Shown here piece by piece: positions 1-64,000 of a stretch of DNA of 64,000 bases (within the stretch, counting starts at the first letter, position 1; each line of letters begins with the position of its first letter). Below the pieces are notes generated by a model. That model saw nothing but the letters and a program-made list of their open reading frames with translations, was not told the DNA's origin and ran no database searches. The position numbers were made by a program, and so were the translations under genes. The stretch is from the NCBI RefSeq assembly GCF_038624605.1, contig NZ_CP152020.1, positions 682,001 through 746,000 of the forward strand. Reading direction: 5' to 3'. This DNA comes from Psychrobacillus sp. FSL K6-4046. GTDB taxonomy: Bacteria > Bacillota > Bacilli > Bacillales_A > Planococcaceae.

Positions 1-1397
1 TAACGCATGGCATAATGATGATAAAGTGGAAGAAGTACTTCAGGAGCCTCCTCTCTTACAACCGCTAAACCACAGGACTCCGTATACTCTAGTGAAGAGT
101 TGGTAGCCTGGTGAAGCGCCATCCATTCTTTATACCGCTTCTGTTCGATTAGTAAACTGGAGTATGCCTGGATCCCGTATAAACCAAAAGATAAATATAG
201 CTTTTCCAGTTCCTCTGTTGTTAAGTCCACTTGGTTGAATAGTATTTGCAGTCTTCTAATGAGCATAACCTTTGCTGGATGTTGAATGACTTCCGTTAAA
301 TAATAGGAGATATGAGGCAATAGCTTTCTACTCAGCTCATTTACTAAATCCTTGTTGGACGCATGTAGAGCCTTTTCACTAACCTCTACCCACTCTAGTA
401 GTTGGTTTCTATCCATATTCTCCGCTGCTTCCAAAAGCTCATCAATCATAGACAGGGTAAGATAGAAATATGGCAGCACCATATTTAACATGAGTCCATC
501 TTCTTCTATAGTAAGCTCCTGCAGGTATTTAACCTCTTGCATACGAGTAGCCTTATCCGTTACTAGGGCATCCCAGAAAGCCAAGTATATGTGCTTTCGG
601 TAATAGATCAGCCCTTCCTCCTCATAGTAAAAGGAACGTATAATTTCCATCATTCGATCGTAAAACGGATCTGCTGCGAACATTCTAGGTTTTGCAGCTA
701 GCTGGGACAGACTCTCATCTAAATCCTCCGTATAGTTTGTTAAAAACTGATACACTCGGTTGCGCATATTAGTTTCGGCATATTCATTAAAATAAAACCA
801 GGCACGTTGCAGAATACCTAGCTTGACATACACATCAAAAATAGGTTGCCATTCTCGCTCAAATGGTCGAGATTTTCGAACCTGAGCTTCAAGGTCATGG
901 ATTGCAAATTCTAACAAATAGAAGCTTGTTGGCGGGTAACTTGAGATAAACTTTCGGAAAAAATTATCGATAATTAAATCCCAGTTTTTCGGATTTCTTT
1001 CATTGGAAAGTAACGATAGTTGTAGATGCTCCGAGTTGGATTTCCAATTAGAAACCCAATCCGATAAGGAAAAGTTTTGTTGATATAGATAAAAAACGGC
1101 TGCAACAATATGTCTACATGGCTTTTGCATTTGGCAAGGACAATGAATGAGGTCTACCATCGGCAAATATTTAACCTCAATATTCGTTACATCTCGGATA
1201 ACAAAATCTACCCGGTTTTCGGATAGGGAATAATTTGATATGGATACCGCACCATTACGTACAAAAAAGGTTGCTCTTCTTACGAGTTCCTCATCTTCTG
1301 TGACTGTCGGATTTAATTTCTCTTCTATATTTCTCATCGATGTATCTATATATTCTTTATAATGACGAGCTAATTTTTGATACGAAGTTAGGTTCAA
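1..1397 (-). CDS. SWIM zinc-finger protein, N-terminal 465 codons (cut by window edge)
   Basis: The reading frame is open from a TTG start at 1397 to the window edge, so the C-terminus is missing. The TTG is preceded 6 bases upstream by an AGGAGAG ribosome binding site, and no ATG is better placed. Residues 86-96 read CPCQMQKPCRH, the CxCx5CxH pattern of a SWIM zinc finger, a small metal-binding module thought to bind DNA or protein. The rest of the visible protein is a long, mostly helical region without a recognised domain. In Bacillales such proteins are often encoded beside SNF2-family helicases, but the flanking gene here lies outside the window. Its function is unknown beyond the metal-binding motif. 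Confidence 0.85.
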   Translation of the reverse strand, partial: MNLTSYQKLARHYKEYIDTSMRNIEEKLNPTVTEDEELVRRATFFVRNGAVSISNYSLSENRVDFVIRDVTNIEVKYLPMVDLIHCPCQMQKPCRHIVAAVFYLYQQNFSLSDWVSNWKSNSEHLQLSLLSNERNPKNWDLIIDNFFRKFISSYPPTSFYLLEFAIHDLEAQVRKSRPFEREWQPIFDVYVKLGILQRAWFYFNEYAETNMRNRVYQFLTNYTEDLDESLSQLAAKPRMFAADPFYDRMMEIIRSFYYEEEGLIYYRKHIYLAFWDALVTDKATRMQEVKYLQELTIEEDGLMLNMVLPYFYLTLSMIDELLEAAENMDRNQLLEWVEVSEKALHASNKDLVNELSRKLLPHISYYLTEVIQHPAKVMLIRRLQILFNQVDLTTEELEKLYLSFGLYGIQAYSSLLIEQKRYKEWMALHQATNSSLEYTESCGLAVVREEAPEVLLPLYHHYAMR

Positions 1398-1500
1398 ACA
1401 AATCTCTCCTAATAAAAAAGGCTTTCCTTCCATTATACGTTTAAACCTGCTCGAATAAAAGCCAAAGGGAGAGCAAAACTGTTTCCGAGGAAAAAAAGCA

Positions 1501-1540
1501 AAATAAAAAGCCTCACTAGTATTGAAGAAAGTGAGGACCT
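1501..1540 (-). terminator. Terminator of the XRE regulator
   Basis: CCTCAC at 1511-1516 pairs with GTGAGG at 1531-1536. On the minus strand the stem is followed by CTTTTTATTTT, an intrinsic terminator immediately after the stop of the regulator gene. Confidence 0.75.
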
Positions 1541-1935
1541 TACTCTGTTTTTAATTTCTTTATATACCGCTTGAGCTCTTTGTCGTCGTTAGAATGTGAT
1601 TTAATATCCATCACTAACTCACGGAACTCTTTCAGATGCTGTAGTGGTGCGATGTTTTCCTCGTAAAAGGACTCTAAGTATCTTGCTCGGCTTTCTCGCG
1701 CCTCTAGCCCAGGGTTCTTACTTTTAGAAGGCTTGCCCATCAGCATATGTAAAAAATCATCCTTAGGTATGGCATAAACCTCCTGGATTGTTCCCAGTAA
1801 GGTGATAGGGATTGCTAAATCACCTTTTTCGTACTTAGACAAAGCAGAATGATCAATGCCCATTCTTTTCGCAGCTTCCATTTGTGTAATATCTAATTGT
1901 TCACGGTACGCTCGGATATGCTCGTAAAAGGCCAT
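1540..1935 (-). CDS. XRE-family helix-turn-helix regulator
   Basis: A 131-residue protein with an N-terminal Cro/CI-type helix-turn-helix at about residues 6-60. The recognisable core is RxxxDITQMEAAKRMGI followed by SALSKYEKGD, the classic turn and recognition helix. The C-terminal half is charged and helical, with no second domain recognised. The ATG is preceded by AGGAGGAAT, a strong ribosome binding site, and the gene ends in its own terminator, so it is a single-gene unit. It is divergent from the small gene at 2112 and shares a 176-base intergenic region with it, so it may regulate itself or that neighbour. This is inference only; no clear operator was found. Confidence 0.9.
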   Translation of the reverse strand: MAFYEHIRAYREQLDITQMEAAKRMGIDHSALSKYEKGDLAIPITLLGTIQEVYAIPKDDFLHMLMGKPSKSKNPGLEARESRARYLESFYEENIAPLQHLKEFRELVMDIKSHSNDDKELKRYIKKLKTE

Positions 1936-2023
1936 ATAATTCCTCCTCTACAATGCCACAAGAATAACGAAAAGAGAGAAGGTTAGATTAAAAATCGCCA
2001 AATTGGAGATTAATGTAATTATT

Positions 2024-2051
2024 TTGATGTAATACAGTATAAAAGTATTAT
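2024..2051 (+). promoter_or_regulatory. SigA-like promoter TTGATG-16-TATTAT
   Basis: TTGATG at 2024-2029 and TATTAT at 2046-2051 are separated by 16 bases, a reasonable vegetative promoter for the small gene that follows. Confidence 0.5.
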
Positions 2052-2111
2052 AGGACGATTTACTTAAGAGAGGAGAGGAAAGTAGTAGAAAGAATCCAAG
2101 TATTTATCCCT

Positions 2112-2447
2112 TTGTTGTTTGATTCTTTAGATGGTTATTCGAAGAATGGTTTAAATCATGTGAAGCTAATTGGAGTAAAAAAGCAAAATGTACAATACAT
2201 TGTAGAAAGTCCTAAAAAAGATATGAGGCATATACCTTTAATCGTCTCGGAATATTTCAGCATCTATGATCTTCAGCTGGACTTTAACCGAAATATGCTT
2301 CTGTTCTATATAAATTGTGTGAAAGAGGTATCAAGAGAGGAAGTCCTACAAAGGATTTTTGATGCTATTTTAGTAGAATATAGTGCCGAAAGATATGGTT
2401 TTTTTATATGCCCTAGAGGAAAAAGGAAGATAGAGAGTGCATTGTAA
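2112..2447 (+). CDS. Hypothetical protein, 111 residues, start codon uncertain
   Basis: No family is recognised. The protein is compact, without signal peptide or membrane segment, and mixes beta-rich and charged helical stretches; it ends in a basic GKRKIES tail. The start is odd. A good ribosome binding site (AGGAGAGG, 2071-2078) sits where a start near 2082-2090 would be expected, but the in-frame codons there are GTA GTA GAA, with no ATG, GTG or TTG. The first usable start is TTG at 2112 (or TTG 2115), more than 30 bases from that site. Either a non-canonical start is used, a point mutation has damaged the start, or the TTG is used inefficiently. The gene has a promoter-like element upstream and a terminator downstream, which argues that it is real. 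Confidence 0.6.
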   Translation: MLFDSLDGYSKNGLNHVKLIGVKKQNVQYIVESPKKDMRHIPLIVSEYFSIYDLQLDFNRNMLLFYINCVKEVSREEVLQRIFDAILVEYSAERYGFFICPRGKRKIESAL

Positions 2448-2468
2448 ATTAAATAGAAATATTTTAAT

Positions 2469-2497
2469 AGCGAATGCATTTAGCGTTCGCTTTTTTG
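2469..2497 (+). terminator. Intrinsic terminator
   Basis: AGCGAA (2469-2474) pairs with TTCGCT (2486-2491), followed by a T run. It closes the small gene at 2112. Confidence 0.75.
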
Positions 2498-2578
2498 GCT
2501 AAATACACTACACGAAAAAAAGATATTATGATATACTACAATAAATCAGAAAATTCAAAAAGGATAGGAGGGGATGGA

Positions 2579-3040
2579 ATGTTACTTGTACAATTAATGA
2601 AGCCTTTTTATACTCAGCTGGAAGGGGATAGGATCAAGCTGGTCTTCGCCTATCAATACTTTTCCTTGCGTAAGGACGATGAGCTTTTTGACTTCATACC
2701 TGTAGAAGGAAAAGAGATCATAGTTAACGCTAACTCGTTACAAGTCGAGAACCTGTCCGAAGTATTTGTCTTCCAAAAAGGAAATCGTTTTATTCGACTT
2801 CCTCTATACCAACTCCTATTAGTCTCTGATATTCATGTACACCTTCAAACCATTATTAATGCAAACAATGTAGACGAGTCTAGCTCGATGCTATTAGAAG
2901 GAACACAGGAAATTATAGACCATTTAGAAAAAGAAAATTTTGATAGAATGATAGATTATGCCTTACTCCATAAAGATGCAACTCTATTTAGAGAACTACA
3001 ACAATACAAAGACACGTACGGAGGACATCATGTCGACTAA
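2579..3040 (+). CDS. IDEAL-domain protein
   Basis: A 153-residue soluble protein. The C-terminal part (about residues 110-150) matches the IDEAL domain, a short Bacillales-specific helical motif: ENFDRMIDYALLHKDATLF, then REL and QQYKD. The N-terminal 100 residues are beta-rich with no recognised family. IDEAL domains occur in several small Bacillus proteins, including ComK-control and YpiB-like proteins, and are thought to mediate protein-protein contacts. The start at 2579 is chosen because AGGAGGGG lies 5 bases upstream. A longer frame exists from 2474, but it would begin inside the preceding terminator. Target and pathway are unknown. Confidence 0.85.
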   Translation: MLLVQLMKPFYTQLEGDRIKLVFAYQYFSLRKDDELFDFIPVEGKEIIVNANSLQVENLSEVFVFQKGNRFIRLPLYQLLLVSDIHVHLQTIINANNVDESSSMLLEGTQEIIDHLEKENFDRMIDYALLHKDATLFRELQQYKDTYGGHHVD

Positions 3041-3052
3041 TTTCATACCTTG

Positions 3053-3096
3053 AAAACACCTTGCAAAAGTTTATCTGCTGCTAAGGTGTTTTTTTA
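3053..3096. terminator. Bidirectional terminator
   Basis: AAAACACCTT (3053-3062) pairs with AAGGTGTTTT (3083-3092) and is flanked by A and T runs. It can serve the IDEAL gene on the plus strand and the small minus-strand frame ending at 3105. Confidence 0.75.
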
Positions 3097-3104
3097 TGGC
3101 TAAA

Positions 3105-3203
3105 TTACTGAAAGGATGAAAACAAATGAAAAAGAATAACAAATGAACTTGAACCTACTATTCCAAACAAAATATCCTCCCAATTAAAACCCAACTTAGC
3201 CAT
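3105..3203 (-). CDS. Possible 32-residue membrane peptide
   Basis: A short minus-strand frame with an ATG at 3203 preceded 9 bases upstream by a perfect AGGAGG (3213-3218). A second in-frame ATG at 3209 is only 3 bases from that site. The peptide starts MAKLGFNWED and continues as one uninterrupted hydrophobic helix (ILFGIVGSSSFVILFHLF), ending SSFQ. A strong two-way terminator lies directly downstream. The ideal ribosome binding site, single membrane helix and terminator together suggest a real small membrane peptide, but there is no clear promoter and no family is recognised. Confidence 0.45.
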   Translation of the reverse strand: MAKLGFNWEDILFGIVGSSSFVILFHLFSSFQ

Positions 3204-3243
3204 ATACATAAACCTCCTGCTCGTTATTGTTGATGTTGTTTGT

Positions 3244-3270
3244 TGTTACGGGTGCCTGGCACCTGCAATA
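3244..3270. repeat. GTGCCTGGCAC palindrome, copy 1
   Basis: The core GGTGCCTGGCACC (3251-3263) is flanked by imperfect TTGTTAC/GCAATAA arms. It belongs to a seven-copy family of intergenic palindromes in this window. Confidence 0.8.
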
Positions 3271-3377
3271 AATCTGCAATGCATGTGTAATATATACCCA
3301 ATGTTTAGGAGGTTAGACAGTGTTTTAAAAATATTTTTGTTGTTTAGGAAGGCGTTAATTTCATAGTATCAATTGTT

Positions 3378-3625
3378 GGCTAGCTACACCGCCTTGCCCC
3401 TCGGGGTCAAATGGATAAAAGCTCCGGTGGCTGAGGAACCGCCTCCTCGCTTTTCTCCATTTGCCTGTCGGGGCAGAGATAGGCGGTTGCGCTTTTCTGG
3501 ATGTCTAGCTCCACCGCTTTGCCCCTCGGGGTCAAATGGATAAAAGCTCCGGTGGCTGAGGAGCTGCCTCCTCGCTTTTCTCCATTTGCCTGTCGGGGCA
3601 GAGATAGGCGGTTGCGCTTTTCTTT
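3378..3625. repeat. 125-bp structured repeat, two tandem copies upstream of flagellin
   Basis: Copies at about 3378-3500 and 3501-3625 begin near TCTAGCT and end GGTTGCGCTTTTCTT. Each folds into one long hairpin. The outer arms are CACCGCCTTGCCCC and GGGGCAGAGATAGGCGG, the middle arms TCAAATGGATAAAAGC and GCTTTTCTCCATTTG, with an inner GAGG/CCTC hairpin. Repeats that start with GTCTAGCTCC are, from memory, common between genes in Bacillaceae genomes; their role is not established. An open frame that crosses this block is a by-product of the repeat. Confidence 0.85.
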
Positions 3626-3634
3626 TTTTTTTGT

Positions 3635-3661
3635 TGATATTCTAGGAGGGTGGGTCGATAT
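3635..3661 (+). promoter_or_regulatory. Possible sigma-D promoter of the flagellin gene
   Basis: GTCGATAT (3654-3661) matches 7 of 8 bases of the sigma-D -10 consensus GCCGATAT. The -35 position 15 bases upstream reads TGAT rather than TAAA, so the match is partial. Its place just ahead of a flagellin gene supports it. Confidence 0.45.
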
Positions 3662-3693
3662 AAAGGTTAGTAGAGTGAATGGGGGGTTAGGGG

Positions 3694-4521
3694 ATGCTAG
3701 GTAAGTGGAATGCGATGGGGTTATCTATTCTTCGTAATATGAATCAGCATTGGTCGGTTGCTAATCGGTCGATGGAACGTCTTTCCTCTGGTTATCGGAT
3801 TAACCGAGCTGCGGATGACCCGGCTGGTCTTGCTATTTCGGAGAAGATGAGGGCGCAGATTAGAGGTCTTGGTCAGGCGGCTCGTAATATTCAGGATGGT
3901 ATTTCGTTGTTGCAAACAGCTGAGGGAGCACTTAATGAGACACATGCTATACTCCAACGTATGCGTGAGTTAGGAGTGCAGGCTGCGACCGATACTTTAA
4001 CGGATGAGGATCGCAGCTTACTTAATATTGAGTTTGAGGAATTGAAAAAAGAGGTTACTAGAATCTCCAAGGATACTAATTTCAATACGAAAACCATGCT
4101 TGATGGCACTAACACCTCCATTAACATTCAGGCAGGGGCAAATGCAGGACAGTCTATTGAGCTCCTCTTTGGAGATATGTCAGGAGGAAGCCTTGGCTTG
4201 AATGATCTGTCGATTTCCTCAAGAGCTGATGCAGAAGATTCAATCGGTGGGTTAGACGATGCTATTAACAAGGTTTCTCGGGAAAGATCTCGGATGGGGG
4301 CATACTCGAATCGATTGGAGCACGCCTACAATAACGCGGTTAACATGGAAGAAAACTTAACTGCAGCGGAATCTCGTATACGTGACGTAGATATGGCAAA
4401 GGAAATGATGGCATTAGTGAAAGCTAATATACTAATGCAGGCCAGTCAATACGTACTAAGCATGCATATGCAACAGGCTCAATCTGTGCTGCAGCTATTA
4501 AATTCGCACAAACAATCGTGA
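3694..4521 (+). CDS. Divergent flagellin
   Basis: A 275-residue flagellin, the filament subunit exported by the flagellar type III system. The N-terminal D0/D1 region is clear (SMERLSSGYRINRAADDPAG, then LAISEKMRAQIRGL), as is the C-terminal D1/D0 region (AAESRIRDVDMAKEMM, ending VLQLL). The central variable domain is very short, about 60 residues. Both ends are atypical. The usual MRINHN start is replaced by MLGKWNAMGLSILRNMNQHW, and the C-terminus carries an extra SHKQS tail. The start at 3694 has a G-rich site 7 bases upstream; an internal ATG at 3715 is possible. No chaperone or other flagellar gene is nearby, so this is an orphan or second flagellin. Flanking 125-bp repeats suggest a locus prone to rearrangement. 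Confidence 0.9.
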   Translation: MLGKWNAMGLSILRNMNQHWSVANRSMERLSSGYRINRAADDPAGLAISEKMRAQIRGLGQAARNIQDGISLLQTAEGALNETHAILQRMRELGVQAATDTLTDEDRSLLNIEFEELKKEVTRISKDTNFNTKTMLDGTNTSINIQAGANAGQSIELLFGDMSGGSLGLNDLSISSRADAEDSIGGLDDAINKVSRERSRMGAYSNRLEHAYNNAVNMEENLTAAESRIRDVDMAKEMMALVKANILMQASQYVLSMHMQQAQSVLQLLNSHKQS

Positions 4522-4546
4522 CACATTGTTCACGGTTGTTTTTTTG
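4511..4546 (+). terminator. Flagellin terminator
   Basis: AACAATCGTGA (4511-4521) pairs with TCACGGTTGTT (4530-4540), followed by T6. The stem overlaps the last codons and the stop of the gene. Confidence 0.8.
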
Positions 4547-4585
4547 TACTGGAAATTATAAAATTCTGAACCTGTGGGTAAATTT

Positions 4586-4959
4586 ATGTCTAGCTCCACC
4601 GCCTTGCCCCTCGGGTCAAATGGATAAAAGCTCCGGTGGCTGAGGAACTGCCTCCTCGCATTTCTCCATTTGCCTGTCGGGGCAGAGATAGGCGGTTGCG
4701 CTTTTCTTGATGTCTAGCTCCACCGCCTTGCCCCTCGGGGTCAAATGGATAAAAGCTCCGGTGGCTGAGGAGCTGCCTCCTCGCATTTCTCCATTTGCCT
4801 GTCGGGGCAGAGATAGGCGGTTGCGCTTTTCTTGATGTCTAGCTCCACCGCCTTGCCCCTCGGGGTCAAATGGATAAAAGCTCCGGTGGCTGAGGAGCTG
4901 CCTCCTCGCATTTCTCCATTTGCCTGTCGGGGCAGAGATAGGCGGTTACGCTTTTCTTA
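4586..4959. repeat. 125-bp structured repeat, three tandem copies downstream of flagellin
   Basis: Copies at 4586-4709, 4710-4834 and 4835-4959 give a period of 124-125 bases. They are near-identical to the two copies upstream of the flagellin and in the same orientation. The near-identity of all five copies implies recent duplication or gene conversion. Confidence 0.9.
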
Positions 4960-5081
4960 TTTTGCCATCTACTTTGTTCTGAAATAGAAGCTTTGTAACC
5001 AAATATATACAAGAAGCTTTAGCATTTCACAATTTTTTACGTTAAGATAGGTTTATAGATTATAGAAAGAGGGAAAAAGGT

Positions 5082-6458
5082 ATGAGGAAGGTCTCGGGAT
5101 TAACTACATTCGTATTCCTATTAACATTATTACTTGCACCTATGTACACATGGGCAGCTCCAATTGATGAAGTCAGGCAACTGGTCAAGGAATATTACAA
5201 GGGAGAGCTCCAATCTAACATAACAGAACTGGACTCCATTGAATCCATAGTGGGGCAGTTAGATCCGTACTCTACCTACTTTACAAAGGAAGAGTTTGAA
5301 AGATACACAGATTCGATAAACAATAAACCCACTGGTATCGGGATCTCAATTGAAGAACATGAAAAAGGCATCCAAATAGTGAGCACGTTTGACGGTGCTC
5401 CAGCAAAGGAGGCTGGCATTGAGCCGGGAGACATTATTCTTTCTGTGGATGGGAATTCTACGGAGCGCATGTCTGTGCAGCAGGCTTCCTCACTGATCAC
5501 AGGAAAAGCCGGTACAAAGGTTAACATAGAAGTGTTAAAGATTACAGGACAAAAACAGTCATACATATTAACAAGAAAAAGCTTTCAGGTTCCAGTTGTT
5601 TCTACTGAAATGTTATATGGAAACGTTGGCTATATAAGCATCAACTCCTTTTCAGAGGATGGCGCTTCCTTAGTCATTGCAGCAAAGGAGCGACTTGCAA
5701 AGAAAGGTGCGACCTCTTATATTTTAGATCTGCGCAATAATGGCGGGGGCTACGTAAACACTGCGGAGGAGCTAATTGGTTTATTTCCAAATAGTCCTCA
5801 TGCGTATATGCTAATGCTAAAAAATCAGGTAGGTTTAGTAAAATCGATACCGCAAAAGGATTTATTTCCTAATAACACAAAGGTACTGATCAATGGCTAT
5901 AGTGCGAGTGCATCTGAAATGACTGCGGCTGCACTATTAGATCACAAATCAGCTACTCTTTACGGACAACGAACTTATGGAAAGGGCTCCATGCAGTCGT
6001 TTTATCCATTGTCGGATGGGTCTTATCTAAAACTGACGGTGGCCGAATTTGCAGGACCTAAAGGCACTGTTGTGAATAAAACAGGGGTGCAGCCACAGGT
6101 GGTGACCAAAGAGGGAATGGAGCTTGAAAAGGCCCATTTAGATACGATTTTAGAAAGTTATCCATCTTATAAACGATTATCTAAACTAGAAAATGTAGCG
6201 CAGACAAAACAATTCACGGTTACATTTTCAGAAGCTGTTCAGCTGAATAAAAAAGAGGGAATCGAATTGATCGCATTAGGTGATACCAAGAAAATCCCTT
6301 TGAAAGTAGAACAAAAATCTACCAATCAAATTAAAGCAATACCGACAAAACTAGAAAAAGGAGCAGCCTACTTACTACTGATCCACCCTACCTTCCAATC
6401 TTCGAAAGACATTCAGATGGAACAAGGTGCTTACGTCGAGGTAACTGTTCAACAATAA
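5082..6458 (+). CDS. Secreted S41-family (CtpA/B-like) carboxyl-terminal processing protease
   Basis: 458 residues. There is a signal peptide (residues 1-25, ending TWA), a short helical N-terminal region, a PDZ domain (about residues 85-165, GIGISIEEHEKG to SLITGKAGT) and the S41 core with LDLRNNGGGY. The serine is S276 in SASASE; a lysine 25 residues later (K301 in YGKG) gives the Ser/Lys dyad spacing of CtpB and Prc. About 90 C-terminal residues form an extra beta-rich, Ig-like domain that typical CtpA/B proteases lack. It should cut C-terminal tails of envelope proteins outside the membrane. The gene lies 12-15 bases ahead of the YIP1-like and HlyD-like genes, so the three likely form one operon; the protease may process a partner of the adaptor, which is inference. 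Confidence 0.92.
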   Translation: MRKVSGLTTFVFLLTLLLAPMYTWAAPIDEVRQLVKEYYKGELQSNITELDSIESIVGQLDPYSTYFTKEEFERYTDSINNKPTGIGISIEEHEKGIQIVSTFDGAPAKEAGIEPGDIILSVDGNSTERMSVQQASSLITGKAGTKVNIEVLKITGQKQSYILTRKSFQVPVVSTEMLYGNVGYISINSFSEDGASLVIAAKERLAKKGATSYILDLRNNGGGYVNTAEELIGLFPNSPHAYMLMLKNQVGLVKSIPQKDLFPNNTKVLINGYSASASEMTAAALLDHKSATLYGQRTYGKGSMQSFYPLSDGSYLKLTVAEFAGPKGTVVNKTGVQPQVVTKEGMELEKAHLDTILESYPSYKRLSKLENVAQTKQFTVTFSEAVQLNKKEGIELIALGDTKKIPLKVEQKSTNQIKAIPTKLEKGAAYLLLIHPTFQSSKDIQMEQGAYVEVTVQQ

Positions 6459-6473
6459 GAGGGGGAACACTTG

Positions 6474-7151
6474 GTGTTTTTTGAATTTAGATTTTGGAAA
6501 TATCTTTTCCATCAGCAAGACTTGGCGAATTCATTAAAGGATGCGACAGTGCGCGATTTTAAGGGACGTGTATGGATGGTCGCTTTGTTAGGCGTGCTTC
6601 TTTTTGCACTTCGCGATATCTGGGGGATGCACACAGAAGGACTTACGACTTTATTTGCAAAGGGATTTGGTGAAACCTATATTATTGCTAGAATTGTCTC
6701 CTTAATTGGAGCTATTCTTTGGTCGCTTGTTTACATGGCATTTTATTTTTTCCTCATTTCTTACGTGCTTCATAAGCTAACGAGCGTAGACTTATCTAAA
6801 GTTGCAGTGCTTCAATTATTTGTAGTCGGACTTCTTTTATTGGAAAAGGCATTTGTCTTTGTTATATACGCAATCGTTGGTTATACAACAGACTTTTCAG
6901 TACTATCGTTTGGACCACTAGCAGCGGTGTTTTTAGATAATGATTTCTTTGTTTACTTCTTTAATGAATTAAGTCTAATTACTGGCTTAATCATTGCGAT
7001 TCAGTTTCAGTTCCTGCGTAACTACACAGAATTGTCTACTCGAAATCTAATCATTATCTTAATAGCAATTCCTATAGTATTGGCATTACTTGTGGCAGGC
7101 TTTGAAGTTCTTCCTATTGAAACATGGATTGAAGGGGGGCAAGCCGTATGA
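6474..7151 (+). CDS. YIP1-like polytopic membrane protein
   Basis: About 225 residues with five to six membrane helices and a short soluble N-terminus. The hydrophobic layout resembles YIP1-family proteins such as YknW, which accompanies the YknXYZ exporter of Bacillus subtilis. The start is GTG 6474, 8 bases after AGAGGGGG; the adjacent in-frame TTG 6471 is an alternative. Its last codons overlap the next gene by 4 bases, so the two are translationally coupled. The YIP1-plus-HlyD pairing is known from YknW/YknX systems, but here no ATPase or permease follows. The exact family could be confirmed only by a profile search. Confidence 0.75.
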   Translation: MFFEFRFWKYLFHQQDLANSLKDATVRDFKGRVWMVALLGVLLFALRDIWGMHTEGLTTLFAKGFGETYIIARIVSLIGAILWSLVYMAFYFFLISYVLHKLTSVDLSKVAVLQLFVVGLLLLEKAFVFVIYAIVGYTTDFSVLSFGPLAAVFLDNDFFVYFFNELSLITGLIIAIQFQFLRNYTELSTRNLIIILIAIPIVLALLVAGFEVLPIETWIEGGQAV

Positions 7152-8407
7152 ATAAATGGTTAGTAATAGGAGTTTCTATTATTGTTTCTACGTTTATAGC
7201 AGCAAACGCAATTCTGCTGTTCGAGGAAAATAGTGAGATTGCGAGAACGTACTACTTAAAGGATCATGAAACTGTTCAAACGAATACATATTCCAAGGAG
7301 CTAGAAAAAGAATCGGTTGTAGTACCGACCGATGCAGTCACGGTGACTGTCGATGTGGAACGAGTAAGTAATTTAGCGGTCTCAGAAGGTGAAGAAATAG
7401 GTGCTGATACCGAACTGGCTCAGCTAAAGCCAGATTTTGCTGAAGAGCAACGAGGCATATGGGAAACCGAGGTACAGGCCTATAGACAGGAACAGATGCA
7501 GTTAAATCAAATTATAAGTGACCTAGAGTATGAAAGATCGAATACAGAAGGGTCTTACACAGATACAGACACAGCTACTAGTAATACGAGTGATGAGGTA
7601 ACAGATGTCAATGTCCAGGTGGATGTTCAGCTTTCTCAAGACGGAAGCTATTCACAGGCTATCGGAGCAGCAAAACAAAAGCTTGCGGAGGTAGACCGTC
7701 AGCTACAGATCATGGAAGCTCAGCTAAACCAGGAGCCAGGGGCAATGTCACTGATTAGCCCAATCGCAGGAACCGTTGGGTCGATTGAGAATAAAGACGG
7801 TAAATACTTTATCGAGATATATTCCGTAGAGAAATCATTGCTTACCTTCGTGCCTGAGAAGGAATGGCATAAGCTAGAAGCAGGAATGCTCGTACGAAAT
7901 TATTCTTCACATAGCGAATCTATGGCAGAGGGAACGATTGCAACAATCACACAAGTCCCTGCAAATGGCTCTCCTTGGCTTTCGGCATATAAACAATATG
8001 ACGCGCAATCAGAGGAGCCACTTTACGAGGTAATGATCCAACTAAACGAGCAGCCAGAACAGCTACCGTTCGCCGCAAACATGAACTCTGCCATTACAAC
8101 AGAACAAGCAGAGAACGCAGTAACGATAAAAAGAGAATGGCTTTTAAACCCGACAAGGGAACAAGCCGAGCTTTACTTGTTAACTCCTGAAGGGAAGATT
8201 ACACGAACTGCAGTAAATACTCCATTCCATTTAAACAAGCATGCTGTCGTATCAACAGGACTTGAAAATGGCATGATCGTCCTAGACGATAAACCAAAAG
8301 CAGAGATGGCCCCAGCCTTCCTACCGTTCCCGTTGGAGACACCGTCATGGACGAGCATCAAGGCAGTTAGCTGGAAGGATTACGTTAAATACCTTACCTA
8401 TAAATAA
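7148..8407 (+). CDS. HlyD/RND-type periplasmic adaptor-like protein
   Basis: 419 residues with an N-terminal membrane anchor (about residues 5-24). It follows the membrane-fusion-protein plan: a first half-lipoyl segment (VERVSNLAVSEGEEIG), a coiled-coil hairpin (residues about 100-205, interrupted by an acidic Ser/Thr-rich stretch), a second half-lipoyl segment (MSLISPIAGTVGSI), then beta-barrel and membrane-proximal domains. Such adaptors link an inner-membrane pump to later steps of export, or in Gram-positives gate an ABC exporter such as YknYZ. It is the last gene of the protease/YIP1/adaptor operon, closed by a strong terminator. The pump partner must be encoded elsewhere or is absent. 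Confidence 0.85.
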   Translation: MNKWLVIGVSIIVSTFIAANAILLFEENSEIARTYYLKDHETVQTNTYSKELEKESVVVPTDAVTVTVDVERVSNLAVSEGEEIGADTELAQLKPDFAEEQRGIWETEVQAYRQEQMQLNQIISDLEYERSNTEGSYTDTDTATSNTSDEVTDVNVQVDVQLSQDGSYSQAIGAAKQKLAEVDRQLQIMEAQLNQEPGAMSLISPIAGTVGSIENKDGKYFIEIYSVEKSLLTFVPEKEWHKLEAGMLVRNYSSHSESMAEGTIATITQVPANGSPWLSAYKQYDAQSEEPLYEVMIQLNEQPEQLPFAANMNSAITTEQAENAVTIKREWLLNPTREQAELYLLTPEGKITRTAVNTPFHLNKHAVVSTGLENGMIVLDDKPKAEMAPAFLPFPLETPSWTSIKAVSWKDYVKYLTYK

Positions 8408-8418
8408 TGGTATTCTAT

Positions 8419-8469
8419 TAAAAAGAGGATGTATGTTCACTAGGTGAGCGCATACATCCTCTTTTTTTT
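8419..8469 (+). terminator. Strong intrinsic terminator
   Basis: A 15-base stem, AAAAGAGGATGTATG (8421-8435) with its complement at 8451-8465, is followed by a T run. It closes the protease/YIP1/adaptor operon. Confidence 0.9.
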
Positions 8470-8497
8470 GATTAAAAGTGGTTGACCCGTTGCGGGA

Positions 8498-8526
8498 TTA
8501 TTACAAGTGCCTGGCACCTGTAATAA
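8498..8526. repeat. GTGCCTGGCAC palindrome, copy 2
   Basis: A 29-base palindrome, TTATTACA at the left arm and TGTAATAA at the right, around the GTGCCTGGCAC core. It directly abuts the 21-bp-period array that starts at 8537. Confidence 0.85.
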
Positions 8527-8536
8527 TTTATTGGGT

Positions 8537-8695
8537 GATTGTAGTAATTTATAGCTGGATTGTTGTAAATCTGGGGTGGCCAGCGCGGCTTGGGTTTGAT
8601 TGTAGTAAAGTAGCTATGGATTGTAGGAAACTACCCTCGGATTGTCGTAAATTTTTCTCGTCCGATCGATGCTTGGGTTTGATTGCTATCTTAAT
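8537..8695. repeat. 21-bp-period array, unit GATTGTNGTAAA
   Basis: Copies of GATTGTAGTAA-like sequence begin at 8537, 8558, 8598, 8619, 8640 and 8681. Intervals are 21, 40, 21, 21 and 41, so the positions that lack a copy still keep the 20-21-bp phase. The unit differs from those of the other arrays in this window. A frame crossing the region looks coding only because of the repeat. Confidence 0.75.
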
Positions 8696-8785
8696 CTATC
8701 AAAAACGATTACTAATACTTAACATATTAATATTACTTCGCTATACTAAAGATTAATCTAAATTGAAAGTAAGGCGAATAACTAT

Positions 8786-9703
8786 ATGAACAACCAGTGG
8801 AAAATTTACGGTATACTCGTACTCGTTATGTTAATATGGGGCGCTAATCTTCCGATGCTTAAATATTTGATCGCAGAGGTATCCCCAGTAACCCTGACCG
8901 CCTTCCGTATTTTTACAGCTGGTGTTACAGTTTTTCTTATTTTATGGAAAATGAAAATGATTCGAAAGCCTTCGAAGCAGGAATGGAAATATATTGCGAT
9001 AGGGTCTTTGACTAACGTAGTAATCCATCACTATTTCCTGAATATAGGGCTCTCGGTTACAAGTGGAACACACGGAGCACTGATCCTAGGGACAGGGCCA
9101 ATGCTTACAGCGATAGCAGGAGCATTTATCCTAAGGTATTTTCCTTCTTTGATTCAATGGCTAGGTCTGGTATTAGGGATAATTGGGGTAAGCCTTTCTG
9201 TAGTAGGCGGTGGTGACTTAGGGGGCTCTGCCATCGGAGACTTCTTTGTATTCCTTGCTATACTTGCACAGGTCATGAGCTATATGGTGATAAGTAAGGC
9301 TGCAAGAACATTGGATCCAAGACTGCTGACAGCATATATGCTTGTAATCGGCTCATTTATATTAATGATTATCAGCTTTATACAGGAGCCAGGAGCAATT
9401 GTTCAATTTACAGAAGTAGATCCAGTATTCTGGTTGATTTTCTTTGCCTCTGCGATCCTAGGCACAGCAGTTGGTCACATGCTATACAACTACTCGATAG
9501 GTCAAGCGGGTGCAACTAAATCAGCGATATTCATGAACCTAAACACTATTTTCTCATTAGTATTCTCTGCCATTTTCTTAAACGAAGTGCTAGGGTGGAA
9601 TCATCTGGCCAGCCTAATCTTCATCATAGCCGGGGTAATACTCGGCTCAGGAGCAGCAGAGGATCTATGGAAAAAGCATAAAAAGAAAAAAGCAGCTGCC
9701 TGA
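8786..9703 (+). CDS. EamA-family (drug/metabolite superfamily) transporter
   Basis: 305 residues with ten membrane helices arranged as two repeated EamA halves. The first half carries the signature WGANLPMLKYL near residue 20, the second TAVGHMLYNYSIGQAGATKS. Members export amino acids, metabolites or drugs through the cytoplasmic membrane; substrates cannot be read from sequence. The C-terminus ends in a basic cytoplasmic tail (KKHKKKKAAA). The start at 8786 has only a weak AAGGCG site, but the protein begins in register with family members. It is a single-gene unit with terminators on both sides. Confidence 0.92.
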   Translation: MNNQWKIYGILVLVMLIWGANLPMLKYLIAEVSPVTLTAFRIFTAGVTVFLILWKMKMIRKPSKQEWKYIAIGSLTNVVIHHYFLNIGLSVTSGTHGALILGTGPMLTAIAGAFILRYFPSLIQWLGLVLGIIGVSLSVVGGGDLGGSAIGDFFVFLAILAQVMSYMVISKAARTLDPRLLTAYMLVIGSFILMIISFIQEPGAIVQFTEVDPVFWLIFFASAILGTAVGHMLYNYSIGQAGATKSAIFMNLNTIFSLVFSAIFLNEVLGWNHLASLIFIIAGVILGSGAAEDLWKKHKKKKAAA

Positions 9704-9722
9704 TATTCGGTAGCTGCTTTTT
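9687..9722 (+). terminator. Terminator overlapping the EamA gene end
   Basis: AAGCAGCT (9690-9697) pairs with AGCTGCTT (9712-9719), followed by T5. The stop codon lies in the loop. Confidence 0.75.
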
Positions 9723-9736
9723 CATTGTTGCGTGAG

Positions 9737-9763
9737 TATTACAGGTGCCTGGCACCCGTAATG
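9737..9763. repeat. GTGCCTGGCAC palindrome, copy 3
   Basis: The arms TATTACA and CGTAATG flank GGTGCCTGGCACC. It is paired with copy 4 about 10 bases away; an AATGT/ACATT hairpin lies between them. Confidence 0.8.
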
Positions 9764-9773
9764 TATTTAAAAC

Positions 9774-9803
9774 ATTATGACAAGTGCCAGGCACCTGTAA
9801 TAA
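9774..9803. repeat. GTGCCTGGCAC palindrome, copy 4
   Basis: AAGTGCCAGGCACCTGTAAT-type copy, in inverted relation to copy 3. It lies just upstream of the sigma-I promoter. Confidence 0.8.
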
Positions 9804-9837
9804 AACAAACTAAAAAAATATAAAAAGTTTGCTAGCG

Positions 9838-9866
9838 ACCCCCACAAAAATGAGTGAGCCTTCGAA
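9838..9866 (+). promoter_or_regulatory. Sigma-I promoter
   Basis: ACCCCC at 9838-9843 and CGAA at 9863-9866 are 19 bases apart. These match the distinctive -35 (ACCCCC) and -10 (CGAA) elements of Bacillus SigI promoters. Since sigI itself is two genes downstream, this is very likely an autoregulatory promoter for the whole set. Confidence 0.8.
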
Positions 9867-9917
9867 TAACTAGGTGTCCGGGTATTACTTGGACAAAAAT
9901 TTATACGAGGTGATTAT

Positions 9918-10898
9918 ATGCAGAATTGGAAGAAGACTGGTGCTGCTCTATTAGTGGCAACTTTGACAGTATCAGGCGCAGGCTATGCTTGGGCGAACAG
10001 TAATTACGACACCGTAAACATTAATGACGTAAACAAAAACACACAGGAAACATCGTCAGCTTCTGAGACAGCACAGGTAACGCCGACTCAAGCGGTTGCA
10101 GCAACATCAACGACTGCAGCAACTGAACAAACGACTACAAACAAGGATCTTCCCGTGGAATTGGCAACCGAAAAGCTAGTTGGATTGGTGAAGGCATATG
10201 AAACTGCTAGTAATGATGACGCAAAAGCAGCAATCTTGAACGTGATTAATCGAGTTATTGCAGAGTATGAAACGACTCAAAAAGATATCTACCAAAAGAA
10301 AGCTCCAGAGCTTACGGCTGCAATCGATCGATTAATCGTGTTATTCAAAGATTATCAGCAAGCACCTAATGCAGACAAAAAAGCAGCAATTATCGCTCAA
10401 GTAAAAACTGTAGTTACGGAGCTGCAAAATTATTTAGCTAAACAAGAGGACCCTAAAGAAAATACACCACCAGTCATTGTTCCTCCAATTAAGGATAAAG
10501 ACAAAGACAAAGCAGACAGAGATAAGAAAAAAGCAGAGTTAGAAAAGAAAAAGGCTGAAGAAAAAGCAGCTAAGGAAGCAGCAAAAGCTGCGGCCGAAGC
10601 AAAAAGAGCGCAAGAAAAGGCAGAACGCGAAGCAGCAAAAGCTGCAAAGCAAGCAGAAATAGAAGCAGCGAAAAAAGCTAAAGCCGCTGAATTGGCTGCA
10701 AAAAAAGCAGCTCAGGAACAAAAGAAAGCTGAACAGAAACCAAAGCATCCTAATGGTAAAGATGAAAACCGTCATCACAAGGGACCAAAGCACAATCAAC
10801 AACCAAAACATGATAAGCATCAAAAACATAAAGATCACCATAACAAGCATGACCACAAACATGGTCATCATGGGCAAGGAAAAAATGATAGAAATTAA
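9918..10898 (+). CDS. Secreted Lys/Ala/His-rich protein, probable SigI target
   Basis: 326 residues with a signal peptide (residues 1-26, ending YAWA). A Ser/Thr-rich linker leads to a helical domain (about residues 78-175) made of two similar halves, ELATEKLVGLVKAYETASND and ELTAAIDRLIVLFKDYQQAP. A long Ala/Lys/Glu helix follows (about 195-275), then a His/Lys-rich tail with more than a dozen His, rich in HKH and HDHKHG motifs. The highly basic helix could bind teichoic acids or other anionic wall polymers, and the tail could bind metals; both are inferences. No known family. It lies directly behind the sigma-I promoter and ahead of sigI and rsgI, so it is probably part of the SigI envelope or heat-stress response. 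Confidence 0.85.
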   Translation: MQNWKKTGAALLVATLTVSGAGYAWANSNYDTVNINDVNKNTQETSSASETAQVTPTQAVAATSTTAATEQTTTNKDLPVELATEKLVGLVKAYETASNDDAKAAILNVINRVIAEYETTQKDIYQKKAPELTAAIDRLIVLFKDYQQAPNADKKAAIIAQVKTVVTELQNYLAKQEDPKENTPPVIVPPIKDKDKDKADRDKKKAELEKKKAEEKAAKEAAKAAAEAKRAQEKAEREAAKAAKQAEIEAAKKAKAAELAAKKAAQEQKKAEQKPKHPNGKDENRHHKGPKHNQQPKHDKHQKHKDHHNKHDHKHGHHGQGKNDRN

Positions 10899-10984
10899 TC
10901 ATATTTCAGAATACCGCTTTTCATTTCCCGGATAGACAGATACAATACAGGTTTATACGGAACTAATGGGAACGGAGGGTATAT

Positions 10985-11734
10985 ATGCTTTTGTCCATCA
11001 TTCATGGCCTCTTCAAATCAAAACAGAATAAAAGAAAGCTAGAATTTGGGACAATGGCTGGCGATGAGGAGGCAATCAATGACCTCCTCTTAGCCAATAC
11101 CTCCTTTATAAAGAAAACGGCAGCTTACATTTGCAAGCGGCCAATCGATGAACAGGATGAAGAATATAGCATCGCGCTTAATGGATTTCATGAAGCGGTC
11201 CTTGCATTCAATCCTGAGGAAAATGCATCCTTACAAACACTTGCACATCTTATTATAAAAAGGCGACTTGTTGACTTTATTCGAAAGGAAGCTACCCGCA
11301 AGGAAAAGGTGCTTCTACTCCAAACGGGGACTACCGAGGATAGAATAGACGAGCAGCATTATATATGGAACGAGCAATCCATTGAATCATACACAGAAGA
11401 ACAGCGAGCGGAAGCAAGAAGAGAGGAACTGGTCCGTTATGGGGAGCTGCTAGCAACTTATAACTTGTCATTTGATGAGTTGACGGCTTCAGCACCAAAG
11501 CACAAGGATACACGGAAAACTGCCTTTCTAGTGGCACAAATTATTTCCGAATCCGAAGAGCTTTACGAGTCCTTTATCCAGCATAAAAAGCTTCCGCTCA
11601 AGAATATCGAAGCACTGGTAGATGTATCGCGAAAAACGTTGGAACGGCATCGCAAATATATGATTGCCGTCGTACTGCTACTCAACAGTGACTTCGTTTA
11701 TATAAAAGATTATGTGAAGGGAGAAATCATATGA
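10985..11734 (+). CDS. sigI: RNA polymerase sigma factor SigI
   Basis: 249 residues, the usual length. It follows Bacillus subtilis SigI closely: ICKRPIDEQDEEYSIALNGF in region 2, IIKRRLVDFIRKEA after it, and the C-terminal block VDVSRKTLERHRKYMIAVV followed by a YIKDYVKG ending. SigI directs transcription of cell-wall and heat-stress genes in Bacillus subtilis, such as lytE, mreBH and bcrC. A strong GGAGGG site lies upstream of the ATG. The stop overlaps the rsgI start by 4 bases, the usual arrangement for a sigma factor and its anti-sigma partner. The sigma-I promoter at 9838 suggests positive autoregulation. Confidence 0.96.
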   Translation: MLLSIIHGLFKSKQNKRKLEFGTMAGDEEAINDLLLANTSFIKKTAAYICKRPIDEQDEEYSIALNGFHEAVLAFNPEENASLQTLAHLIIKRRLVDFIRKEATRKEKVLLLQTGTTEDRIDEQHYIWNEQSIESYTEEQRAEARREELVRYGELLATYNLSFDELTASAPKHKDTRKTAFLVAQIISESEELYESFIQHKKLPLKNIEALVDVSRKTLERHRKYMIAVVLLLNSDFVYIKDYVKGEII

Positions 11735-12849
11735 TGCGCAACTTTCGAGGCGTTGTCTGTGAGAAGAAAGATGATTACTATGTCTTTCTCACAAGTGAGG
11801 GCGAATTTCTGCGCGGTACCCCATTGGTTGATGACCCAATGATCGGATCCGAAGCAGAATTTCAATTGCTAGAAGCAAAAGCTCCATTTTTACTGACACA
11901 AATAAAGCCTAAAATTCTAGCCCCAATACTTGTCGCGGCAATTGTTCTCATATTTTGTGTCGCATCTTTGATCCCTCAGCAAACGAGTGCTTATGCTTAC
12001 GTACAATTAGAAGGTGAGCATGCTGTCGAAATCGGTGTAGATGAGGACGGGCAGGTTATTTCACTCCGTTCTCTCGATGAAGACACTCCTATCGATATTA
12101 ATAATTGGGAGGACCTAGCTCTTGCTGCTGTCTTAGTCCACGCAGTCAAGCAGGTAGGAGCAGCTCAGGATGAATTAGTAATCACAACCGTTTATGAGAA
12201 TGAAACCAATCAAGAAGTAAAAGCTCAAGTAAACGAAGCGGTAAAAGAAGTAAAGGCAGTACAACCAAAGCAACATATTAATGTAACAGAAAGCTCTGCA
12301 GAAGAACGCAAAAAAGCAAACGAAAATAACACATCGATTCAAAAGTACAAACAAAAAGAACAACAACCAGTTAAAGAAAACAAAAGCAGTGTAGAACAAC
12401 AAAACAATTCCAGTGTAGATAAACAAAATAAAACCAGTGTAGAACAACAAAATAATTCCAGTGCAAAGCAACAAAAAAAATCCAGTGTAGATGAAAAACA
12501 AAAAAACAGTGTAGAAAAGCAAAAACCAGTCGTTCCAGCTCCATCTCCAGCTGCCACCCAGAAGCCGGAGAAAGAGAAAAAGGAACAACCAAACAAACAT
12601 GAAAATGCATCAAAAAATAAAACTCATAATCCCGAAAACAAACTAAACCATAACCAGTCAAAAGACAAGCCGAAACACTCGAACGACCGTAAACACAAGG
12701 ATGAAAAACAACACCCATCCAGGAACGATCACAAAGGTGTAGGTCCAAAAGACAATAATAAAGGGCACGACAAACCGAAAAACAATCATCACAATGGCAA
12801 CAATCAAGGCAACCACCATAGAGACAAGAATAACAACCATAGGCCATGA
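11731..12849 (+). CDS. rsgI: RsgI-type anti-sigma-I factor
   Basis: 372 residues. An N-terminal RsgI_N domain (residues about 1-55, RGVVCEKKDDYYVFLTSEGE) binds SigI in the cytoplasm. One membrane helix (about residues 66-86) leads to an extracellular segment starting TSAYAYVQLEGEH, equivalent to the conserved periplasmic-type domain of RsgI. The remaining 200 residues are low complexity. They include about six 8-10-residue units such as NNSSVDKQ (residues about 212-262), then an Asn/His/Lys-rich tail with HNGN and HHRDK motifs. Clostridial RsgI proteins carry carbohydrate-binding or enzymatic sensors; here the sensor seems to be a disordered basic tail, which may touch wall polymers. It ends at a strong terminator. 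Confidence 0.93.
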   Translation: MMRNFRGVVCEKKDDYYVFLTSEGEFLRGTPLVDDPMIGSEAEFQLLEAKAPFLLTQIKPKILAPILVAAIVLIFCVASLIPQQTSAYAYVQLEGEHAVEIGVDEDGQVISLRSLDEDTPIDINNWEDLALAAVLVHAVKQVGAAQDELVITTVYENETNQEVKAQVNEAVKEVKAVQPKQHINVTESSAEERKKANENNTSIQKYKQKEQQPVKENKSSVEQQNNSSVDKQNKTSVEQQNNSSAKQQKKSSVDEKQKNSVEKQKPVVPAPSPAATQKPEKEKKEQPNKHENASKNKTHNPENKLNHNQSKDKPKHSNDRKHKDEKQHPSRNDHKGVGPKDNNKGHDKPKNNHHNGNNQGNHHRDKNNNHRP

Positions 12850-12893
12850 GCTTCTACTTTGCTGTAAGTATGTGTAGACTCATGGGCCACATT

Positions 12894-12930
12894 AAAAATG
12901 CTTTGTCTTATTAGACGAGGCATTTTTTTT
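12894..12930 (+). terminator. sigI/rsgI terminator
   Basis: ATGCTTTGTCT pairs with AGACGAGGCAT around a TATT loop and is followed by T8. A second hairpin, CCATGAG with CTCATGG, spans the rsgI stop at 12844-12886. Confidence 0.85.
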
Positions 12931-12946
12931 CGTATAAATGGAGAAG

Positions 12947-13030
12947 CGGTCGGTTTTTTTCGATAATCGGTTGGTTCAGTAACAGAATCGGTCGGTTTTC
13001 CCGAATAATCGGTCGGTTCCAAATACCAAA
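12947..13030. repeat. 21-bp-period array, unit CGGTCGGTT
   Basis: Copies of CGGTCGGTT begin at 12947, 12968, 12989 and 13010, exactly 21 bases apart. The sequence between them varies (TTTTTCGATAAT, CAGTAACAGAAT, TTCCCGAATAAT). It sits between the rsgI terminator and a second hairpin. Confidence 0.85.
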
Positions 13031-13076
13031 TAAATCCCAAGCCCCTTCCATTTCTCTATCCTAATATAATAGCCAC

Positions 13077-13119
13077 AAAAAAAGCAGAAACGCTGTTAGA
13101 TCAGGATTCCTGCTTTTTT
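13077..13119 (+). terminator. Terminator-like hairpin
   Basis: AAAAAAGCAG and CTGCTTTTTT flank a 20-base loop, followed by T. It lies in the region ahead of the exopolysaccharide operon. Confidence 0.55.
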
Positions 13120-13159
13120 GAGGTTAAATTCGAACCATTCCATTTCCTTTATTAACACT

Positions 13160-13184
13160 GTTTCCTTAATAAGGAAACTTTTTT
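13160..13184 (+). terminator. Perfect hairpin with T6 ahead of the pel-type operon
   Basis: GTTTCCTT (13160-13167) pairs with AAGGAAAC (13171-13178) around AAT, followed by TTTTTT. It is a compact intrinsic terminator 85 bases upstream of the first gene, acting either as an insulator or as an attenuator. The region between it and the gene holds a weak promoter candidate, TTGGCA (13212) and TACAAT (13237) with a long 19-base spacer. Confidence 0.7.
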
Positions 13185-13268
13185 AATATGCTTCGAAATA
13201 ATTAAAAGAGTTTGGCATAATTGAATTCGTTTTTCATACAATGAATATTAGCCTAGGAGGTTTATCAC

Positions 13269-14576
13269 ATGATTCCAAATAGTATAAAGGTAACAATTAT
13301 TACATTTTTATCCATAATATTTTTTGTCCAAATTAATTCAGTAGCGTTGGCAGAAAACTCGAGTGAAAAAAATTACTATGTTTCTCCAAAAGGTAAAGAT
13401 GCTAATCCTGGTACTAAAAAGAAACCGTGGAAGACAATACAGCATGCTGCAAAGGTGCTTGAACCCGGTGATACGGTGTTTGTACGAGGAGGGGTCTACT
13501 CCGAATTCATTCATATAACAAAATCAGGCTCTAAAAATCTTGGGAATATCACTTTTCAATCATTTCCAGGAGAGGTGGCCATTCTGGAAGGCAAAAAATT
13601 AACAGTAACATCAGCTAAGAGAGCCTTCTTTTATATAGATAATGCAAGTTATATCCGAATTGAAGGATTTGAGTTAAGAAACCTAAAAACGAGAAAACAG
13701 AATCGATATCCGGTCGGAATACTGGTAAAAGGCGGAAGTAGCAATATTCATCTTTCCGATAATAACATTCACCATATTGAAAATAAATCTCGAAAAGGAA
13801 ATGCGCATGGCATTCTCATTTATGGGAATACCTCCAACGCTATGAGTAGCATTACGGTTAATAACAATGAGATTCACCATCTGAAACTCGGAAGCAGTGA
13901 GGCACTTACCTTTAGTGGGAATATACAACAGTTCGCTATTACGCACAATGAAATCCATCATAATAACAACATTGGAATTGATGTTGCAGGGTTTTACAAT
14001 GCTTGTGAAACAGACGACTGCGTAGATCAAGCGAGAGATGGAATCATCGCAAACAATAAAGTCTATAAAAATAGCTCTAAAAGAAATGTATCATACAAAG
14101 AATATTCAGCTGGTGGAATTTATGCAGATGGTTCTACTCAGCTTACTATTGTAAATAATATAGTAGCTTACAATGATTTCGGAATTGAGCTAGCAAGCGA
14201 GAAGGAAGGAAAAACGTCTAGTGAGATTGATGTGAAAAATAATATTATTTACTCCAATAATGGAGCCGGAATAATTGCGGGAGGGGCAGAAAAAAACAAT
14301 GGAGGTTCGAGCAACAATAACATAGTGAGCAATGTTCTCATGTTTAATGACCAGTCAGATGAAGGCTATGGAGAAATAACGTTGCAATGGAATACAAAAG
14401 AAAACCAAATTTTAAATAATCTAATATACAGCAAGGAAAAAGATGAATACCTCCAAAACTTAGGGGACGACGCAATGAGTAATATTTATCTTAACAACAC
14501 TATTCATTCATTTGAAGAGAAACCTTTTTTCTTTGCACCAGTAACAGCTTTCTTTAAAAACTTACGTTGGTGGTAA
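13269..14576 (+). CDS. Secreted right-handed parallel beta-helix protein
   Basis: 435 residues with a signal peptide (residues 1-28). The mature protein starts KNYYVSPKGKDANPGT with KPWKTIQHAA following, the common opening of DUF1565/parallel beta-helix proteins. Many Asn-rich rungs follow (NNEIHHL, NNKVYKN, NNIIYSN), typical of polysaccharide lyases and C5-epimerases. It has a clear AGGAGG site and its stop is next to the start of the epimerase/PelD gene. By context it is a candidate lyase or modifying enzyme for the exopolysaccharide, in the place that PelA's hydrolase domain takes in Pseudomonas. This is inference; substrate and catalytic residues cannot be assigned from sequence alone. 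Confidence 0.88.
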   Translation: MIPNSIKVTIITFLSIIFFVQINSVALAENSSEKNYYVSPKGKDANPGTKKKPWKTIQHAAKVLEPGDTVFVRGGVYSEFIHITKSGSKNLGNITFQSFPGEVAILEGKKLTVTSAKRAFFYIDNASYIRIEGFELRNLKTRKQNRYPVGILVKGGSSNIHLSDNNIHHIENKSRKGNAHGILIYGNTSNAMSSITVNNNEIHHLKLGSSEALTFSGNIQQFAITHNEIHHNNNIGIDVAGFYNACETDDCVDQARDGIIANNKVYKNSSKRNVSYKEYSAGGIYADGSTQLTIVNNIVAYNDFGIELASEKEGKTSSEIDVKNNIIYSNNGAGIIAGGAEKNNGGSSNNNIVSNVLMFNDQSDEGYGEITLQWNTKENQILNNLIYSKEKDEYLQNLGDDAMSNIYLNNTIHSFEEKPFFFAPVTAFFKNLRWW

Positions 14577-14615
14577 ATGATCTTCTACAATTTGATGGAG
14601 AGGGATGTTATTTAT

Positions 14616-16778
14616 TTGAGAGTTTTAATAACAGGTGGATATGGCTTTATCGGTTCTCATGTAGCCGACCGATATTTTAAAGAAGGCTATGATGTATTTA
14701 TCTTGGATGATTTATCTACCGGAAATAAAGAACATATCAAGTTCAAGCATAAGAGTTATATCGTTTCTGTGGAAGATAAAAAATGTGAAGAAATTTTTCG
14801 TTCGTATCACTTCGATGTGGTCATTCATTTGGCAGCCCAGGTTAGTGTAATGAAATCTATTTTAGATCCAAAACGAGATACAGAAATTAATGCAGTAGGT
14901 TTAGTGAATATATTATCCCTATCTCACAAGTATAAAGTAGGGAAATTTATTTTTGCGTCGTCTGCTGCAGTTTATGGGGCTAATGAACAGCTTCCCTTAC
15001 AGGAAACTAATAGGTGTAATCCTATCTCTCCTTATGGTATGAGTAAGTGGTTAGGAGAATCATATTGTGAAAAATGGCGAGAACTATATAGCTATGAAAG
15101 TGTCGTCTTTCGATTCTCTAATGTGTATGGGCCTCGTCAAGGCAATACAGGAGAAGGTGGAGTCATCTCTACTTTCTTAGAGAGAATAACGGAAGGTAAA
15201 TATTTGGATATTTATGGAGATGGAGAACAAACACGAGATTTCATCTATGTAGGCGATGTTGCAGACGCCATTTATCGGACGTCAAACTCTAATTTAAGTG
15301 GAATTTACAACTTGTCCACGAATAGTGAAATAAGCATAAATGAGTTGGTCGGTTTGATGGAGGAGCTTCATGGAGAAACAGAGGTTGCCTACACTGCTGC
15401 CAAGGAAGGAGACATTCAGCGTTCCTCTCTATCAAATGAAAAGGTAGTAAACGATTTAGACTGGAGCCCAATGTTTAGTATGAAACGGGGTTTGGAGCAG
15501 ACATATGAGTGGATCAAGGATAAAAAAACGAAACAGACGTCCGAAAAAACAGTTACTTCTTCCAAAAAAGCTCCTAGCCTCTTCAAACAATTTCAGCCCT
15601 ATATAGAAAATGTGCTGGTATTCTCTGTGATTGCTTGGTTAACTCTAGCAAACCAAGTGAGCGTCTTGAATATAGTAGACTTTGCCTTATTTTATATATT
15701 AATTATAGGTGTGATTTATGGGAACAGGCAGTCTATTATAGCTGTGTGCCTTTCTATTGGACTCCTCATCTTTGAAAAAATACTTGAAGGTAGAGAATTG
15801 ATCTCCCTTACGTACGATACCTCTTTCCTCTTACAAGTGGCACTCTTTCTATCCATAGGGCTTATTGTAGGCTACTCAATTGAACGAAAGAACAACCTAT
15901 TAAAAGAACAAAAAAGTAAACTGGAGGAGCATGAAGATCGCTATTCTTTTTTAAGTGACATGCATGCAGAGATGAGAGAAGTAAAAAAAGAGCTGCAATT
16001 GCGCGTGCTCAATACAGGAGACGGACTTGGAAAAATACATTATCTCCTGAAAGAGTTAGATACCCTAGACCCTGAACGTATTTATTTGAACAGTATAGAT
16101 GTGCTGCAAAAAATGATGAAGGTAAAAAAAGTGTCTATATATAAGTTTTCGAATGACAATGCCTCCTACAAATTAGTAGCAGATTCAGGCTCCTTTAAAT
16201 CTTCTGCAACTCTGAAGGTAGAAGATGATTATGTTCAGCAAATAGCAAACAAGAAAAGTATTTTTGTGAATAAAACACTCCTCCCCAATGCCCCTTTAAT
16301 GGCTGCCTGCCTGTCAAATGGTGAAGAAAAAATAGCACTTATTACAATTGATGACTTAGAATTCGAGCATATTTCACTTTATCATGAAAACCTATTTAAA
16401 ATTATTACAGAATTGATAGAAGCTGCACTAGTTAGGGCGCTACACTTTCAAAGCCTGTCTGAGCAAGAACATTTTCTGGCGCAGAGTCCAGTATTAAAGG
16501 AATCTGTCTTCCAAAAAATTCTTCAAACGAAAAGAGAAGCATATACCAAATTTCAAATACCATATCTTCTGTTAGAAGGAATGATAAATGAGGAAACCTT
16601 CATTCATGATGTCACAGAAATATCCAAAGAAATTGATGAAACAGATTATATAGGAGAGAGCAACGAGCATCATCTACTAGTTTTGCTTGCTAATACTTCT
16701 AAGCAAGCAGGTGAGCAACTAGTATCCAGGCTAAGTGAAAAAGGCATTGTATTAAAGCTAGTAGAAGGAGAGCTTTAA
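14616..16778 (+). CDS. pelD: UDP-sugar 4-epimerase fused to PelD
   Basis: About 720 residues. Residues 1-305 are a GalE-type epimerase with the NAD-binding TGGYGFIGS at the very N-terminus and the Y140xxxK144 catalytic pair in SPYGMSKW. Four membrane helices follow (about residues 325-420), then a coiled coil, a GAF domain (about 480-620) and a degenerate GGDEF-like domain (about 640-720). That second half is the plan of PelD, the c-di-GMP receptor of the Pel synthase complex. The segment where an inhibitory RxxD site would fall reads D674-ETD, so the arginine appears lost. The start is set at TTG 14616, which begins the family in register after GGAGAGGG; ATG 14577 would add 13 residues. The epimerase probably supplies UDP-GalNAc-type precursor. 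Confidence 0.88.
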   Translation: MRVLITGGYGFIGSHVADRYFKEGYDVFILDDLSTGNKEHIKFKHKSYIVSVEDKKCEEIFRSYHFDVVIHLAAQVSVMKSILDPKRDTEINAVGLVNILSLSHKYKVGKFIFASSAAVYGANEQLPLQETNRCNPISPYGMSKWLGESYCEKWRELYSYESVVFRFSNVYGPRQGNTGEGGVISTFLERITEGKYLDIYGDGEQTRDFIYVGDVADAIYRTSNSNLSGIYNLSTNSEISINELVGLMEELHGETEVAYTAAKEGDIQRSSLSNEKVVNDLDWSPMFSMKRGLEQTYEWIKDKKTKQTSEKTVTSSKKAPSLFKQFQPYIENVLVFSVIAWLTLANQVSVLNIVDFALFYILIIGVIYGNRQSIIAVCLSIGLLIFEKILEGRELISLTYDTSFLLQVALFLSIGLIVGYSIERKNNLLKEQKSKLEEHEDRYSFLSDMHAEMREVKKELQLRVLNTGDGLGKIHYLLKELDTLDPERIYLNSIDVLQKMMKVKKVSIYKFSNDNASYKLVADSGSFKSSATLKVEDDYVQQIANKKSIFVNKTLLPNAPLMAACLSNGEEKIALITIDDLEFEHISLYHENLFKIITELIEAALVRALHFQSLSEQEHFLAQSPVLKESVFQKILQTKREAYTKFQIPYLLLEGMINEETFIHDVTEISKEIDETDYIGESNEHHLLVLLANTSKQAGEQLVSRLSEKGIVLKLVEGEL

Positions 16779-17696
16779 ATGATGTACGTCTATGTAATTT
16801 ACCTTATATTATCGGCTATCATTTTATTTTTCATCACACAGAGAAACGTAAAGGAATGGATACTGAAGATCATAGTTGTCAGTTTTCTACCTGTTATCGG
16901 GTGGCTTTTGCCCATTCAGTGGCCAAAAAGGGCGATAGTAAACAAGGGAGATGAGCTAGATAGCTATATTAATCAGATGAATGAGGATATAGCCTTGGAA
17001 ATATTATTAAGCCAAGAAAAAATAGATAAAGAAAAAGAATTGAATATTGTTCCAATAGAGGACGCATTAGTAATCAGTAATTATACTGCTAGAAGAAAAG
17101 CGATGATTAACGTATTAAAGGAAAATCCACTGGAGTATATGGAGGTTATAAAAACAGCCGTGCTAAATGAGGATCCTGAAACTTCACATTATGCTGTTAC
17201 CGCAGTAATGGAAGTGAAGCGAAAGCTATCCATCGCCATTATGGAGCTTTCGGATGCCTATCATAGTAATAAACAAGATGTCGCAAATGCTATATCGTAC
17301 ACCAATGCTATCAAGTCCTATATGAACAGTGGCTTTTTAGATGAACAGACCCTAAAGAAATATAAGTATTTATATATCGAAGTGTTAGAACAGTTGATAC
17401 TTCATAACGTATCAGAGGAACACATATATAAGGAAAAGTTTAGAGCAGAGGTAGAGATGAAGGAATATTTAGCAGCAGAAACTACATGTAAACAATATCA
17501 GAAGAAGTTTCCAGCCTCTGAAGAACCTTATATTTGTTTCATTGAATTATTTTACACTACTAAATCTTCTATTAAGCTACAAGAAACATTGAATCGATTA
17601 AAAAATTCAACTATCCAATTTTCAAATAGAGGACTTACTATCGTAAGGTATTGGTCGGAAGGATTTGAACATGAAGCTAACAGGGAACTTCTCTAA
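16779..17696 (+). CDS. pelE: PelE-like membrane protein with TPR-like helices
   Basis: 305 residues. Two membrane helices occupy about residues 3-20 and 28-46. They are followed by a cytoplasmic, all-helical, TPR-like domain that includes EDALVISNYTARRKAMINVL and DPETSHYAVTAVMEVKRKLS. This size and layout match PelE of Gram-positive pel clusters, a scaffold that holds PelD, PelF and PelG together at the membrane. A GAAGGAGAG site precedes the double ATG. The stop overlaps the deacetylase gene by 26 bases. The assignment rests on layout and position rather than on a catalytic motif. Confidence 0.82.
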   Translation: MMYVYVIYLILSAIILFFITQRNVKEWILKIIVVSFLPVIGWLLPIQWPKRAIVNKGDELDSYINQMNEDIALEILLSQEKIDKEKELNIVPIEDALVISNYTARRKAMINVLKENPLEYMEVIKTAVLNEDPETSHYAVTAVMEVKRKLSIAIMELSDAYHSNKQDVANAISYTNAIKSYMNSGFLDEQTLKKYKYLYIEVLEQLILHNVSEEHIYKEKFRAEVEMKEYLAAETTCKQYQKKFPASEEPYICFIELFYTTKSSIKLQETLNRLKNSTIQFSNRGLTIVRYWSEGFEHEANRELL

Positions 17697-19506
17697 AAAA
17701 ATATATATCATTTTAATACTAGTCTTATTATTTGGTTTACTCCTTCAATTCGCCCATTCCAAGTTTGTCTTACAATTTCAACAAAATCAAAGCTTGATAG
17801 AGGAAAAGAAAGAGATTATGAAAAACGGCTTTGGTGAACAACAGCCTATTACAAGTGGGGACGCTTATTGTGTTTTCTATGATAAGGCCGATGCCTACAG
17901 TAATAGATTAAAAGCTAATGCGATACAATCTTTGGAATATATGAAAATGAAGACTTTAGAAGTAAATGTGGAGGAAAGATTGGAAGAGTTAAGCAATTGT
18001 AAAGTGGTGATTCTCGCGACAGACAAAATAGGACATTTAGGAGATATAGAAAATGTGGAGCAGTATGTTCATCAAGGTGGATATATTCTTTTCATGTCGG
18101 TCCTAGAGCCTGATGATCATTATCAAATTTTGTACCGTAAAGTTGGAGTCACTTCTTTTCACGATTATATAAACACGAAGGGAATAAAACTAACTTCTAA
18201 CGTGTTGATAGGAGAGAAAGATCTCATAATCGATGATGAATTTATTACTAATACATCCTTAAGTATAGCGCTAGCTGATGAGGCAGAATTATTAGCGAAA
18301 AGTTATCAGGACATTCCACTGTTATGGAAATCGAATTATGGGGAAGGGGCATTTATGAGTTTCAATGGAACCTTACTCCAGGAGAAGATAAACCGCGGCT
18401 TTTTTGTAGGTGCATTAAGCTTGCTAGAGCCCAATTTCATCTATCCAATTTTTAATCTAAAAGTATTTTTCATCGATGACTTCCCTGCACCAATTGTTAG
18501 AGGTACTACGCAGGTTATTTATGACGAATATAAGAAGGATATCCCATCTTTTTATCAGGAAATTTGGTGGCCAGATATGTTGAAAACTGCTAGAGACTAC
18601 GATTTAAAATATACCGGAGCCATCATTGAAACATATAACGATAGAGTAGAGCCTCCCTTCGATAATATAGACGACAAGGATACTCATTACTTAATATCTT
18701 ATGGACGTGAGTTAATAGATAGCGGAGGGGAATTAGGATTCCACGGCTATAATCATCAATCGTTAGTAATGGATAAAGAGGTTTCTAAAGTTTACGGCTA
18801 TAAGGAATGGAAAAAGAAATCTGACATGTTCAAATCCATTCAAGAGCTTGTTACCTATACTAAAAATGCTTTTCCTCAGTACACAGTTACCTCCTATGTT
18901 CCTCCATCCAACACGCTGTCAGTGGAGGGGAGAGAAGCCTTGAAGCTAGCATGGAAGGATTTAACGGTTATCTCTTCCTTATACCCTCAGGATGGAGAGG
19001 GAGTGGCCTATGTCCAGGAATTCGAAGTAGCGGATGATGGGATTATCGAGATGCCACGAGCAACCTCTGGCTATTATGAGAAGGTTTATGATCGTTGGGC
19101 AGAGGCGAATACAATGACTGGAGTCGGTGTATTTTCTCACTTTGTTCATCCAGATGACGTTATTAGTGAAGACCGAAGCAACAACATGGGATGGGAACAA
19201 AATTATGAGCTTTTTAATGAGTATATGAGTCGGGTTCAGCATACGTATCCATGGGTTCGGGCTTTGCCTGCAACTGAGGCTGCTTTGGATATGGCGAAGA
19301 GTATCTACTCCCATGTTACTTGGAGTCATAGTGAATATGCGATAGAGGGTCACGTGACCAATTATCGTTCAGAATCCTTTTATGTATTTAGGACGACAAG
19401 TAACATAAAGGGCTTAACCAACTGTACTGTTTTAACTATCGATGAAAACACCTATTTAGTTACTGCCAAAGCTGCTAATTTCAAAATAGAACTGGAGGAA
19501 GCTTGA
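17671..19506 (+). CDS. PelA-like membrane-anchored polysaccharide deacetylase (DUF2194-like)
   Basis: About 611 residues. An N-terminal membrane anchor (about residues 8-30) is followed by a flavodoxin/Rossmann-like segment (about 60-240) and a deacetylase domain. The metal site of CE4-like or PelA-type deacetylases is visible: D269-D270 in FFIDDFPAP, H358 and H362 in FHGYNH, and FSHFVHPDD further on. The N-terminal glycoside hydrolase domain of Pseudomonas PelA is absent. This equals the deacetylase-only PelA of Gram-positive pel clusters. It should remove acetyl groups from the polymer outside the membrane, making it cationic. The start is ATG 17671, with CGGAAGGA 7 bases upstream; TTG 17665 is worse placed. 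Confidence 0.88.
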   Translation: MKLTGNFSKKIYIILILVLLFGLLLQFAHSKFVLQFQQNQSLIEEKKEIMKNGFGEQQPITSGDAYCVFYDKADAYSNRLKANAIQSLEYMKMKTLEVNVEERLEELSNCKVVILATDKIGHLGDIENVEQYVHQGGYILFMSVLEPDDHYQILYRKVGVTSFHDYINTKGIKLTSNVLIGEKDLIIDDEFITNTSLSIALADEAELLAKSYQDIPLLWKSNYGEGAFMSFNGTLLQEKINRGFFVGALSLLEPNFIYPIFNLKVFFIDDFPAPIVRGTTQVIYDEYKKDIPSFYQEIWWPDMLKTARDYDLKYTGAIIETYNDRVEPPFDNIDDKDTHYLISYGRELIDSGGELGFHGYNHQSLVMDKEVSKVYGYKEWKKKSDMFKSIQELVTYTKNAFPQYTVTSYVPPSNTLSVEGREALKLAWKDLTVISSLYPQDGEGVAYVQEFEVADDGIIEMPRATSGYYEKVYDRWAEANTMTGVGVFSHFVHPDDVISEDRSNNMGWEQNYELFNEYMSRVQHTYPWVRALPATEAALDMAKSIYSHVTWSHSEYAIEGHVTNYRSESFYVFRTTSNIKGLTNCTVLTIDENTYLVTAKAANFKIELEEA

Positions 19507-19508
19507 GC

Positions 19509-20936
19509 GTGAAAATATGTCTGATAGCCGAAGGGTCATATCCTTATGTAAACGGAGGGGTATCAAGCTGGATTCATAGTCTAGTCACAGAAATGCCGGA
19601 GCATGAATTTATCATTTATGCTATTGGAGCAGAAACAAAGCAAAAGGGAAAATATAGGTACACACTTCCAGCTAATTTAATTGAGGTGAAAGAAATCTTC
19701 CTAGACGAGTATTTATACGAAGAAAAGAATTGGGGAAGAAGATATAAGCTTACGGATAAGGAAAAGAATAATCTTGTGGCACTTATAACTGGCAGTAAGG
19801 ACATAAACTGGAGTGAACTATTTGACCTTCTAAGGAGCAAAAAATTTGAGAATGTTGGTGAGTTCCTTTCAAGCAAGGATTACTTCGACCTAATCGAATT
19901 CTTAGCAGGGGAGACATATAGCAGGGTACCCTTTACGGAGTTATTTTGGACAGTGAGGTCTATGATTCTACCTTTGTTCTTAACGATTCGTCATGATATG
20001 CCAGAGGCGGACGTCTATCACGCAGTATCAACCGGCTACGCTGGAGTGGTTGGAACTTTAGCGAAGCATGTGCATCAAAAGCCGCTTCTGCTCACGGAGC
20101 ATGGTATTTATTCGAGAGAGCGAGAAGAAGAAATTATAAAAGCGGACTGGGTAAAGGGGTACTTTAAAGACTTATGGATTAATTATTTCTATACATTATC
20201 TAATTCCATTTACGAGGCAGCCGACCAGGTAATTACTTTGTTCGATCGAAATAAGGAAATTGAAGTAGAGCTGGGGTGTCCAGAAGAGAAAATAGTCATC
20301 ATACCGAATGGAGTGGAAATATCTAGCTATAGTGACTTACAAGGAGCAGAAGATGAAGATGTCCTGCGTATTGGCGCAATAGTTCGTTTAGTACCTATTA
20401 AAGATATCAAGACAATGATTCAAAGCTTTGGATTAATAGAAAAAGAAATATCCAATGTAGAATTATTTATCATGGGACCAACCGACGAGGATGACATGTA
20501 TTATAGGGAATGCCTCCAGATGGTAAACACTTTAGGGATTAAACGAATTATCTTTACAGGAATGGTAGACGTAAAAGAGTATGTAGGGAAAATGGATATT
20601 CTTCTGTTAACCAGTATTAGTGAGGGGCAGCCATTGGCTATATTGGAGGGCTTGGCAAGTAAGAAGCCATTCGTCGCAACGAATGTAGGGGGATGTAAGG
20701 AGCTAATATTAGGCAGTAAGGGAGATAACTATGGTCAGGCTGGTTTTATAGCATCCGTCATGAATTATGAGGAAATAGCCAGCTATATTCTTCAGCTTTG
20801 TAACGATAAAAAACTGAGAGAAACAATGGGAAGCAATGGTTTTAATCGTGTGAAAAATAACTACAAGCGAAGTAGTTTCATCACAGGTTATAGGGAACTT
20901 TATTTGTCAGTAGGAGGAGTGGCATGGCAGGCATAG
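19509..20936 (+). CDS. pelF: PelF-like GT4 glycosyltransferase
   Basis: About 475 residues with no membrane segment. The N-terminus CLIAEGSYPYVNGGVSSWIH is the typical PelF opening, a GT-B glycosyltransferase fold. The nucleotide-sugar-binding half carries GAIVRLVPIKDIKTMI and the E-x7-E motif EGQPLAILE at about residue 372. PelF polymerises nucleotide sugars, UDP-GalNAc or GlcNAc type, at the cytoplasmic face and passes the chain to PelG. GGAGG lies 4 bases from a TTG at 19503 and 10 bases from GTG 19509; GTG is preferred here but not proven. It overlaps both neighbours, so translational coupling is likely. Confidence 0.93.
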   Translation: MKICLIAEGSYPYVNGGVSSWIHSLVTEMPEHEFIIYAIGAETKQKGKYRYTLPANLIEVKEIFLDEYLYEEKNWGRRYKLTDKEKNNLVALITGSKDINWSELFDLLRSKKFENVGEFLSSKDYFDLIEFLAGETYSRVPFTELFWTVRSMILPLFLTIRHDMPEADVYHAVSTGYAGVVGTLAKHVHQKPLLLTEHGIYSREREEEIIKADWVKGYFKDLWINYFYTLSNSIYEAADQVITLFDRNKEIEVELGCPEEKIVIIPNGVEISSYSDLQGAEDEDVLRIGAIVRLVPIKDIKTMIQSFGLIEKEISNVELFIMGPTDEDDMYYRECLQMVNTLGIKRIIFTGMVDVKEYVGKMDILLLTSISEGQPLAILEGLASKKPFVATNVGGCKELILGSKGDNYGQAGFIASVMNYEEIASYILQLCNDKKLRETMGSNGFNRVKNNYKRSSFITGYRELYLSVGGVAWQA

Positions 20937-23900
20937 GCTTTGAGCTTAGAAAGCTGTTCAAAGAGGAAGGCATTGTCCAAAATTTAAAAGCCTATGGATA
21001 TTCCTCCTTTACGACGATTGGACCAATGATTCTTTGTATTGTTTTAGTATTTATACAGCAAAACATGATCACGAAGAATGGTGGTAAACCATTTGACAAT
21101 GAATTGTTCATCTCAACGATGACCTACTGCTTTATTTTTTCTATTCTAGTGACATCTGGATTAGCGATGGTATTAACTAGATTCATAGCGGATAGTATTT
21201 ATGAACGGAAGCTGAAGAAAATCATTTCTTCCTTTTACGGAGCACTTATTATTATCTTACCGTTTGCAGGGATGATTGCAGGAGTGTTTCTTTATGGGGT
21301 TTCAGCAGGCTTGGCCTTTAAAATAGCTGCCTACTTATTTTTTATCGAGCTAGTCATTATATGGGTGCAGGGGATTTATCTCTCTGCTTTGAAGGATTAC
21401 AAGCGTATTGTGAGAAGCTTTACAATTGCCATCCTTACTTCCATGGCGATCAGTTATTTGCTGTTTACCTTAACGGAGATTAACCTCACCACTATTGCAT
21501 TGATAGGAATGGACATCGGCTTTGCGATTTTTGTAGGAATGACTATGTACCATTTTGAGCAGGTGTTTCCAAGAGACGAAGAGAACAGTTACTTTTCCTT
21601 TCTCCGTTACTTCCAAAAGTTTCCTTCCGTCTTTTTGAGTGGAATCTTTTTATATGCGAGCGTATACGTTCATAATATGATCTATTGGTTTTTTTCAGGA
21701 AATCATCTATTGGTTGCCGATCGATTTCGGTTAATGCCCTTTTATGATTTACCTGTGTTTTATGCGTATCTAACAGTGGTACCATCCCTGGTGATGTTTG
21801 TAGTTATCGTAGAAACGGATTTTTATGAGAAATTCTTAAACTTTTATAAAAATATTATAGACGGTGGAACATTTAACAGTATTCAAATAGCGAAAAAAGA
21901 AATGCAAAATGTATTGTTTTTAAGGATTGGATTTGTAGTAGAGGTACAGCTTGTATTTACAGCTCTGTCCATTGCATTAGGTTTAATCTATCTACCAAGG
22001 ATAGGATTTTCTATGGAGCAGCTAGATTTGTTTATCTTCTTATGTCTAGGTTATTTTTTCTATATTATTGCCTTTATTGTAATCCACGCGCTCATGTATT
22101 TTGATGACCGTAAGGGAGTGTTGTGGATCAGCGCTTTATTATTTTTCTCTAATGCAATCCTTACGTATGTATCCATGAATATGGGTATTGATGGACTCGG
22201 TATATTCATCGCTGCGTTTGTAACCCTTGTCGTAGCAATCGCTCGACTACTCTATATGCTTTCTAACCTATACTATTACACGTTTTGTTCCCAGCCAATA
22301 ACCACACAGAAAAAGAAGCTTAAAGCCTCGAAAGGTATTATAACGATGCTGCTAATTGCTTCGATTATTTTAGCTGGTTGTACAGAGAGTAAGAGCGAAC
22401 AAGAAGAGAACGTTGTTCAGGAAACTCCAGCTATTGTGCAGGACAACACAAAGGATTCAAAGTTGGTGGAGGATAAGCGGCTATATGAAAGAGATGTAGA
22501 TAGCTCGATTAAGTCGTTGTATATCACAGTCTTACCTGAAGATAAGCCTAAAGAGGAAGCATTAGATTGGTACAGTTTAAATAGACTAGAGGACCGATAT
22601 AGTGAAGAAAAATTAGAGGTTATTTTTGCTGAGGGAACAGAAGACGGGGCAGGCTCAAAGGAAGGCATGTTCGGTCACGGAGCAGTTGAGGCAAACGCCA
22701 ACATAAGCCTAAGAGGGAACACCGCAAGATATGCTGCGCAAAAGTCTTATAAGATTAAGCTTTATGATAACGCTGGTTTGTGGCAAAACCAGCGTATTAT
22801 CAATTTGAACAAACACATATTGGATCCGAGTCGGCTGAGAAATAAATTAAGCTTCGATGTAATGGAAAATATAACGAATTTAACGAGCCTCCGAACGCAA
22901 TTTGTTCATCTTTATGTAAAGGACCTAACAGCTGGAGAACAAGCAAAGTATGAGGACCATGGTTTATATACACACGTAGAGCAGCCAAATGAGATGTTTT
23001 TAAAAAACCATTGGCTTGACCCTAATGGTCAACTTTATAAGGTTAATTTCTTCGAATTCGGTCGATATGCTCAGCAAATTAAATCACAGAATGACCCTAC
23101 CTATGATAAAAAAGCATTTGAAACAATATTAGAGATTAAGGGCAGGGAAGAGCATGACAAATTAATCGATATGTTAAATGACATAAACAATATGAATATC
23201 CCAATAGAGGAAACAGTGGAGAAGCATTTTGACTTGGACAATTTCTTAACCTGGACCGCAGTGAATATACTAATGGACAATATGGATACAGATGCTAACA
23301 ATTTCTATTTATATTCCCCTTTGAACTCGGAGAAATGGTACATACTCCCTTGGGATTATGACGGAGCGTGGGAATACCAAAGAGAAAAAAATTATATAAG
23401 ACCTTACCAGGCAGGTATTAGTAATTACTGGGGAAGTCTCTTGCATAATAGATATTTTCGGACAGAAAAGAACGTTCAGCAGCTTACTGACAAGCTGGAG
23501 GAGCTTTCGGAAATCATTAACGAAGAAACAGTGGAAAAGCAAATAAATGAGTATGCTGATTTAATAAAGCCTTTTTTATACCGTAATCCTGATATTCAGT
23601 TTCTACCTGTACCCAATACTCGTTTTGAGGATGAATTACAGAAGATAAAGGAAACACCTTCAAAATCCATGCAAAGATATATAGAAGACCTTGAAAAGCC
23701 GAAGCCCTTTTTTATGAATGAAGTAGAAACGACAAACTCAGAGCTGTTGTTCTCCTGGCAAATATCATATGACCTCCAAATGGATGACATCTTCTATAAA
23801 GTTACTGTAGCAAAAGACCCCAATTTTACAGAAATTGTAGAAGTAAAAGATAAAATTCGTGAAAACTTTTATACAATGAAAAAACCAGAAGATGGACTTT

Positions 23901-24016
23901 ACTTTTGGGAGGTAACAGCTTCAGATTCAAAAGGGAACGTTCAGAGCTCTTTTGAAATGTATATAGATCCAGAAGGAAATGAGTATTTTGGGTTTAGAGA
24001 ATTCGAGGTGGACTAA
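20924..24016 (+). CDS. pelG: PelG exporter fused to CotH-kinase-like lipoprotein-type domain
   Basis: 1030 residues in one uninterrupted frame. Residues 1-455 are PelG: MAGIGFELRKLFKEEG then about 12 membrane helices, the MOP-superfamily transporter of the Pel synthase. A basic loop (TTQKKKLKAS) and a thirteenth helix follow, ending in LAGC at C486, exactly like a lipoprotein signal. Residues about 510-920 form a CotH-like kinase domain (NISLRGNTARYAAQKSYKIK, then NFYLY and PWDYDG with D811 and D813). The C-terminus is a fibronectin-like domain. A standalone CotH lipoprotein seems to have been joined to PelG. CotH enzymes phosphorylate proteins, so it may modify an extracellular partner of the exporter. 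AGGAGG lies 6 bases before the ATG. Confidence 0.9.
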   Translation: MAGIGFELRKLFKEEGIVQNLKAYGYSSFTTIGPMILCIVLVFIQQNMITKNGGKPFDNELFISTMTYCFIFSILVTSGLAMVLTRFIADSIYERKLKKIISSFYGALIIILPFAGMIAGVFLYGVSAGLAFKIAAYLFFIELVIIWVQGIYLSALKDYKRIVRSFTIAILTSMAISYLLFTLTEINLTTIALIGMDIGFAIFVGMTMYHFEQVFPRDEENSYFSFLRYFQKFPSVFLSGIFLYASVYVHNMIYWFFSGNHLLVADRFRLMPFYDLPVFYAYLTVVPSLVMFVVIVETDFYEKFLNFYKNIIDGGTFNSIQIAKKEMQNVLFLRIGFVVEVQLVFTALSIALGLIYLPRIGFSMEQLDLFIFLCLGYFFYIIAFIVIHALMYFDDRKGVLWISALLFFSNAILTYVSMNMGIDGLGIFIAAFVTLVVAIARLLYMLSNLYYYTFCSQPITTQKKKLKASKGIITMLLIASIILAGCTESKSEQEENVVQETPAIVQDNTKDSKLVEDKRLYERDVDSSIKSLYITVLPEDKPKEEALDWYSLNRLEDRYSEEKLEVIFAEGTEDGAGSKEGMFGHGAVEANANISLRGNTARYAAQKSYKIKLYDNAGLWQNQRIINLNKHILDPSRLRNKLSFDVMENITNLTSLRTQFVHLYVKDLTAGEQAKYEDHGLYTHVEQPNEMFLKNHWLDPNGQLYKVNFFEFGRYAQQIKSQNDPTYDKKAFETILEIKGREEHDKLIDMLNDINNMNIPIEETVEKHFDLDNFLTWTAVNILMDNMDTDANNFYLYSPLNSEKWYILPWDYDGAWEYQREKNYIRPYQAGISNYWGSLLHNRYFRTEKNVQQLTDKLEELSEIINEETVEKQINEYADLIKPFLYRNPDIQFLPVPNTRFEDELQKIKETPSKSMQRYIEDLEKPKPFFMNEVETTNSELLFSWQISYDLQMDDIFYKVTVAKDPNFTEIVEVKDKIRENFYTMKKPEDGLYFWEVTASDSKGNVQSSFEMYIDPEGNEYFGFREFEVD

Positions 24017-24723
24017 TGGCAATTGCAAACAAAAGATTTCGACATGAGATGAAGTACTATTTAAACGTATTCGACTATCTGGCCCTTCGACAGAAGGTAT
24101 CATCGATTCTTTCACTTGATAAAAATTCAATCAGTCCTAATGGTTATGGAATACGGAGCTTATATTTTGATGGGATCCATAATCACTCCCTCTACGATAA
24201 AAACAATGGAGTTTTTAATAGAGAGAAGTACCGTATACGAATTTACAACGAAAGCAATGAAAAAATCAGCCTGGAAAGAAAGAGCAAGTATGGTGATTTC
24301 ATATGTAAAGAATCTGCACCTCTTTCACTACGAGAATATGAGGCAATTCTAGCTGGCGAAGTAGACGTACTTGCGAATAAGGACAATGCACTGTTAAAGG
24401 ATTTTTACATGGCATTGAAATACCGAGGATTTAGAGCAAACGTCATCGTAGATTATATTCGTGAGGCATATGTGTACGAGCCAGGAAATGTGCGGATAAC
24501 ATTCGACAAAAGACTTGCAGCAGGCGTTAACACGGTCGATCTATTTGACCCTAATATCATTTTAGAGGAGCCTCTACACCCGGAGCAAACCATTTTAGAA
24601 GTGAAATTCGATCATTTTCTCTCGGACAACATCCGCCAGCTAGTACAGCCAGAAAGATTCGTCCGATCCGCTATTTCCAAATATGTCATTTGTAGAGAAG
24701 TAAACTTTTTGCATTTTAAGTAG
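24016..24723 (+). CDS. VTC-domain protein (polyphosphate-polymerase-like)
   Basis: 235 residues covering one VTC domain: RHEMKYYLNVFDYLAL, then IRSLYFDG, REKYRIRIYNE and KISLERKSKYGDFICKE, which supply the basic tunnel residues of VTC4-type enzymes. VTC proteins make polyphosphate or triphosphate-type products from nucleotides. The start ATG overlaps the stop of the PelG-CotH gene by one base. VTC genes next to CotH and DUF4956 genes recur in bacteria, and the product of that module is not established. Here it is attached to a pel operon. Confidence 0.9.
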   Translation: MAIANKRFRHEMKYYLNVFDYLALRQKVSSILSLDKNSISPNGYGIRSLYFDGIHNHSLYDKNNGVFNREKYRIRIYNESNEKISLERKSKYGDFICKESAPLSLREYEAILAGEVDVLANKDNALLKDFYMALKYRGFRANVIVDYIREAYVYEPGNVRITFDKRLAAGVNTVDLFDPNIILEEPLHPEQTILEVKFDHFLSDNIRQLVQPERFVRSAISKYVICREVNFLHFK

Positions 24724-24827
24724 TAAAAATTAAGAATAATTTCCACTAGCATAGCTCGAGCAGGCTTTTTTCCGCTCAGACGAATGTAGAATTTTATATC
24801 ACTTAAAATAAGTAGCCGAGGAGTAGA

Positions 24828-25511
24828 ATGATGAATGATACCGTAAATTTTCAAGACGTTATAAAAAAGAGCGTTCTTCATCTCGAATCATTTCGTAGTG
24901 TTTCCTATATTGATATTTTTTTAGGCCTAGCCTGTTCCTTTGTTATTGGTATGTTCATCTACTGGATATATAAGAAATTTTTTCGAGGCGTCGTATATAG
25001 CTATAACTACAATGTCTCTTTTGTTTTAATGACGATGATTACCTCTCTAATTATCATGACAATTAGTACTAACATTATTCTATCGCTCGGAATGGTAGGG
25101 GCACTAAGCATAGTCCGTTTCAGAACAGCCGTAAAAGATCCTTTAGATATTGTCTATATGTTTTGGGCGATAGCTGCAGGAATTGCAACAGGAGCAAAAA
25201 TGTACCCATTAGCGATTATAGGTTCCCTAGCATTTGGTATCACCATCGCATGGCTTTCCAAAAAGAAAGTAAGGCACCAAGCATATTTACTAGTCATAAG
25301 GTACACAGACGACGCAACCTATCAGATCCGTGCAGAGCTAAAAAGCTTAGGAGCTAAACTCAAATCCAAATCCGTCCGCAACAACTTCACCGAACAAACA
25401 GTAGAAATCAATCTAAATGACGACAACACAGCCTTCATGAAAACCATAGGGGACATAGAAGGCGTCATCGAATGCTCCTTAGTCAACTACACCGGAGACT
25501 ATGCACAATAA
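24828..25511 (+). CDS. DUF4956 membrane protein
   Basis: 227 residues. Three to four membrane helices lie in residues 25-145, with the conserved core LGMVGALSIVRFRTAVKDP, then LDIVYMFWAIAAGIATG. A soluble ferredoxin-like domain follows (about 150-225). The family often stands beside VTC and CotH genes and its biochemical role is unknown. CCGAGGAG precedes the double ATG. It lies 104 bases after the VTC gene, with no terminator between them, and the operon ends at the hairpin at 25603. Confidence 0.88.
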   Translation: MMNDTVNFQDVIKKSVLHLESFRSVSYIDIFLGLACSFVIGMFIYWIYKKFFRGVVYSYNYNVSFVLMTMITSLIIMTISTNIILSLGMVGALSIVRFRTAVKDPLDIVYMFWAIAAGIATGAKMYPLAIIGSLAFGITIAWLSKKKVRHQAYLLVIRYTDDATYQIRAELKSLGAKLKSKSVRNNFTEQTVEINLNDDNTAFMKTIGDIEGVIECSLVNYTGDYAQ

Positions 25512-25541
25512 TTAGTACAGACTTGTTTTTTTATGAGTTTT

Positions 25542-25576
25542 GTTTTGTTACAGGTGCCTGGCACCTGTAACAAAAC
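25542..25576. repeat. GTGCCTGGCAC palindrome, copy 5 (perfect 35 bases)
   Basis: Arms GTTTTGTTACAGGTGCC and its exact complement surround a central T. It is the longest and most perfect member of the family. Confidence 0.9.
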
Positions 25577-25602
25577 TCCACAACCTATTATCTGTACAAA
25601 CT

Positions 25603-25642
25603 AGCCAATCTAAGTGGAAACACTCCAACTAGATTGGCTTTT
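25603..25642 (+). terminator. Terminator of the pel-type operon
   Basis: AGCCAATCTA (25603) pairs with AGATTGGCT (25631-25639), followed by TTTTG. Confidence 0.7.
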
Positions 25643-25657
25643 GTCAATAACGAAGGT

Positions 25658-25682
25658 GTTACTGGTGCCAGGCACCTGTAAC
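25658..25682. repeat. GTGCCTGGCAC palindrome, copy 6
   Basis: GTTAC and GTAAC arms flank GGTGCCAGGCACC, with one T:T mismatch. It lies about 80 bases from copy 5, with the operon terminator between them. Confidence 0.85.
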
Positions 25683-25721
25683 AATATGTATATAATAATT
25701 CACCCATAAAAACTACTAAAA

Positions 25722-25766
25722 ACAAATAAAAATACAATTGACTTTATATTTATACATAGTTATAAT
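25722..25766 (+). promoter_or_regulatory. argC promoter with ARG-box-like operator
   Basis: TTGACT (25738-25743) and TATAAT (25761-25766) are 17 bases apart, an almost ideal SigA promoter. AACAAATAAAAATACAAT overlaps the -35 and matches the ARG box (CATGAATAAAAATTCAAG) at most of its A/T core positions. Repression by an ArgR/AhrC-type regulator with arginine is expected. Confidence 0.8.
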
Positions 25767-25795
25767 ATTGCTAACAAATGGTAAGAGGTGAGTGC

Positions 25796-26830
25796 ATGAA
25801 GGTAGGTATTATTGGAGCAACAGGGTACGGTGGGCTTGAGTTAGTTCGTTTCTTACATAATCATCCTGAAGTGGAAGTCGTTGATCTGTTCTCTTCATCC
25901 GAACAGGGTATACATTTTTCGGATAAATATTCACATTTAATGAATATTCATGACCAACCACTTTTAGAAATTGAGTCTGATAGATTAGCAGAGTACGATG
26001 TATTGTTTACGAGCACTCCCTCAGGGGTCTCATCCAATCTACTACCAGCACTTATCGGCAAAAAGCCGAAGCTGATTGATCTATCAGGTGATTTTCGTCT
26101 AAAGGATCTAGCTGCATACGAGCAATGGTATAAAAAATCACCGGCTCCGGCGGATGCGGTTGAACAAAGCGTATACGGGTTAACGGAATGGAACACAGCC
26201 GCTATCGCAGAAGCCCAGTTGATCGCAAACCCCGGATGCTATCCTACAGCCGTCCTGCTTTCCTTGCTACCTCTTATTAAAGAGAACCTAATCGACGCAA
26301 GTCATCTCGTTATTGATGCTAAAAGTGGTATCTCTGGAGCAGGCAACAAGCCGAGCCAAATGACACATTACAGTGAAACAAATGAAAACACGGCAATATA
26401 TAAGTTGCACAAGCATCAGCATATTCCAGAAATCGAGCAGGCCATTCAAATGTTTGCTAATCAGTCAGCGCCAATCACGTTCACGACGCATCTTGTTCCA
26501 ATGACAAGAGGGATCCTGGCAACAAGCTACGCACCGGTAAACGATGGCGTCACAGAAGCAGACCTAGTAAACACTTTACAAGAAACATACGTAAACCATC
26601 CATTCGTACGAATTATAAAAGAAGCCAGCAAATTCGGCACAAACCAAGTGTATGGCTCTAACTATTGCGATATTCACGTAAAAGTAGATCCGCGCACGAA
26701 CCGAGCAACAATCGTCTCGGTCATCGACAACCTAGTCAAGGGCGCAGCCGGGCAGGCTATTCAAAACATGAACGTTCAATTCAATCTCAACCAAACGACC
26801 GGATTATCGCTCGTTCCATTATTCATTTAA
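25796..26830 (+). CDS. argC: N-acetyl-gamma-glutamyl-phosphate reductase
   Basis: 344 residues. It reduces N-acetylglutamyl phosphate to the semialdehyde in arginine synthesis. The NADP-binding motif GIIGATGYGGLELVRFL is at the N-terminus and the catalytic cysteine is in IANPGCYPTA. The start is ATG 25796, preceded by AAGAGGTGA. An upstream in-frame ATG at 25778 lies only 12 bases after the -10 box and lacks a ribosome binding site. It is the first gene of argCJBD and is expected to be under ArgR control. Confidence 0.97.
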   Translation: MKVGIIGATGYGGLELVRFLHNHPEVEVVDLFSSSEQGIHFSDKYSHLMNIHDQPLLEIESDRLAEYDVLFTSTPSGVSSNLLPALIGKKPKLIDLSGDFRLKDLAAYEQWYKKSPAPADAVEQSVYGLTEWNTAAIAEAQLIANPGCYPTAVLLSLLPLIKENLIDASHLVIDAKSGISGAGNKPSQMTHYSETNENTAIYKLHKHQHIPEIEQAIQMFANQSAPITFTTHLVPMTRGILATSYAPVNDGVTEADLVNTLQETYVNHPFVRIIKEASKFGTNQVYGSNYCDIHVKVDPRTNRATIVSVIDNLVKGAAGQAIQNMNVQFNLNQTTGLSLVPLFI

Positions 26831-26843
26831 AGGAGGAAACCCC

Positions 26844-28070
26844 ATGTTGACAGAAACAATGACGATGAAGCGCATCACCTACAAAAACATCGCTTCACCA
26901 AAAGGTTTCAAGGCGACCGGCATCCACTGCGGCGTTAAGCACAAGAAAAAAGACTTAGCCCTACTCACAAGTGAGGTGCCCGCTAGCGTTGCTGGGGTTT
27001 TCACGACGAATGCAGTCCAGGGTGCTCCACTTATCGTCACGAAGGAAGTTGTATACACCACACAGAAAATGCAAGCACTTATAGTGAATTCAGGAATCGC
27101 AAACTCCTGCACAGGAAAGCAAGGCTTAATCGATGCCTACACGATGCAGGAAAAAACAGCGGAAAAGCTTGGGATTAACCCCAATCTAGTCGGAGTTGCC
27201 TCCACTGGCGTTATTGGTGAAATGATGAAAATGGAGCCGGTTCTAGCGGGAATCAAACACCTCGAGCCAATCGATGAGCTAGAAGGAGCCATCAATTTCT
27301 CTCAGGCAATCATGACGACAGATACAGTTACGAAGGATACTTCCTATAAAACCCTTATCGACGGAAAGGAAGTAATCATTGCAGGAACCGCTAAGGGGTC
27401 CGGCATGATCGAGCCTAACATGGCGACGATGTTTGCCTTCATCACAACGGACGCCAATATCGAATCAAACCATCTGCAGGATGCACTAAAATCCATCACA
27501 GATGTTACTTTCAATTCCATAACCGTAGACGGGGACACATCCACGAACGACATGGTAGTCGTGATGGCAAACGGCTTAGCGGAAAACGATCCATTGACTC
27601 CACTTCATCCAGACTGGGATAACTTCGTCCAAACGCTTCATACAGTTGCATTGGATTTAGCTAAAATGATTGCGAAAGACGGAGAAGGAGCTACCAAACT
27701 GATTGAAGTTGAAGTTAAGGGTGCGGTTAACGATGAGGAGGCGCGTAAAATTGCTAAGACAGTCGTGGGCTCACCGCTAGTTAAAACTGCGGTTTTCGGC
27801 AGTGATGCTAACTGGGGAAGATTGATTTGTGCTGTTGGTTACAGTGGTGCAACGATAGATCCGAACGCTATTAAGATTTCAATCGGTCCAACGCCGGTTG
27901 TAGAAAATGGGGAACCTGTCCCATTCTCTGAAGAAGTGACGATGCTTTATTTGAAGCAGGCAGAAGTGAAATTTTTGATTGAACTGAACCAAGGGAAAGG
28001 CCAAGGAACTGCATGGGGGTGTGATTTGACTTATGACTACGTTCAAATCAATGCAACCTATCGTTCCTGA
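26844..28070 (+). CDS. argJ: Bifunctional ornithine acetyltransferase / N-acetylglutamate synthase
   Basis: 408 residues, usual length. It recycles acetyl groups from N-acetylornithine to glutamate and may also use acetyl-CoA. The self-cleavage and nucleophile region KGSGMIEPNMATMFAF, with the Thr of NMATM, is intact, so processing into alpha and beta chains is expected. GGAGGAAA precedes the ATG. The gene end overlaps argB by 38 bases, unusually long for this operon. Confidence 0.97.
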   Translation: MLTETMTMKRITYKNIASPKGFKATGIHCGVKHKKKDLALLTSEVPASVAGVFTTNAVQGAPLIVTKEVVYTTQKMQALIVNSGIANSCTGKQGLIDAYTMQEKTAEKLGINPNLVGVASTGVIGEMMKMEPVLAGIKHLEPIDELEGAINFSQAIMTTDTVTKDTSYKTLIDGKEVIIAGTAKGSGMIEPNMATMFAFITTDANIESNHLQDALKSITDVTFNSITVDGDTSTNDMVVVMANGLAENDPLTPLHPDWDNFVQTLHTVALDLAKMIAKDGEGATKLIEVEVKGAVNDEEARKIAKTVVGSPLVKTAVFGSDANWGRLICAVGYSGATIDPNAIKISIGPTPVVENGEPVPFSEEVTMLYLKQAEVKFLIELNQGKGQGTAWGCDLTYDYVQINATYRS

Positions 28071-28812
28071 CCGCATCGTTATCAAGCTTGGTGGCAGTAT
28101 GCTCGAAGGGTTAAATGAGCAATTTTTCACGAACTTCAAAAAGCTGAAAGCTGAGGGCAATGAAATCATCATCGTCCACGGTGGTGGTCCGGCAATCAAC
28201 AAAGCACTAGCAGACAATACAGTAGCTTCCACTACTATTAATGGCTTCCGAGTAACTTCCGAGGAAGCGGTAGACATTGTCCAATGCACACTCGTTGGCA
28301 AGGTCAATCCAGCTCTAGTACTCCAGCTCAATCAAAACGGGATTGCAGCTGTAGGCTTAAGCGGCTATGATGGCAATCTACTCGAATGTGACTTCTTAGA
28401 CAAGGAGACTTACGGCTTCGTCGGAGATATTAAAAAGGTGAACACGCCGATCCTTGAAACACTATTAGTAAATGGCATCACACCTGTCATTTCCTGTATT
28501 GGCTGCCTACAAGATGCAACACCACTCAATATAAATGCAGACACAGTAGCAAGTAAAATCGCTTTAGCAATCAAAGCAGATTGCCTACTACTCGTAACAG
28601 ACACACAAGGTATTAAGATCAACGGAGAAGTCCAAGAGGTCGTGCAAACGTCCTCTATCAAGGAATGGATAGCATCCGAAGACATATATGGCGGAATGAT
28701 TCCTAAGGTGACTGCAGCTATGGACTGCCTAAAAGAAGGTATTCCGTCCGTCAAAATTGTAGATGAAAAGCTAAACGGCACAACGATAGTTCATCAGGAG
28801 GTTTATGCATGA
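28033..28812 (+). CDS. argB: Acetylglutamate kinase
   Basis: 259 residues. It phosphorylates N-acetylglutamate. The amino-acid kinase motifs IVIKLGGSML, IIIVHGGGPAINK and the C-terminal GGMIPKVTAA are all present. The start at 28033 lies inside argJ, with a G-rich site (GGGGGTG) about 10 bases upstream; ATG 28051 is a possible later start nearer to usual family length. It overlaps argD by 4 bases. Confidence 0.96.
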   Translation: MTTFKSMQPIVPDRIVIKLGGSMLEGLNEQFFTNFKKLKAEGNEIIIVHGGGPAINKALADNTVASTTINGFRVTSEEAVDIVQCTLVGKVNPALVLQLNQNGIAAVGLSGYDGNLLECDFLDKETYGFVGDIKKVNTPILETLLVNGITPVISCIGCLQDATPLNINADTVASKIALAIKADCLLLVTDTQGIKINGEVQEVVQTSSIKEWIASEDIYGGMIPKVTAAMDCLKEGIPSVKIVDEKLNGTTIVHQEVYA

Positions 28813-29933
28813 GTTCTCTTTTTCCAAACTACGCCCGACGCCCCGTACATTTAATAGAAGGAAAGGGCACAATCGTCACCGATGATCAGGGCAAAAAATA
28901 CTTGGATTTCACTAGTGGCATAGCGGTGCTCAGCCTAGGGCATGCGCACCCTGCCATTGTAAAAGCAATCCAAGAGCAAAGCGAAAAGCTTTGGCACACA
29001 TCGAATTTATTTGAAAGTAAAAAGCAGGAGCAGCTTGCTAGCACTTTAATAGAAGAAACTCACTTTGCACATGCTTTTTTCTGCAATAGTGGAGCCGAGG
29101 CAAACGAAGCTGCCATCAAGCTAGCTCGTAAGCATACAGGCAAGCACACGATCATTACCTTCGAGAACTCTTTCCACGGCAGAACGTTTGGAGCAATGTC
29201 CGCAACTGGTCAGGAAAAAGTACGCCAAGGCTTCGGTCCAGTACTAGAGACATTTAAAACTGTGCCATTCAATAATGTGGAGCAGCTAGAGGCTTCTATC
29301 GATGAAGAGGTCGGTGCAATCATGCTGGAGGTTATCCAAGGAGAAGGGGGAGTCAACGCAGTTACCCCTGAATTCGCCGAAGCAATCTCTAATATATGTG
29401 AATCAAAGGGAATCCTACTGATTGTAGATGAGGTCCAAACAGGCATCAGCCGAACAGGTACACGCTACGCCTACGAGCAAACCGTTTTAAAGCCAGATAT
29501 CATGACACTAGCAAAAGGACTTGGTGGTGGTTTTCCAATCGGCGCCATGCTAGGAACAAGTGAACTAGGAGAAACATTCAGTCCAGGAACACATGGTACG
29601 ACGTTCGGAGGGAACCCACTGGCTGTCACCGTCGCTCAAGCAGTACTACAAAACGTATTTGAATCGGAATTTTTAATCGAGGTCAAAAAAAAATCTGAGT
29701 ATCTAGTGCATAGACTGACGGAGGTATTGCCATCCTATAAAGTAGTTGGTGCCGGCTTATTACTAGGACTCGTCTGCGAAGACGAAACGGCACCATACAT
29801 AATCAAAGCCGAAAAAGCTGGACTGCTATTAGTAGGAGCAGGACCAAACGTCATTCGTCTCCTGCCACCATTAACAGTAACTCGTGACGAAATCGATCAA
29901 GCAGTAGAAATATTACGTACAATCTTAAACTAA
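28809..29933 (+). CDS. argD: Acetylornithine aminotransferase
   Basis: 374 residues, a class III PLP aminotransferase. PLP-contact motifs are visible: SGAEANEAAIKLARK, DEVQTGISRTG, and the Schiff-base lysine in TLAKGLGGGFPIG. CAGGAGG lies before the ATG, which overlaps the argB stop. It ends the operon; carAB and argF, which follow argD in Bacillus subtilis, are not present here. Confidence 0.97.
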   Translation: MSSLFPNYARRPVHLIEGKGTIVTDDQGKKYLDFTSGIAVLSLGHAHPAIVKAIQEQSEKLWHTSNLFESKKQEQLASTLIEETHFAHAFFCNSGAEANEAAIKLARKHTGKHTIITFENSFHGRTFGAMSATGQEKVRQGFGPVLETFKTVPFNNVEQLEASIDEEVGAIMLEVIQGEGGVNAVTPEFAEAISNICESKGILLIVDEVQTGISRTGTRYAYEQTVLKPDIMTLAKGLGGGFPIGAMLGTSELGETFSPGTHGTTFGGNPLAVTVAQAVLQNVFESEFLIEVKKKSEYLVHRLTEVLPSYKVVGAGLLLGLVCEDETAPYIIKAEKAGLLLVGAGPNVIRLLPPLTVTRDEIDQAVEILRTILN

Positions 29934-29981
29934 ATAACCTTGAATTAAAGCGCTCAGCGAATCGCTATTCACAAACATGGA

Positions 29982-30010
29982 CTACTCTCTACTGGAGAGG
30001 GTTCTTTTTG
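29982..30010 (+). terminator. argCJBD terminator
   Basis: ACTCTCT and AGAGGGT form a short stem with G-T pairs, followed by TCTTTTT. Confidence 0.6.
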
Positions 30011-30052
30011 TTTTGCCTTCTTTATATAGAAGAAAAGCTAGATTTCAATAGC

Positions 30053-30077
30053 ATTACAGGTGCCTGGCTCTTGTAAT
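30053..30077. repeat. GTGCCTGGCAC palindrome, copy 7 (decayed)
   Basis: ATTACAGGTGCCTGG is intact on the left, but the right arm reads CTCTTGTAAT instead of CACCTGTAAT. Confidence 0.7.
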
Positions 30078-30390
30078 AATTACTAAATATAAAGGCGGTT
30101 ACTATATAAATATAGCAATATCGTTTGGAATCTTACCAAATTGATAAATCTTTCATACTAAGTCTAACATCCTACTATTTCAAGTATTTTACAGGTGTTT
30201 TACAAGAAAAAGAGCTATATTACAGCAGATTAAGAGACCTACTTTCCATTATAAGTAATTAATTAATATCTATTAAACCACCTCCATTAAGTCATATAAT
30301 TATTAATCTAATAGAAGAGTTTTGGTTAAAAATGGTTTAAATCAAGAAAAACACAAAAGGTCATAGCACAAAAAGATAACCAGAAAATAG

Positions 30391-30500
30391 AAAAGCATCG
30401 ACCAAAAAACGGGTCGATGCTTCTTTATAGATTGGAAATTATATATTGTCCGGTAAAATAAGAAAAGAAGCATCCGAAGATCAGATGCTTCTTTTCTTGA
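30391..30500. terminator. Two hairpins in the gap before the S-layer gene
   Basis: AAGCATCGACC/GGGTCGATGCTT (30391-30424) is followed by a similar GAAGCAT/ATGCTTC hairpin (30464-30500) with T runs. Both look like terminators. Apart from these, a decayed palindrome and the S-layer promoter, nothing is seen in 29934-30860. Confidence 0.6.
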
Positions 30501-30840
30501 GCGATAAAACGAAGGAAGTAGAAGGCTGCACACTAATTAATGTACAAACAAGTTTACGGCGTTACACATTTATAAGTAACCTTCTATACTGAACATCATA
30601 ACATATATTTGGAAAAATGCACGCCTTTTTATAAAAAATATAAAATTATTTTTTTAATCAGACTTATCCTAATAAATGGTAGGCAACAGAAATCTATCAA
30701 ACTATATTGTAAAAAGAAAAAATTCTAAAAAAGACTAGCATAAATGGTAATGTTACTGTATTATGGAAAGTGTAATGAAGTCACTGGTGCTTTCATAACA
30801 TCATTCTTTAAAAAAACTGGTAAACTTTCTATATTATTGG

Positions 30841-30869
30841 TTGATTTTAGTATAAGAGTTGGGTATACT
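30841..30869 (+). promoter_or_regulatory. Promoter of the major S-layer gene
   Basis: TTGATT (30841-30846) and TATACT (30864-30869) are 17 bases apart. Transcription should begin near 30876, giving a leader of about 90 bases that contains a small open frame. Confidence 0.7.
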
Positions 30870-30892
30870 CATATATTGTTAGGGTGATGATA

Positions 30893-30970
30893 ATGGACGC
30901 GATCAGGCGACCGCATTTACACACTACAAAAAAAGCAACACACAAGCGAAGGGAGATCACAAGTTTATGA
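30893..30970 (+). CDS. 25-codon leader peptide overlapping the S-layer start
   Basis: ATG 30893 is preceded 4-5 bases upstream by AGGGTGAT and opens a 25-codon frame rich in Arg, Lys, His and Thr (MDAIRRPHLHTTKK at its start). Its TGA stop overlaps the S-layer ATG as ATGA (30967-30970). The arrangement implies translational coupling or control of S-layer synthesis by ribosomes reading the leader. The peptide itself may have no function. It is too short to judge by coding bias, so confidence is moderate. Confidence 0.5.
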   Translation: MDAIRRPHLHTTKKATHKRREITSL

Positions 30971-33267
30971 AGAAAAAAGCTATTAAAATTGCAGCTTCAA
31001 CTGCAGTAGCAGCTTCAGCATTCGTTGCAGCAGCACCAGCTCAACAAGCAGATGCAGCAACAAACGTAAATCAATTAATCACAGACGCACAAAATGCAGG
31101 TACAGTTCTTAAATGGGCTATTTCAGTAGAGGGTTCTGCTAACTTTGTAGATCGTCCATACGATCACTACAATGCAGCTAAAAAAGCAATTGCTAATGCA
31201 GAAAAAGCTGCAGCAAAACTTTCAGGATCTGAAAAATTAAGCACAGACGCTAAACTTGTTGAACCAAAACTACAAGTTAAACGTGCTGGAGCTTACATCG
31301 ATGCAATCACTTCAAGTGAAAAAATTAAATCTTTAACAGCGGGCTTAGATGCTGCTATTAAAACTAACGATATTGAAAAAGTAGAAGCAGCTTACCACAC
31401 AGCAACTGCTGAGTACCGTAAACAAGCAGCTCTTTTAGACCGCGTATACGGACAATCTACACGTGATGAAATCCGTAATAAAGTTAAACCATCTATCGAA
31501 AAATTAGTTGCAGACGTAAAAAATGAAGTAACTGTTAATATGCTTGCAAAATCAGCAGCATCAAATGCTAAAGCTGGTAAATTTGAAGAAGCAGCTAAAA
31601 ACCTAACAGATGCACAAGCTATTCTTGATGCAAATGTACTTAAATGGGAGACAGCTCTTCAAAAATCAGTATCTGATGTAGAAGCTTCTATTCCGTTAAC
31701 GGTTCTAACTGTTACTAGTAATAATAAAAATGAGGTAACTCTTAAATTTTCTACTAAAATCCAACCTGGATATGCTGTGCTTCCAGCAGGGCAATTTACA
31801 TTCTCTAATGGTTTAATCGTTCAATCAGCGACTGTTGCTGCAGACGGTAAAACGGTTACTTTAACAACTACTGAACAAAAAACTAACACTGAATATGCAC
31901 TTTCTTACCAAGGGGTAGCGACAGGTAAATCTTTCAAAACTCCAGTAGCTGCTTCAGATACAACTTTAAATGTTGTTGAAACTGATGCTGCAAACTTAGA
32001 TTCTGGTGGAGAACGTTCATATACGGTAAATGTAACTAAAGCAGATGGTACACTTTACACTGGTAAAGTTAAAATTGATCTTTTAGATGAAGATGAAGCA
32101 GCAATAACTACTTCTGATGCTGTAATCAAATCTGTAAATGGTGTAAATCTTACAGGTACAGCTGTAGCAACTTATGTAGCTGATGCAGTTAATGGTAAAG
32201 TAACATTTGTTGTTGCAGATGGTGCTACAACTACTACTACTACAGTACTACCTCAGATTACTCGAGTAGAAGATGGTTCTAAGAAATTTGCTCCAACAGT
32301 AACATTCTGGGAGTTGGCAACTGGAGATTATTCAGGTGCTGCTACTACAGTTATCGTTGATGAAAAGAATGGTTTCATTTACTTAAATGATAAAAAATAC
32401 AACTTTGATTCAAACGATAAATTCTTTTTCAAAAACGTTGAAGTTACTCAAGCAGATTTCTTAAAAGCATTATCAAAAGATGATGTTGTAACGTTTAATT
32501 ACGCTGTTAACGCTGCTAATGAATATAATAAAGCTGGTATCTCTAACTTTGTTATAAATACAGATGTTACTGCAGATGCAGCATTAAAAGTAACAAATCC
32601 TTCTAAATCTGTATTAACAGTTGATACAAACGCAACTCGTCTTGAAGGAACTAGCCAACCTGGACATATCATTGAAGTTTACAAAGGTACTGTTGCAACA
32701 GGTACACCTGTAGCATCAACTACTGTAGCTTCAAATGGTTCTTGGGTTGTTAACTCTTTAAATTTAACTGACGATAATGCAGGTAAAAATGATTTTACGG
32801 TAACTACTCGTCCAGTAGGTACAGCAACAGTAACAGCTCCAGTTGTAACTAAAACAATCTGGAAACAGTACTTTACTGCTGATACAAATGGTCTAGAATT
32901 AGCAGATGGAAACACAGACTTCTCTGCAGTAGCAGATAATAGAATTAGTCTTTATGACGTTATTACATTAACGCCAATTAATGCAGCTTTAACAAATAAC
33001 CAATTAAAAATTGCAGCAAATGCTACAATTTCAGTTAAAGACTCAGAAGGCGATATTATTGTCTATTCTGTAAAACCAGTTGCTACTGATTTAACTAAAA
33101 CTAAATTCTATATCAGCGGTGTTGTAACTCCTAATGATAAATTTAATAGTGTATTAGTTACTCAAACTGGCGGATCAAACCATTATTTACATGCTGTAAC
33201 TGGCATAACAAACCAAGACAACTTGACTTGGAATGTATCTCAATCTAAAGATATTACATTAGACTAA
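30967..33267 (+). CDS. Major S-layer protein, SbsC-type
   Basis: 766 residues with a 30-residue signal peptide ending ADA. The N-terminal helical domain (about residues 31-240, with RVYGQSTRDEIRNKVKPS and DAQAILDANVLKWE) resembles SbsC of Geobacillus, which binds secondary cell-wall polymer; there is no SLH domain. Ig-like domains follow. Codon use is strongly biased (GCA/GCT for Ala, TTA, AAA, CGT), unlike neighbouring genes and typical of a very abundant protein. With its good promoter, leader and strong terminator this is probably the main surface-layer subunit. SD GGGAGATC lies 10 bases from the ATG. Confidence 0.88.
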   Translation: MKKKAIKIAASTAVAASAFVAAAPAQQADAATNVNQLITDAQNAGTVLKWAISVEGSANFVDRPYDHYNAAKKAIANAEKAAAKLSGSEKLSTDAKLVEPKLQVKRAGAYIDAITSSEKIKSLTAGLDAAIKTNDIEKVEAAYHTATAEYRKQAALLDRVYGQSTRDEIRNKVKPSIEKLVADVKNEVTVNMLAKSAASNAKAGKFEEAAKNLTDAQAILDANVLKWETALQKSVSDVEASIPLTVLTVTSNNKNEVTLKFSTKIQPGYAVLPAGQFTFSNGLIVQSATVAADGKTVTLTTTEQKTNTEYALSYQGVATGKSFKTPVAASDTTLNVVETDAANLDSGGERSYTVNVTKADGTLYTGKVKIDLLDEDEAAITTSDAVIKSVNGVNLTGTAVATYVADAVNGKVTFVVADGATTTTTTVLPQITRVEDGSKKFAPTVTFWELATGDYSGAATTVIVDEKNGFIYLNDKKYNFDSNDKFFFKNVEVTQADFLKALSKDDVVTFNYAVNAANEYNKAGISNFVINTDVTADAALKVTNPSKSVLTVDTNATRLEGTSQPGHIIEVYKGTVATGTPVASTTVASNGSWVVNSLNLTDDNAGKNDFTVTTRPVGTATVTAPVVTKTIWKQYFTADTNGLELADGNTDFSAVADNRISLYDVITLTPINAALTNNQLKIAANATISVKDSEGDIIVYSVKPVATDLTKTKFYISGVVTPNDKFNSVLVTQTGGSNHYLHAVTGITNQDNLTWNVSQSKDITLD

Positions 33268-33287
33268 TAGACTTTATAAATAAATTG

Positions 33288-33320
33288 ACTCCCTTAGACA
33301 TAAGTCTAAGGGAGTTTTTC
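33288..33320 (+). terminator. S-layer gene terminator
   Basis: A perfect 12-base stem, ACTCCCTTAGAC with GTCTAAGGGAGT, around ATAA, followed by TTTTC. Confidence 0.9.
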
Positions 33321-33399
33321 TTAATCATTCAAAAATTATTTTTAATAAGATTTTAAGCATATTCCTGCAAAAATAAAATGAAAAAATTTTGGTTTATAA

Positions 33400-33480
33400 T
33401 ATTTGTTGGGGTTTTCCTACAATTGCGCATAAAAAACGACAAGAAACGAGAAGAAGGAAAACCCTTTGGAATAGCGATTA
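33400..33480. other. Inverted repeat at possible old IS boundary
   Basis: GGGGTTTTCCT (about 33409) is repeated inverted as AAGGAAAACCC (about 33455). It may be an end of the decayed ISL3 element whose transposase tail lies at 33874. No coding content was found in 33330-33870. Confidence 0.3.
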
Positions 33481-33873
33481 ATGCCTGTGTAAATAAGCTC
33501 TTACTCTGGATTTATTCCTTACTAAAAAACCAAACCACTTTCCATGATATAGCATAGAAACTGTATTTATACCAACTTACCAAAAACTTCCAAAATGAAT
33601 TTAGAGAAAGGTTATTTGGCATGTGCTTTTTTAGTATATCATGAGATTATTAATCTTTTATATGAAAAATATTGACAAACTATTAGCAGGGTTAATTGAA
33701 ATATACTATTTTTGTTCAGTCGGATAATCAATTAAATTAGCGATATCAACTAATATGGGCATCTTATACACCTCAAAGTAAGTTTAAGTGTATTATTCTC
33801 GTTCTTAACAGTATTATCAAATATTTCTTGTTCAGACTATACCATTCCACTATAAATCAACCTTTACCTTTAA

Positions 33874-34104
33874 CATAGCCAAAAAGAATTAGAAGCTTTT
33901 TACCGTAAGGTAGAGGAGAGTGAAATTCCAGCCTTTATAAAAGCTATTCAAACCTTTAAAAACTGGCAAACTGAGATAATAAATAGTTTTAGTTTTGGTT
34001 ATTCGAATGGCTTTCTGGAGGGCATTAATAATAAAACGAAAGTGATGAAGTATAACGCATATGATTTTCGTTACTTATAGAGATTTATGTCCTGTAAAAA
34101 GTTA
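33874..34104 (+). pseudogene. ISL3-family transposase, C-terminal remnant
   Basis: The frame encodes KELEAFYRKVEESEIPAF, then FKNWQTEIINSFSFGYSNGF and LEGINNKTKVMKYNAYDFR. This is the conserved C-terminus of ISL3-family transposases. A TAG at 34078 stands where family members have Lys in the FRNFKRF ending, and reading through it continues with RFM. The N-terminal 80-90 percent is missing. It is a dead fragment between two S-layer paralogues. Confidence 0.8.
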
Positions 34105-34335
34105 AGTATTAAGCGAATTGTTAGTGCTATATTAATTAATATGAAATATATTTTCATAAAAATTTATAACACTTATTATCTAATGGTGAGTAAGTTTCAA
34201 TAACTCATTGTTAAACTACATAATAAAATAAATTTTTTAGTAACTTATATGTTAAAATTCTAAAAAAACTATATAATTAAATTGATTAAGTAATATCATT
34301 TTTCAAAATATTGAGTTGTAAAGGGGAGAAATGTC

Positions 34336-36564
34336 ATGAACAACAAAACTAAAAAAATTGCTGTAGCTACCGCATTAGCAGCATCAGCAATTGTTTCAAT
34401 CGCACCACACCAAGCAAACGCAGCTAGTAACATTGACCAATTAATGACGAATGTCCAAAATTCAAGTACTGTTTTAAAATGGGCAATCTCAATAGAAGGT
34501 TCGGCTGATGGGGTCACTCAGCCATGGAGTCAATTTAATGAAGCGAAAGCTGCTATCGCAAATGCTGAGAAAGAAATAAAAAAGCTAAGCTTTTCTGACC
34601 AATTGAAGTATGATCTTAGATTGACTGAAGCAAAAACACAATTAAAAAGAGCGCAAGGATACTTAGATGCAATTACTGCGAGTACAAAAATTAATGAAAA
34701 AACCATTGCACTTTCGGCAGCCGTTTCAGCAAATAATCTTGATTTAGTGGAAAAAACATATCATGAAATGACTGCAGAGTTTCGTAAGCAAACAATTTTA
34801 TTAGACAGAGTGTATGGACAATCTACTCGAGATAGAATTCGAAACGTAGTTAAGGGTCCTGCTGAGAAGCTGATTAATGAACTGAAAAATGATGTAACGG
34901 TTCATATGCTCACTAAAGGAGCCGCTGAAGATATTAGATTATCTAAACAAGCAGAAGCAGCTAGAAAAATATATGAAGCTCAAGCGATATTAGATGCCAA
35001 TGCTCTAAAATGGGAAAGTAGACTTCAAAGTAGCTTAACATCCGTGACAAATGCTTTACCTATCGAAATTACCTCCATTACTAGAATAGATAATACAACA
35101 CTTAATTTAAAGTTGAATAGAGCTATTCCATCAGTACAAACTTCCGAATTTACTGTCGATAATTCTTTGTTAATTACGAATGCCACTTTAAGTAGAGATG
35201 GATTAACGGTAACCTTAACCACATCAGCTCAAACTCCAAGTGTGAAGTATTCAGTAAAGTATAAAGGAAGTACCGCTAGCTTCATTGCACCAGGAACCAT
35301 CATTCCTATTCAAATGGGTAATTCTACAATTCAACATAGAGACACTTCAGAAGTACTAGCATTAACAGGCACTTTTTCTGGTTATGGATATAGTACAGTT
35401 AAAGTTGATATCCCCACTGGATTAAAAATACTTACGATTAACGGGATAGAAAATAACATTACCGGATCTAAAAGTGTGAATGTAATGCCTGATAAAAATG
35501 GTACTATTAACGTTACCTTTACAGCGAGCAACGCAAATACGCCAGCATTAGATAAAGTAATCACCTTTAATAGATTAGAAAATAATAGAGTGGCTGACAC
35601 ACAAACATCACCTACTTTAAACTTCTATGCACCTGCAAAAACAGGTACTATATCAAATAAAGCAGTTCGCTATATAGATAATGCTAATAATTACTTTGTA
35701 ACCTCAGACGGCTTCAAATATATTTTGAAGGGTTACACAGATACTTATAAAAATGAAGATGTAGCGGTATCTTTAGATACTTTTAAAGCTGCGTTAAATA
35801 TTGAAGATATTGTTAACGGGAATTATCAAACAAATTCATCATCTTCTTTCAATATATCAGTAAATCACTACTCAGTACCGTTACTATTGGATACTAAATT
35901 TGGGTATAAAACTTCCTCTGGCTACCGCATGATAGGTAATCAAATTGAATTGTCAGGGACAGGTCAGCCGAACTATGAAGTATTTTTCTTTAAGAATACT
36001 GGAGCTCTCCTTGGTAAAGTGAAAATAGGCTCTGCTGGAACATGGAAATATAGAACGAATATTGAACAAAATGGTATAAATGATTTTTATATAATTCAAC
36101 AGCCGGCTGGTAAAACAACTCCAACTTTTAATAGTGGAATGTTATTTAGAGTAATTGAAGGGCCTTTTAATCTACAATCAGTATCTGAGGGGAAAACACC
36201 AGATAAAGATATCACTAATGAAGAAATAGAGTTTACTATTGCACCGATATCTCGTGCGAATTCTTTTGTATTCAGAGACAACGCAGTAATAGCTAATTCT
36301 TCGTATATTACCCTAAAAGATGAAGATGGAACAACCATTCAATACAGTAACAATAAGAACGGTAACTTATTCTCTAAAACTACTAACGGGTTCAAAGTAA
36401 AAATTGGAGCAACCGTAGATGATAAGTTAGCTGGAGATATTCTGCAAGAAGGAAAAGAATCAGGCTTACAAGGTCCTTTAGAAGTGGTCGCAGTGGGTGG
36501 TGTAACGAATTCCTATGAATTCGATATAAATATACCTTCTAAATTAATAATAACTAAATACTAA
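34336..36564 (+). CDS. Second SbsC-type S-layer protein paralogue
   Basis: 742 residues, signal peptide ending NAAS around residue 30. The N-terminal helical domain aligns throughout with the protein at 30967 (TVLKWAISIEGSADGVTQPW, LLDRVYGQSTRDRIRN, QAILDANALKWESRLQS), while the Ig-like C-terminal region has diverged. Codon use is ordinary, unlike the strongly biased first copy, so it is probably expressed at a much lower level or conditionally. SD GGGGAGAA precedes the ATG. It may be a variant or stage-specific surface protein. A terminator follows. Confidence 0.85.
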   Translation: MNNKTKKIAVATALAASAIVSIAPHQANAASNIDQLMTNVQNSSTVLKWAISIEGSADGVTQPWSQFNEAKAAIANAEKEIKKLSFSDQLKYDLRLTEAKTQLKRAQGYLDAITASTKINEKTIALSAAVSANNLDLVEKTYHEMTAEFRKQTILLDRVYGQSTRDRIRNVVKGPAEKLINELKNDVTVHMLTKGAAEDIRLSKQAEAARKIYEAQAILDANALKWESRLQSSLTSVTNALPIEITSITRIDNTTLNLKLNRAIPSVQTSEFTVDNSLLITNATLSRDGLTVTLTTSAQTPSVKYSVKYKGSTASFIAPGTIIPIQMGNSTIQHRDTSEVLALTGTFSGYGYSTVKVDIPTGLKILTINGIENNITGSKSVNVMPDKNGTINVTFTASNANTPALDKVITFNRLENNRVADTQTSPTLNFYAPAKTGTISNKAVRYIDNANNYFVTSDGFKYILKGYTDTYKNEDVAVSLDTFKAALNIEDIVNGNYQTNSSSSFNISVNHYSVPLLLDTKFGYKTSSGYRMIGNQIELSGTGQPNYEVFFFKNTGALLGKVKIGSAGTWKYRTNIEQNGINDFYIIQQPAGKTTPTFNSGMLFRVIEGPFNLQSVSEGKTPDKDITNEEIEFTIAPISRANSFVFRDNAVIANSSYITLKDEDGTTIQYSNNKNGNLFSKTTNGFKVKIGATVDDKLAGDILQEGKESGLQGPLEVVAVGGVTNSYEFDINIPSKLIITKY

Positions 36565-36575
36565 AAGATCAACGC

Positions 36576-36607
36576 CTCCAAAGAGAATAATCTTTGGAGT
36601 TTTTTTA
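36576..36607 (+). terminator. Terminator
   Basis: CTCCAAAGA pairs with TCTTTGGAG, followed by T7. Confidence 0.85.
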
Positions 36608-36697
36608 TGTTCGCAGAGTTATTTATTTTTCTTCAATGAAATATAAGGTGATAACATTTTTAAACTAAAATTCATTATTTTTCAACAAACTAAAACA

Positions 36698-36726
36698 TTG
36701 TTCTTCATATCCAGACAAAATATGAT
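36698..36726 (+). promoter_or_regulatory. Promoter TTGTTC-17-TATGAT
   Basis: A vegetative-type promoter for the zinc-ribbon gene at 36861, with a 130-base leader. Confidence 0.55.
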
Positions 36727-36860
36727 ATAGTTATATAGAATTACTTAAGTTTTCCATTTTTATATGTTAATGGTTTTATCGGTAACTTTAAAACTATATC
36801 TAAAGACATGTTAATAGATGGTTCTTAAGTGAGCTTTTATGAAAAGTCTAGGAGGAAAAA

Positions 36861-37694
36861 ATGAAAAATTGTTTAGAGTGTGGCACAAGCCAAGAAACGG
36901 GAAAATTTTGTGGGAAATGCGGTTCATTATTGGGGGTATCAGTCTCCAGTGAACAAGTATCAGCTACTACGGAAACAGTCAGTCAGGAAGGACCTTCCTT
37001 TTCACAACCAGTCGCTCCACAGGTACAACCAAGCGTACATGTAGAAAAAGTGAAGGCACAATCAAAAGCTTATTGGTCTTTTTTTCTTAATTTTGTTAAA
37101 AACCCATCAAAAGTCTTTATTGCTGGGAATAAAGAATTTATAAATGGAATGATTTCAATAGTCATCCTTGCAGCTATCATAGGGTTAGCGATATATGGAT
37201 TTGTTCAAAGTATCACATCATCCATTTTTGGGAGTGTAGGTAGTTTATTTGAAAATGAATATGTAGGTCCATCTTTCTTATCTATTTTTAGCAGTATAGT
37301 CTTTTTTATTTTATTTACCGTATTTATCGTTCTATTAAGTATGTTCATCGTAGGTAAGGCATTTGGATCCGGCGACTCTTGGAAAGAGTTAATCAGTTAT
37401 TATGGAGCACATATTTTATCCGTTATTTTACTATCCTTATTTGGATTGTTTTTAATGTTAATCAAGTCATATTTATATGGAAATATTATTTTGGTCATTT
37501 CTTTCCTAATAATTCTTATAGTCATTCCACTTTATATTATGTCAAGGTTACTTTCTAATAGTCCGAAGGGCATTGATTCCTATTATGGATATCTTCTATA
37601 TATCGTTCTTGTTTGTATTCTTTACAGCATCTTTATTTCTGTCATTGCAGATTCAACAATCGGTCAATATTTAAATTACTTTACAGACTATTAG
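36861..37694 (+). CDS. Zinc-ribbon polytopic membrane protein
   Basis: 277 residues. An N-terminal zinc ribbon (C4xxC7 ... C16xxC19: CLECG, FCGKCG) is joined by a Ser/Val/Gln-rich linker to five or six membrane helices (about residues 93-270), in a YIP1-like pattern. Its function is unknown. It is first in a run of three genes that all start with the same zinc ribbon and are spaced by 24 and 66 bases, so an operon is likely. The shared ribbon suggests the three meet at the membrane or bind a common partner. SD AGGAGGAA. Confidence 0.8.
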   Translation: MKNCLECGTSQETGKFCGKCGSLLGVSVSSEQVSATTETVSQEGPSFSQPVAPQVQPSVHVEKVKAQSKAYWSFFLNFVKNPSKVFIAGNKEFINGMISIVILAAIIGLAIYGFVQSITSSIFGSVGSLFENEYVGPSFLSIFSSIVFFILFTVFIVLLSMFIVGKAFGSGDSWKELISYYGAHILSVILLSLFGLFLMLIKSYLYGNIILVISFLIILIVIPLYIMSRLLSNSPKGIDSYYGYLLYIVLVCILYSIFISVIADSTIGQYLNYFTDY

Positions 37695-37718
37695 ACATAT
37701 ATTTGAAAGAGGGTTCGT

Positions 37719-39455
37719 ATGGACAGGTTTTGCCAAGAATGTGGTCATAAAATAGAAAATAATGATTTTGCTTGTACAAATTGTGGTACAAGATTTTCGG
37801 ATCAACAAGAAAAGAAAATAATAACAACAAAGAAACAGATAGTTATAAGAAGTATGATTGGTGCAGTAATGGTTATACTTGTTGGATTTTCTCTATGGGC
37901 ATCGAACTACTATTCAGAGAAATCCACTATAAAGCGTTATACGGAAGCCTTATCTGAAGAAAAGGTAGATAGATTAATAGAGTTAACTGTTCATGAGGAT
38001 GGTTCTTCTATTAAAAAAGGGGAAGCTAAAGCATTGCTTTCCTTAGTGAAAAAAGATGGGAAAAATATAATTGACCCATTAACGTCGATTGAACCTAGTG
38101 GGAAATTCTTAGGTGTATTCCAACAGTATCACATTAAACTCAAGGATCAGTTTGTTTATACGGGAGAGATTTTTGAAGGACTCCACTTCGAGTTTAACCA
38201 AATGGAAGCTCCAATGAAGCAAGATAGTGACGGGGTTATTTTTGGTCCGCTAACTCCGGGAATTTATACTGTGTCAACCAATTTAAATAACAATTTTGGT
38301 AACTCTTCTAGTAAACAAGAGCTTTACTTGACAAGTGATATATCTAATCCTAGCTTTTTGGAATCTAACTTACCAGTTTCGCATGCCGTAATAGCGGTGG
38401 ATAATTATGATGCTATGATGATGAAGGAACTTCAAATTGTGATCAATGACAATTCGTATCCAGTAAATGAGAACGGTGTTACAGATTCATTTGGACCACT
38501 GTTGCTAGATGGGGGTATAAAAGCAAAGGTAATTGCCCAGCTTCCATGGGGAGAAACGACTACAGCAGCATTTCCGGTCGATAGAAGCTATCTTGAAGTG
38601 CAAGTAGCTCCTGTTTCTGGAAAACAAAGAGAACTTATATCTTCTACCTTGCTAACGCTAGGAGAAGAAATTGCAAATGCGAAAGCAAGTAAAACAACAA
38701 CTGTATTGACAACTGCATCTACGAATTTTAAAAAGGATTTTCAAGAAGGAGAAATTGATTACTTAATTGATAATCAACGGTATTTCAAGGGTAAGCTTAA
38801 ACAATTAGACATCAATTGGAACTCTATTGGTTTAGTGGAGAATGAGGCTATTATATCTCTAGATGTGGCTTATAGCTTTGAAGAATCATTATATTCATTG
38901 GAGGAAGCACCAAATTTACAAAATGAGATTTACAAAAATAAGGTTCATCTTAGCTATGATTCAAAAGATAATAAGTGGAATGTACACTCTGTGCAAAATA
39001 CTTGGTCAGATATCGTCTCTACTGAAACACTTTTAGGTTCAGAAACAATTTATGAGCCTAATAAGGAAAGTTTTCAAACAGAGAAGATTGCTTTTATGAA
39101 AGAAGAGCTACAAGATTTCATGGAGGATTATGCCTACTACGGGGTAGCTGCTATCAATAATCGAAATATCGAGTTTGTCGAGGATTATTTGTCAAAGGAT
39201 GGCCCTAAGCTACAGGAATCTATTGATTATATTTTTGAGTTAGAGAAAAAAGGAATTAAGGAAGACTATATATCTTCAGTCGTAACGAATGTAGTTGATA
39301 AAGGCAATAATACATATGAGGTAACGACGACTGAAGCGTTTACAATTTATTATCCAGACAGTCAGCAGGATAAGAAATACAATACAGTTACCCTTGTAAA
39401 AAAAGTGGATAATCGTTGGCTTGTGCACCAGCTAGTCTCTACAAAGGAAATTTAA
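37719..39455 (+). CDS. TcaA/YvbJ-like zinc-ribbon membrane protein
   Basis: 578 residues. The zinc ribbon at residues 4-28 (CQECG, CTNCG) is followed by one membrane helix (about 44-64) and a long extracellular part of beta-rich domains, ending in an NTF2-like domain (YYPDSQQDKKYNTVTLVKKV). This is the plan of TcaA of Staphylococcus aureus, linked to teicoplanin response, and YvbJ of Bacillus subtilis. The extracellular domains probably sense or bind cell-wall material. SD GAAAGAGGG. Confidence 0.85.
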   Translation: MDRFCQECGHKIENNDFACTNCGTRFSDQQEKKIITTKKQIVIRSMIGAVMVILVGFSLWASNYYSEKSTIKRYTEALSEEKVDRLIELTVHEDGSSIKKGEAKALLSLVKKDGKNIIDPLTSIEPSGKFLGVFQQYHIKLKDQFVYTGEIFEGLHFEFNQMEAPMKQDSDGVIFGPLTPGIYTVSTNLNNNFGNSSSKQELYLTSDISNPSFLESNLPVSHAVIAVDNYDAMMMKELQIVINDNSYPVNENGVTDSFGPLLLDGGIKAKVIAQLPWGETTTAAFPVDRSYLEVQVAPVSGKQRELISSTLLTLGEEIANAKASKTTTVLTTASTNFKKDFQEGEIDYLIDNQRYFKGKLKQLDINWNSIGLVENEAIISLDVAYSFEESLYSLEEAPNLQNEIYKNKVHLSYDSKDNKWNVHSVQNTWSDIVSTETLLGSETIYEPNKESFQTEKIAFMKEELQDFMEDYAYYGVAAINNRNIEFVEDYLSKDGPKLQESIDYIFELEKKGIKEDYISSVVTNVVDKGNNTYEVTTTEAFTIYYPDSQQDKKYNTVTLVKKVDNRWLVHQLVSTKEI

Positions 39456-39521
39456 ATAAGGCATATTTTTAGGGCAGTCAGTACGTCGTATTGGCTGCTT
39501 CTTGTATAGGAGGGGAAATGA

Positions 39522-40931
39522 GTGAAGAACTGTATAAACTGCGGAACACTTATAAGTGGGGAAGAGAGATTTTGTTTAAATTGTGGTGCAAAGCTCGAAT
39601 CAGCAGAAATGACTCAACCATTGAAGAAGGAATTGACATCAAGGCAACGCAAAAGGCGTAGGTTAAGTTATGCTTCTGTTCTAGTGATCGCCGTTGCGTT
39701 AATTGGAGGACACTACTTTTTACAATGGAAGTATGATGCATCCAGGCATCTTGCAGAGATGAACAAAGCATTTTTAAAAGGTGAGAAGGAAGAATTTTTA
39801 TCTTATTTTACGTTTTCAGATGAAGTAGTGAGTGATCCAGAGGGTTTTTATTCGTATGTAGAGACTGAGGGATGGGAGGGCTTACGTGAAAAACTCCTTG
39901 AAGAAGTAACTATTCTAGAAAATGATGAATTATCCAATATAATAGATGACTCCATTGGTAATAAATTCTTGTCTGTCACAAATGACTCCATCCTTTTTGG
40001 GTTGTATGACCGCATATCATTCAATCTAAAACCGATTGAGGTTCATGTAGAGCTACCTTTAGATAAAACTTCTCTAGCAGTAAGAGAGTTAGATGTTTCA
40101 GGTAAGCAAGGAGAGGTTAAAAGTCTAGGTAAATTTTTGCCAGGTACTTACGCTTGGAAAGCTACTGTACCAAGTGAATATGCAGTGATTGAGGATTCAG
40201 GTGATATGGCGGTAATAGGAGAGGGAGATAATACATACAGATTTATTCCTCCACTAGAAGCCGGGATGGTATCCCTTACATCCGATGTAGAAGAGGCAGT
40301 ATTATCGATTAATAACATAACTACAGAAAAATTAATAAAAGACACAAATACTATTGGACCATTTCCTTTTGATGGTACTATCCAGCTTTCGGCAGAAATA
40401 AAAGGATCGGATGGAAACGTCCTAAAGGGAACACCTGTTAAGGTTACGTCAGACAATACTCATATTGAATTCGCGCATGTACAAGAAAAGCTACAAATTG
40501 ACCGTGCAAATCAACTAGCAACAGAAGAAAAGAAACAGCTTGTAGACATGTATGCTGAAACGGCTGCAGAGTATATTGATTCATTTAGGAATGAATTTGA
40601 ATATGCTTTAAATTATGCAGATTACTCCTATATATCATCCTTTTTTCCGGCAGGAAGTGAAGCGCAAACTATTTATATGAAGGAAATAGAAAACCACGGT
40701 AAAATCGATGGCTATTACAAGTATCAGTTTCAGTCTAATACAGCTACGGGAGTAGAGGCAGTAGATGCCCAAACACTCTATGTAAAAACAGCCGAAGTAT
40801 TTTATTTTTACTCGGATGAAGATAATTACATTTATAAGAAAACAAAGGGATACACCGTAAAAGTTATAGATGGTGAGATGTATATATTAAATATTGAGCA
40901 ATTAACGACAGATAAAGAGATTATCGATTAG
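39522..40931 (+). CDS. Second TcaA/YvbJ-like zinc-ribbon membrane protein
   Basis: 469 residues, GTG start after AGGAGGGG. Zinc ribbon (CINCGTLISGEERFCLNCG), basic stretch KKELTSRQRKRRR, one membrane helix (about residues 51-69), then TcaA-like repeats and an NTF2-like C-terminal domain (DEDNYIYKKTKGYTVKVIDGE). It is a paralogue of its upstream neighbour, so the pair arose by duplication. A terminator and an additional palindrome follow. Confidence 0.85.
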   Translation: MKNCINCGTLISGEERFCLNCGAKLESAEMTQPLKKELTSRQRKRRRLSYASVLVIAVALIGGHYFLQWKYDASRHLAEMNKAFLKGEKEEFLSYFTFSDEVVSDPEGFYSYVETEGWEGLREKLLEEVTILENDELSNIIDDSIGNKFLSVTNDSILFGLYDRISFNLKPIEVHVELPLDKTSLAVRELDVSGKQGEVKSLGKFLPGTYAWKATVPSEYAVIEDSGDMAVIGEGDNTYRFIPPLEAGMVSLTSDVEEAVLSINNITTEKLIKDTNTIGPFPFDGTIQLSAEIKGSDGNVLKGTPVKVTSDNTHIEFAHVQEKLQIDRANQLATEEKKQLVDMYAETAAEYIDSFRNEFEYALNYADYSYISSFFPAGSEAQTIYMKEIENHGKIDGYYKYQFQSNTATGVEAVDAQTLYVKTAEVFYFYSDEDNYIYKKTKGYTVKVIDGEMYILNIEQLTTDKEIID

Positions 40932-40955
40932 TGTATGTCCCTGTGTCACACACAA
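40931..40955. repeat. TGTGTC palindrome, copy A
   Basis: GTGTATGTCCCTGTGTCACA, then CACAA. It is a partial copy of the TTGTGTCTG-loop-CAGACACAA family found at 40.9-52 kb. Confidence 0.75.
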
Positions 40956-40974
40956 TTTCCACACCATTCATTAA

Positions 40975-41012
40975 AAAAGGAAGCAGCCGGTATATGCCAG
41001 GCTGCTTTTTTG
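40975..41012 (+). terminator. Terminator of the zinc-ribbon operon
   Basis: AGCAGCC (40982-40988) pairs with GGCTGCT (41000-41006), flanked by A and T runs. Confidence 0.85.
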
Positions 41013-41846
41013 TATATACCCATTTGAGCAGCCTTTATTTAAAAATTGATTTTTCGTGTTCATATTATCTAATAGAGGCTATAAAATTACCAGTCTTATA
41101 AAAAACTTTCCTCGCTTTTTTTACAGAATAATACATAGGTTGCTGTCGAGAACAATCGAATGTAGAGGGATTTTCCAAGAAGAGAATGAAAATGAAGTTA
41201 ATTGTCGGAATAATGTGATTTATTTATTCTTGAAATATTTGTATATTTTAATAGGGGTATTAGGAATAAAGATTTACTGTTGACGCATGGCATTTAAGCG
41301 AAAGTTCCTGTCAGGATTGGCCTAAACCAAAAACTGCAGTAGGCAAGAGAAGCAACTAGATGTAGTAACAATGAAAAACAAAAATAATAATGCTCAAGAT
41401 TTTTGTACAGAGTTGATGGGAGGTGAAGAAGAATGCAGTAATTACTTCATGACATGCAACGCATATAACACTGCTCAAGGTAGGACAAAAATTTAGATAC
41501 AAGTTCCTATATCAAAGCTACAAAAATGTATTACATTTATCCAAGTTGCCTCTGGTAAAGCTATGCCAATTGCTTGTCAATAATGCAAAAAAGTGATCGT
41601 TTTCTTATCCCCACGTCATACTAAATTCAAAACTCATATGTAAAATTTTCAAATAAAGATAACTAATTTTTCATATTCTAAATCATATAAATAGAGGCAA
41701 GCACATAGATTGGTAGGTATTAAATTATACATTTGATACTTATTTTAATAGGAAGGGTGCGATCCTTATTAAAAGACATTAGCTGAACGATTGTCACAAA
41801 TACGCTATAGAGGAAATAACATTTGTACTTAATAGGGGGAAACTAA
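41013..41846. other. 834-base region without convincing genes
   Basis: Between the zinc-ribbon operon and the giant protease. Short frames exist at 41056-41283 and 41371-41496 but lack ribosome binding sites. No terminator, tRNA or known riboswitch was recognised. It may contain a decayed gene and the long leader of the protease gene. Confidence 0.5.
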
Positions 41847-44800
41847 GTGAAGAAAAAACTAGTTTATAAGTTTTTTAAAGTGTTTTTGGTACTAGCTATG
41901 GTCTTAACGATGTTCAGTCCAATGATGACTGCATCTGCAAATGGAGAGAAAAAGCAGTTCAAGCCAAACATTCCAAGTGAAAGTACAATGGAGCTAAAGG
42001 CGGCAATTGCAGAACAAGTAAGTTTATCGCTTAATGGACCAAAGCTGCACAAAGATTTACAAAAGCTTTCGGGTAATCAGGAAGTTGCTGTTATTATACA
42101 TTTATCCGAAAAACCAGTTGCTCTAGAAAAGGGGATTAGCGAGTTAAAGGGAAAATCATTCTCTGCTGCCCAAGAAAATAAAATTAGAAGTAATGTAAAA
42201 GCTCAACAAACAGCTGTAAAAAAAGAGATTAACCTTAAAAAGATAACAATGAAGCAAGGATATACATTTGATACGGTTTTGAATGGCTTTGCAGCTGTAG
42301 TTAAAGCGGAAGACCTACCAAAACTATTAGAAGTCAAGGGTGTAACGCTAGTAGAGCCAGATGCAATCGTTTATGCATCGGAAGCACCTCAAAAAACGAA
42401 AACTGTTAATTCCTCTTCTATTAAAAAAGAGGGAAAAATAGATGCAAAGATGAATACAAGCATTTCATTTCTTGGCATTGAAAGACTTTGGAATGAAGGA
42501 ATAGAAGGACAAGGCATTAAGGTTGCAGTACTAGATACGGGTATTGATGCAGACCATCCAGAGTTTGCTAACATCTACAAGGGTGGAAAGAATTTCATAC
42601 CTAATTCATCTACGTATACAAGACCTCGTGCAGACAATGATGCGTCGGAAACTTTACCTTCCGAACGTCCTGCTGGAACTCCTGAATTTAATGCAAATGG
42701 AAGCTCATTCTATACATCTCATGGTACACATGTTGCTGGTACAATCGCAGCGATCGGGGCTAATGAGTTTGGAATCAAGGGAATTGCACCAAAAGTAGAT
42801 TTATATGCTTACCGTGTATTAGGTGCCTACGGAAGTGGATCTACTTCAGGTATCATTAAAGCTATTGATACTGCGGTAGTGGAAAAAATGGATGTTATTA
42901 ACCTTTCTCTTGGTGGGGGAGCTAACTCTGAAACAGATAGTGGATCTTTTGCGATTAATAATGCAATGATGGCAGGTACTATTTCCGTAATTGCTACAGG
43001 AAATTCAGGTCCTAACCGTGGGACTATGGGAACTCCTGCTACTGCTCGATTAGGAATTGCTGTTGGTAACACTACTAATCCAGAAACAATGCATAATGGA
43101 CAAGTGAACGTTACGGTTGGTGAATATAATTTAACAAAGCAATTACAACTGATGGGCACAACTTTTGGTACAGATGTTTCTACTCAGCTTCAAGGTGAAT
43201 TTGATTTAGTTGCTGTACCTGGAAATGGGGAAGCAAAAGATTACAATGGACTAGATGTTCAAGGTAAAGTTGTTCTTGTTTCTCGTGGTGGGATTGCATT
43301 TGTCGATAAAATTGCATATGCAAAGCAAAACGGGGCGAAGGGAGCAATTATTCATAACTTTGCGGGAGGTACCAATGCACCAAATGCCTCTGGAACATTC
43401 TTAGGAGACTCTTTTGACTTTATCCCAACGTTTGATATGTCTCAAACAGACGGGGACGCAATTCGTGCAGCGTTAGTAAACGGAACAGGGAAAGTTTCAT
43501 TCGGGAACTTTGGATCTGAACAAACTACTGGGGATGAAGTGAACAGCTCAAGCTCACGTGGGCCTTCCACTCCTAACTTTGATATTAAGCCTGATGTGAG
43601 TGCACCTGGTACAAACATTATGTCTACAATACCTATGTACAAAACAGACTTCCCGGAAGCTGTGTATGGTGAAGCTTATGATCGTAAAACAGGAACGTCT
43701 ATGGCAACTCCTCATATCGCAGGGATTGCAGCTCTTGTTAAACAAGCAAATCCAACATGGAATGCTTTCGATGTAAAGGTTGCTCTTTCCAATACAGCTA
43801 AAATTCTAGACAAGACTAAATTTGATGTGTTTTCACAAGGCGCTGGCCGTGTAGATGCGTATGCCGCTGCTCATCCAAATGTACTTGCTTATGCAATTGA
43901 CACAGCTGTATTAGATGGAAGTGGAGCAGTTGTTGAAAACTTGAAAGGGACGGTCACATTTGGTCCGCAATCTTTGAAGGACAAAAACCTTTCTGTTACA
44001 AAACAAATTCTAGTAAAAGATTTAAAGAATACAGGTGGAAACTATAATGTAGCTGTAGATGTTACAAAGACATTTGCGGATGCTAAAGTTACGGTTGATA
44101 AACCGACATTTACATTAGCAGGTGAGCAGTTGTTAAATGTCACGTTGACTGCTTCTAAAGTAGCAACAGCACCAAAGGGATCTGAAATTCTAGGTTATAT
44201 CCGTATTAACGGTGGAGGTTCAGAGGTTTCATTACCATTTGCTGCAGACTTTTCTACTGTTACAGCACCTGCTACAGAAATTAAAGATATGTCTATTACA
44301 GAAACAGACCTTTCCTTTAATGGAGATGGTGTGAAGGACACAGCTAACCTTTCATTCACATTAACTGGTCCTGTGACAACAAACTATATCGAACTTTGGG
44401 ATATTATGAACCCTGAAGGCGGGGAGTATGGAGACGGTTACATCGGTTATTTACATGCAGGTACTTCACTTGCAGCAGGTAAATGGACGCTACCGATTAC
44501 TGGTGAGTACAAACCTTGGGGTACTGCACCTGCAACAACTATTCCAGACGGTCTGTACACAATTGACTTTACTGGTCAAACAACAACAGGAGCAATCATT
44601 GGTGATTATGTAGGCCCTATCGTTGTTAAGACGACCAAACCAGCAATCGCTGGCTCTGTGAAGGACGGAGTGGCAACCGGGAAAGTAACGGACAAGTATA
44701 TTACGTATAACGAAGAATTATATTTATACGGATTAGAATATGATTTGAATACAAAATTAAATGCAACCTATGTTGCAACGGTGAACGGTGTACCTGCTGC

Positions 44801-47171
44801 GCCTGTAAAATTCAATTTAGCACAGGACGGGTCATTCACATTCCCAGTGGCAACAGGAACTAACTCTATCAAAGTAGTTGTCCAAGATGCTGCAGGTAAT
44901 GTAGGAGAAGCATTAATCTATGAAAATAACAATCCTGATCCAGAACCAGAACCAGTAGTAACACTAGCTGTTAATCCATCTAAACTTGATTTAGAAACTG
45001 GAAAAACAGCTCAGGTTACAGTAACAGAAACTTCTACTCCAGCAGAAGGAACAGCAACTGATAAGGATGTAACTGCAGAAGCTACTTACACAGTAGCGGA
45101 TGAAGGTGTAGTAAAAGTTTCCAAAGGACTAGTAACAGCTGTTGCTAAAGGATCTACAACAATCACTATTACTCATGGTACAAATACAGTGACTGTAGAA
45201 GTTACTGTCAAAGATTCAGTGGTTATTGTTCCAGGAGTAAAGCTTGTTGCAAACAAAACGCAAGTTGATTTGGAGCCTAAAAAAGAATTCCAATTGAATA
45301 TTAAAGAGGTAACAACAACTGCTGATGGTAAAACAAAACAACAAGATGTAACGAAGGCTGCAACATACAAGGTAGCAGATACTAAAGTTGTTACTGTTAA
45401 GAATGGTTTGATTACAGCTAAAAATGCAGGAAGTACAACAATTACCGTTAAGTATGGTAAAAACGAGCTGACTATTAATGTAAATGTAATAGAACCAGTC
45501 GTGACATTGACTGCTAACAAAACTGAGCTTAATTTAGAGCCAGGAAAAGAAGCTCGACTAACGATTAAAGAAGTAACTACAGGAGCAGACGGAAAAACAA
45601 AAACAGTTGACGTAACGAAGGCTGCTACGTATAAAGTTGCGGACAATAAAGTGGTTTCTGCGAAAGAAGGATTAGTAATTGCTAAAAATCCAGGAAGTAC
45701 AACGATTGCAGTTAAATACGGTAAAAATGAGTTAAATGTGAATGTTACAGTTACAGAGCCAGGAGTGATATTGACAACAAACAAAACACAAATCGATCTA
45801 GAGCCAGGCAAAGAATCACAACTAGTTATTAAAGAAGTTACAACAGGTGCTGACGGAAAAACAAAGCAGAAGGATGTAACAAAATCTGCAACGTATCAAG
45901 TAGCAAACGGTAATGTAGCTTCTGTTAGCAATGGCTTAGTAATAGCGAAAAGTGCAGGAGAAACAACAATCACAGTTAAGTATGGTAAAAATGAATTAAA
46001 GGTAAATGTCACAGTTACAGAACCAATCATCACTCTGACTACAAACAAATCAGAGGTTAATCTGGAACCAGGCAAGGAATCTCAACTGAAGATCAAACAA
46101 GTAACAACTTCAGCAGATGGAAAAACAAAAGAGGTTGATGTAACAAGCTTTGCAACGTATAAAACTGCCAATAACAAAGTGGCAACGGTAAGCGGTGGCT
46201 TAATCAAGGCTAAAGGTGCGGGCACTACAACCATTACAGTAAAATACGGTAAAAATGAATTAACTGTAAATGTATCAGTTACCGAGCCAGAAGTAACATT
46301 AACTGTTGATAAAACAGAAGTTAGTCTAGGGTCAGGAAAAGAAGTGCAATTAAAAGTGAAGGAAATTACAACAACAGCAGATGGAAAAACAACAGAAAAA
46401 AATGTTTCTGCATCTGCAAAATATAAAGTAGCAGATACTAAAGTTGCTACGGTAACTAATGGTTTGGTAAGAGGAAAAGCAGCAGGAAATACTACAATTA
46501 AAATTACGTACGGCAAAAACGAACTTACAGTAAATGTGACGGTCATTGAACCAAAAATCACACTAAGTGTAGACAATAACCAAGTAAATTTAGAAAAAGG
46601 AAAAGAAGCTCAGCTGACTGTTAAAGAAGTAACAACAACGGCAGATGGGGAAACAACAGAAAGAGACGTAACATCTTCTGCAAAATATAAAGTAGCAGAT
46701 GGTACAGTCGTTTCAGTTAGCGGTGGTTTAATAAAAGCAAAATCTGCAGGAGATACGATTATAACTGTTGGATATGGTAAAAATGAGCAAACAGTAAATG
46801 TATCTGTTACAGAACCAGTCGTAACTATTAAAGCTGATAAAACGCAAGTGGTATTAAAGCCAGGCAAAGAATCACAGCTAACTATTACAGAAGTTACGAC
46901 ATCAGCAGATGGGCAAACAACAGAAAGAGATGTAACGGTAGCTGCTAAGTACACTACAGATAACAAAAATGTAGCCTCTGTCACTAGTGGACTAGTAAGA
47001 GCAAAAGATATTGGAGAAACAATAATCACTGTTAAGTATGGTAAGCAGACAATTACTATTAGCGTAGTAGTTTCTGAACAAGGGAAATTGGGCATTGAAT
47101 CGGTTAATAGCGAATTGTTCCTACTTCCTGAAGTCCCTACTTCTACGATAGAAGAAAAACTTGCTAGTTAA
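41847..47171 (+). CDS. Giant secreted subtilisin-like serine protease with PA domain and eight Ig-like repeats
   Basis: 1774 residues with a signal peptide (about 1-31). An I9 propeptide (about 65-175) precedes the S8 domain with the full catalytic triad: D230 (VAVLDTGID), H292 (SHGTHVAGT) and S618 (GTSMATPHIAG). A PA domain (about 410-540, KVVLVSRGGIAFVDKIAYAK) is inserted between His and Ser. A C5a-peptidase-like/Fn3 region follows, then eight tandem BIG-type repeats of about 88 residues (about 1037-1741), each with TTxADGKT-like and YGKNEL cores. There is no LPXTG or SLH anchor; the end is short and acidic. Probably a wall-associated or released protease acting on surface or environmental proteins. 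SD AGGGGGAAA precedes the start. Confidence 0.93.
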   Translation: MKKKLVYKFFKVFLVLAMVLTMFSPMMTASANGEKKQFKPNIPSESTMELKAAIAEQVSLSLNGPKLHKDLQKLSGNQEVAVIIHLSEKPVALEKGISELKGKSFSAAQENKIRSNVKAQQTAVKKEINLKKITMKQGYTFDTVLNGFAAVVKAEDLPKLLEVKGVTLVEPDAIVYASEAPQKTKTVNSSSIKKEGKIDAKMNTSISFLGIERLWNEGIEGQGIKVAVLDTGIDADHPEFANIYKGGKNFIPNSSTYTRPRADNDASETLPSERPAGTPEFNANGSSFYTSHGTHVAGTIAAIGANEFGIKGIAPKVDLYAYRVLGAYGSGSTSGIIKAIDTAVVEKMDVINLSLGGGANSETDSGSFAINNAMMAGTISVIATGNSGPNRGTMGTPATARLGIAVGNTTNPETMHNGQVNVTVGEYNLTKQLQLMGTTFGTDVSTQLQGEFDLVAVPGNGEAKDYNGLDVQGKVVLVSRGGIAFVDKIAYAKQNGAKGAIIHNFAGGTNAPNASGTFLGDSFDFIPTFDMSQTDGDAIRAALVNGTGKVSFGNFGSEQTTGDEVNSSSSRGPSTPNFDIKPDVSAPGTNIMSTIPMYKTDFPEAVYGEAYDRKTGTSMATPHIAGIAALVKQANPTWNAFDVKVALSNTAKILDKTKFDVFSQGAGRVDAYAAAHPNVLAYAIDTAVLDGSGAVVENLKGTVTFGPQSLKDKNLSVTKQILVKDLKNTGGNYNVAVDVTKTFADAKVTVDKPTFTLAGEQLLNVTLTASKVATAPKGSEILGYIRINGGGSEVSLPFAADFSTVTAPATEIKDMSITETDLSFNGDGVKDTANLSFTLTGPVTTNYIELWDIMNPEGGEYGDGYIGYLHAGTSLAAGKWTLPITGEYKPWGTAPATTIPDGLYTIDFTGQTTTGAIIGDYVGPIVVKTTKPAIAGSVKDGVATGKVTDKYITYNEELYLYGLEYDLNTKLNATYVATVNGVPAAPVKFNLAQDGSFTFPVATGTNSIKVVVQDAAGNVGEALIYENNNPDPEPEPVVTLAVNPSKLDLETGKTAQVTVTETSTPAEGTATDKDVTAEATYTVADEGVVKVSKGLVTAVAKGSTTITITHGTNTVTVEVTVKDSVVIVPGVKLVANKTQVDLEPKKEFQLNIKEVTTTADGKTKQQDVTKAATYKVADTKVVTVKNGLITAKNAGSTTITVKYGKNELTINVNVIEPVVTLTANKTELNLEPGKEARLTIKEVTTGADGKTKTVDVTKAATYKVADNKVVSAKEGLVIAKNPGSTTIAVKYGKNELNVNVTVTEPGVILTTNKTQIDLEPGKESQLVIKEVTTGADGKTKQKDVTKSATYQVANGNVASVSNGLVIAKSAGETTITVKYGKNELKVNVTVTEPIITLTTNKSEVNLEPGKESQLKIKQVTTSADGKTKEVDVTSFATYKTANNKVATVSGGLIKAKGAGTTTITVKYGKNELTVNVSVTEPEVTLTVDKTEVSLGSGKEVQLKVKEITTTADGKTTEKNVSASAKYKVADTKVATVTNGLVRGKAAGNTTIKITYGKNELTVNVTVIEPKITLSVDNNQVNLEKGKEAQLTVKEVTTTADGETTERDVTSSAKYKVADGTVVSVSGGLIKAKSAGDTIITVGYGKNEQTVNVSVTEPVVTIKADKTQVVLKPGKESQLTITEVTTSADGQTTERDVTVAAKYTTDNKNVASVTSGLVRAKDIGETIITVKYGKQTITISVVVSEQGKLGIESVNSELFLLPEVPTSTIEEKLAS
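44954..47080 (+). repeat. Eight in-frame repeats of about 264 bases
   Basis: DNA counterpart of the BIG-type repeats. Units 2-8 share long stretches (GCAGATGGAAAAACAA, AAATACGGTAAAAATGA). The first unit is the most diverged. Such arrays commonly change copy number by recombination. Confidence 0.85.
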
Positions 47172-47179
47172 GAAAGTTA

Positions 47180-47224
47180 AAAAGAAGCAGCAGACGTGTA
47201 ACCGTCTTGCTGCTTCTTTTTTTG
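47180..47224 (+). terminator. Protease terminator
   Basis: AAAGAAGCAGCA pairs with TGCTGCTTCTTT, followed by T5. Confidence 0.85.
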
Positions 47225-47234
47225 GTAGGGAGCG

Positions 47235-47261
47235 TTGTGTCTGTCCCTGTGTCACACACAA
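47235..47261. repeat. TGTGTC palindrome, copy B
   Basis: TTGTGTCTG, loop TCCCTGTGT, then CACACACAA. Left end of the first composite element. Confidence 0.8.
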
Positions 47262-47330
47262 CTTCCACACAATTAGCTTCGTACTGGGGGCCATTTGGAT
47301 ATTTGATACCGACTTGGAGGAATTTTTAAA

Positions 47331-47380
47331 TATATCACCGTTCGTAGAAATATATCACCGGTTGATGAAATCTATATCCC
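47331..47380. repeat. 20-bp-spaced TATATCACCG units
   Basis: TATATCACCG occurs exactly at 47331 and 47351, with a weaker TATATCCC at 47373. It lies between TGTGTC palindromes B and C, as a similar block does at 51.66 kb. Confidence 0.65.
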
Positions 47381-47388
47381 TGAGAGAG

Positions 47389-47415
47389 TTGTGTCTATCC
47401 CTGTGTCAGACACAA
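47389..47415. repeat. TGTGTC palindrome, copy C
   Basis: TTGTGTCTA-TCCCTGTGT-CAGACACAA; right end of the first composite element. Confidence 0.8.
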
Positions 47416-47551
47416 TTCATTTTAATAAAGTAGCCAAGGAGAAACCTGGCTATTAATACTAGTAATCTAGGGATTTTATCTTTAATACATGGTAAGCATC
47501 GACCTGAGTCTATAAACTTTGTTATGATAAAAAGAAAAAGGTGTGATTTCG

Positions 47552-49435
47552 ATGACGGTAGGTCGCAATGATCCTTGCCCGTGTGGGAGCGGGAAAAAGT
47601 ATAAGAAATGCCACGGCGCGAAGGATGTAGTGTCGATTGAAAAAGTGGTGGAGGATGAATTACGGCAAATAGTAGAATCCTATTACGCCGAGTATCCACA
47701 ACAAAAAGATATGTTCGAGTTAAATATGATGATGAACACATGGGCTTCCAGGTTAAGAGGTATTTGGGATGAGGAGCAAATCGAGCTACTTGCATTAGAC
47801 TATTATTTATTAATAAAGAAAGAAGAACAATGGAAAAGCTATATAGAGAAACAAATGAAAAAGTCATCGAGAGCATCTGTCACGGAAGTACTGAAAGAGT
47901 GGACAAGTCCTATTATACTTATTGGGAAAGTGACGAACGTTAAAGATGAAATGGTACTGGTGCAGGATATGGTCAGTGGAATTGTTCATGAAATGGAAAG
48001 ATTAAAGGGAATAGATCTTGACATGATGTCATATATCATGGGGGTAGTATTTCCTGACCATCGAAAAGGCTCTAACGGAATAAGTGTTGCTACTGGCGTT
48101 CTTATTATTCAAGATATGCTTGATGGAGAAATGAAAAGAATTAGGGAACTTGCTAAAAAGAGTAAGCTAAAACCTCAAGAATTTCTTAAAGAACAACTTT
48201 TGGAATGCTTTGAGATTCTACATGAAGGTGAGGACGTTGAGCCTGAGATTTCACCTGCACATCTAGAAATACTAGAAATATTAGAAGAATTTTTAGAGGA
48301 AAATGAACTGACTGATGAGTTGCTTACACCTCTTTTGGCTGCATACTTAATGGCTTATTCCCCGAATCCAAGAAAAAAAGAAGCTGTTGTTGCGGGGGCT
48401 ATACGTTTTGCGAATGAGTATCTTAGCTTTAATGTTGATTGGACGAACAAAGATATTGCTGAAATGTTTGATGTCTCCCCTTCTACTGTCAAAAAGTACT
48501 TTGAAGAAATAGAGGAATTCTATTTTACTGTTGGGGAAGAGTTGGAAGAAGAAACGAGCGTAAGTCAAAGATCGGGGAATTTTGGATTTGAGGTAGGAAC
48601 ATATCCTCGTCTGTCTGAATATCGAAACTGGGAGTTACTGATGCACATGAATAGTGTTGAAATTGAAAGTGAAGAAGAGATGCAAGGATTAGTATCTCAA
48701 TTGATGAATAAACCTTATAAACCTAAAAATAATTTGGAAAAGGCTCAATTAAACGCATATGAAGGTTATTTTGCAGAAACAGAGCAGCTTCGAAATAATT
48801 ATTGGAAGATTGCTAAATTATCAGATGCGAACAATCCAGATGTCCTACTGCACCAGGCCGAATTAGCAAAAACTGAAAAAGTTGCAAGAGATTTTTATAA
48901 AAAAGCCATTAAAGAAGCTTACAAACAGTTCGATTCATCATTTGATGTGGCGTGGGGTTACGTGCCTAATCGTCCATATTTACGTGCCCTGTTTGCATAT
49001 GGAGTTTGGGAATTTGAGCTTGGTAATTTCGAGGCTGCGCTGGATCAGTTCCTACAAGTAATGGAGCTAAACCCAAATGATAATCAAGGTGCCCGATACT
49101 TGTTAGTAAGCACCATGCTACACCTCGGATCACCGGAAGAAGCGGAGGCAGTTTTAGCGATGTACCCGGATCCTGATGATGCAACCTACGAATTCTTAAG
49201 CTTCCAAACGAAGAAAATGTTGCGTAAATCCCAAGGTAAGCCGCTAAGTGAAAAGGAATTAGAGCCTATAATGGAGAAACTAGCAAAGCTGAACCCTTTA
49301 GCACTCTACTTACTTGCAATGGATCAAATTCCTCCAAAACCTTATCCTAAATCAGCTGTCATAACAGCAAAAAGCGAAGAAGAAGCACAGATCATTCATA
49401 CGCTTATGGAAGGATTTGATATGCGAGAGTTGTGA
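47552..49435 (+). CDS. SEC-C motif protein with HTH and TPR-like region
   Basis: 627 residues. The N-terminus carries a SEC-C zinc motif, [14 protein letters not shown] (residues 9-22), of the kind found at the C-terminus of SecA and as a free module. A central helix-turn-helix-like segment ([20 protein letters not shown], about residue 310) and a C-terminal TPR region (about 480-560, [20 protein letters not shown]) follow. The start is ATG 47552, 8 bases after AAGGTGT; a GTG at 47543 is less likely. Function is unknown; zinc binding and protein interaction are likely. Confidence 0.85.
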
Positions 49436-49442
49436 AAAGGAA

Positions 49443-49469
49443 TTGTGTCTGTCCCTGTGTCAGACACAA
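49443..49469. repeat. TGTGTC palindrome, copy D
   Basis: TTGTGTCTG-TCCCTGTGT-CAGACACAA, the most perfect copy, immediately after the SEC-C gene. Confidence 0.85.
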
Positions 49470-49601
49470 TTCATTGCAGAAGGAATGTGTCCCTACCAGC
49501 AGTTGTACTCGCTTTAAATCAGCTAGAAGATTGTTCATAAAAGTTAGAGATATAGGGTAATGCCACACTATGTAAAAGGATTGCAATAATAGGGGGTGCA
49601 G

Positions 49602-49763
49602 ATGATGGATAATCAATACTTCGTAGGCTGGGGGACATTGGCGTTGATAAATGCTGGCCTTGCACAAGGAAAGAATAGAACGGGATTAAATTGGTTTTTC
49701 CTTTCTCTTATATTAGGTCCATTGGCAACATTAATTTTGTTGTTTGTTGAAAAGAGACCGTAG
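49602..49763 (+). CDS. Small hydrophobic membrane protein, 53 residues
   Basis: ATG 49602 (or 49605) follows AGGGGGTGCAG. The protein has two membrane helices (residues about 5-17 and 27-46) with QGKNRTGLNWFFLSLILGP between them, and ends EKRP. This resembles a small family of bacterial membrane proteins with a G-K-x-R-x-G-L-x-W-F motif. It has its own terminator (TAAGCCG/CGGCTTA, 49778-49816). Function unknown. Confidence 0.72.
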   Translation: MMDNQYFVGWGTLALINAGLAQGKNRTGLNWFFLSLILGPLATLILLFVEKRP

Positions 49764-49777
49764 TTTAATTAATAAAT

Positions 49778-49817
49778 GTAAGCCGTCAATTTCAATTATT
49801 GTTCGGCTTATTTTTTA
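49778..49817 (+). terminator. Terminator of the 53-residue gene
   Basis: TAAGCCG and CGGCTTA stem with T run. Confidence 0.7.
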
Positions 49818-49867
49818 CTTTCACATTACTAACGAACAGAAAAGCTTAGTACCGGTTTCAACAAAAA

Positions 49868-49899
49868 AACAGCATTCCAAAAGAATTTGAAATGCTGTC
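49868..49899 (-). terminator. Chemoreceptor gene terminator
   Basis: ACAGCATT and AATGCTGT form the stem. On the minus strand it is followed by TTTTTTTGTTG. Confidence 0.7.
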
Positions 49900-49906
49900 T
49901 GAAGGC

Positions 49907-51388
49907 TTATTTTGTTAGCGTTATTAGTTCATGGCTTAATGTATGAAGTTTTGCTGTTACTTCACCAATGGATTCTAGTAATTTATTTTCTTCAAAGATG
50001 GAAGAAACAATCTCTTCTGTTGCTGCACTGTTTTGCTGGGATGCTGCCGAAAGCATATCAACTTCCCCTAATAATTGTGTGAACTGATCATTCACTTTAT
50101 CGATTGCCAGTACACTCTGCTTCACATTTGTATGTGAAATGTCACTTGATACCTTGACGTTGTTAAATGCTGCTGATATATTAGCTAATAATTTGTGTCC
50201 TTCCATAGCTGCTGTTTGTCCATGAAGTGATTGCTCTTGAGCAGCAGCTGATTTGGTGAAAAGCAGGGTTGTAACTTCTGTAATTTTAGATGCTGTTACT
50301 GCACTTTCTTCTGCTAACTTTCTAACCTCATCTGCCACTACTGCAAAGCCTTTCCCATGTTCACCTGCACGAGCTGCTTCGATAGCTGCATTCAGTGCCA
50401 ATAAGTTCGTTTGGTCAGCAACGCTTTTAATGCCCTCTAGTAAATCATTCACCCTCTGTAAGCTATGTTGTAATTCATCCATTGTAGTAACCGTCATACT
50501 CATGGAATCGCTTAATACACCCATGTGCTTCGTCACCTGTTCCACACTTTGCGTATTTCTTGATAATTGCTCGTTTACTTTTTGTGAATGTTCCATTGCC
50601 TCTTGGGATAATTCCACAGTTTGCGAAAGCTCTGATTTCGAATCATGCATTACATTATGCATTGCAAAAATCATTTCTGCCTCACTTTGAATAGACTCGG
50701 CAATTTGTTGTGTGGAGTCTAAAATTGTATTACTCACAGAGGCTAACGAATTTGATGTATTTTTGACTTCTCCTGTTTCCGCTTCTAATGTATGAGCGCT
50801 TTTTTCGATCATTATTACTAATTGCTTTGTTTCTTCTAGTAGCTTATTTGCCTCTAGCTCACCCTTTTGCGATTCGGTAACTAATTCGCCACCCCACTCA
50901 TTTAATTTATTTAACATATATAAAATTCCGTTAAAAATAAAGAATGTGGTTAGGAAATAAGCGAACGTGTTGTTTACGCCTAAAAATTTATCGGGCACTA
51001 AAACGTAAAGTAATATGAGATAAACGTTAAAAATAAGCCCATAGACAATTAATACTTTTCGTTCAAAATAAACGGCTGCCATCACAATTGTTATGAAAAG
51101 TAAGTAATGCTTGGTTATTCCATAGCCATCTAGTATAAATAAGGCAAATACTACTGTTCCATTTAAGGTTGCAAATAAAATTGCCTTCATCAAATGGGGG
51201 AGCTTCAAAAAATAATTTAAGCATGCCAACGCAATAACAATGACACCGGTAATCATATATTTTTTTGAATCTACAAAACCATGATTAGAGAGTATGGGAA
51301 GTAAGACCAGTATGACCAAGAAACATGTAATTTTTAAGTTTAACTGATGAACCTTTTGAAGATTAAACGAGAAAGGTGCTCTTTGCAT
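49907..51388 (-). CDS. Methyl-accepting chemotaxis protein with polytopic N-terminus
   Basis: 493 residues. Five or six membrane helices fill residues 18-160, and no HAMP, PAS or extracellular ligand domain is visible. The C-terminal part (about 200-490) is a chemoreceptor signalling coiled coil with the hairpin tip [19 protein letters not shown], then [18 protein letters not shown]. It should relay signals to CheA/CheW. The membrane-embedded sensor suggests detection of a membrane-related or energy signal, which is inference. GGAGG precedes the ATG. With the orphan flagellin it indicates a motile organism. Confidence 0.93.
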
Positions 51389-51550
51389 TGAGATTTTCCT
51401 CCATTTGTTATATATAGTATTTTGAAAATTTTAATATATCACAATAATATCATAAATAGGTAAAAATTCATGGTGTTTTAGTACTATTTATTTGTATAAT
51501 TTCAATTATTTCTGGTTATATAGTTAGTGGTAGGTTTCCGGTAGATACAA

Positions 51551-51591
51551 TTGTGTCTGTCCCTGTGTGTCTGTCCCTGTGTCAGGCACAA
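51551..51591. repeat. TGTGTC palindrome, copy E with internal duplication
   Basis: TTGTGTCTGTCCC is followed by a second TGTGTGTCTGTCCC and then TGTGTCAGGCACAA. The loop half has been duplicated. Confidence 0.75.
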
Positions 51592-51658
51592 TTCCCACAC
51601 AATTCGCTTCGTACTTGGTGACCGCTTGCATATTTGAATTTGAGAGAGTTTTTGAAAA

Positions 51659-51686
51659 TATCACCGTTCACGGGGATTTATCACCG
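51659..51686. repeat. 20-bp-spaced TATCACCG units
   Basis: TATCACCG at 51659 and 51679 (20 bases apart), with a weaker GTGACCG at 51618 (41 bases before). It is the same unit as at 47.33 kb, again between two TGTGTC palindromes. Confidence 0.6.
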
Positions 51687-51730
51687 CTAGGATGAAATTT
51701 TTCCCTTTGTAGCGTAAAGCAAAGTAGTTC

Positions 51731-51810
51731 AAAGTGTTGAATAAAGAGAGTAGGTATGCATGTAGCAAGGACAACGTAAAGTGTTGCGCGAAAGTGATTA
51801 AGTGTTGCAG
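51731..51810. repeat. AAAGTGTTG units
   Basis: AAGTGTTG-like copies at 51731, 51778 and 51799; the last two are 21 bases apart. The array is weak and degenerate. Confidence 0.4.
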
Positions 51811-52092
51811 AGAGAGTTGTGTGTCCCTGTGTCACACACAACTCCCACACAATTTAATTTCAACCTAAAAAGTAGCCAGCAACCACTGTGGCTGCTTTTT
51901 TATTTACAGTCCTATTAACTTCATGTCATTAAATGACATAAAAATCCGCAGCTGTTGCAGAGAGAGTTGTGTGTGTCCCTGTGTCACACACAACTCCCAC
52001 ACAATTCAATCCAACCTAAGAAGTAGCCAGCATCCCACTGACTGCTTCTTTTTTATTTACAGTCCTATTAACGTCATGTCATTAAATATCAT
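51804..52092. repeat. Tandem duplication, two copies of about 137 bases
   Basis: Copy 1 is 51804-51940 and copy 2 is 51954-52092. Each contains GTTGCAGAGAGAGTTGTGTG, a TGTGTC palindrome (51817-51841 and 51967-51993), an AGTAGCCAGC...GCTGCTTTTTT-type terminator, TATTTACAGTCCTATTAAC and an ATGTCATTA palindrome. The copies differ at about ten positions. Confidence 0.9.
51923..51939. promoter_or_regulatory. 17-base operator-like palindrome, copy 1
   Basis: ATGTCATTAAATGACAT is a perfect palindrome around a central A. Confidence 0.55.
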
Positions 52093-52118
52093 TATACGTT
52101 AATATAAAAACATATAAT
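52076..52118 (+). promoter_or_regulatory. Operator copy 2 and -10 box of the Nramp-like operon
   Basis: ATGTCATTAAATATCAT (52076-52092) is the operator with one arm altered. It overlaps the -35 position of a TATAAT at 52113-52118. The -35 itself is poor (CATTAT). Confidence 0.5.
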
Positions 52119-52147
52119 TCAGAAAAATCAGTAGAAGGGGGATTTCA

Positions 52148-53389
52148 ATGAATGAAGGGGCAAAGATTGGGGTTGCTGGTAACGCGAAGGCTGGAAGAAA
52201 GAGTATTTTTAGCTATTTGGGGCCAGCATTAATTACTTCTGCTTTGGTGCTTGGGCCAGGAAGTGTGACATTGTCTTCTAAGATTGGTGCGATTTATGGG
52301 GCACAGCTTGTTTGGACGTTGGTGTTGGCTGTTGTGCTGATGATGGTGTATACCGAGATGAGCACAAGAATTGGGATTGCAGCCAAGAGTAGCTTCATTG
52401 GTGTGATGAAGGAGAAGTGGGGTTTCTGGTCTGGGCTGCTTATTGGGATAGGTGCGTTTTTAGTTACGGCTTCGTTTCAGGCAGGGAATGCAATTGGGAC
52501 TGGGATAGCTATTTCAACGGTAACTAATATGGATCCGACCATTTGGATTATCGTGTTTACGCTTATTTCGATTGGGCTTTTATTTGCGAAGCAGTTTTAT
52601 CAGATTTTAGAGAAACTGATGCTTGTGCTAGTGGTGCTGATGCTATTGGCATTTCTAATTACAGTGATTGTTGTTAAGCCTTCTATTAGTGCCATATTTC
52701 AAGGGTTTGTTCCTGTTATTCCAGATGGAAGTATGGGATTGATTATAGCTTTGTTTGCTACTAGCTTTTCGATAGTTGGGGCGCTCTATCAGTCTTATTT
52801 GGTTAAGGAAAAAGGCTGGACTTTGAGGGATGCTGTTAGTGGGAAGAGAGAGTCTTTCTTAGGCATTTTTCTGCTTGGATTTATTTCCTTCCTCATCATG
52901 ATCACTGCAGCAACTATTCTCAAACCACAAGGGCTGGTTGTGAATGATGCGTCGGAAATGGGCTTGGCGCTCGAGCCGTTGTTTGGTAGCTGGTCGACGG
53001 TTGTGTTTATGCTTGGGCTGTTTGGGGCTTCGTTTTCGTCCTTGATGGGGAATGCGACGATTGGTGGGTCACTGCTTGCGGATGGATTTGGGGTAGGGAA
53101 TAACCTTTCTAATATGAAGGTAAAGCTTTTCATTATATTAGTGATTTTATTTGGCTCAGTTATTGGAATTGTGTTTGGGTCTGCACCGCTCAATTTAATT
53201 GTTTTTGCGCAGGCGGTTACGATATTTGTTGTTCCGTTTATTGCGATTGCCATTTTAGTCGTAGCGAATGACAAGCGAGTGATGGGGGAGCTGAAAAACA
53301 AATGGCTCAGCAATTCACTCGGCATAATAGGGTTACTTGTATTAATTTATCTAGCATATAACAACGCAAACAATATCTTTTTTTCTTAA
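52148..53389 (+). CDS. Nramp-fold transporter lacking canonical metal-binding motifs
   Basis: 413 residues, about 11 membrane helices. The overall pattern is Nramp: GPALITSALVLGPGSVTLSS in helix 1 and later conserved blocks such as GLFGASFSSLMGN. But the DPGN metal-binding motif of helix 1 reads GPGS, and the MPH motif of helix 6 is replaced (ATSFSIVGALYQSYLVKE). A normal Mn/Fe transporter needs both. It is the first gene of an operon with an epimerase-like dehydrogenase, a DHDPS-family aldolase/lyase, a regulator and a Gfo/Idh oxidoreductase, so it more likely carries an organic substrate. SD GAAGGGGG. Confidence 0.85.
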   Translation: MNEGAKIGVAGNAKAGRKSIFSYLGPALITSALVLGPGSVTLSSKIGAIYGAQLVWTLVLAVVLMMVYTEMSTRIGIAAKSSFIGVMKEKWGFWSGLLIGIGAFLVTASFQAGNAIGTGIAISTVTNMDPTIWIIVFTLISIGLLFAKQFYQILEKLMLVLVVLMLLAFLITVIVVKPSISAIFQGFVPVIPDGSMGLIIALFATSFSIVGALYQSYLVKEKGWTLRDAVSGKRESFLGIFLLGFISFLIMITAATILKPQGLVVNDASEMGLALEPLFGSWSTVVFMLGLFGASFSSLMGNATIGGSLLADGFGVGNNLSNMKVKLFIILVILFGSVIGIVFGSAPLNLIVFAQAVTIFVVPFIAIAILVVANDKRVMGELKNKWLSNSLGIIGLLVLIYLAYNNANNIFFS

Positions 53390-53407
53390 AAAGGAATGGG
53401 GGAAATT

Positions 53408-54424
53408 ATGAAAACAGTTGAAGAGTTAGAGAATTTGATGACGCAGCCGTCCGCTGCATTGATTGATGACATGGTGAAGCTAGACGGGAATATTATGATT
53501 TTAGGTATTGGTGGGAAGATGGGACCGACGCTTGCTGTGATGGCGAAGCGCGCGATTGATGAGGCCGGCTTAGATAAAAAAGTGATTGGAGTTTCACGTT
53601 TTTCAAATGGCACGCTGCAGGATGAGCTAGAAAGTGCAGGGGTTGAAACGATTGCCTGTGATCTATTGAACGAGGACGAACTAAAGAAGCTGCCTGTTGA
53701 AAAGAACATTATTTACATGGCTGGCAATAAATTCGGGACGACTGGCAACGAGCATTTCACATGGGCGATGAACACCTATCTGCCTGGTCGAGTGGCAGAG
53801 CATTTTAAGGGCTCTAATATTGTGTCATTCTCTACGGGAAATGTGTATCCGTTAGTGCCTGTGATTGGGAGCGGCTGCGATGAGAACCACCAGGTTGCAC
53901 CGGTTGGAGAGTATGGTCAATCCTCTTTAGGAAGAGAGCGTGTGTTTACATATTTCTCAGAAAGGGACAATACGCCACTTGCGATTTTCCGCTTAAACTA
54001 CGCAATCGATATGCGTTACGGGGTTTTATTGGAAATCGCGAAGTCGGTTTATAATGAAAAGCCGCTGGATCTATCGATGGGGCATGTCAATGTCATCTGG
54101 CAAGGGGATGCGAATGAGTATGCGATCCGTTCGTTGCTTCACGCGAGCTCGCCTCCAACCGTTATCAACGTCACTGGTCCGGAGACGCTTTCTGTTCGAT
54201 GGCTGGCAAATGAGTTTGGGCGTTTGTTTGATAAGAAGCCAGTATTTGTAGGCTCTGAGCAGGAAAATGCGCTGCTAAACAATGCGAGCAAGGCTCACCA
54301 GCTGTTCGGCTACCCGCGTGTATCGATCCGTGAAATGATCGAATGGATTGCAGACTGGGTCGCGAATGACGGAGAAACGATCAATAAGCCGACTCACTTC
54401 CAGGAGAGGAAGGGTGAGTTTTAA
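53408..54424 (+). CDS. NAD-dependent epimerase/dehydratase-like protein
   Basis: 338 residues, extended SDR fold. The nucleotide-binding motif is GNIMILGIGGKMGPTLAVMA, a variant GxGxxG near residue 30. A later FSTGNVYPLVPVIGSG and VAPVGEYGQSSLGRERVF replace the usual Y-x3-K region; the Tyr is in EYGQSS with no Lys at +4, so activity may differ from typical epimerases. The start is ATG 53408 after GGGGGAAATT; an upstream ATG at 53396 is less well placed. The stop abuts the next gene. Confidence 0.85.
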   Translation: MKTVEELENLMTQPSAALIDDMVKLDGNIMILGIGGKMGPTLAVMAKRAIDEAGLDKKVIGVSRFSNGTLQDELESAGVETIACDLLNEDELKKLPVEKNIIYMAGNKFGTTGNEHFTWAMNTYLPGRVAEHFKGSNIVSFSTGNVYPLVPVIGSGCDENHQVAPVGEYGQSSLGRERVFTYFSERDNTPLAIFRLNYAIDMRYGVLLEIAKSVYNEKPLDLSMGHVNVIWQGDANEYAIRSLLHASSPPTVINVTGPETLSVRWLANEFGRLFDKKPVFVGSEQENALLNNASKAHQLFGYPRVSIREMIEWIADWVANDGETINKPTHFQERKGEF

Positions 54425-55459
54425 ATGAAAGAGGAGTTAAAACAGCATTTACATGACGGGGCGTTCATTCCGGCGCATCCACTTGCAATCACGCAAGACA
54501 AAAAACTCGACGAAGAGGCACAACGCCGTTTAACTCGATATTACTTGGAGGCAGGTGTTGGCGGGGTCGCGGTTGGTGTGCATACCACACAATTTGAGAT
54601 TCGAGATCCTCAGTTTGATTTGTATGAAACGGTATTAAAGCTTGCGATGGAGGAAATCAACAACGCAAAGCTGAATCGTCCATTCCTTAAAATCGCGGGT
54701 GCTTGTGGTAAAACAGAGCAGGCGGTAAAAGAGGCAGAAATCGCTAAAAGTTTTGGCTATGATATGGTACTATTAAGTAACGGTGGATTAAATGAATATT
54801 CCGAAAAAGAACTAGTTGAACGTACGAAAGAGGTCGCTGCTATTATTCCAGTGTTCGGCTTTTATCTGCAGCCAGCTGTAGGTGGACGGGTATTCAGCTA
54901 TGAATTTTGGGAGCAGTTCGCTGCAATCGACAATGTATTCGGTATTAAAATGGCTCCGTTTGACCGTTATTTAACGTTAGATGTGATTCGCGCAGTGAAC
55001 GCCTCTCCGAGAAGAGACGAGATTGCGCTTTATACCGGCAATGACGACAACATCGTAGTGGATTTGTTCACCAATTATAATGACAAGCAAATCGTCGGCG
55101 GCTTGCTAGGTCACTGGTCTGTATGGACACATAAGGCAGTGGAGCTTTTTGAGCAAATAAAAGAAGCGAGGGCACAGGGTCAGATTGATCCAAAGTGGTT
55201 CAGCATTGCCCAGCACGTCACGGATGCCAATGCAGCATTCTTTGATTCGAGGAACGACTTTAAGGGAAGTATTGCGGGTATCAATGAAGTGCTCAGAAGA
55301 CAGGGGCTTATGCAAGGGAACTGGTGCCTGATGGATCACGAGGTATTGAGCGAGGGCCAGCTAGAGGAAATCGATCGTGTGTACTACGCGTATCCAGAGC
55401 TGAACGACGATACATTTGTAAAGGCTTTTTTGGAAAAGGAAAGTGTAGTAAACGGTTAA
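54425..55459 (+). CDS. Dihydrodipicolinate synthase-family aldolase/lyase
   Basis: 344 residues, somewhat longer than DapA. Class I aldolase features are visible: a Tyr in FGFYLQPAVGG and the Schiff-base Lys in FGIKMAPFDRY. The rest follows the family (LARYYLEAGVGGVAVGVH-like N-terminus). Because it sits in a catabolic-type operon rather than with lysine genes, it probably cleaves or dehydrates a keto-acid sugar derivative. The substrate is unknown. SD AGGAGAGGAAGG. Confidence 0.9.
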   Translation: MKEELKQHLHDGAFIPAHPLAITQDKKLDEEAQRRLTRYYLEAGVGGVAVGVHTTQFEIRDPQFDLYETVLKLAMEEINNAKLNRPFLKIAGACGKTEQAVKEAEIAKSFGYDMVLLSNGGLNEYSEKELVERTKEVAAIIPVFGFYLQPAVGGRVFSYEFWEQFAAIDNVFGIKMAPFDRYLTLDVIRAVNASPRRDEIALYTGNDDNIVVDLFTNYNDKQIVGGLLGHWSVWTHKAVELFEQIKEARAQGQIDPKWFSIAQHVTDANAAFFDSRNDFKGSIAGINEVLRRQGLMQGNWCLMDHEVLSEGQLEEIDRVYYAYPELNDDTFVKAFLEKESVVNG

Positions 55460-55517
55460 GTAATGGAGGCACATCGATTAGGTGTGTCTTTTCTTCTATT
55501 TCAAAGGGGGGAGAGGT

Positions 55518-56828
55518 ATGGAGACAAACATAAAGGTGGGAGTAATAGGACCGCAATGGATTCGTGAGACGATGGTTAGATGCTTTGGACTTTTTCCGAA
55601 TATCCAACCGATTTTCCGTTTATCCGATGAAATAAAAGATGCAAGGAAGCTGACAACTGAGCTGTTGGACAAGGTGGATTGCTTGTTTTATTCGGGAAGA
55701 ATCCCTTATTTAGTTGCAAAGGAAGAAATACCAATCGAAACACCTGCCTTCTATATTCCACTGAAGGGAGCAGGACTCTATCAGTCTCTGTACAAGCTAA
55801 AGAGGAAGCAAAATTTCATGAACATTAGCTTGGACGGCATACAAGACAACTACATGGAGCTCATTAAAAGTAATTTAGAGGAAACGTTTACGTATCAAAA
55901 TTTCCAAGAAATCGTCTATATGGAAAACAAAGATGACGTGGTGAATTTCCATCTACAGAATGTTGAGGAGATACCTAATACGGTTGTCATTACTAGTCTC
56001 AAGCTAGTTAGTGAGCAGCTATCCGAGATGAATATTATAAACGAATGGCTAAAGCCTACGGACCAGGACATTATTGTGGCAATTGAACGTATGCTGCTTG
56101 CAACCAATCAACGAAAGCAAAAAGAGATGCAAATAATAGTAGGTCGAATCTTTATCGAAAATTCCAGTGATGCGAGTGAATTTATGTCCGAGCAGCAGGT
56201 ACATACTCGAAATCATGCCATACACCGTATGCTTCTTCAATTTGCCGATCAAATAAATGGCTATCTGATTGCGCTTAGCAGCAGTGAGTATGTATTTATC
56301 ACGAATCGAGGGATTTTCGAGCGGATTACAGAGGGCTATAAATACTTGCCAATTGTCGATGAGATGAAGAAAAAGCTGGAGGTGTCTTTATCAATAGGAG
56401 TCGGCTTCGGTTTTTCAGCGCTCGAGGCAGGATCGCATGCAAGGGTGGCACTCATTCAGGCACAGGAGCATGGAGGGGGCTGCTGCTTTATCGTTCGCGA
56501 GGATCGCAGCGTCTTTGGACCAATCGACTTGATTGTCCCGATGAAATATCCACTCACAGTGACGGATCAGCTGTTAATAAGTAAAGCAGAGCATATCGGC
56601 ATGAGTGCAGCAAACATCCAAAAGACAATGGCAGTCATCAAGCGAAAGAAGGAAAATGAATTCACGGCGCATGAGCTTTCTTCTATTTTAGGTATTACAC
56701 CAAGAAGCGCCCACCGAATTATCCAATCGTGGCTGGACGCGGAGCTCATCAAAATTATCGGGATGGAGAAAATTTCAAAGCGCGGTAGACCAAGACAAGT
56801 ATTCGCACTCGTAACAACCGAAAGCTAG
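55518..56828 (+). CDS. Transcriptional regulator with degenerate cyclase-like domain and C-terminal HTH
   Basis: 436 residues. The N-terminal 200 residues have no recognised family. The middle (about residues 205-330) has a GGDEF/GTP-cyclohydrolase-III-like fold pattern (IIVGRIFIENSSD, then VSLSIGVGFGFSALEAGSHA). The C-terminus is a winged helix-turn-helix: FTAHELSSILGITPRSAHRI. It lies inside the operon and is probably its local regulator; the ATGTCATTA palindromes at 51923 and 52076 are candidate operators. The start ATG 55518 follows GGGGGGAGAGG. Confidence 0.75.
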   Translation: METNIKVGVIGPQWIRETMVRCFGLFPNIQPIFRLSDEIKDARKLTTELLDKVDCLFYSGRIPYLVAKEEIPIETPAFYIPLKGAGLYQSLYKLKRKQNFMNISLDGIQDNYMELIKSNLEETFTYQNFQEIVYMENKDDVVNFHLQNVEEIPNTVVITSLKLVSEQLSEMNIINEWLKPTDQDIIVAIERMLLATNQRKQKEMQIIVGRIFIENSSDASEFMSEQQVHTRNHAIHRMLLQFADQINGYLIALSSSEYVFITNRGIFERITEGYKYLPIVDEMKKKLEVSLSIGVGFGFSALEAGSHARVALIQAQEHGGGCCFIVREDRSVFGPIDLIVPMKYPLTVTDQLLISKAEHIGMSAANIQKTMAVIKRKKENEFTAHELSSILGITPRSAHRIIQSWLDAELIKIIGMEKISKRGRPRQVFALVTTES

Positions 56829-56838
56829 GAGGGACTCT

Positions 56839-57699
56839 ATGAAAATAGGATTGATAGGACTAGACACTTCACATAGTGAAATATTCACCAGATTACTAAA
56901 TAACCAAGATGATCCCCATCATGTACAAGGAGCAACCATCACCCATGTTATCCCGACATTCTCGGAGGATTTAGCAATTAGCTCAAGCAGATTTACTGAC
57001 TTCTATCAAATTGTCATCAAGAAATACGGGGTAGCAGAGGTAGATACAGTTGAGGAATTAATGGGTGAGGTAGACGCCGTCATTATAGGGACAGTCGATG
57101 GGCGCAATCATCTAGACTGGTTCAAGGAAATTGTGCCTTATGGTAAGCCGGTGTTTATCGATAAGCCAGTCGTCATGAGCAGCAAGGAAATGGCAGAGGT
57201 GATTAGACTGAGCAAAAATCATGGAACACCGGTCATGAGCTCCTCTGCCTTACGTTTTTCAGAGTCGGTTATGGCGGTCCAAGGGTCAGTAGACTGGAGC
57301 AGTGGCTATTTCTACGGACCAACCCCCATGCAGGAGCAGCTAATCGGATACTTCTGGTACGGTATCCATCTAGTCGAAATGGCGGTCACACTGTTTGGGA
57401 CAGGCGTGGAGAAGGTACAGGTAGAGCAAAAGGCTGATTGCCACCATGTTCATCTGACCTACAAGGATGGTCGACATCTCATCATTCGAGGAGAAACCGA
57501 ATGGCATGGCCGTTTTGGAGCAGTATTACACTCCGCGGATGATGTACAGACATTGAAGCTATGGGAAGAAGAGAAACCTTTTTACGCTGGCTTGGTCGAG
57601 CATATAGTAGAGTTTTTTGAGACAGGGGTGGGTGCTGTTTCGTTAGAGGAAACAGCTGAGATTGTGAGGATTATTGAGGAGATTAATAAGGGATTGTAA
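56839..57699 (+). CDS. Gfo/Idh/MocA-family oxidoreductase
   Basis: 286 residues, shorter than the usual 330-380. The Rossmann fold starts MKIGLIGLDTSH and contains VDAVIIGTVDGRNHLDWFKE and the EKP-like KPVFIDKPV (active Lys region). It should oxidise or epimerise a sugar or cyclitol with NAD(P). It ends the operon at a strong terminator. The short C-terminal domain makes the substrate class uncertain. SD AGGAGGGA. Confidence 0.88.
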   Translation: MKIGLIGLDTSHSEIFTRLLNNQDDPHHVQGATITHVIPTFSEDLAISSSRFTDFYQIVIKKYGVAEVDTVEELMGEVDAVIIGTVDGRNHLDWFKEIVPYGKPVFIDKPVVMSSKEMAEVIRLSKNHGTPVMSSSALRFSESVMAVQGSVDWSSGYFYGPTPMQEQLIGYFWYGIHLVEMAVTLFGTGVEKVQVEQKADCHHVHLTYKDGRHLIIRGETEWHGRFGAVLHSADDVQTLKLWEEEKPFYAGLVEHIVEFFETGVGAVSLEETAEIVRIIEEINKGL

Positions 57700-57702
57700 G
57701 AT

Positions 57703-57740
57703 AAAAACACTATTCAAGCTAGTCTTGAGTGGTGTTTTTA
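57703..57740 (+). terminator. Terminator of the Nramp-like operon
   Basis: AAAAACACTATTCAAG with CTTGAGTGGTGTTTTT, a 16-base stem (one G-T pair) with a 5-base loop. Confidence 0.95.
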
Positions 57741-57922
57741 GGGTAGTTTAGATGTTAGAAAATTAATATAAAGGCATATAAAATTTGGTTTTTTATACTG
57801 ATTGTTCGTGTTTTCGAATAAAAAAAGTTAAATTTTATAAGAAAAATAGTATTATTACGATTATTCCGAATGATATAATAATGAAGTTATAAAAAATGAA
57901 CTTTAATCAAGGGGGAGAAAAT

Positions 57923-60163
57923 TTGTTTAGTGGGAAAAGGATTGTAGCAAGTTTTTTAGTTGTGGTTTTATTATTAGGGAATGGAATGTTTCTAAAACAA
58001 CTTCCTGTACATGCAGAAGAGAAGGATATTAATATTACCCTTCTTGCAACTTCAGATATTCATGGGCGATTTATGCCATGGGATTATGCGATAGATGGTC
58101 CGAATGTAAGCGGGAGTCTAACGCAGTTATATACCATTATCAAGCAAGTGCGAGCAGAGAATCCAAACACCATTTTATTGGATAATGGTGATTTAATACA
58201 GGACAATTCTGCAGAGCTATTTAATGATCAACCATTATCTCCTATGACTCAAGCGATTAATGCGATGGGCTATGAGGCATGGACTTTTGGTAACCATGAA
58301 TTTAACTTTGGTTTAGATGTGTTAGACAAGGTTTCTAGTCAATTCAAAGGACCTAGACTTGCAGGTAATGTATACAAGGAAAATGGGGAACGTTTTTTGC
58401 CTGCCTATACTATTATCGAGCGTGATGGAGTAAAGGTTGGAGTAATAGGGATGGTCACTCCATTAATAACTCAATATGAAAAAGGTACGGATCATCTAGA
58501 GGGTCTAGTCGTCAAGGATCCTGTAGAGGAAACGAAAAAAGCAGTGAAAGAGCTAGAAGGTAAAGTAGATGTAATGATTGGTCTTTTACATATGGGTCTT
58601 GAAAATGAAAACGGTAATCCTGGAACAGGAGTAATGGACATTGCAAATGCAGTGCCAGAGCTAGCTGGTATTTTTGCAGGGCATAACCATGTATTGATTA
58701 ACAATGAAAATGTAAATGGCGTTGTAATTACAGAGCCTGCAAAATATGGTACACATATTTCAAGAATTGATTTAACCTTCTCCAAGGATGGGGAAAAGTT
58801 AACACTAAAGGATAAGGGTGCTTCCACAATTCCAGTGAAAGCGGCAGACGGAACTACTGTTAAGTCGGATGAAGAGCTGGAAAAATTATTGCAGCCTTAC
58901 CATGAGTTCGCGCGAGCAGACGCAAATGTCGTGGTCGCACAATTAAAAGGGACAAACCTTGTTCCTCCTAATGAAATAGAGGGTATCCCAGCAGTACAAG
59001 TCCAAGAAACACCTTTGTCGGACTTTTTCCATGAGGTGATGCTTCATTATAGTAATGCAGATGTGGTAGCTCATCAGATAGATAATGACAAAGCGTCCTT
59101 AAATGTTGGACCTATCAAGAAAAAAGACATTGCTTACAACTATCAGTTTGCTGGTGGAGAAGTTTCTGTCTATGAAGTTACAGGAAAAGATTTAATGGAT
59201 TATATGGAATGGGCAGTTGGCTATTTCAATAGTACGCGTGATGGTGACGTGACAGTAAGCTTTGACAAAACTCGCCGTGCTTCCAAATATAGCACGAATG
59301 ACTTCTTCGGTAATGTGAAATACGATATCGACTTATCCGAGGCACCGGGAAAACGTATTAAAAACCTTAGAAAGCTAGACGGAACTCCGATTAAAGCAGA
59401 GGATCAATTAACTTTAGGGATGAATGCATATAGAATGGACTTTCTTCTATCTAAAGGACAAGCGTTAGAAGGGCGTAAGTTTAATATGACCTGGTCCTCC
59501 AAGGATGAAAGTGCCTATGGTGAAACTGGCGGTACCATTCGCAATCTTGCCATTAGATACTTAAAGGACGAGATGAAAGGCGAATATAAACCAACCATTC
59601 AAAACAACTGGAAAATCGTCGGTGTAGATACAAAATCTCCAGCACGAAAAGCCGTTGTAGAACTAGTCAATAAAGGAATTCTAACTGTACCTACAACGGA
59701 AGATGGAAAGTACACGAATATCGCATCCATCAATGTAAAGGATGTAATTACACAGCAGGAAATAAAGGAGCTATCAGCAAAAGCTAAAGTGGACTCCGCC
59801 CAATTTGCAAAAGTAAAAACAACAGGTGAATTCTATTTAGCTTTAGCGAAAGCATTGAATAAACCAGAACCACCAAAGGACAAAGATAAACCAGTTAAAC
59901 CAGAAGCACCGAAAGATAAGCCGGCTAAACCTGAAACACCGAAGGATAAAGCTAAACCAGTTAAACCAGCAACACCAAAAGGAAAAGTAACAGCTTACCA
60001 TTTGAATGTTCGTGCTCAAGCAGCAAACAGCGGAAAAGTGCTAGGAACCATTGCTAAAAACAAAGAAGTAGAAGTGTTGGGCAATGAAAAAGGCTGGTAT
60101 GTCATTTCCTACAAAGGTAAAAAAGGATACGTGTACAGTCGATATATTGACTTACTAAAATAA
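57923..60163 (+). CDS. Secreted 5'-nucleotidase/UDP-sugar hydrolase-like protein with SH3b domain
   Basis: 746 residues. Start TTG 57923 follows AAGGGGGAG; an upstream ATG at 57896 would lie before that site. Signal peptide about residues 1-30 (VVVLLLGNGMF...HAEE). The metallophosphatase motifs TSDIHGRF, DNGDLI, GNHEFNF and AGHNH are all present (about residues 40-230), followed by the 5'-nucleotidase C-terminal domain (about 310-550). A Pro/Lys-rich linker (KPVKPE, KPAKPE, KPVKPA units) ends in an SH3b domain (LNVRAQAANSGKVLG), which likely binds the wall. It should hydrolyse nucleotides or UDP-sugars outside the cell. A TATAAT is at 57874, but its -35 is poor. Confidence 0.93.
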   Translation: MFSGKRIVASFLVVVLLLGNGMFLKQLPVHAEEKDINITLLATSDIHGRFMPWDYAIDGPNVSGSLTQLYTIIKQVRAENPNTILLDNGDLIQDNSAELFNDQPLSPMTQAINAMGYEAWTFGNHEFNFGLDVLDKVSSQFKGPRLAGNVYKENGERFLPAYTIIERDGVKVGVIGMVTPLITQYEKGTDHLEGLVVKDPVEETKKAVKELEGKVDVMIGLLHMGLENENGNPGTGVMDIANAVPELAGIFAGHNHVLINNENVNGVVITEPAKYGTHISRIDLTFSKDGEKLTLKDKGASTIPVKAADGTTVKSDEELEKLLQPYHEFARADANVVVAQLKGTNLVPPNEIEGIPAVQVQETPLSDFFHEVMLHYSNADVVAHQIDNDKASLNVGPIKKKDIAYNYQFAGGEVSVYEVTGKDLMDYMEWAVGYFNSTRDGDVTVSFDKTRRASKYSTNDFFGNVKYDIDLSEAPGKRIKNLRKLDGTPIKAEDQLTLGMNAYRMDFLLSKGQALEGRKFNMTWSSKDESAYGETGGTIRNLAIRYLKDEMKGEYKPTIQNNWKIVGVDTKSPARKAVVELVNKGILTVPTTEDGKYTNIASINVKDVITQQEIKELSAKAKVDSAQFAKVKTTGEFYLALAKALNKPEPPKDKDKPVKPEAPKDKPAKPETPKDKAKPVKPATPKGKVTAYHLNVRAQAANSGKVLGTIAKNKEVEVLGNEKGWYVISYKGKKGYVYSRYIDLLK

Positions 60164-60169
60164 TGGATC

Positions 60170-60206
60170 TAACACTCATTCGGAAATCCCGTATGAGTGT
60201 TTTTAA
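60170..60206 (+). terminator. Terminator of the nucleotidase gene
   Basis: AACACTCAT (60171-60179) pairs with ATGAGTGTT (60193-60201), followed by TTTT. Confidence 0.85.
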
Positions 60207-60221
60207 TATGGGACGGTAGAA

Positions 60222-60661
60222 CCTTGCGGAAACGGGAGTGAACCTTGCAGAGATGAGAGTGAACCTTGCGGAGAAGGAGGAGAACCTTGCAGAGACGGTA
60301 GAGCCTTGCAGAGATGGGAGTGAACCTTGCGGAGACGGGAGAAAACCTTGCGGAAACGGGAGAGAACCTTGCAGAGATGGGAGAAAACCTTGCAGAGATG
60401 AGGGATAACCTTGCAGAGACGGGAAAGAACCTTGCAGAGACGGGGGAACCTTGCGGAAACGGGAGAGAACCTTGCAGAGATAGAGGAGAACCTTGCAGAG
60501 ACGGAGAAGAACCTTGCAGAGATGGAAGAGAACCTTGTAGAGACGGAGGATAACCTTGCAGAAACGGCAGAACCTTGCGGAGACGAGGTAGAACCTTGCA
60601 GAGACGGGAAAGAACCTTGCAGAGACGGACGAAAACCTTGCACAAAAGGGAAAACCCCTTG
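60222..60661. repeat. 21-bp-period array, 22 units of AACCTTGCAGAGACGGGAG
   Basis: CCTTG starts at 60222, 60243, 60264, 60285, 60304, 60325, 60346, 60367, 60388, 60409, 60430, 60449, 60470, 60491, 60512, 60533, 60554, 60573, 60594, 60615, 60636 and 60657. The spacing is 21 everywhere except for three 19-base steps. AACCTTGC is nearly invariant and the next 12 bases vary. The array fills the convergent gap between the nucleotidase and alcohol dehydrogenase genes. Open frames in several phases across it are by-products. Confidence 0.95.
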
Positions 60662-60715
60662 CTCCACAAAAAATCCCCATGCCACCAACCGACACAGGGA
60701 CTAACCAAAACAAAT

Positions 60716-61888
60716 CTACTCCACAATCTCTCCATCAAAAGCTGCTCGATAAATTGCAACAATCTCTTTTTCACCTAACTCCAATGGACTGCGAGCCAAA
60801 ATGCGCTTCTGTTTTGTTGCGTCTTCCGTCAAGCTTTCTAAGGCGTTTTCTGGAATCTCGAACCCTTGTAGGGTAGAAGGGATTCCTACGTCTTCTACTA
60901 ATCTCTTTAGCTCAGCGACGCATTTATAGGATGCTTCCTCCTGAGATAGATTACTAGAGCTGAAGCCCATTGCTTCGTATATATCTTTCATGCGTTTATC
61001 GCAGCTTTTGCGTATGTAGCCCATAACATAAGGGAGCAGGACGGCGTTGGAATCTCCGTGGGCGATATGGAACTGGCCGCCTAGCGGATACGCGAGTGCA
61101 TGCACACCAGCAACTCCTGCGTTGAAGAAGGCAAGGCCGGCTAGATAGCTGCCGTAACTCATATCGGTACGAGCTTGTTTGTCTTCACCGTTCGATACAG
61201 CGGTACGAATGGAATTGCTGATTAGACGAATGGCCTGTAAAGCTAACGCATCGGAAACAGGACTTGCATTTTTCGAGATATACGCCTCAACTGCATGAGT
61301 TAGTGCATCAACGCCAGTAGCAGCAGTAACCTTAGGAGGTAATGAAACCGTTAACGCAGGATCGACAATAGCGACATCTGCCAATAAATAATCATGCGTC
61401 ACAACATCCTTAGTAGTCTCTAAAGATAGCACCGATATATTCGTAACCTCTGAGCCTGTTCCAGATGTAGTAGGGATTAAAATCGTCGGTAATCCTTTAT
61501 GAGTAATCTGCTTTGAGCCAGTTAAGTTCAAGTAATCAGCTACATTTCCTTCATGAGAAGCTAGAACTCCTGCAAGCTTCGATAAATCGAGCGCACTGCC
61601 GCCACCGACACCGATGACCATGTCAAAGGCATGCTCACGAGTGTAGGAAACTAGCTTTTCGCCAATAGCTAAAGGTGGCTCGGGCACGACTTCTGTATAG
61701 ATATCAACCGTGTAACCTGCCGACTCTAGTGGCTCCGATACTTGATTCGTTAAACCGATTTCCTTTAAAAATGGATCGGTGACAATCAGTATTTTCTTTA
61801 CTTTAAATCGTTCCACTTCAGCTAGTAGATGGGATAGTGCATCCCATCCTGTGTAGCTGATTGGTGTGAACGTAATTTTTTCTGACAT
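60716..61888 (-). CDS. Iron-containing alcohol dehydrogenase
   Basis: 390 residues. Group III ADH with the nucleotide loop GVGGGSALDLSK and TSGTGSEVTN, and metal-site blocks NAGVAGVHALAYPLGGQFHI and AHGDSNAVLLP. It reduces or oxidises short alcohols or sugar-derived alcohols with NAD(P). ATG 61888 has AAGGAG 8 bases upstream; an earlier GTG is not needed. It follows the aldehyde dehydrogenase by 12 bases, so the pair likely acts in one pathway. Confidence 0.92.
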   Translation of the reverse strand: MSEKITFTPISYTGWDALSHLLAEVERFKVKKILIVTDPFLKEIGLTNQVSEPLESAGYTVDIYTEVVPEPPLAIGEKLVSYTREHAFDMVIGVGGGSALDLSKLAGVLASHEGNVADYLNLTGSKQITHKGLPTILIPTTSGTGSEVTNISVLSLETTKDVVTHDYLLADVAIVDPALTVSLPPKVTAATGVDALTHAVEAYISKNASPVSDALALQAIRLISNSIRTAVSNGEDKQARTDMSYGSYLAGLAFFNAGVAGVHALAYPLGGQFHIAHGDSNAVLLPYVMGYIRKSCDKRMKDIYEAMGFSSSNLSQEEASYKCVAELKRLVEDVGIPSTLQGFEIPENALESLTEDATKQKRILARSPLELGEKEIVAIYRAAFDGEIVE

Positions 61889-61900
61889 ACTGCTCACTCC

Positions 61901-63322
61901 TTATTGATTATTCCAAACCACAAGCTTCGTTTCCGTCATTTCGTGGATCGCGTATTTGATACCTTCCTTACCGGTACCGCTATCCTTTACACCGCCGTAT
62001 GGCATTTGGTCCACACGATACGTAGGAATGTCATTGATCATGACACCACCAACCTCTAGAAGCTTAGCCGCTTTAAAGGCTGTCTTAATATCATTTGTGA
62101 AAATGCCGGCCTGTAGACCGAAGCTGGAATCATTGATCGCTTCAATTCCTTCTTCAATAGAAGAAATGCGACTTACGCCAACAATCGGTGCGAATACCTC
62201 CTGACAAGAAACCTTGGAAATTGCATTCACATTTTTCAAAATGGTAGGCTGGAATACATCGTCTTCAATCTTCCCACCAGTAATAATTTCTGCGCCATGG
62301 CCAACTGCTTCCTCAACCCACTCTAGAGCACGTTCCGATTCTGTAGCAGCAATCATTGCGGATATATCTGTAGCTGGATCGAAGGGACTACCCACGACAA
62401 GCTTTTTTGTCATCTCACTAAATTGTTCAATAAACTCATCGAAAATCTCATCCATTACATACGTACGCTGCAAGGAGATGCACACTTGGCCTTGATTAGA
62501 GAAGGCACCCATCACACACTTTTGTACGACGTTAGCAAGATCTACATTTTTATCGATAATCAAACCAGCATTAGAGCCAAGCTCCAGTGCAACCTTCTTC
62601 AAGCCAGCCTTGTTGCGGATTCCTTTACCTACAGCAGGACTACCAGTGAACGTAATCATCTTCACCTTGTCGCTTTCGACTAAAGCATCGCCAACCTCAC
62701 GACCGCTACCAGTTACGACGTTAAAAGCGCCTTTTGGAAGAGCCGTTTGTTCAATCAATTCTGCTAAAAATAAAGCAGAAAGTGGAGTCTGAGACGCAGG
62801 CTTCAACACGATCGTATTCCCGGCTGCAATCGCAGGTCCCACTTTATGAGCTACTAAATTTTGTGGGAAGTTGAACGGAGTGATGGCACCGATGACACCG
62901 ATCGGCTCCTCGATCGTATAGCCAAATCGATCCGCGCCGTTTTTTGCAGCGTCCATTGGAATCATCTCTCCAGTTAAACGCTTCGCTTCCTCGGCAGCAA
63001 ACTTATACGTTTCAATCGTACGGTCAATTTCCCCATACGCATATTTCAGTGGCTTTGCGGCCTCTAATGAAATAATTTTTGCAGCCTCTTCACGATGTAC
63101 GGCGAACAGCTGAGCAATTTGCTCCAAAATAGCTGAGCGCTCGAATGCTGTTAAAGCCGCCATTTTTTCTCGTGCACCGTGTGCCACTTCAATTGCTTCA
63201 TCCACTTCCTCACGAGTCGCCTGAGGAATTTTCGCGATTAGCTCTTTTGTATGTGGGGAGTAAAGCTCCGCAAATCTTTCAGAAGTTCTCCATTCACCGT
63301 TTACATAATAGTTTTTTTCCAT
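61901..63322 (-). CDS. NAD(P)-dependent aldehyde dehydrogenase
   Basis: 473 residues. ALDH motifs: FNFPQNLVAHKVGPAIAAGN, the Glu block KKVALELGSNAG and the catalytic Cys in NQGQVCISLQR, all intact. It resembles lactaldehyde or succinate-semialdehyde dehydrogenases. Start ATG 63322 is 8 bases after GAAAGGA; an ATG at 63331 is less good. Together with the downstream ADH it could process an aldehyde formed by an aldolase, perhaps the DHDPS-family enzyme of the neighbouring operon, which is inference. Confidence 0.94.
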   Translation of the reverse strand: MEKNYYVNGEWRTSERFAELYSPHTKELIAKIPQATREEVDEAIEVAHGAREKMAALTAFERSAILEQIAQLFAVHREEAAKIISLEAAKPLKYAYGEIDRTIETYKFAAEEAKRLTGEMIPMDAAKNGADRFGYTIEEPIGVIGAITPFNFPQNLVAHKVGPAIAAGNTIVLKPASQTPLSALFLAELIEQTALPKGAFNVVTGSGREVGDALVESDKVKMITFTGSPAVGKGIRNKAGLKKVALELGSNAGLIIDKNVDLANVVQKCVMGAFSNQGQVCISLQRTYVMDEIFDEFIEQFSEMTKKLVVGSPFDPATDISAMIAATESERALEWVEEAVGHGAEIITGGKIEDDVFQPTILKNVNAISKVSCQEVFAPIVGVSRISSIEEGIEAINDSSFGLQAGIFTNDIKTAFKAAKLLEVGGVMINDIPTYRVDQMPYGGVKDSGTGKEGIKYAIHEMTETKLVVWNNQ

Positions 63323-63341
63323 GTCGATCATCCTTTCATTC

Positions 63342-63355
63342 GTTACAGTTGTAAC
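63342..63355. promoter_or_regulatory. Operator-like palindrome GTTACAGTTGTAAC
   Basis: A 6-base perfect inverted repeat with a 2-base centre, 20 bases ahead of the aldehyde dehydrogenase start on the minus strand and between it and the permease gene. A repressor or activator site is plausible. Confidence 0.45.
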
Positions 63356-63387
63356 ACTATTTTACCATGCGAGGATGCCATATATGT

Positions 63388-64000
63388 TTAGTCCGCCTTC
63401 TGATCCTTCATGAAGGTGTTGTCGACCTCACCTCTAAAGAAATGCTTACCGTAGATTAATAAACAAAGAATGATTCCTACAGCAAACGCCCAAGCAGCAC
63501 CCTTTATGCAAAGCACGGCACCAATAATACCAGCGATACCTAAATCACGTTGACTGCGTGATTCTAAAATACCGACCTTAACACTAACATACCCTTGAAT
63601 GAGTAAAGTTAAAGCCAAAGCTACCCCTAAAATTGGTTCTACTAAACTAACAATTGGAAGTAATAGTAAACCAGTATTAGTACCCCAACGGAAGGAGCCA
63701 ACTCCGCCAAAGATCGAATCCATTGCTTTTCGTCCTTTTTTAAAACGTTCGATCATCACTACCTGCATAGCTGACCATAATGGACCACACATCGTTACGT
63801 CTGGACCTAAAATACTCATCGCACTATTACGAATTCCAAATATCAAGTGAGCACGACTAGGATTGTATTCTACTTTTTCATCAGGACGTGCCGCAGCCCC
63901 TTCTTCCACTAAAGCTTTCGTTTGTAGCACATCTCCGAACAACACGATATACGCTGCTAGCACTGTTGGTAAACCAGTTAGGAACATCATCAGTGGTGGG
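63388..64000 (-). CDS. Polytopic permease, C-terminal part (cut by window edge)
   Basis: The frame continues without a stop beyond the window, so only the C-terminal 200 or so residues are seen. They contain about five membrane helices, a charged loop (VEEGAAARPDEKVEYNPSR) and blocks such as MSILGPDVTMCGPLWSAMQV and SFRWGTNTGLLLLPIVSL. No family is recognised with confidence; a permease of the uracil/xanthine type is possible. By position, 33 bases from the operator and upstream of the dehydrogenases, it may import their substrate. Confidence 0.7.
   Translation of the reverse strand, partial: PPLMMFLTGLPTVLAAYIVLFGDVLQTKALVEEGAAARPDEKVEYNPSRAHLIFGIRNSAMSILGPDVTMCGPLWSAMQVVMIERFKKGRKAMDSIFGGVGSFRWGTNTGLLLLPIVSLVEPILGVALALTLLIQGYVSVKVGILESRSQRDLGIAGIIGAVLCIKGAAWAFAVGIILCLLIYGKHFFRGEVDNTFMKDQKAD

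What the first reader, a model, noticed from the sequence alone, without database searches (positions are those of the whole stretch)
13269..25511. Gram-positive Pel-type exopolysaccharide operon with two gene fusions and an extra CotH/VTC/DUF4956 module
Seen: beta-helix protein, epimerase-PelD, PelE, PelA-type deacetylase, PelF, PelG-CotH, VTC and DUF4956 genes in one direction, mostly overlapping, with no internal terminator. Known: Gram-positive pel loci (for example in Bacillus cereus) carry pelD, pelE, a deacetylase, pelF and pelG, often with a separate galE. Inference: this version physically couples precursor supply, synthesis, export and deacetylation, and adds a phosphorylation or phosphopolymer activity. 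I do not know of a described pel locus with this exact content.
Basis: partly seen in the sequence, partly recalled or inferred. Interest (0 to 1): 0.9.

Follow-up and report, generated by a model that had tools for sequence, protein, structure and literature searches.

The report
Pel operon with exporter-kinase membrane polyprotein
A Psychrobacillus-type bacterium carries a known kind of biofilm-sugar gene cluster in which the sugar exporter and an extracellular kinase are made as one protein that seems built to be cut and fat-anchored in the middle, which is unusual and easy to test.

Summary
At 13269-25511 there are eight co-directional ORFs: beta-helix protein, epimerase-PelD, PelE-like, PelA-type deacetylase, PelF, PelG-CotH, VTC and DUF4956. 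Most of this is described: Whitfield 2020 reports epimerase-PelD fusions and a contiguous cotH/polyP-polymerase/DUF4956 set in Gram-positive pel loci. So it is a new variant of a known system.

What I did not find in print is the PelG-CotH fusion. I found it in 54 genomes of Psychrobacillus, Paenibacillus, Brevibacillus and relatives, one clade on the PelG tree. All 54 proteins keep a lipoprotein-type signal at the joint: Cys486 is the only invariant column in linker positions 461-514 and has 0 changes on the tree, against a median of 28. The likely reading is a polyprotein that is lipidated and cut by signal peptidase II into PelG and a lipid-anchored extracellular kinase. Processing is inferred, not shown.

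Strain-specific: of 50 aligned PelD, this one alone lacks the I-site arginine tied to c-di-GMP binding, and its GAF domain is unusually diverged. A same-species genome lacks the whole 12.6-kb block.

The parts
13269..14576 (+). secreted right-handed beta-helix protein, optional member of the operon
   Evidence: Pfam Beta_helix 7e-13; directly upstream of PelD on the same strand in 29 of 62 related loci
14616..16778 (+). epimerase-PelD fusion (SDR epimerase, membrane helices, coiled coil, GAF, degenerate GGDEF); ORF opens at 14577, TTG 14616 is the likelier start
16635..16637 (+). codon 687 of the PelD ORF: Asp where 49 of 50 PelD have the I-site Arg (RxxD)
16779..17696 (+). PelE-like membrane protein
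   Evidence: position and conservation in the loci; no Pfam/NCBIfam match
17665..19506 (+). PelA-type de-N-acetylase
   Evidence: DUF2194 3e-150; B. cereus PelADA structure 9zau E 4e-81, DD, HxxxH and distal H aligned
19503..20936 (+). PelF glycosyltransferase
   Evidence: NF038011 E 6e-111, 372 bits against cut-off 100
20924..22285 (+). PelG exporter half of the PelG-CotH ORF (whole ORF 20924-24016)
   Evidence: PF16933 2e-125; 12 long helices in the model; MATE/MOP fold matches
22310..22381 (+). internal lipoprotein-type signal: K-rich stretch, helix 470-484, lipobox L-A-G-C with Cys486 at 22379-22381
   Evidence: Cys in 54 of 54, only invariant linker column; 0 changes on the tree, median 28
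22466..24013 (+). CotH kinase domain and C-terminal beta-rich domain
   Evidence: CotH 8e-66; 5jd9 CotH 3e-17; model
24016..24723 (+). VTC-domain protein, polyphosphate polymerase homologue
   Evidence: PF09359 1e-30; profile finds Vtc4 3g3q 4e-7
24828..25511 (+). DUF4956 membrane protein (MgtC-like)
   Evidence: PF16316 5e-12; MgtC/SapB model 9e-6, under its cut-off
13023..25656 (.). block absent from same-species genome G011; flanks 96% and 94% identical

Best explanation
This is a Pel-type exopolysaccharide operon of the epimerase-PelD/CotH/VTC/DUF4956 subtype. The epimerase domain supplies UDP-GalNAc, PelF polymerises with PelD and PelE, PelG exports, PelA deacetylates outside. PelG and the extracellular CotH kinase are translated as one polytopic protein. 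The former CotH lipoprotein signal serves as a 13th membrane helix; Lgt then lipidates Cys486 and signal peptidase II cuts before it, so PelG and lipid-anchored CotH are made one-to-one at the export site and then separate. CotH, VTC and DUF4956 form a phosphate-linked accessory module acting on the polymer or on matrix or export proteins; as ATP is scarce outside the cell, polyP made by VTC and moved with the help of DUF4956 is a possible phosphoryl source. Shown: gene content, order, fusion in 54 genomes, invariant lipobox. Inferred: topology, lipidation, cleavage, substrate, donor.
For: Profiles and structures for the parts. Core order in 58 of 62 loci. Fused PelG-CotH in 18 of 24 PelG-bearing genomes among 261 of the family and in 45 of 48 named loci; 54 after removing 9 duplicates. 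Cys486 54 of 54; -1 is A/G in 53 and S in 1; -3 is L/M/I in 52 and A in 2; at least 4 K/R before the helix. 34 of the 54 fit the textbook lipobox L-[AS]-[GA]-C exactly (consensus in PMC9360617, passage). Cys 0 changes, -3 five, -1 nine; median of 52 linker columns 28, on a tree of the PelG domain alone. Cys codon TGT 14, TGC 4 in 18, so the residue rather than the DNA is kept. Internal start is no general route: 6 of 18 have no in-frame ATG/GTG/TTG in the stretch scanned and none has a Shine-Dalgarno match of 5 or more bases. Model: 12 long helices, helix 470-484 ending next to C486, then a disordered stretch. Nine of 14 standalone CotH read have an N-terminal lipobox. Lgt and LspA are encoded.
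Against: No processing data. The model cannot show cleavage and its pTM is 0.52; no membrane-topology program was run. A lipidated but uncut protein would show the same conservation. Five of 14 standalone CotH (L030, L032, L033, L034, L072) have a hydrophobic anchor without a lipobox Cys, so lipidation is not needed by the whole family. Two of 18 genes, this window among them, have a start codon with a 4-base SD-like match near the joint. In S. intermedius the polyP-polymerase deletion kept aggregation, while deletions of cotH and of the MgtC/ACT membrane gene (my equivalent of DUF4956) changed Pel in opposite directions, which does not fit one simple shared pathway. The background rate of internal lipoboxes in other polytopic proteins was not measured (one search failed).
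Confidence: 0.68

Rival explanations
1. PelG and CotH stay joined: the signal helix is only a 13th membrane anchor, perhaps lipidated but not cut, holding the kinase at the exporter mouth.
For: The fused proteins are one clade with no re-split among the 54, as expected if tethering is useful; five standalone CotH have anchors without a lipobox Cys.
Against: An anchor needs no invariant Cys or small -1 residue; Cys had 0 changes while helix columns 470-484 other than -3 had 19-29.
Confidence: 0.22
2. CotH is also made separately by an internal translation start inside the fused gene, so the fusion is partly incidental.
For: Window ATG at -11 and L020 TTG at -14 from the Cys have 4-base SD-like matches.
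Against: 6 of 18 have no internal start codon in the stretch scanned and none has a stronger SD; the window start would lack a charged n-region.
Confidence: 0.06
3. In this strain (a separate question from the fusion) Pel is no longer under c-di-GMP control: PelD's sensor half is relaxed and the locus is either constitutive or being lost.
For: I-site Arg is Asp only here, 1 of 50; alanine at the position I take as equivalent in B. cereus gave no detectable binding and no adherence; GAF dN 0.45-0.50 to three congeners against 0.11 between one congener pair, the largest ratio of the parts compared; same-species G011 lacks the block.
Against: All ORFs are intact, D690 and R718 are kept, 12 GGDEF matches remain in the genome; dS is mostly saturated, so relaxed and positive selection cannot be told apart.
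Confidence: 0.45

Closest known systems
Gram-positive pel locus with epimerase-PelD plus cotH/PPP/DUF4956 (streptococci, clostridia, bifidobacteria; Whitfield 2020, PMC7112168; sections and passages read)
   Same: Epimerase-PelD, PelE, PelADA, PelF, PelG followed by CotH, polyP polymerase and DUF4956
   Different: Here CotH is fused to PelG; epimerase residues are intact in 50 of 50, whereas the paper calls those of streptococci, clostridia and actinobacteria altered; the window has no DUF4832 gene in the operon; a beta-helix gene lies upstream
Brevibacillus pel loci (same paper)
   Same: Epimerase-PelD with apparently functional residues; B. panacihumi and B. invocatus loci L091-L093 have the core operon of this window
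   Different: The text read names no CotH there; in these genomes it lies inside the PelG ORF. Figures were not seen
Bacillus cereus ATCC 10987 pelDEADAFG
   Same: Core functions; PelA matches its solved PelADA
   Different: Separate galE and PelAH beside the operon, intact RxxD; CotH, polyP polymerase and DUF4956 are not listed for it in the text read
Bradyrhizobium FbcH cytochrome b/c1 precursor (recalled; one search did not find a paper on it)
   Same: Polytopic protein joined through an internal signal sequence to an exported domain and cut by a signal peptidase
   Different: Signal peptidase I and a haem protein there; a lipoprotein-type signal here

Membership tests
Gram-positive Pel operon | PelF GT4 polymerase | tested here: met
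   NF038011 372 bits, cut-off 100
Gram-positive Pel operon | PelG MOP-type exporter | tested here: met
   PF16933 2e-125; MATE/MOP fold
Gram-positive Pel operon | PelA deacetylase with DD, HxxxH and distal H | tested here: met
   9zau 4e-81, motifs aligned
Gram-positive Pel operon | PelD: membrane helices, GAF, degenerate GGDEF | tested here: inconclusive
   Compatible secondary structure in the model; profile hits to KdpD membrane part, GAF and GGDEF chains only at E 0.06-0.3; Pfam PelD_GGDEF uninformative
Gram-positive Pel operon | PelD I-site RxxD plus distal Arg for c-di-GMP | tested here: not met
   Window has DxxD; 49 of 50 aligned PelD, the four congeners included, have RxxD. Not essential for the wider family: streptococcal PelD lacks the GGDEF domain and S. 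intermedius makes Pel
Gram-positive Pel operon | PelE | tested here: inconclusive
   Syntenic ORF, no profile match
Gram-positive Pel operon | GalNAc-rich polymer | not testable with these tools
   no product data
Bacterial lipoprotein (CotH half) | Lipobox with invariant Cys, small -1, basic and hydrophobic stretches before it | tested here: met
   54 of 54 have the Cys and A/G/S at -1; 34 fit the strict consensus
Bacterial lipoprotein (CotH half) | Signal at the N-terminus of the translated protein | tested here: not met
   Signal lies at residues 463-486 behind the PelG helices
Bacterial lipoprotein (CotH half) | Lipidation and cleavage | not testable with these tools
   no protein data
CotH kinase | CotH fold and the conserved D/N/WDYD region | tested here: met
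   5jd9 E 3e-17 with that region aligned; D788, N793, D811, D813 invariant in 51; activity not tested
VTC polyphosphate polymerase | VTC domain with conserved charged residues | tested here: met
   PF09359 1e-30; R9, K13, R69, K71, R73, R75, K89, R149, K165, E195, K197, R217, K222 invariant in 29; Vtc4 related at 4e-7; residue-by-residue match to the Vtc4 tunnel and activity not tested

The most novel reading that the evidence does not exclude
PelG-CotH is a self-separating membrane polyprotein: a lipoprotein signal behind twelve membrane helices is lipidated and cut by signal peptidase II, giving exporter and extracellular kinase in fixed ratio at one site. The kinase acts outside the cell on the emerging polysaccharide or its partners, fed by polyphosphate that VTC makes and DUF4956 helps to move out.
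Probability: 0.3. Interest if true: 0.8.

Novelty: new variant of a known kind. Interest (0 to 1): 0.58.

Why it matters
The role of the CotH/VTC/DUF4956 genes in Pel loci is open. The fusion ties CotH to PelG in place and number, and the invariant lipobox says that CotH should end as a lipid-anchored extracellular protein next to the exporter; both are directly testable. A lipoprotein signal inside a polytopic protein is a case that programs looking only at N-termini would miss. It also bears on the published pattern: Brevibacillus, with epimerase-PelD, is not listed with cotH in the text I read, and here its CotH turns out to lie inside the PelG ORF.

Tried and rejected
Known RNA families upstream: none at gathering scores in 9000-30000. 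Frame error or assembly artefact as cause of the fusion: rejected, 54 genomes share it. Several independent fusions: not supported, one change on the tree (quick method, SH-aLRT only, some long split branches). Pfam PelD_GGDEF search: uninformative. The fold check of SDR-PelD was filled by epimerases, so it does not test the sensor half. Search for print: (PelG with CotH and fusion words; polyP polymerase, CotH, pel operon) listed no paper that by title or abstract describes a PelG-CotH fusion; (internal lipobox, signal peptidase II, polytopic) none that by title or abstract describes an internal lipoprotein signal, and passages of PMC8048626 and PMC9360617 do not either. The library is open-access only; figures and supplements of Whitfield 2020 were not seen. 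The FbcH precedent is recalled; one search did not find it. Genome-wide background rate of internal lipoboxes: not done.

Near-identical L091/L092 were both kept. In one search minus-strand rows were translated in the wrong direction; redone. Papers: PMC7112168 sections 6 and 12 (part 1 of 2) and passages; PMC12345266 section 20 and passages; PMC7112194, PMC13254593, PMC8048626, PMC9360617 passages; all others search listing only.

Full report
Observation. The window is from a Psychrobacillus-type genome: contigs of same-genus genomes G001, G006, G010 and G018 have the lengths of named records of P. antarcticus, P. psychrodurans, Bacillus sp. FJAT-22090 DE0292 and P. vulpis. PelE and the PelD half have none; they rest on position, architecture and conserved residues. 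PelA matches the solved B. cereus PelADA at 4e-81 with its DD, HxxxH and distal H motifs aligned.

Known or not. Whitfield 2020 describes Gram-positive pelDEADAFG loci, an epimerase domain on PelD in Brevibacillus, streptococci, clostridia and actinobacteria, and a contiguous cotH, polyP polymerase, DUF4956 and DUF4832 set in streptococci and clostridia (a variant in bifidobacteria) that goes with it. In S. intermedius all core genes are needed for Pel; deletion of cotH lowers Pel, deletion of the MgtC/ACT membrane gene raises it, both lower aggregation in artificial sputum, and deletion of the polyP-polymerase gene keeps aggregation. So the operon content is known. I found no mention of a PelG-CotH fusion in the parts read or in searches.

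Spread. In the family, 24 of 261 genomes have PelG at E <= 1e-30: 18 fused with CotH, 5 with the two genes next to each other (in G031 in one frame with one stop between), 1 with PelG and no CotH. In a phylum sample of 398 genomes 12 match, and of these only the window's own is fused. A scan of named genomes gave 48 loci, 45 of them one ORF, in Psychrobacillus, Rummeliibacillus, Solibacillus, Sporosarcina, Ureibacillus, Brevibacillus, Paenibacillus, Cohnella and Saccharibacillus. That scan used one conserved peptide of PelG and one of CotH, not the joint, but it was built from fused proteins and so favours them. The seven-gene order is kept in 58 of 62 loci, fused or split alike; L094, L100 and L115 reach contig ends and L063 lacks the CotH module. 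The beta-helix gene is directly upstream in 29 of 62. L125 and L129 have PelG/CotH and epimerase/PelD both apart. On a PelG tree of 70 rows the 54 fused proteins are one side of a branch with support 99.

The joint. Between PelG and CotH lie a basic stretch, a hydrophobic helix, a lipobox and a stretch modelled as disordered. In the 54 fused proteins Cys486 is the only invariant position of linker 461-514. Lipoboxes: LSAC 21, LSGC 6, LAAC 4, LTGC 4, LAGC 3, LVGC 3, LTAC 3, ATAC 2, LGAC 2 and six single types. On a PelG-domain tree of total length 16.2 changes per column, Cys has 0 changes, position -3 has 5, -1 has 9, and the 52 linker columns with few gaps have a median of 28. The simplest account is that Lgt and LspA, both encoded, still use this signal. 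Counting 12 long helices in the model puts the PelG C-terminus and the K/R-rich stretch inside, and the 13th helix brings CotH outside; this topology is inferred. Internal initiation is not a general route. Of 14 standalone CotH read, 9 have an N-terminal lipobox and 5 a hydrophobic anchor without the Cys. G160, G162 and L128 have a second, standalone CotH with a lipobox behind the fused gene.

Module. CotH keeps the region aligned to the conserved motifs of 5jd9. VTC keeps its charged residues and is related to Vtc4. The idea that polyP from VTC and DUF4956 feeds the extracellular kinase is mine and untested; the missing aggregation phenotype of the polyP-polymerase mutant in S. intermedius speaks against a strict need.

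This strain. The epimerase residues are intact in 50 of 50 PelD. The I-site arginine is Asp in the window alone; 49 of 50 keep it, and D690 and R718 are kept by all. In B. cereus alanine at R363, D366 or R395, which I take as the equivalents by motif and spacing, gave no detectable c-di-GMP binding and no adherence. Against congener L041, dN of the window is 0.27 for the epimerase, 0.23 for the membrane part, 0.47 for GAF and 0.47 for GGDEF, against 0.105, 0.095, 0.114 and 0.192 between L041 and L042; GAF thus stands out, though this rests on one congener pair and dS is mostly saturated. Same-species genome G011 lacks window 13023-25656, with about 100 other bases in its place and flanks 96% and 94% identical; G002 has at the same place a lone 329-aa epimerase related to the PelD epimerase. 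The operon is a strain-variable block, here possibly freed from c-di-GMP control or on its way out.

Verdict. Observation confirmed, interpretation partly supported. New variant of a known kind, with an unusual and testable membrane polyprotein.

Noticed in passing
25546-25573 and 25657-25684: Two near-identical palindromes of the form TGTTACAGGTGCCWGGCACCTGTAACA; the second sits at the right edge of the block missing in G011, which has such a palindrome there. The exact 23-base core, found in the first copy only, occurs 12 times in the genome, reversed control 0.
   Followed up: partly
12942-13019: Three 21-nt-spaced copies of an ATCGGTCGGTT-type repeat; the left edge of the missing block falls at their end.
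   Followed up: partly
L136 3302-4291: Genome G002 has a standalone epimerase, 72% DNA identity over about 717 bases to the PelD epimerase domain, between the rsgI-like gene and argC, and no PelG match: a possible remnant of the operon.
   Followed up: partly
L125, L129: Paenibacillus plantiphilus and Cohnella xylanilytica have epimerase apart from PelD and PelG apart from CotH in the same locus.
   Followed up: no
L050, L051, L128: A second standalone CotH gene with its own lipobox follows the fused pelG-cotH.
   Followed up: no
10985-12849: sigI/rsgI-like pair upstream of the block; the second protein has a long low-complexity, charged C-terminal tail (names recalled, no profile run).
   Followed up: no
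13269-14576: The beta-helix partner directly upstream is 404-470 aa in 11 of 13 family loci but 678-966 aa in the Paenibacillus, Brevibacillus and Cohnella loci; the extra half of L089 has no Pfam match.
   Followed up: partly
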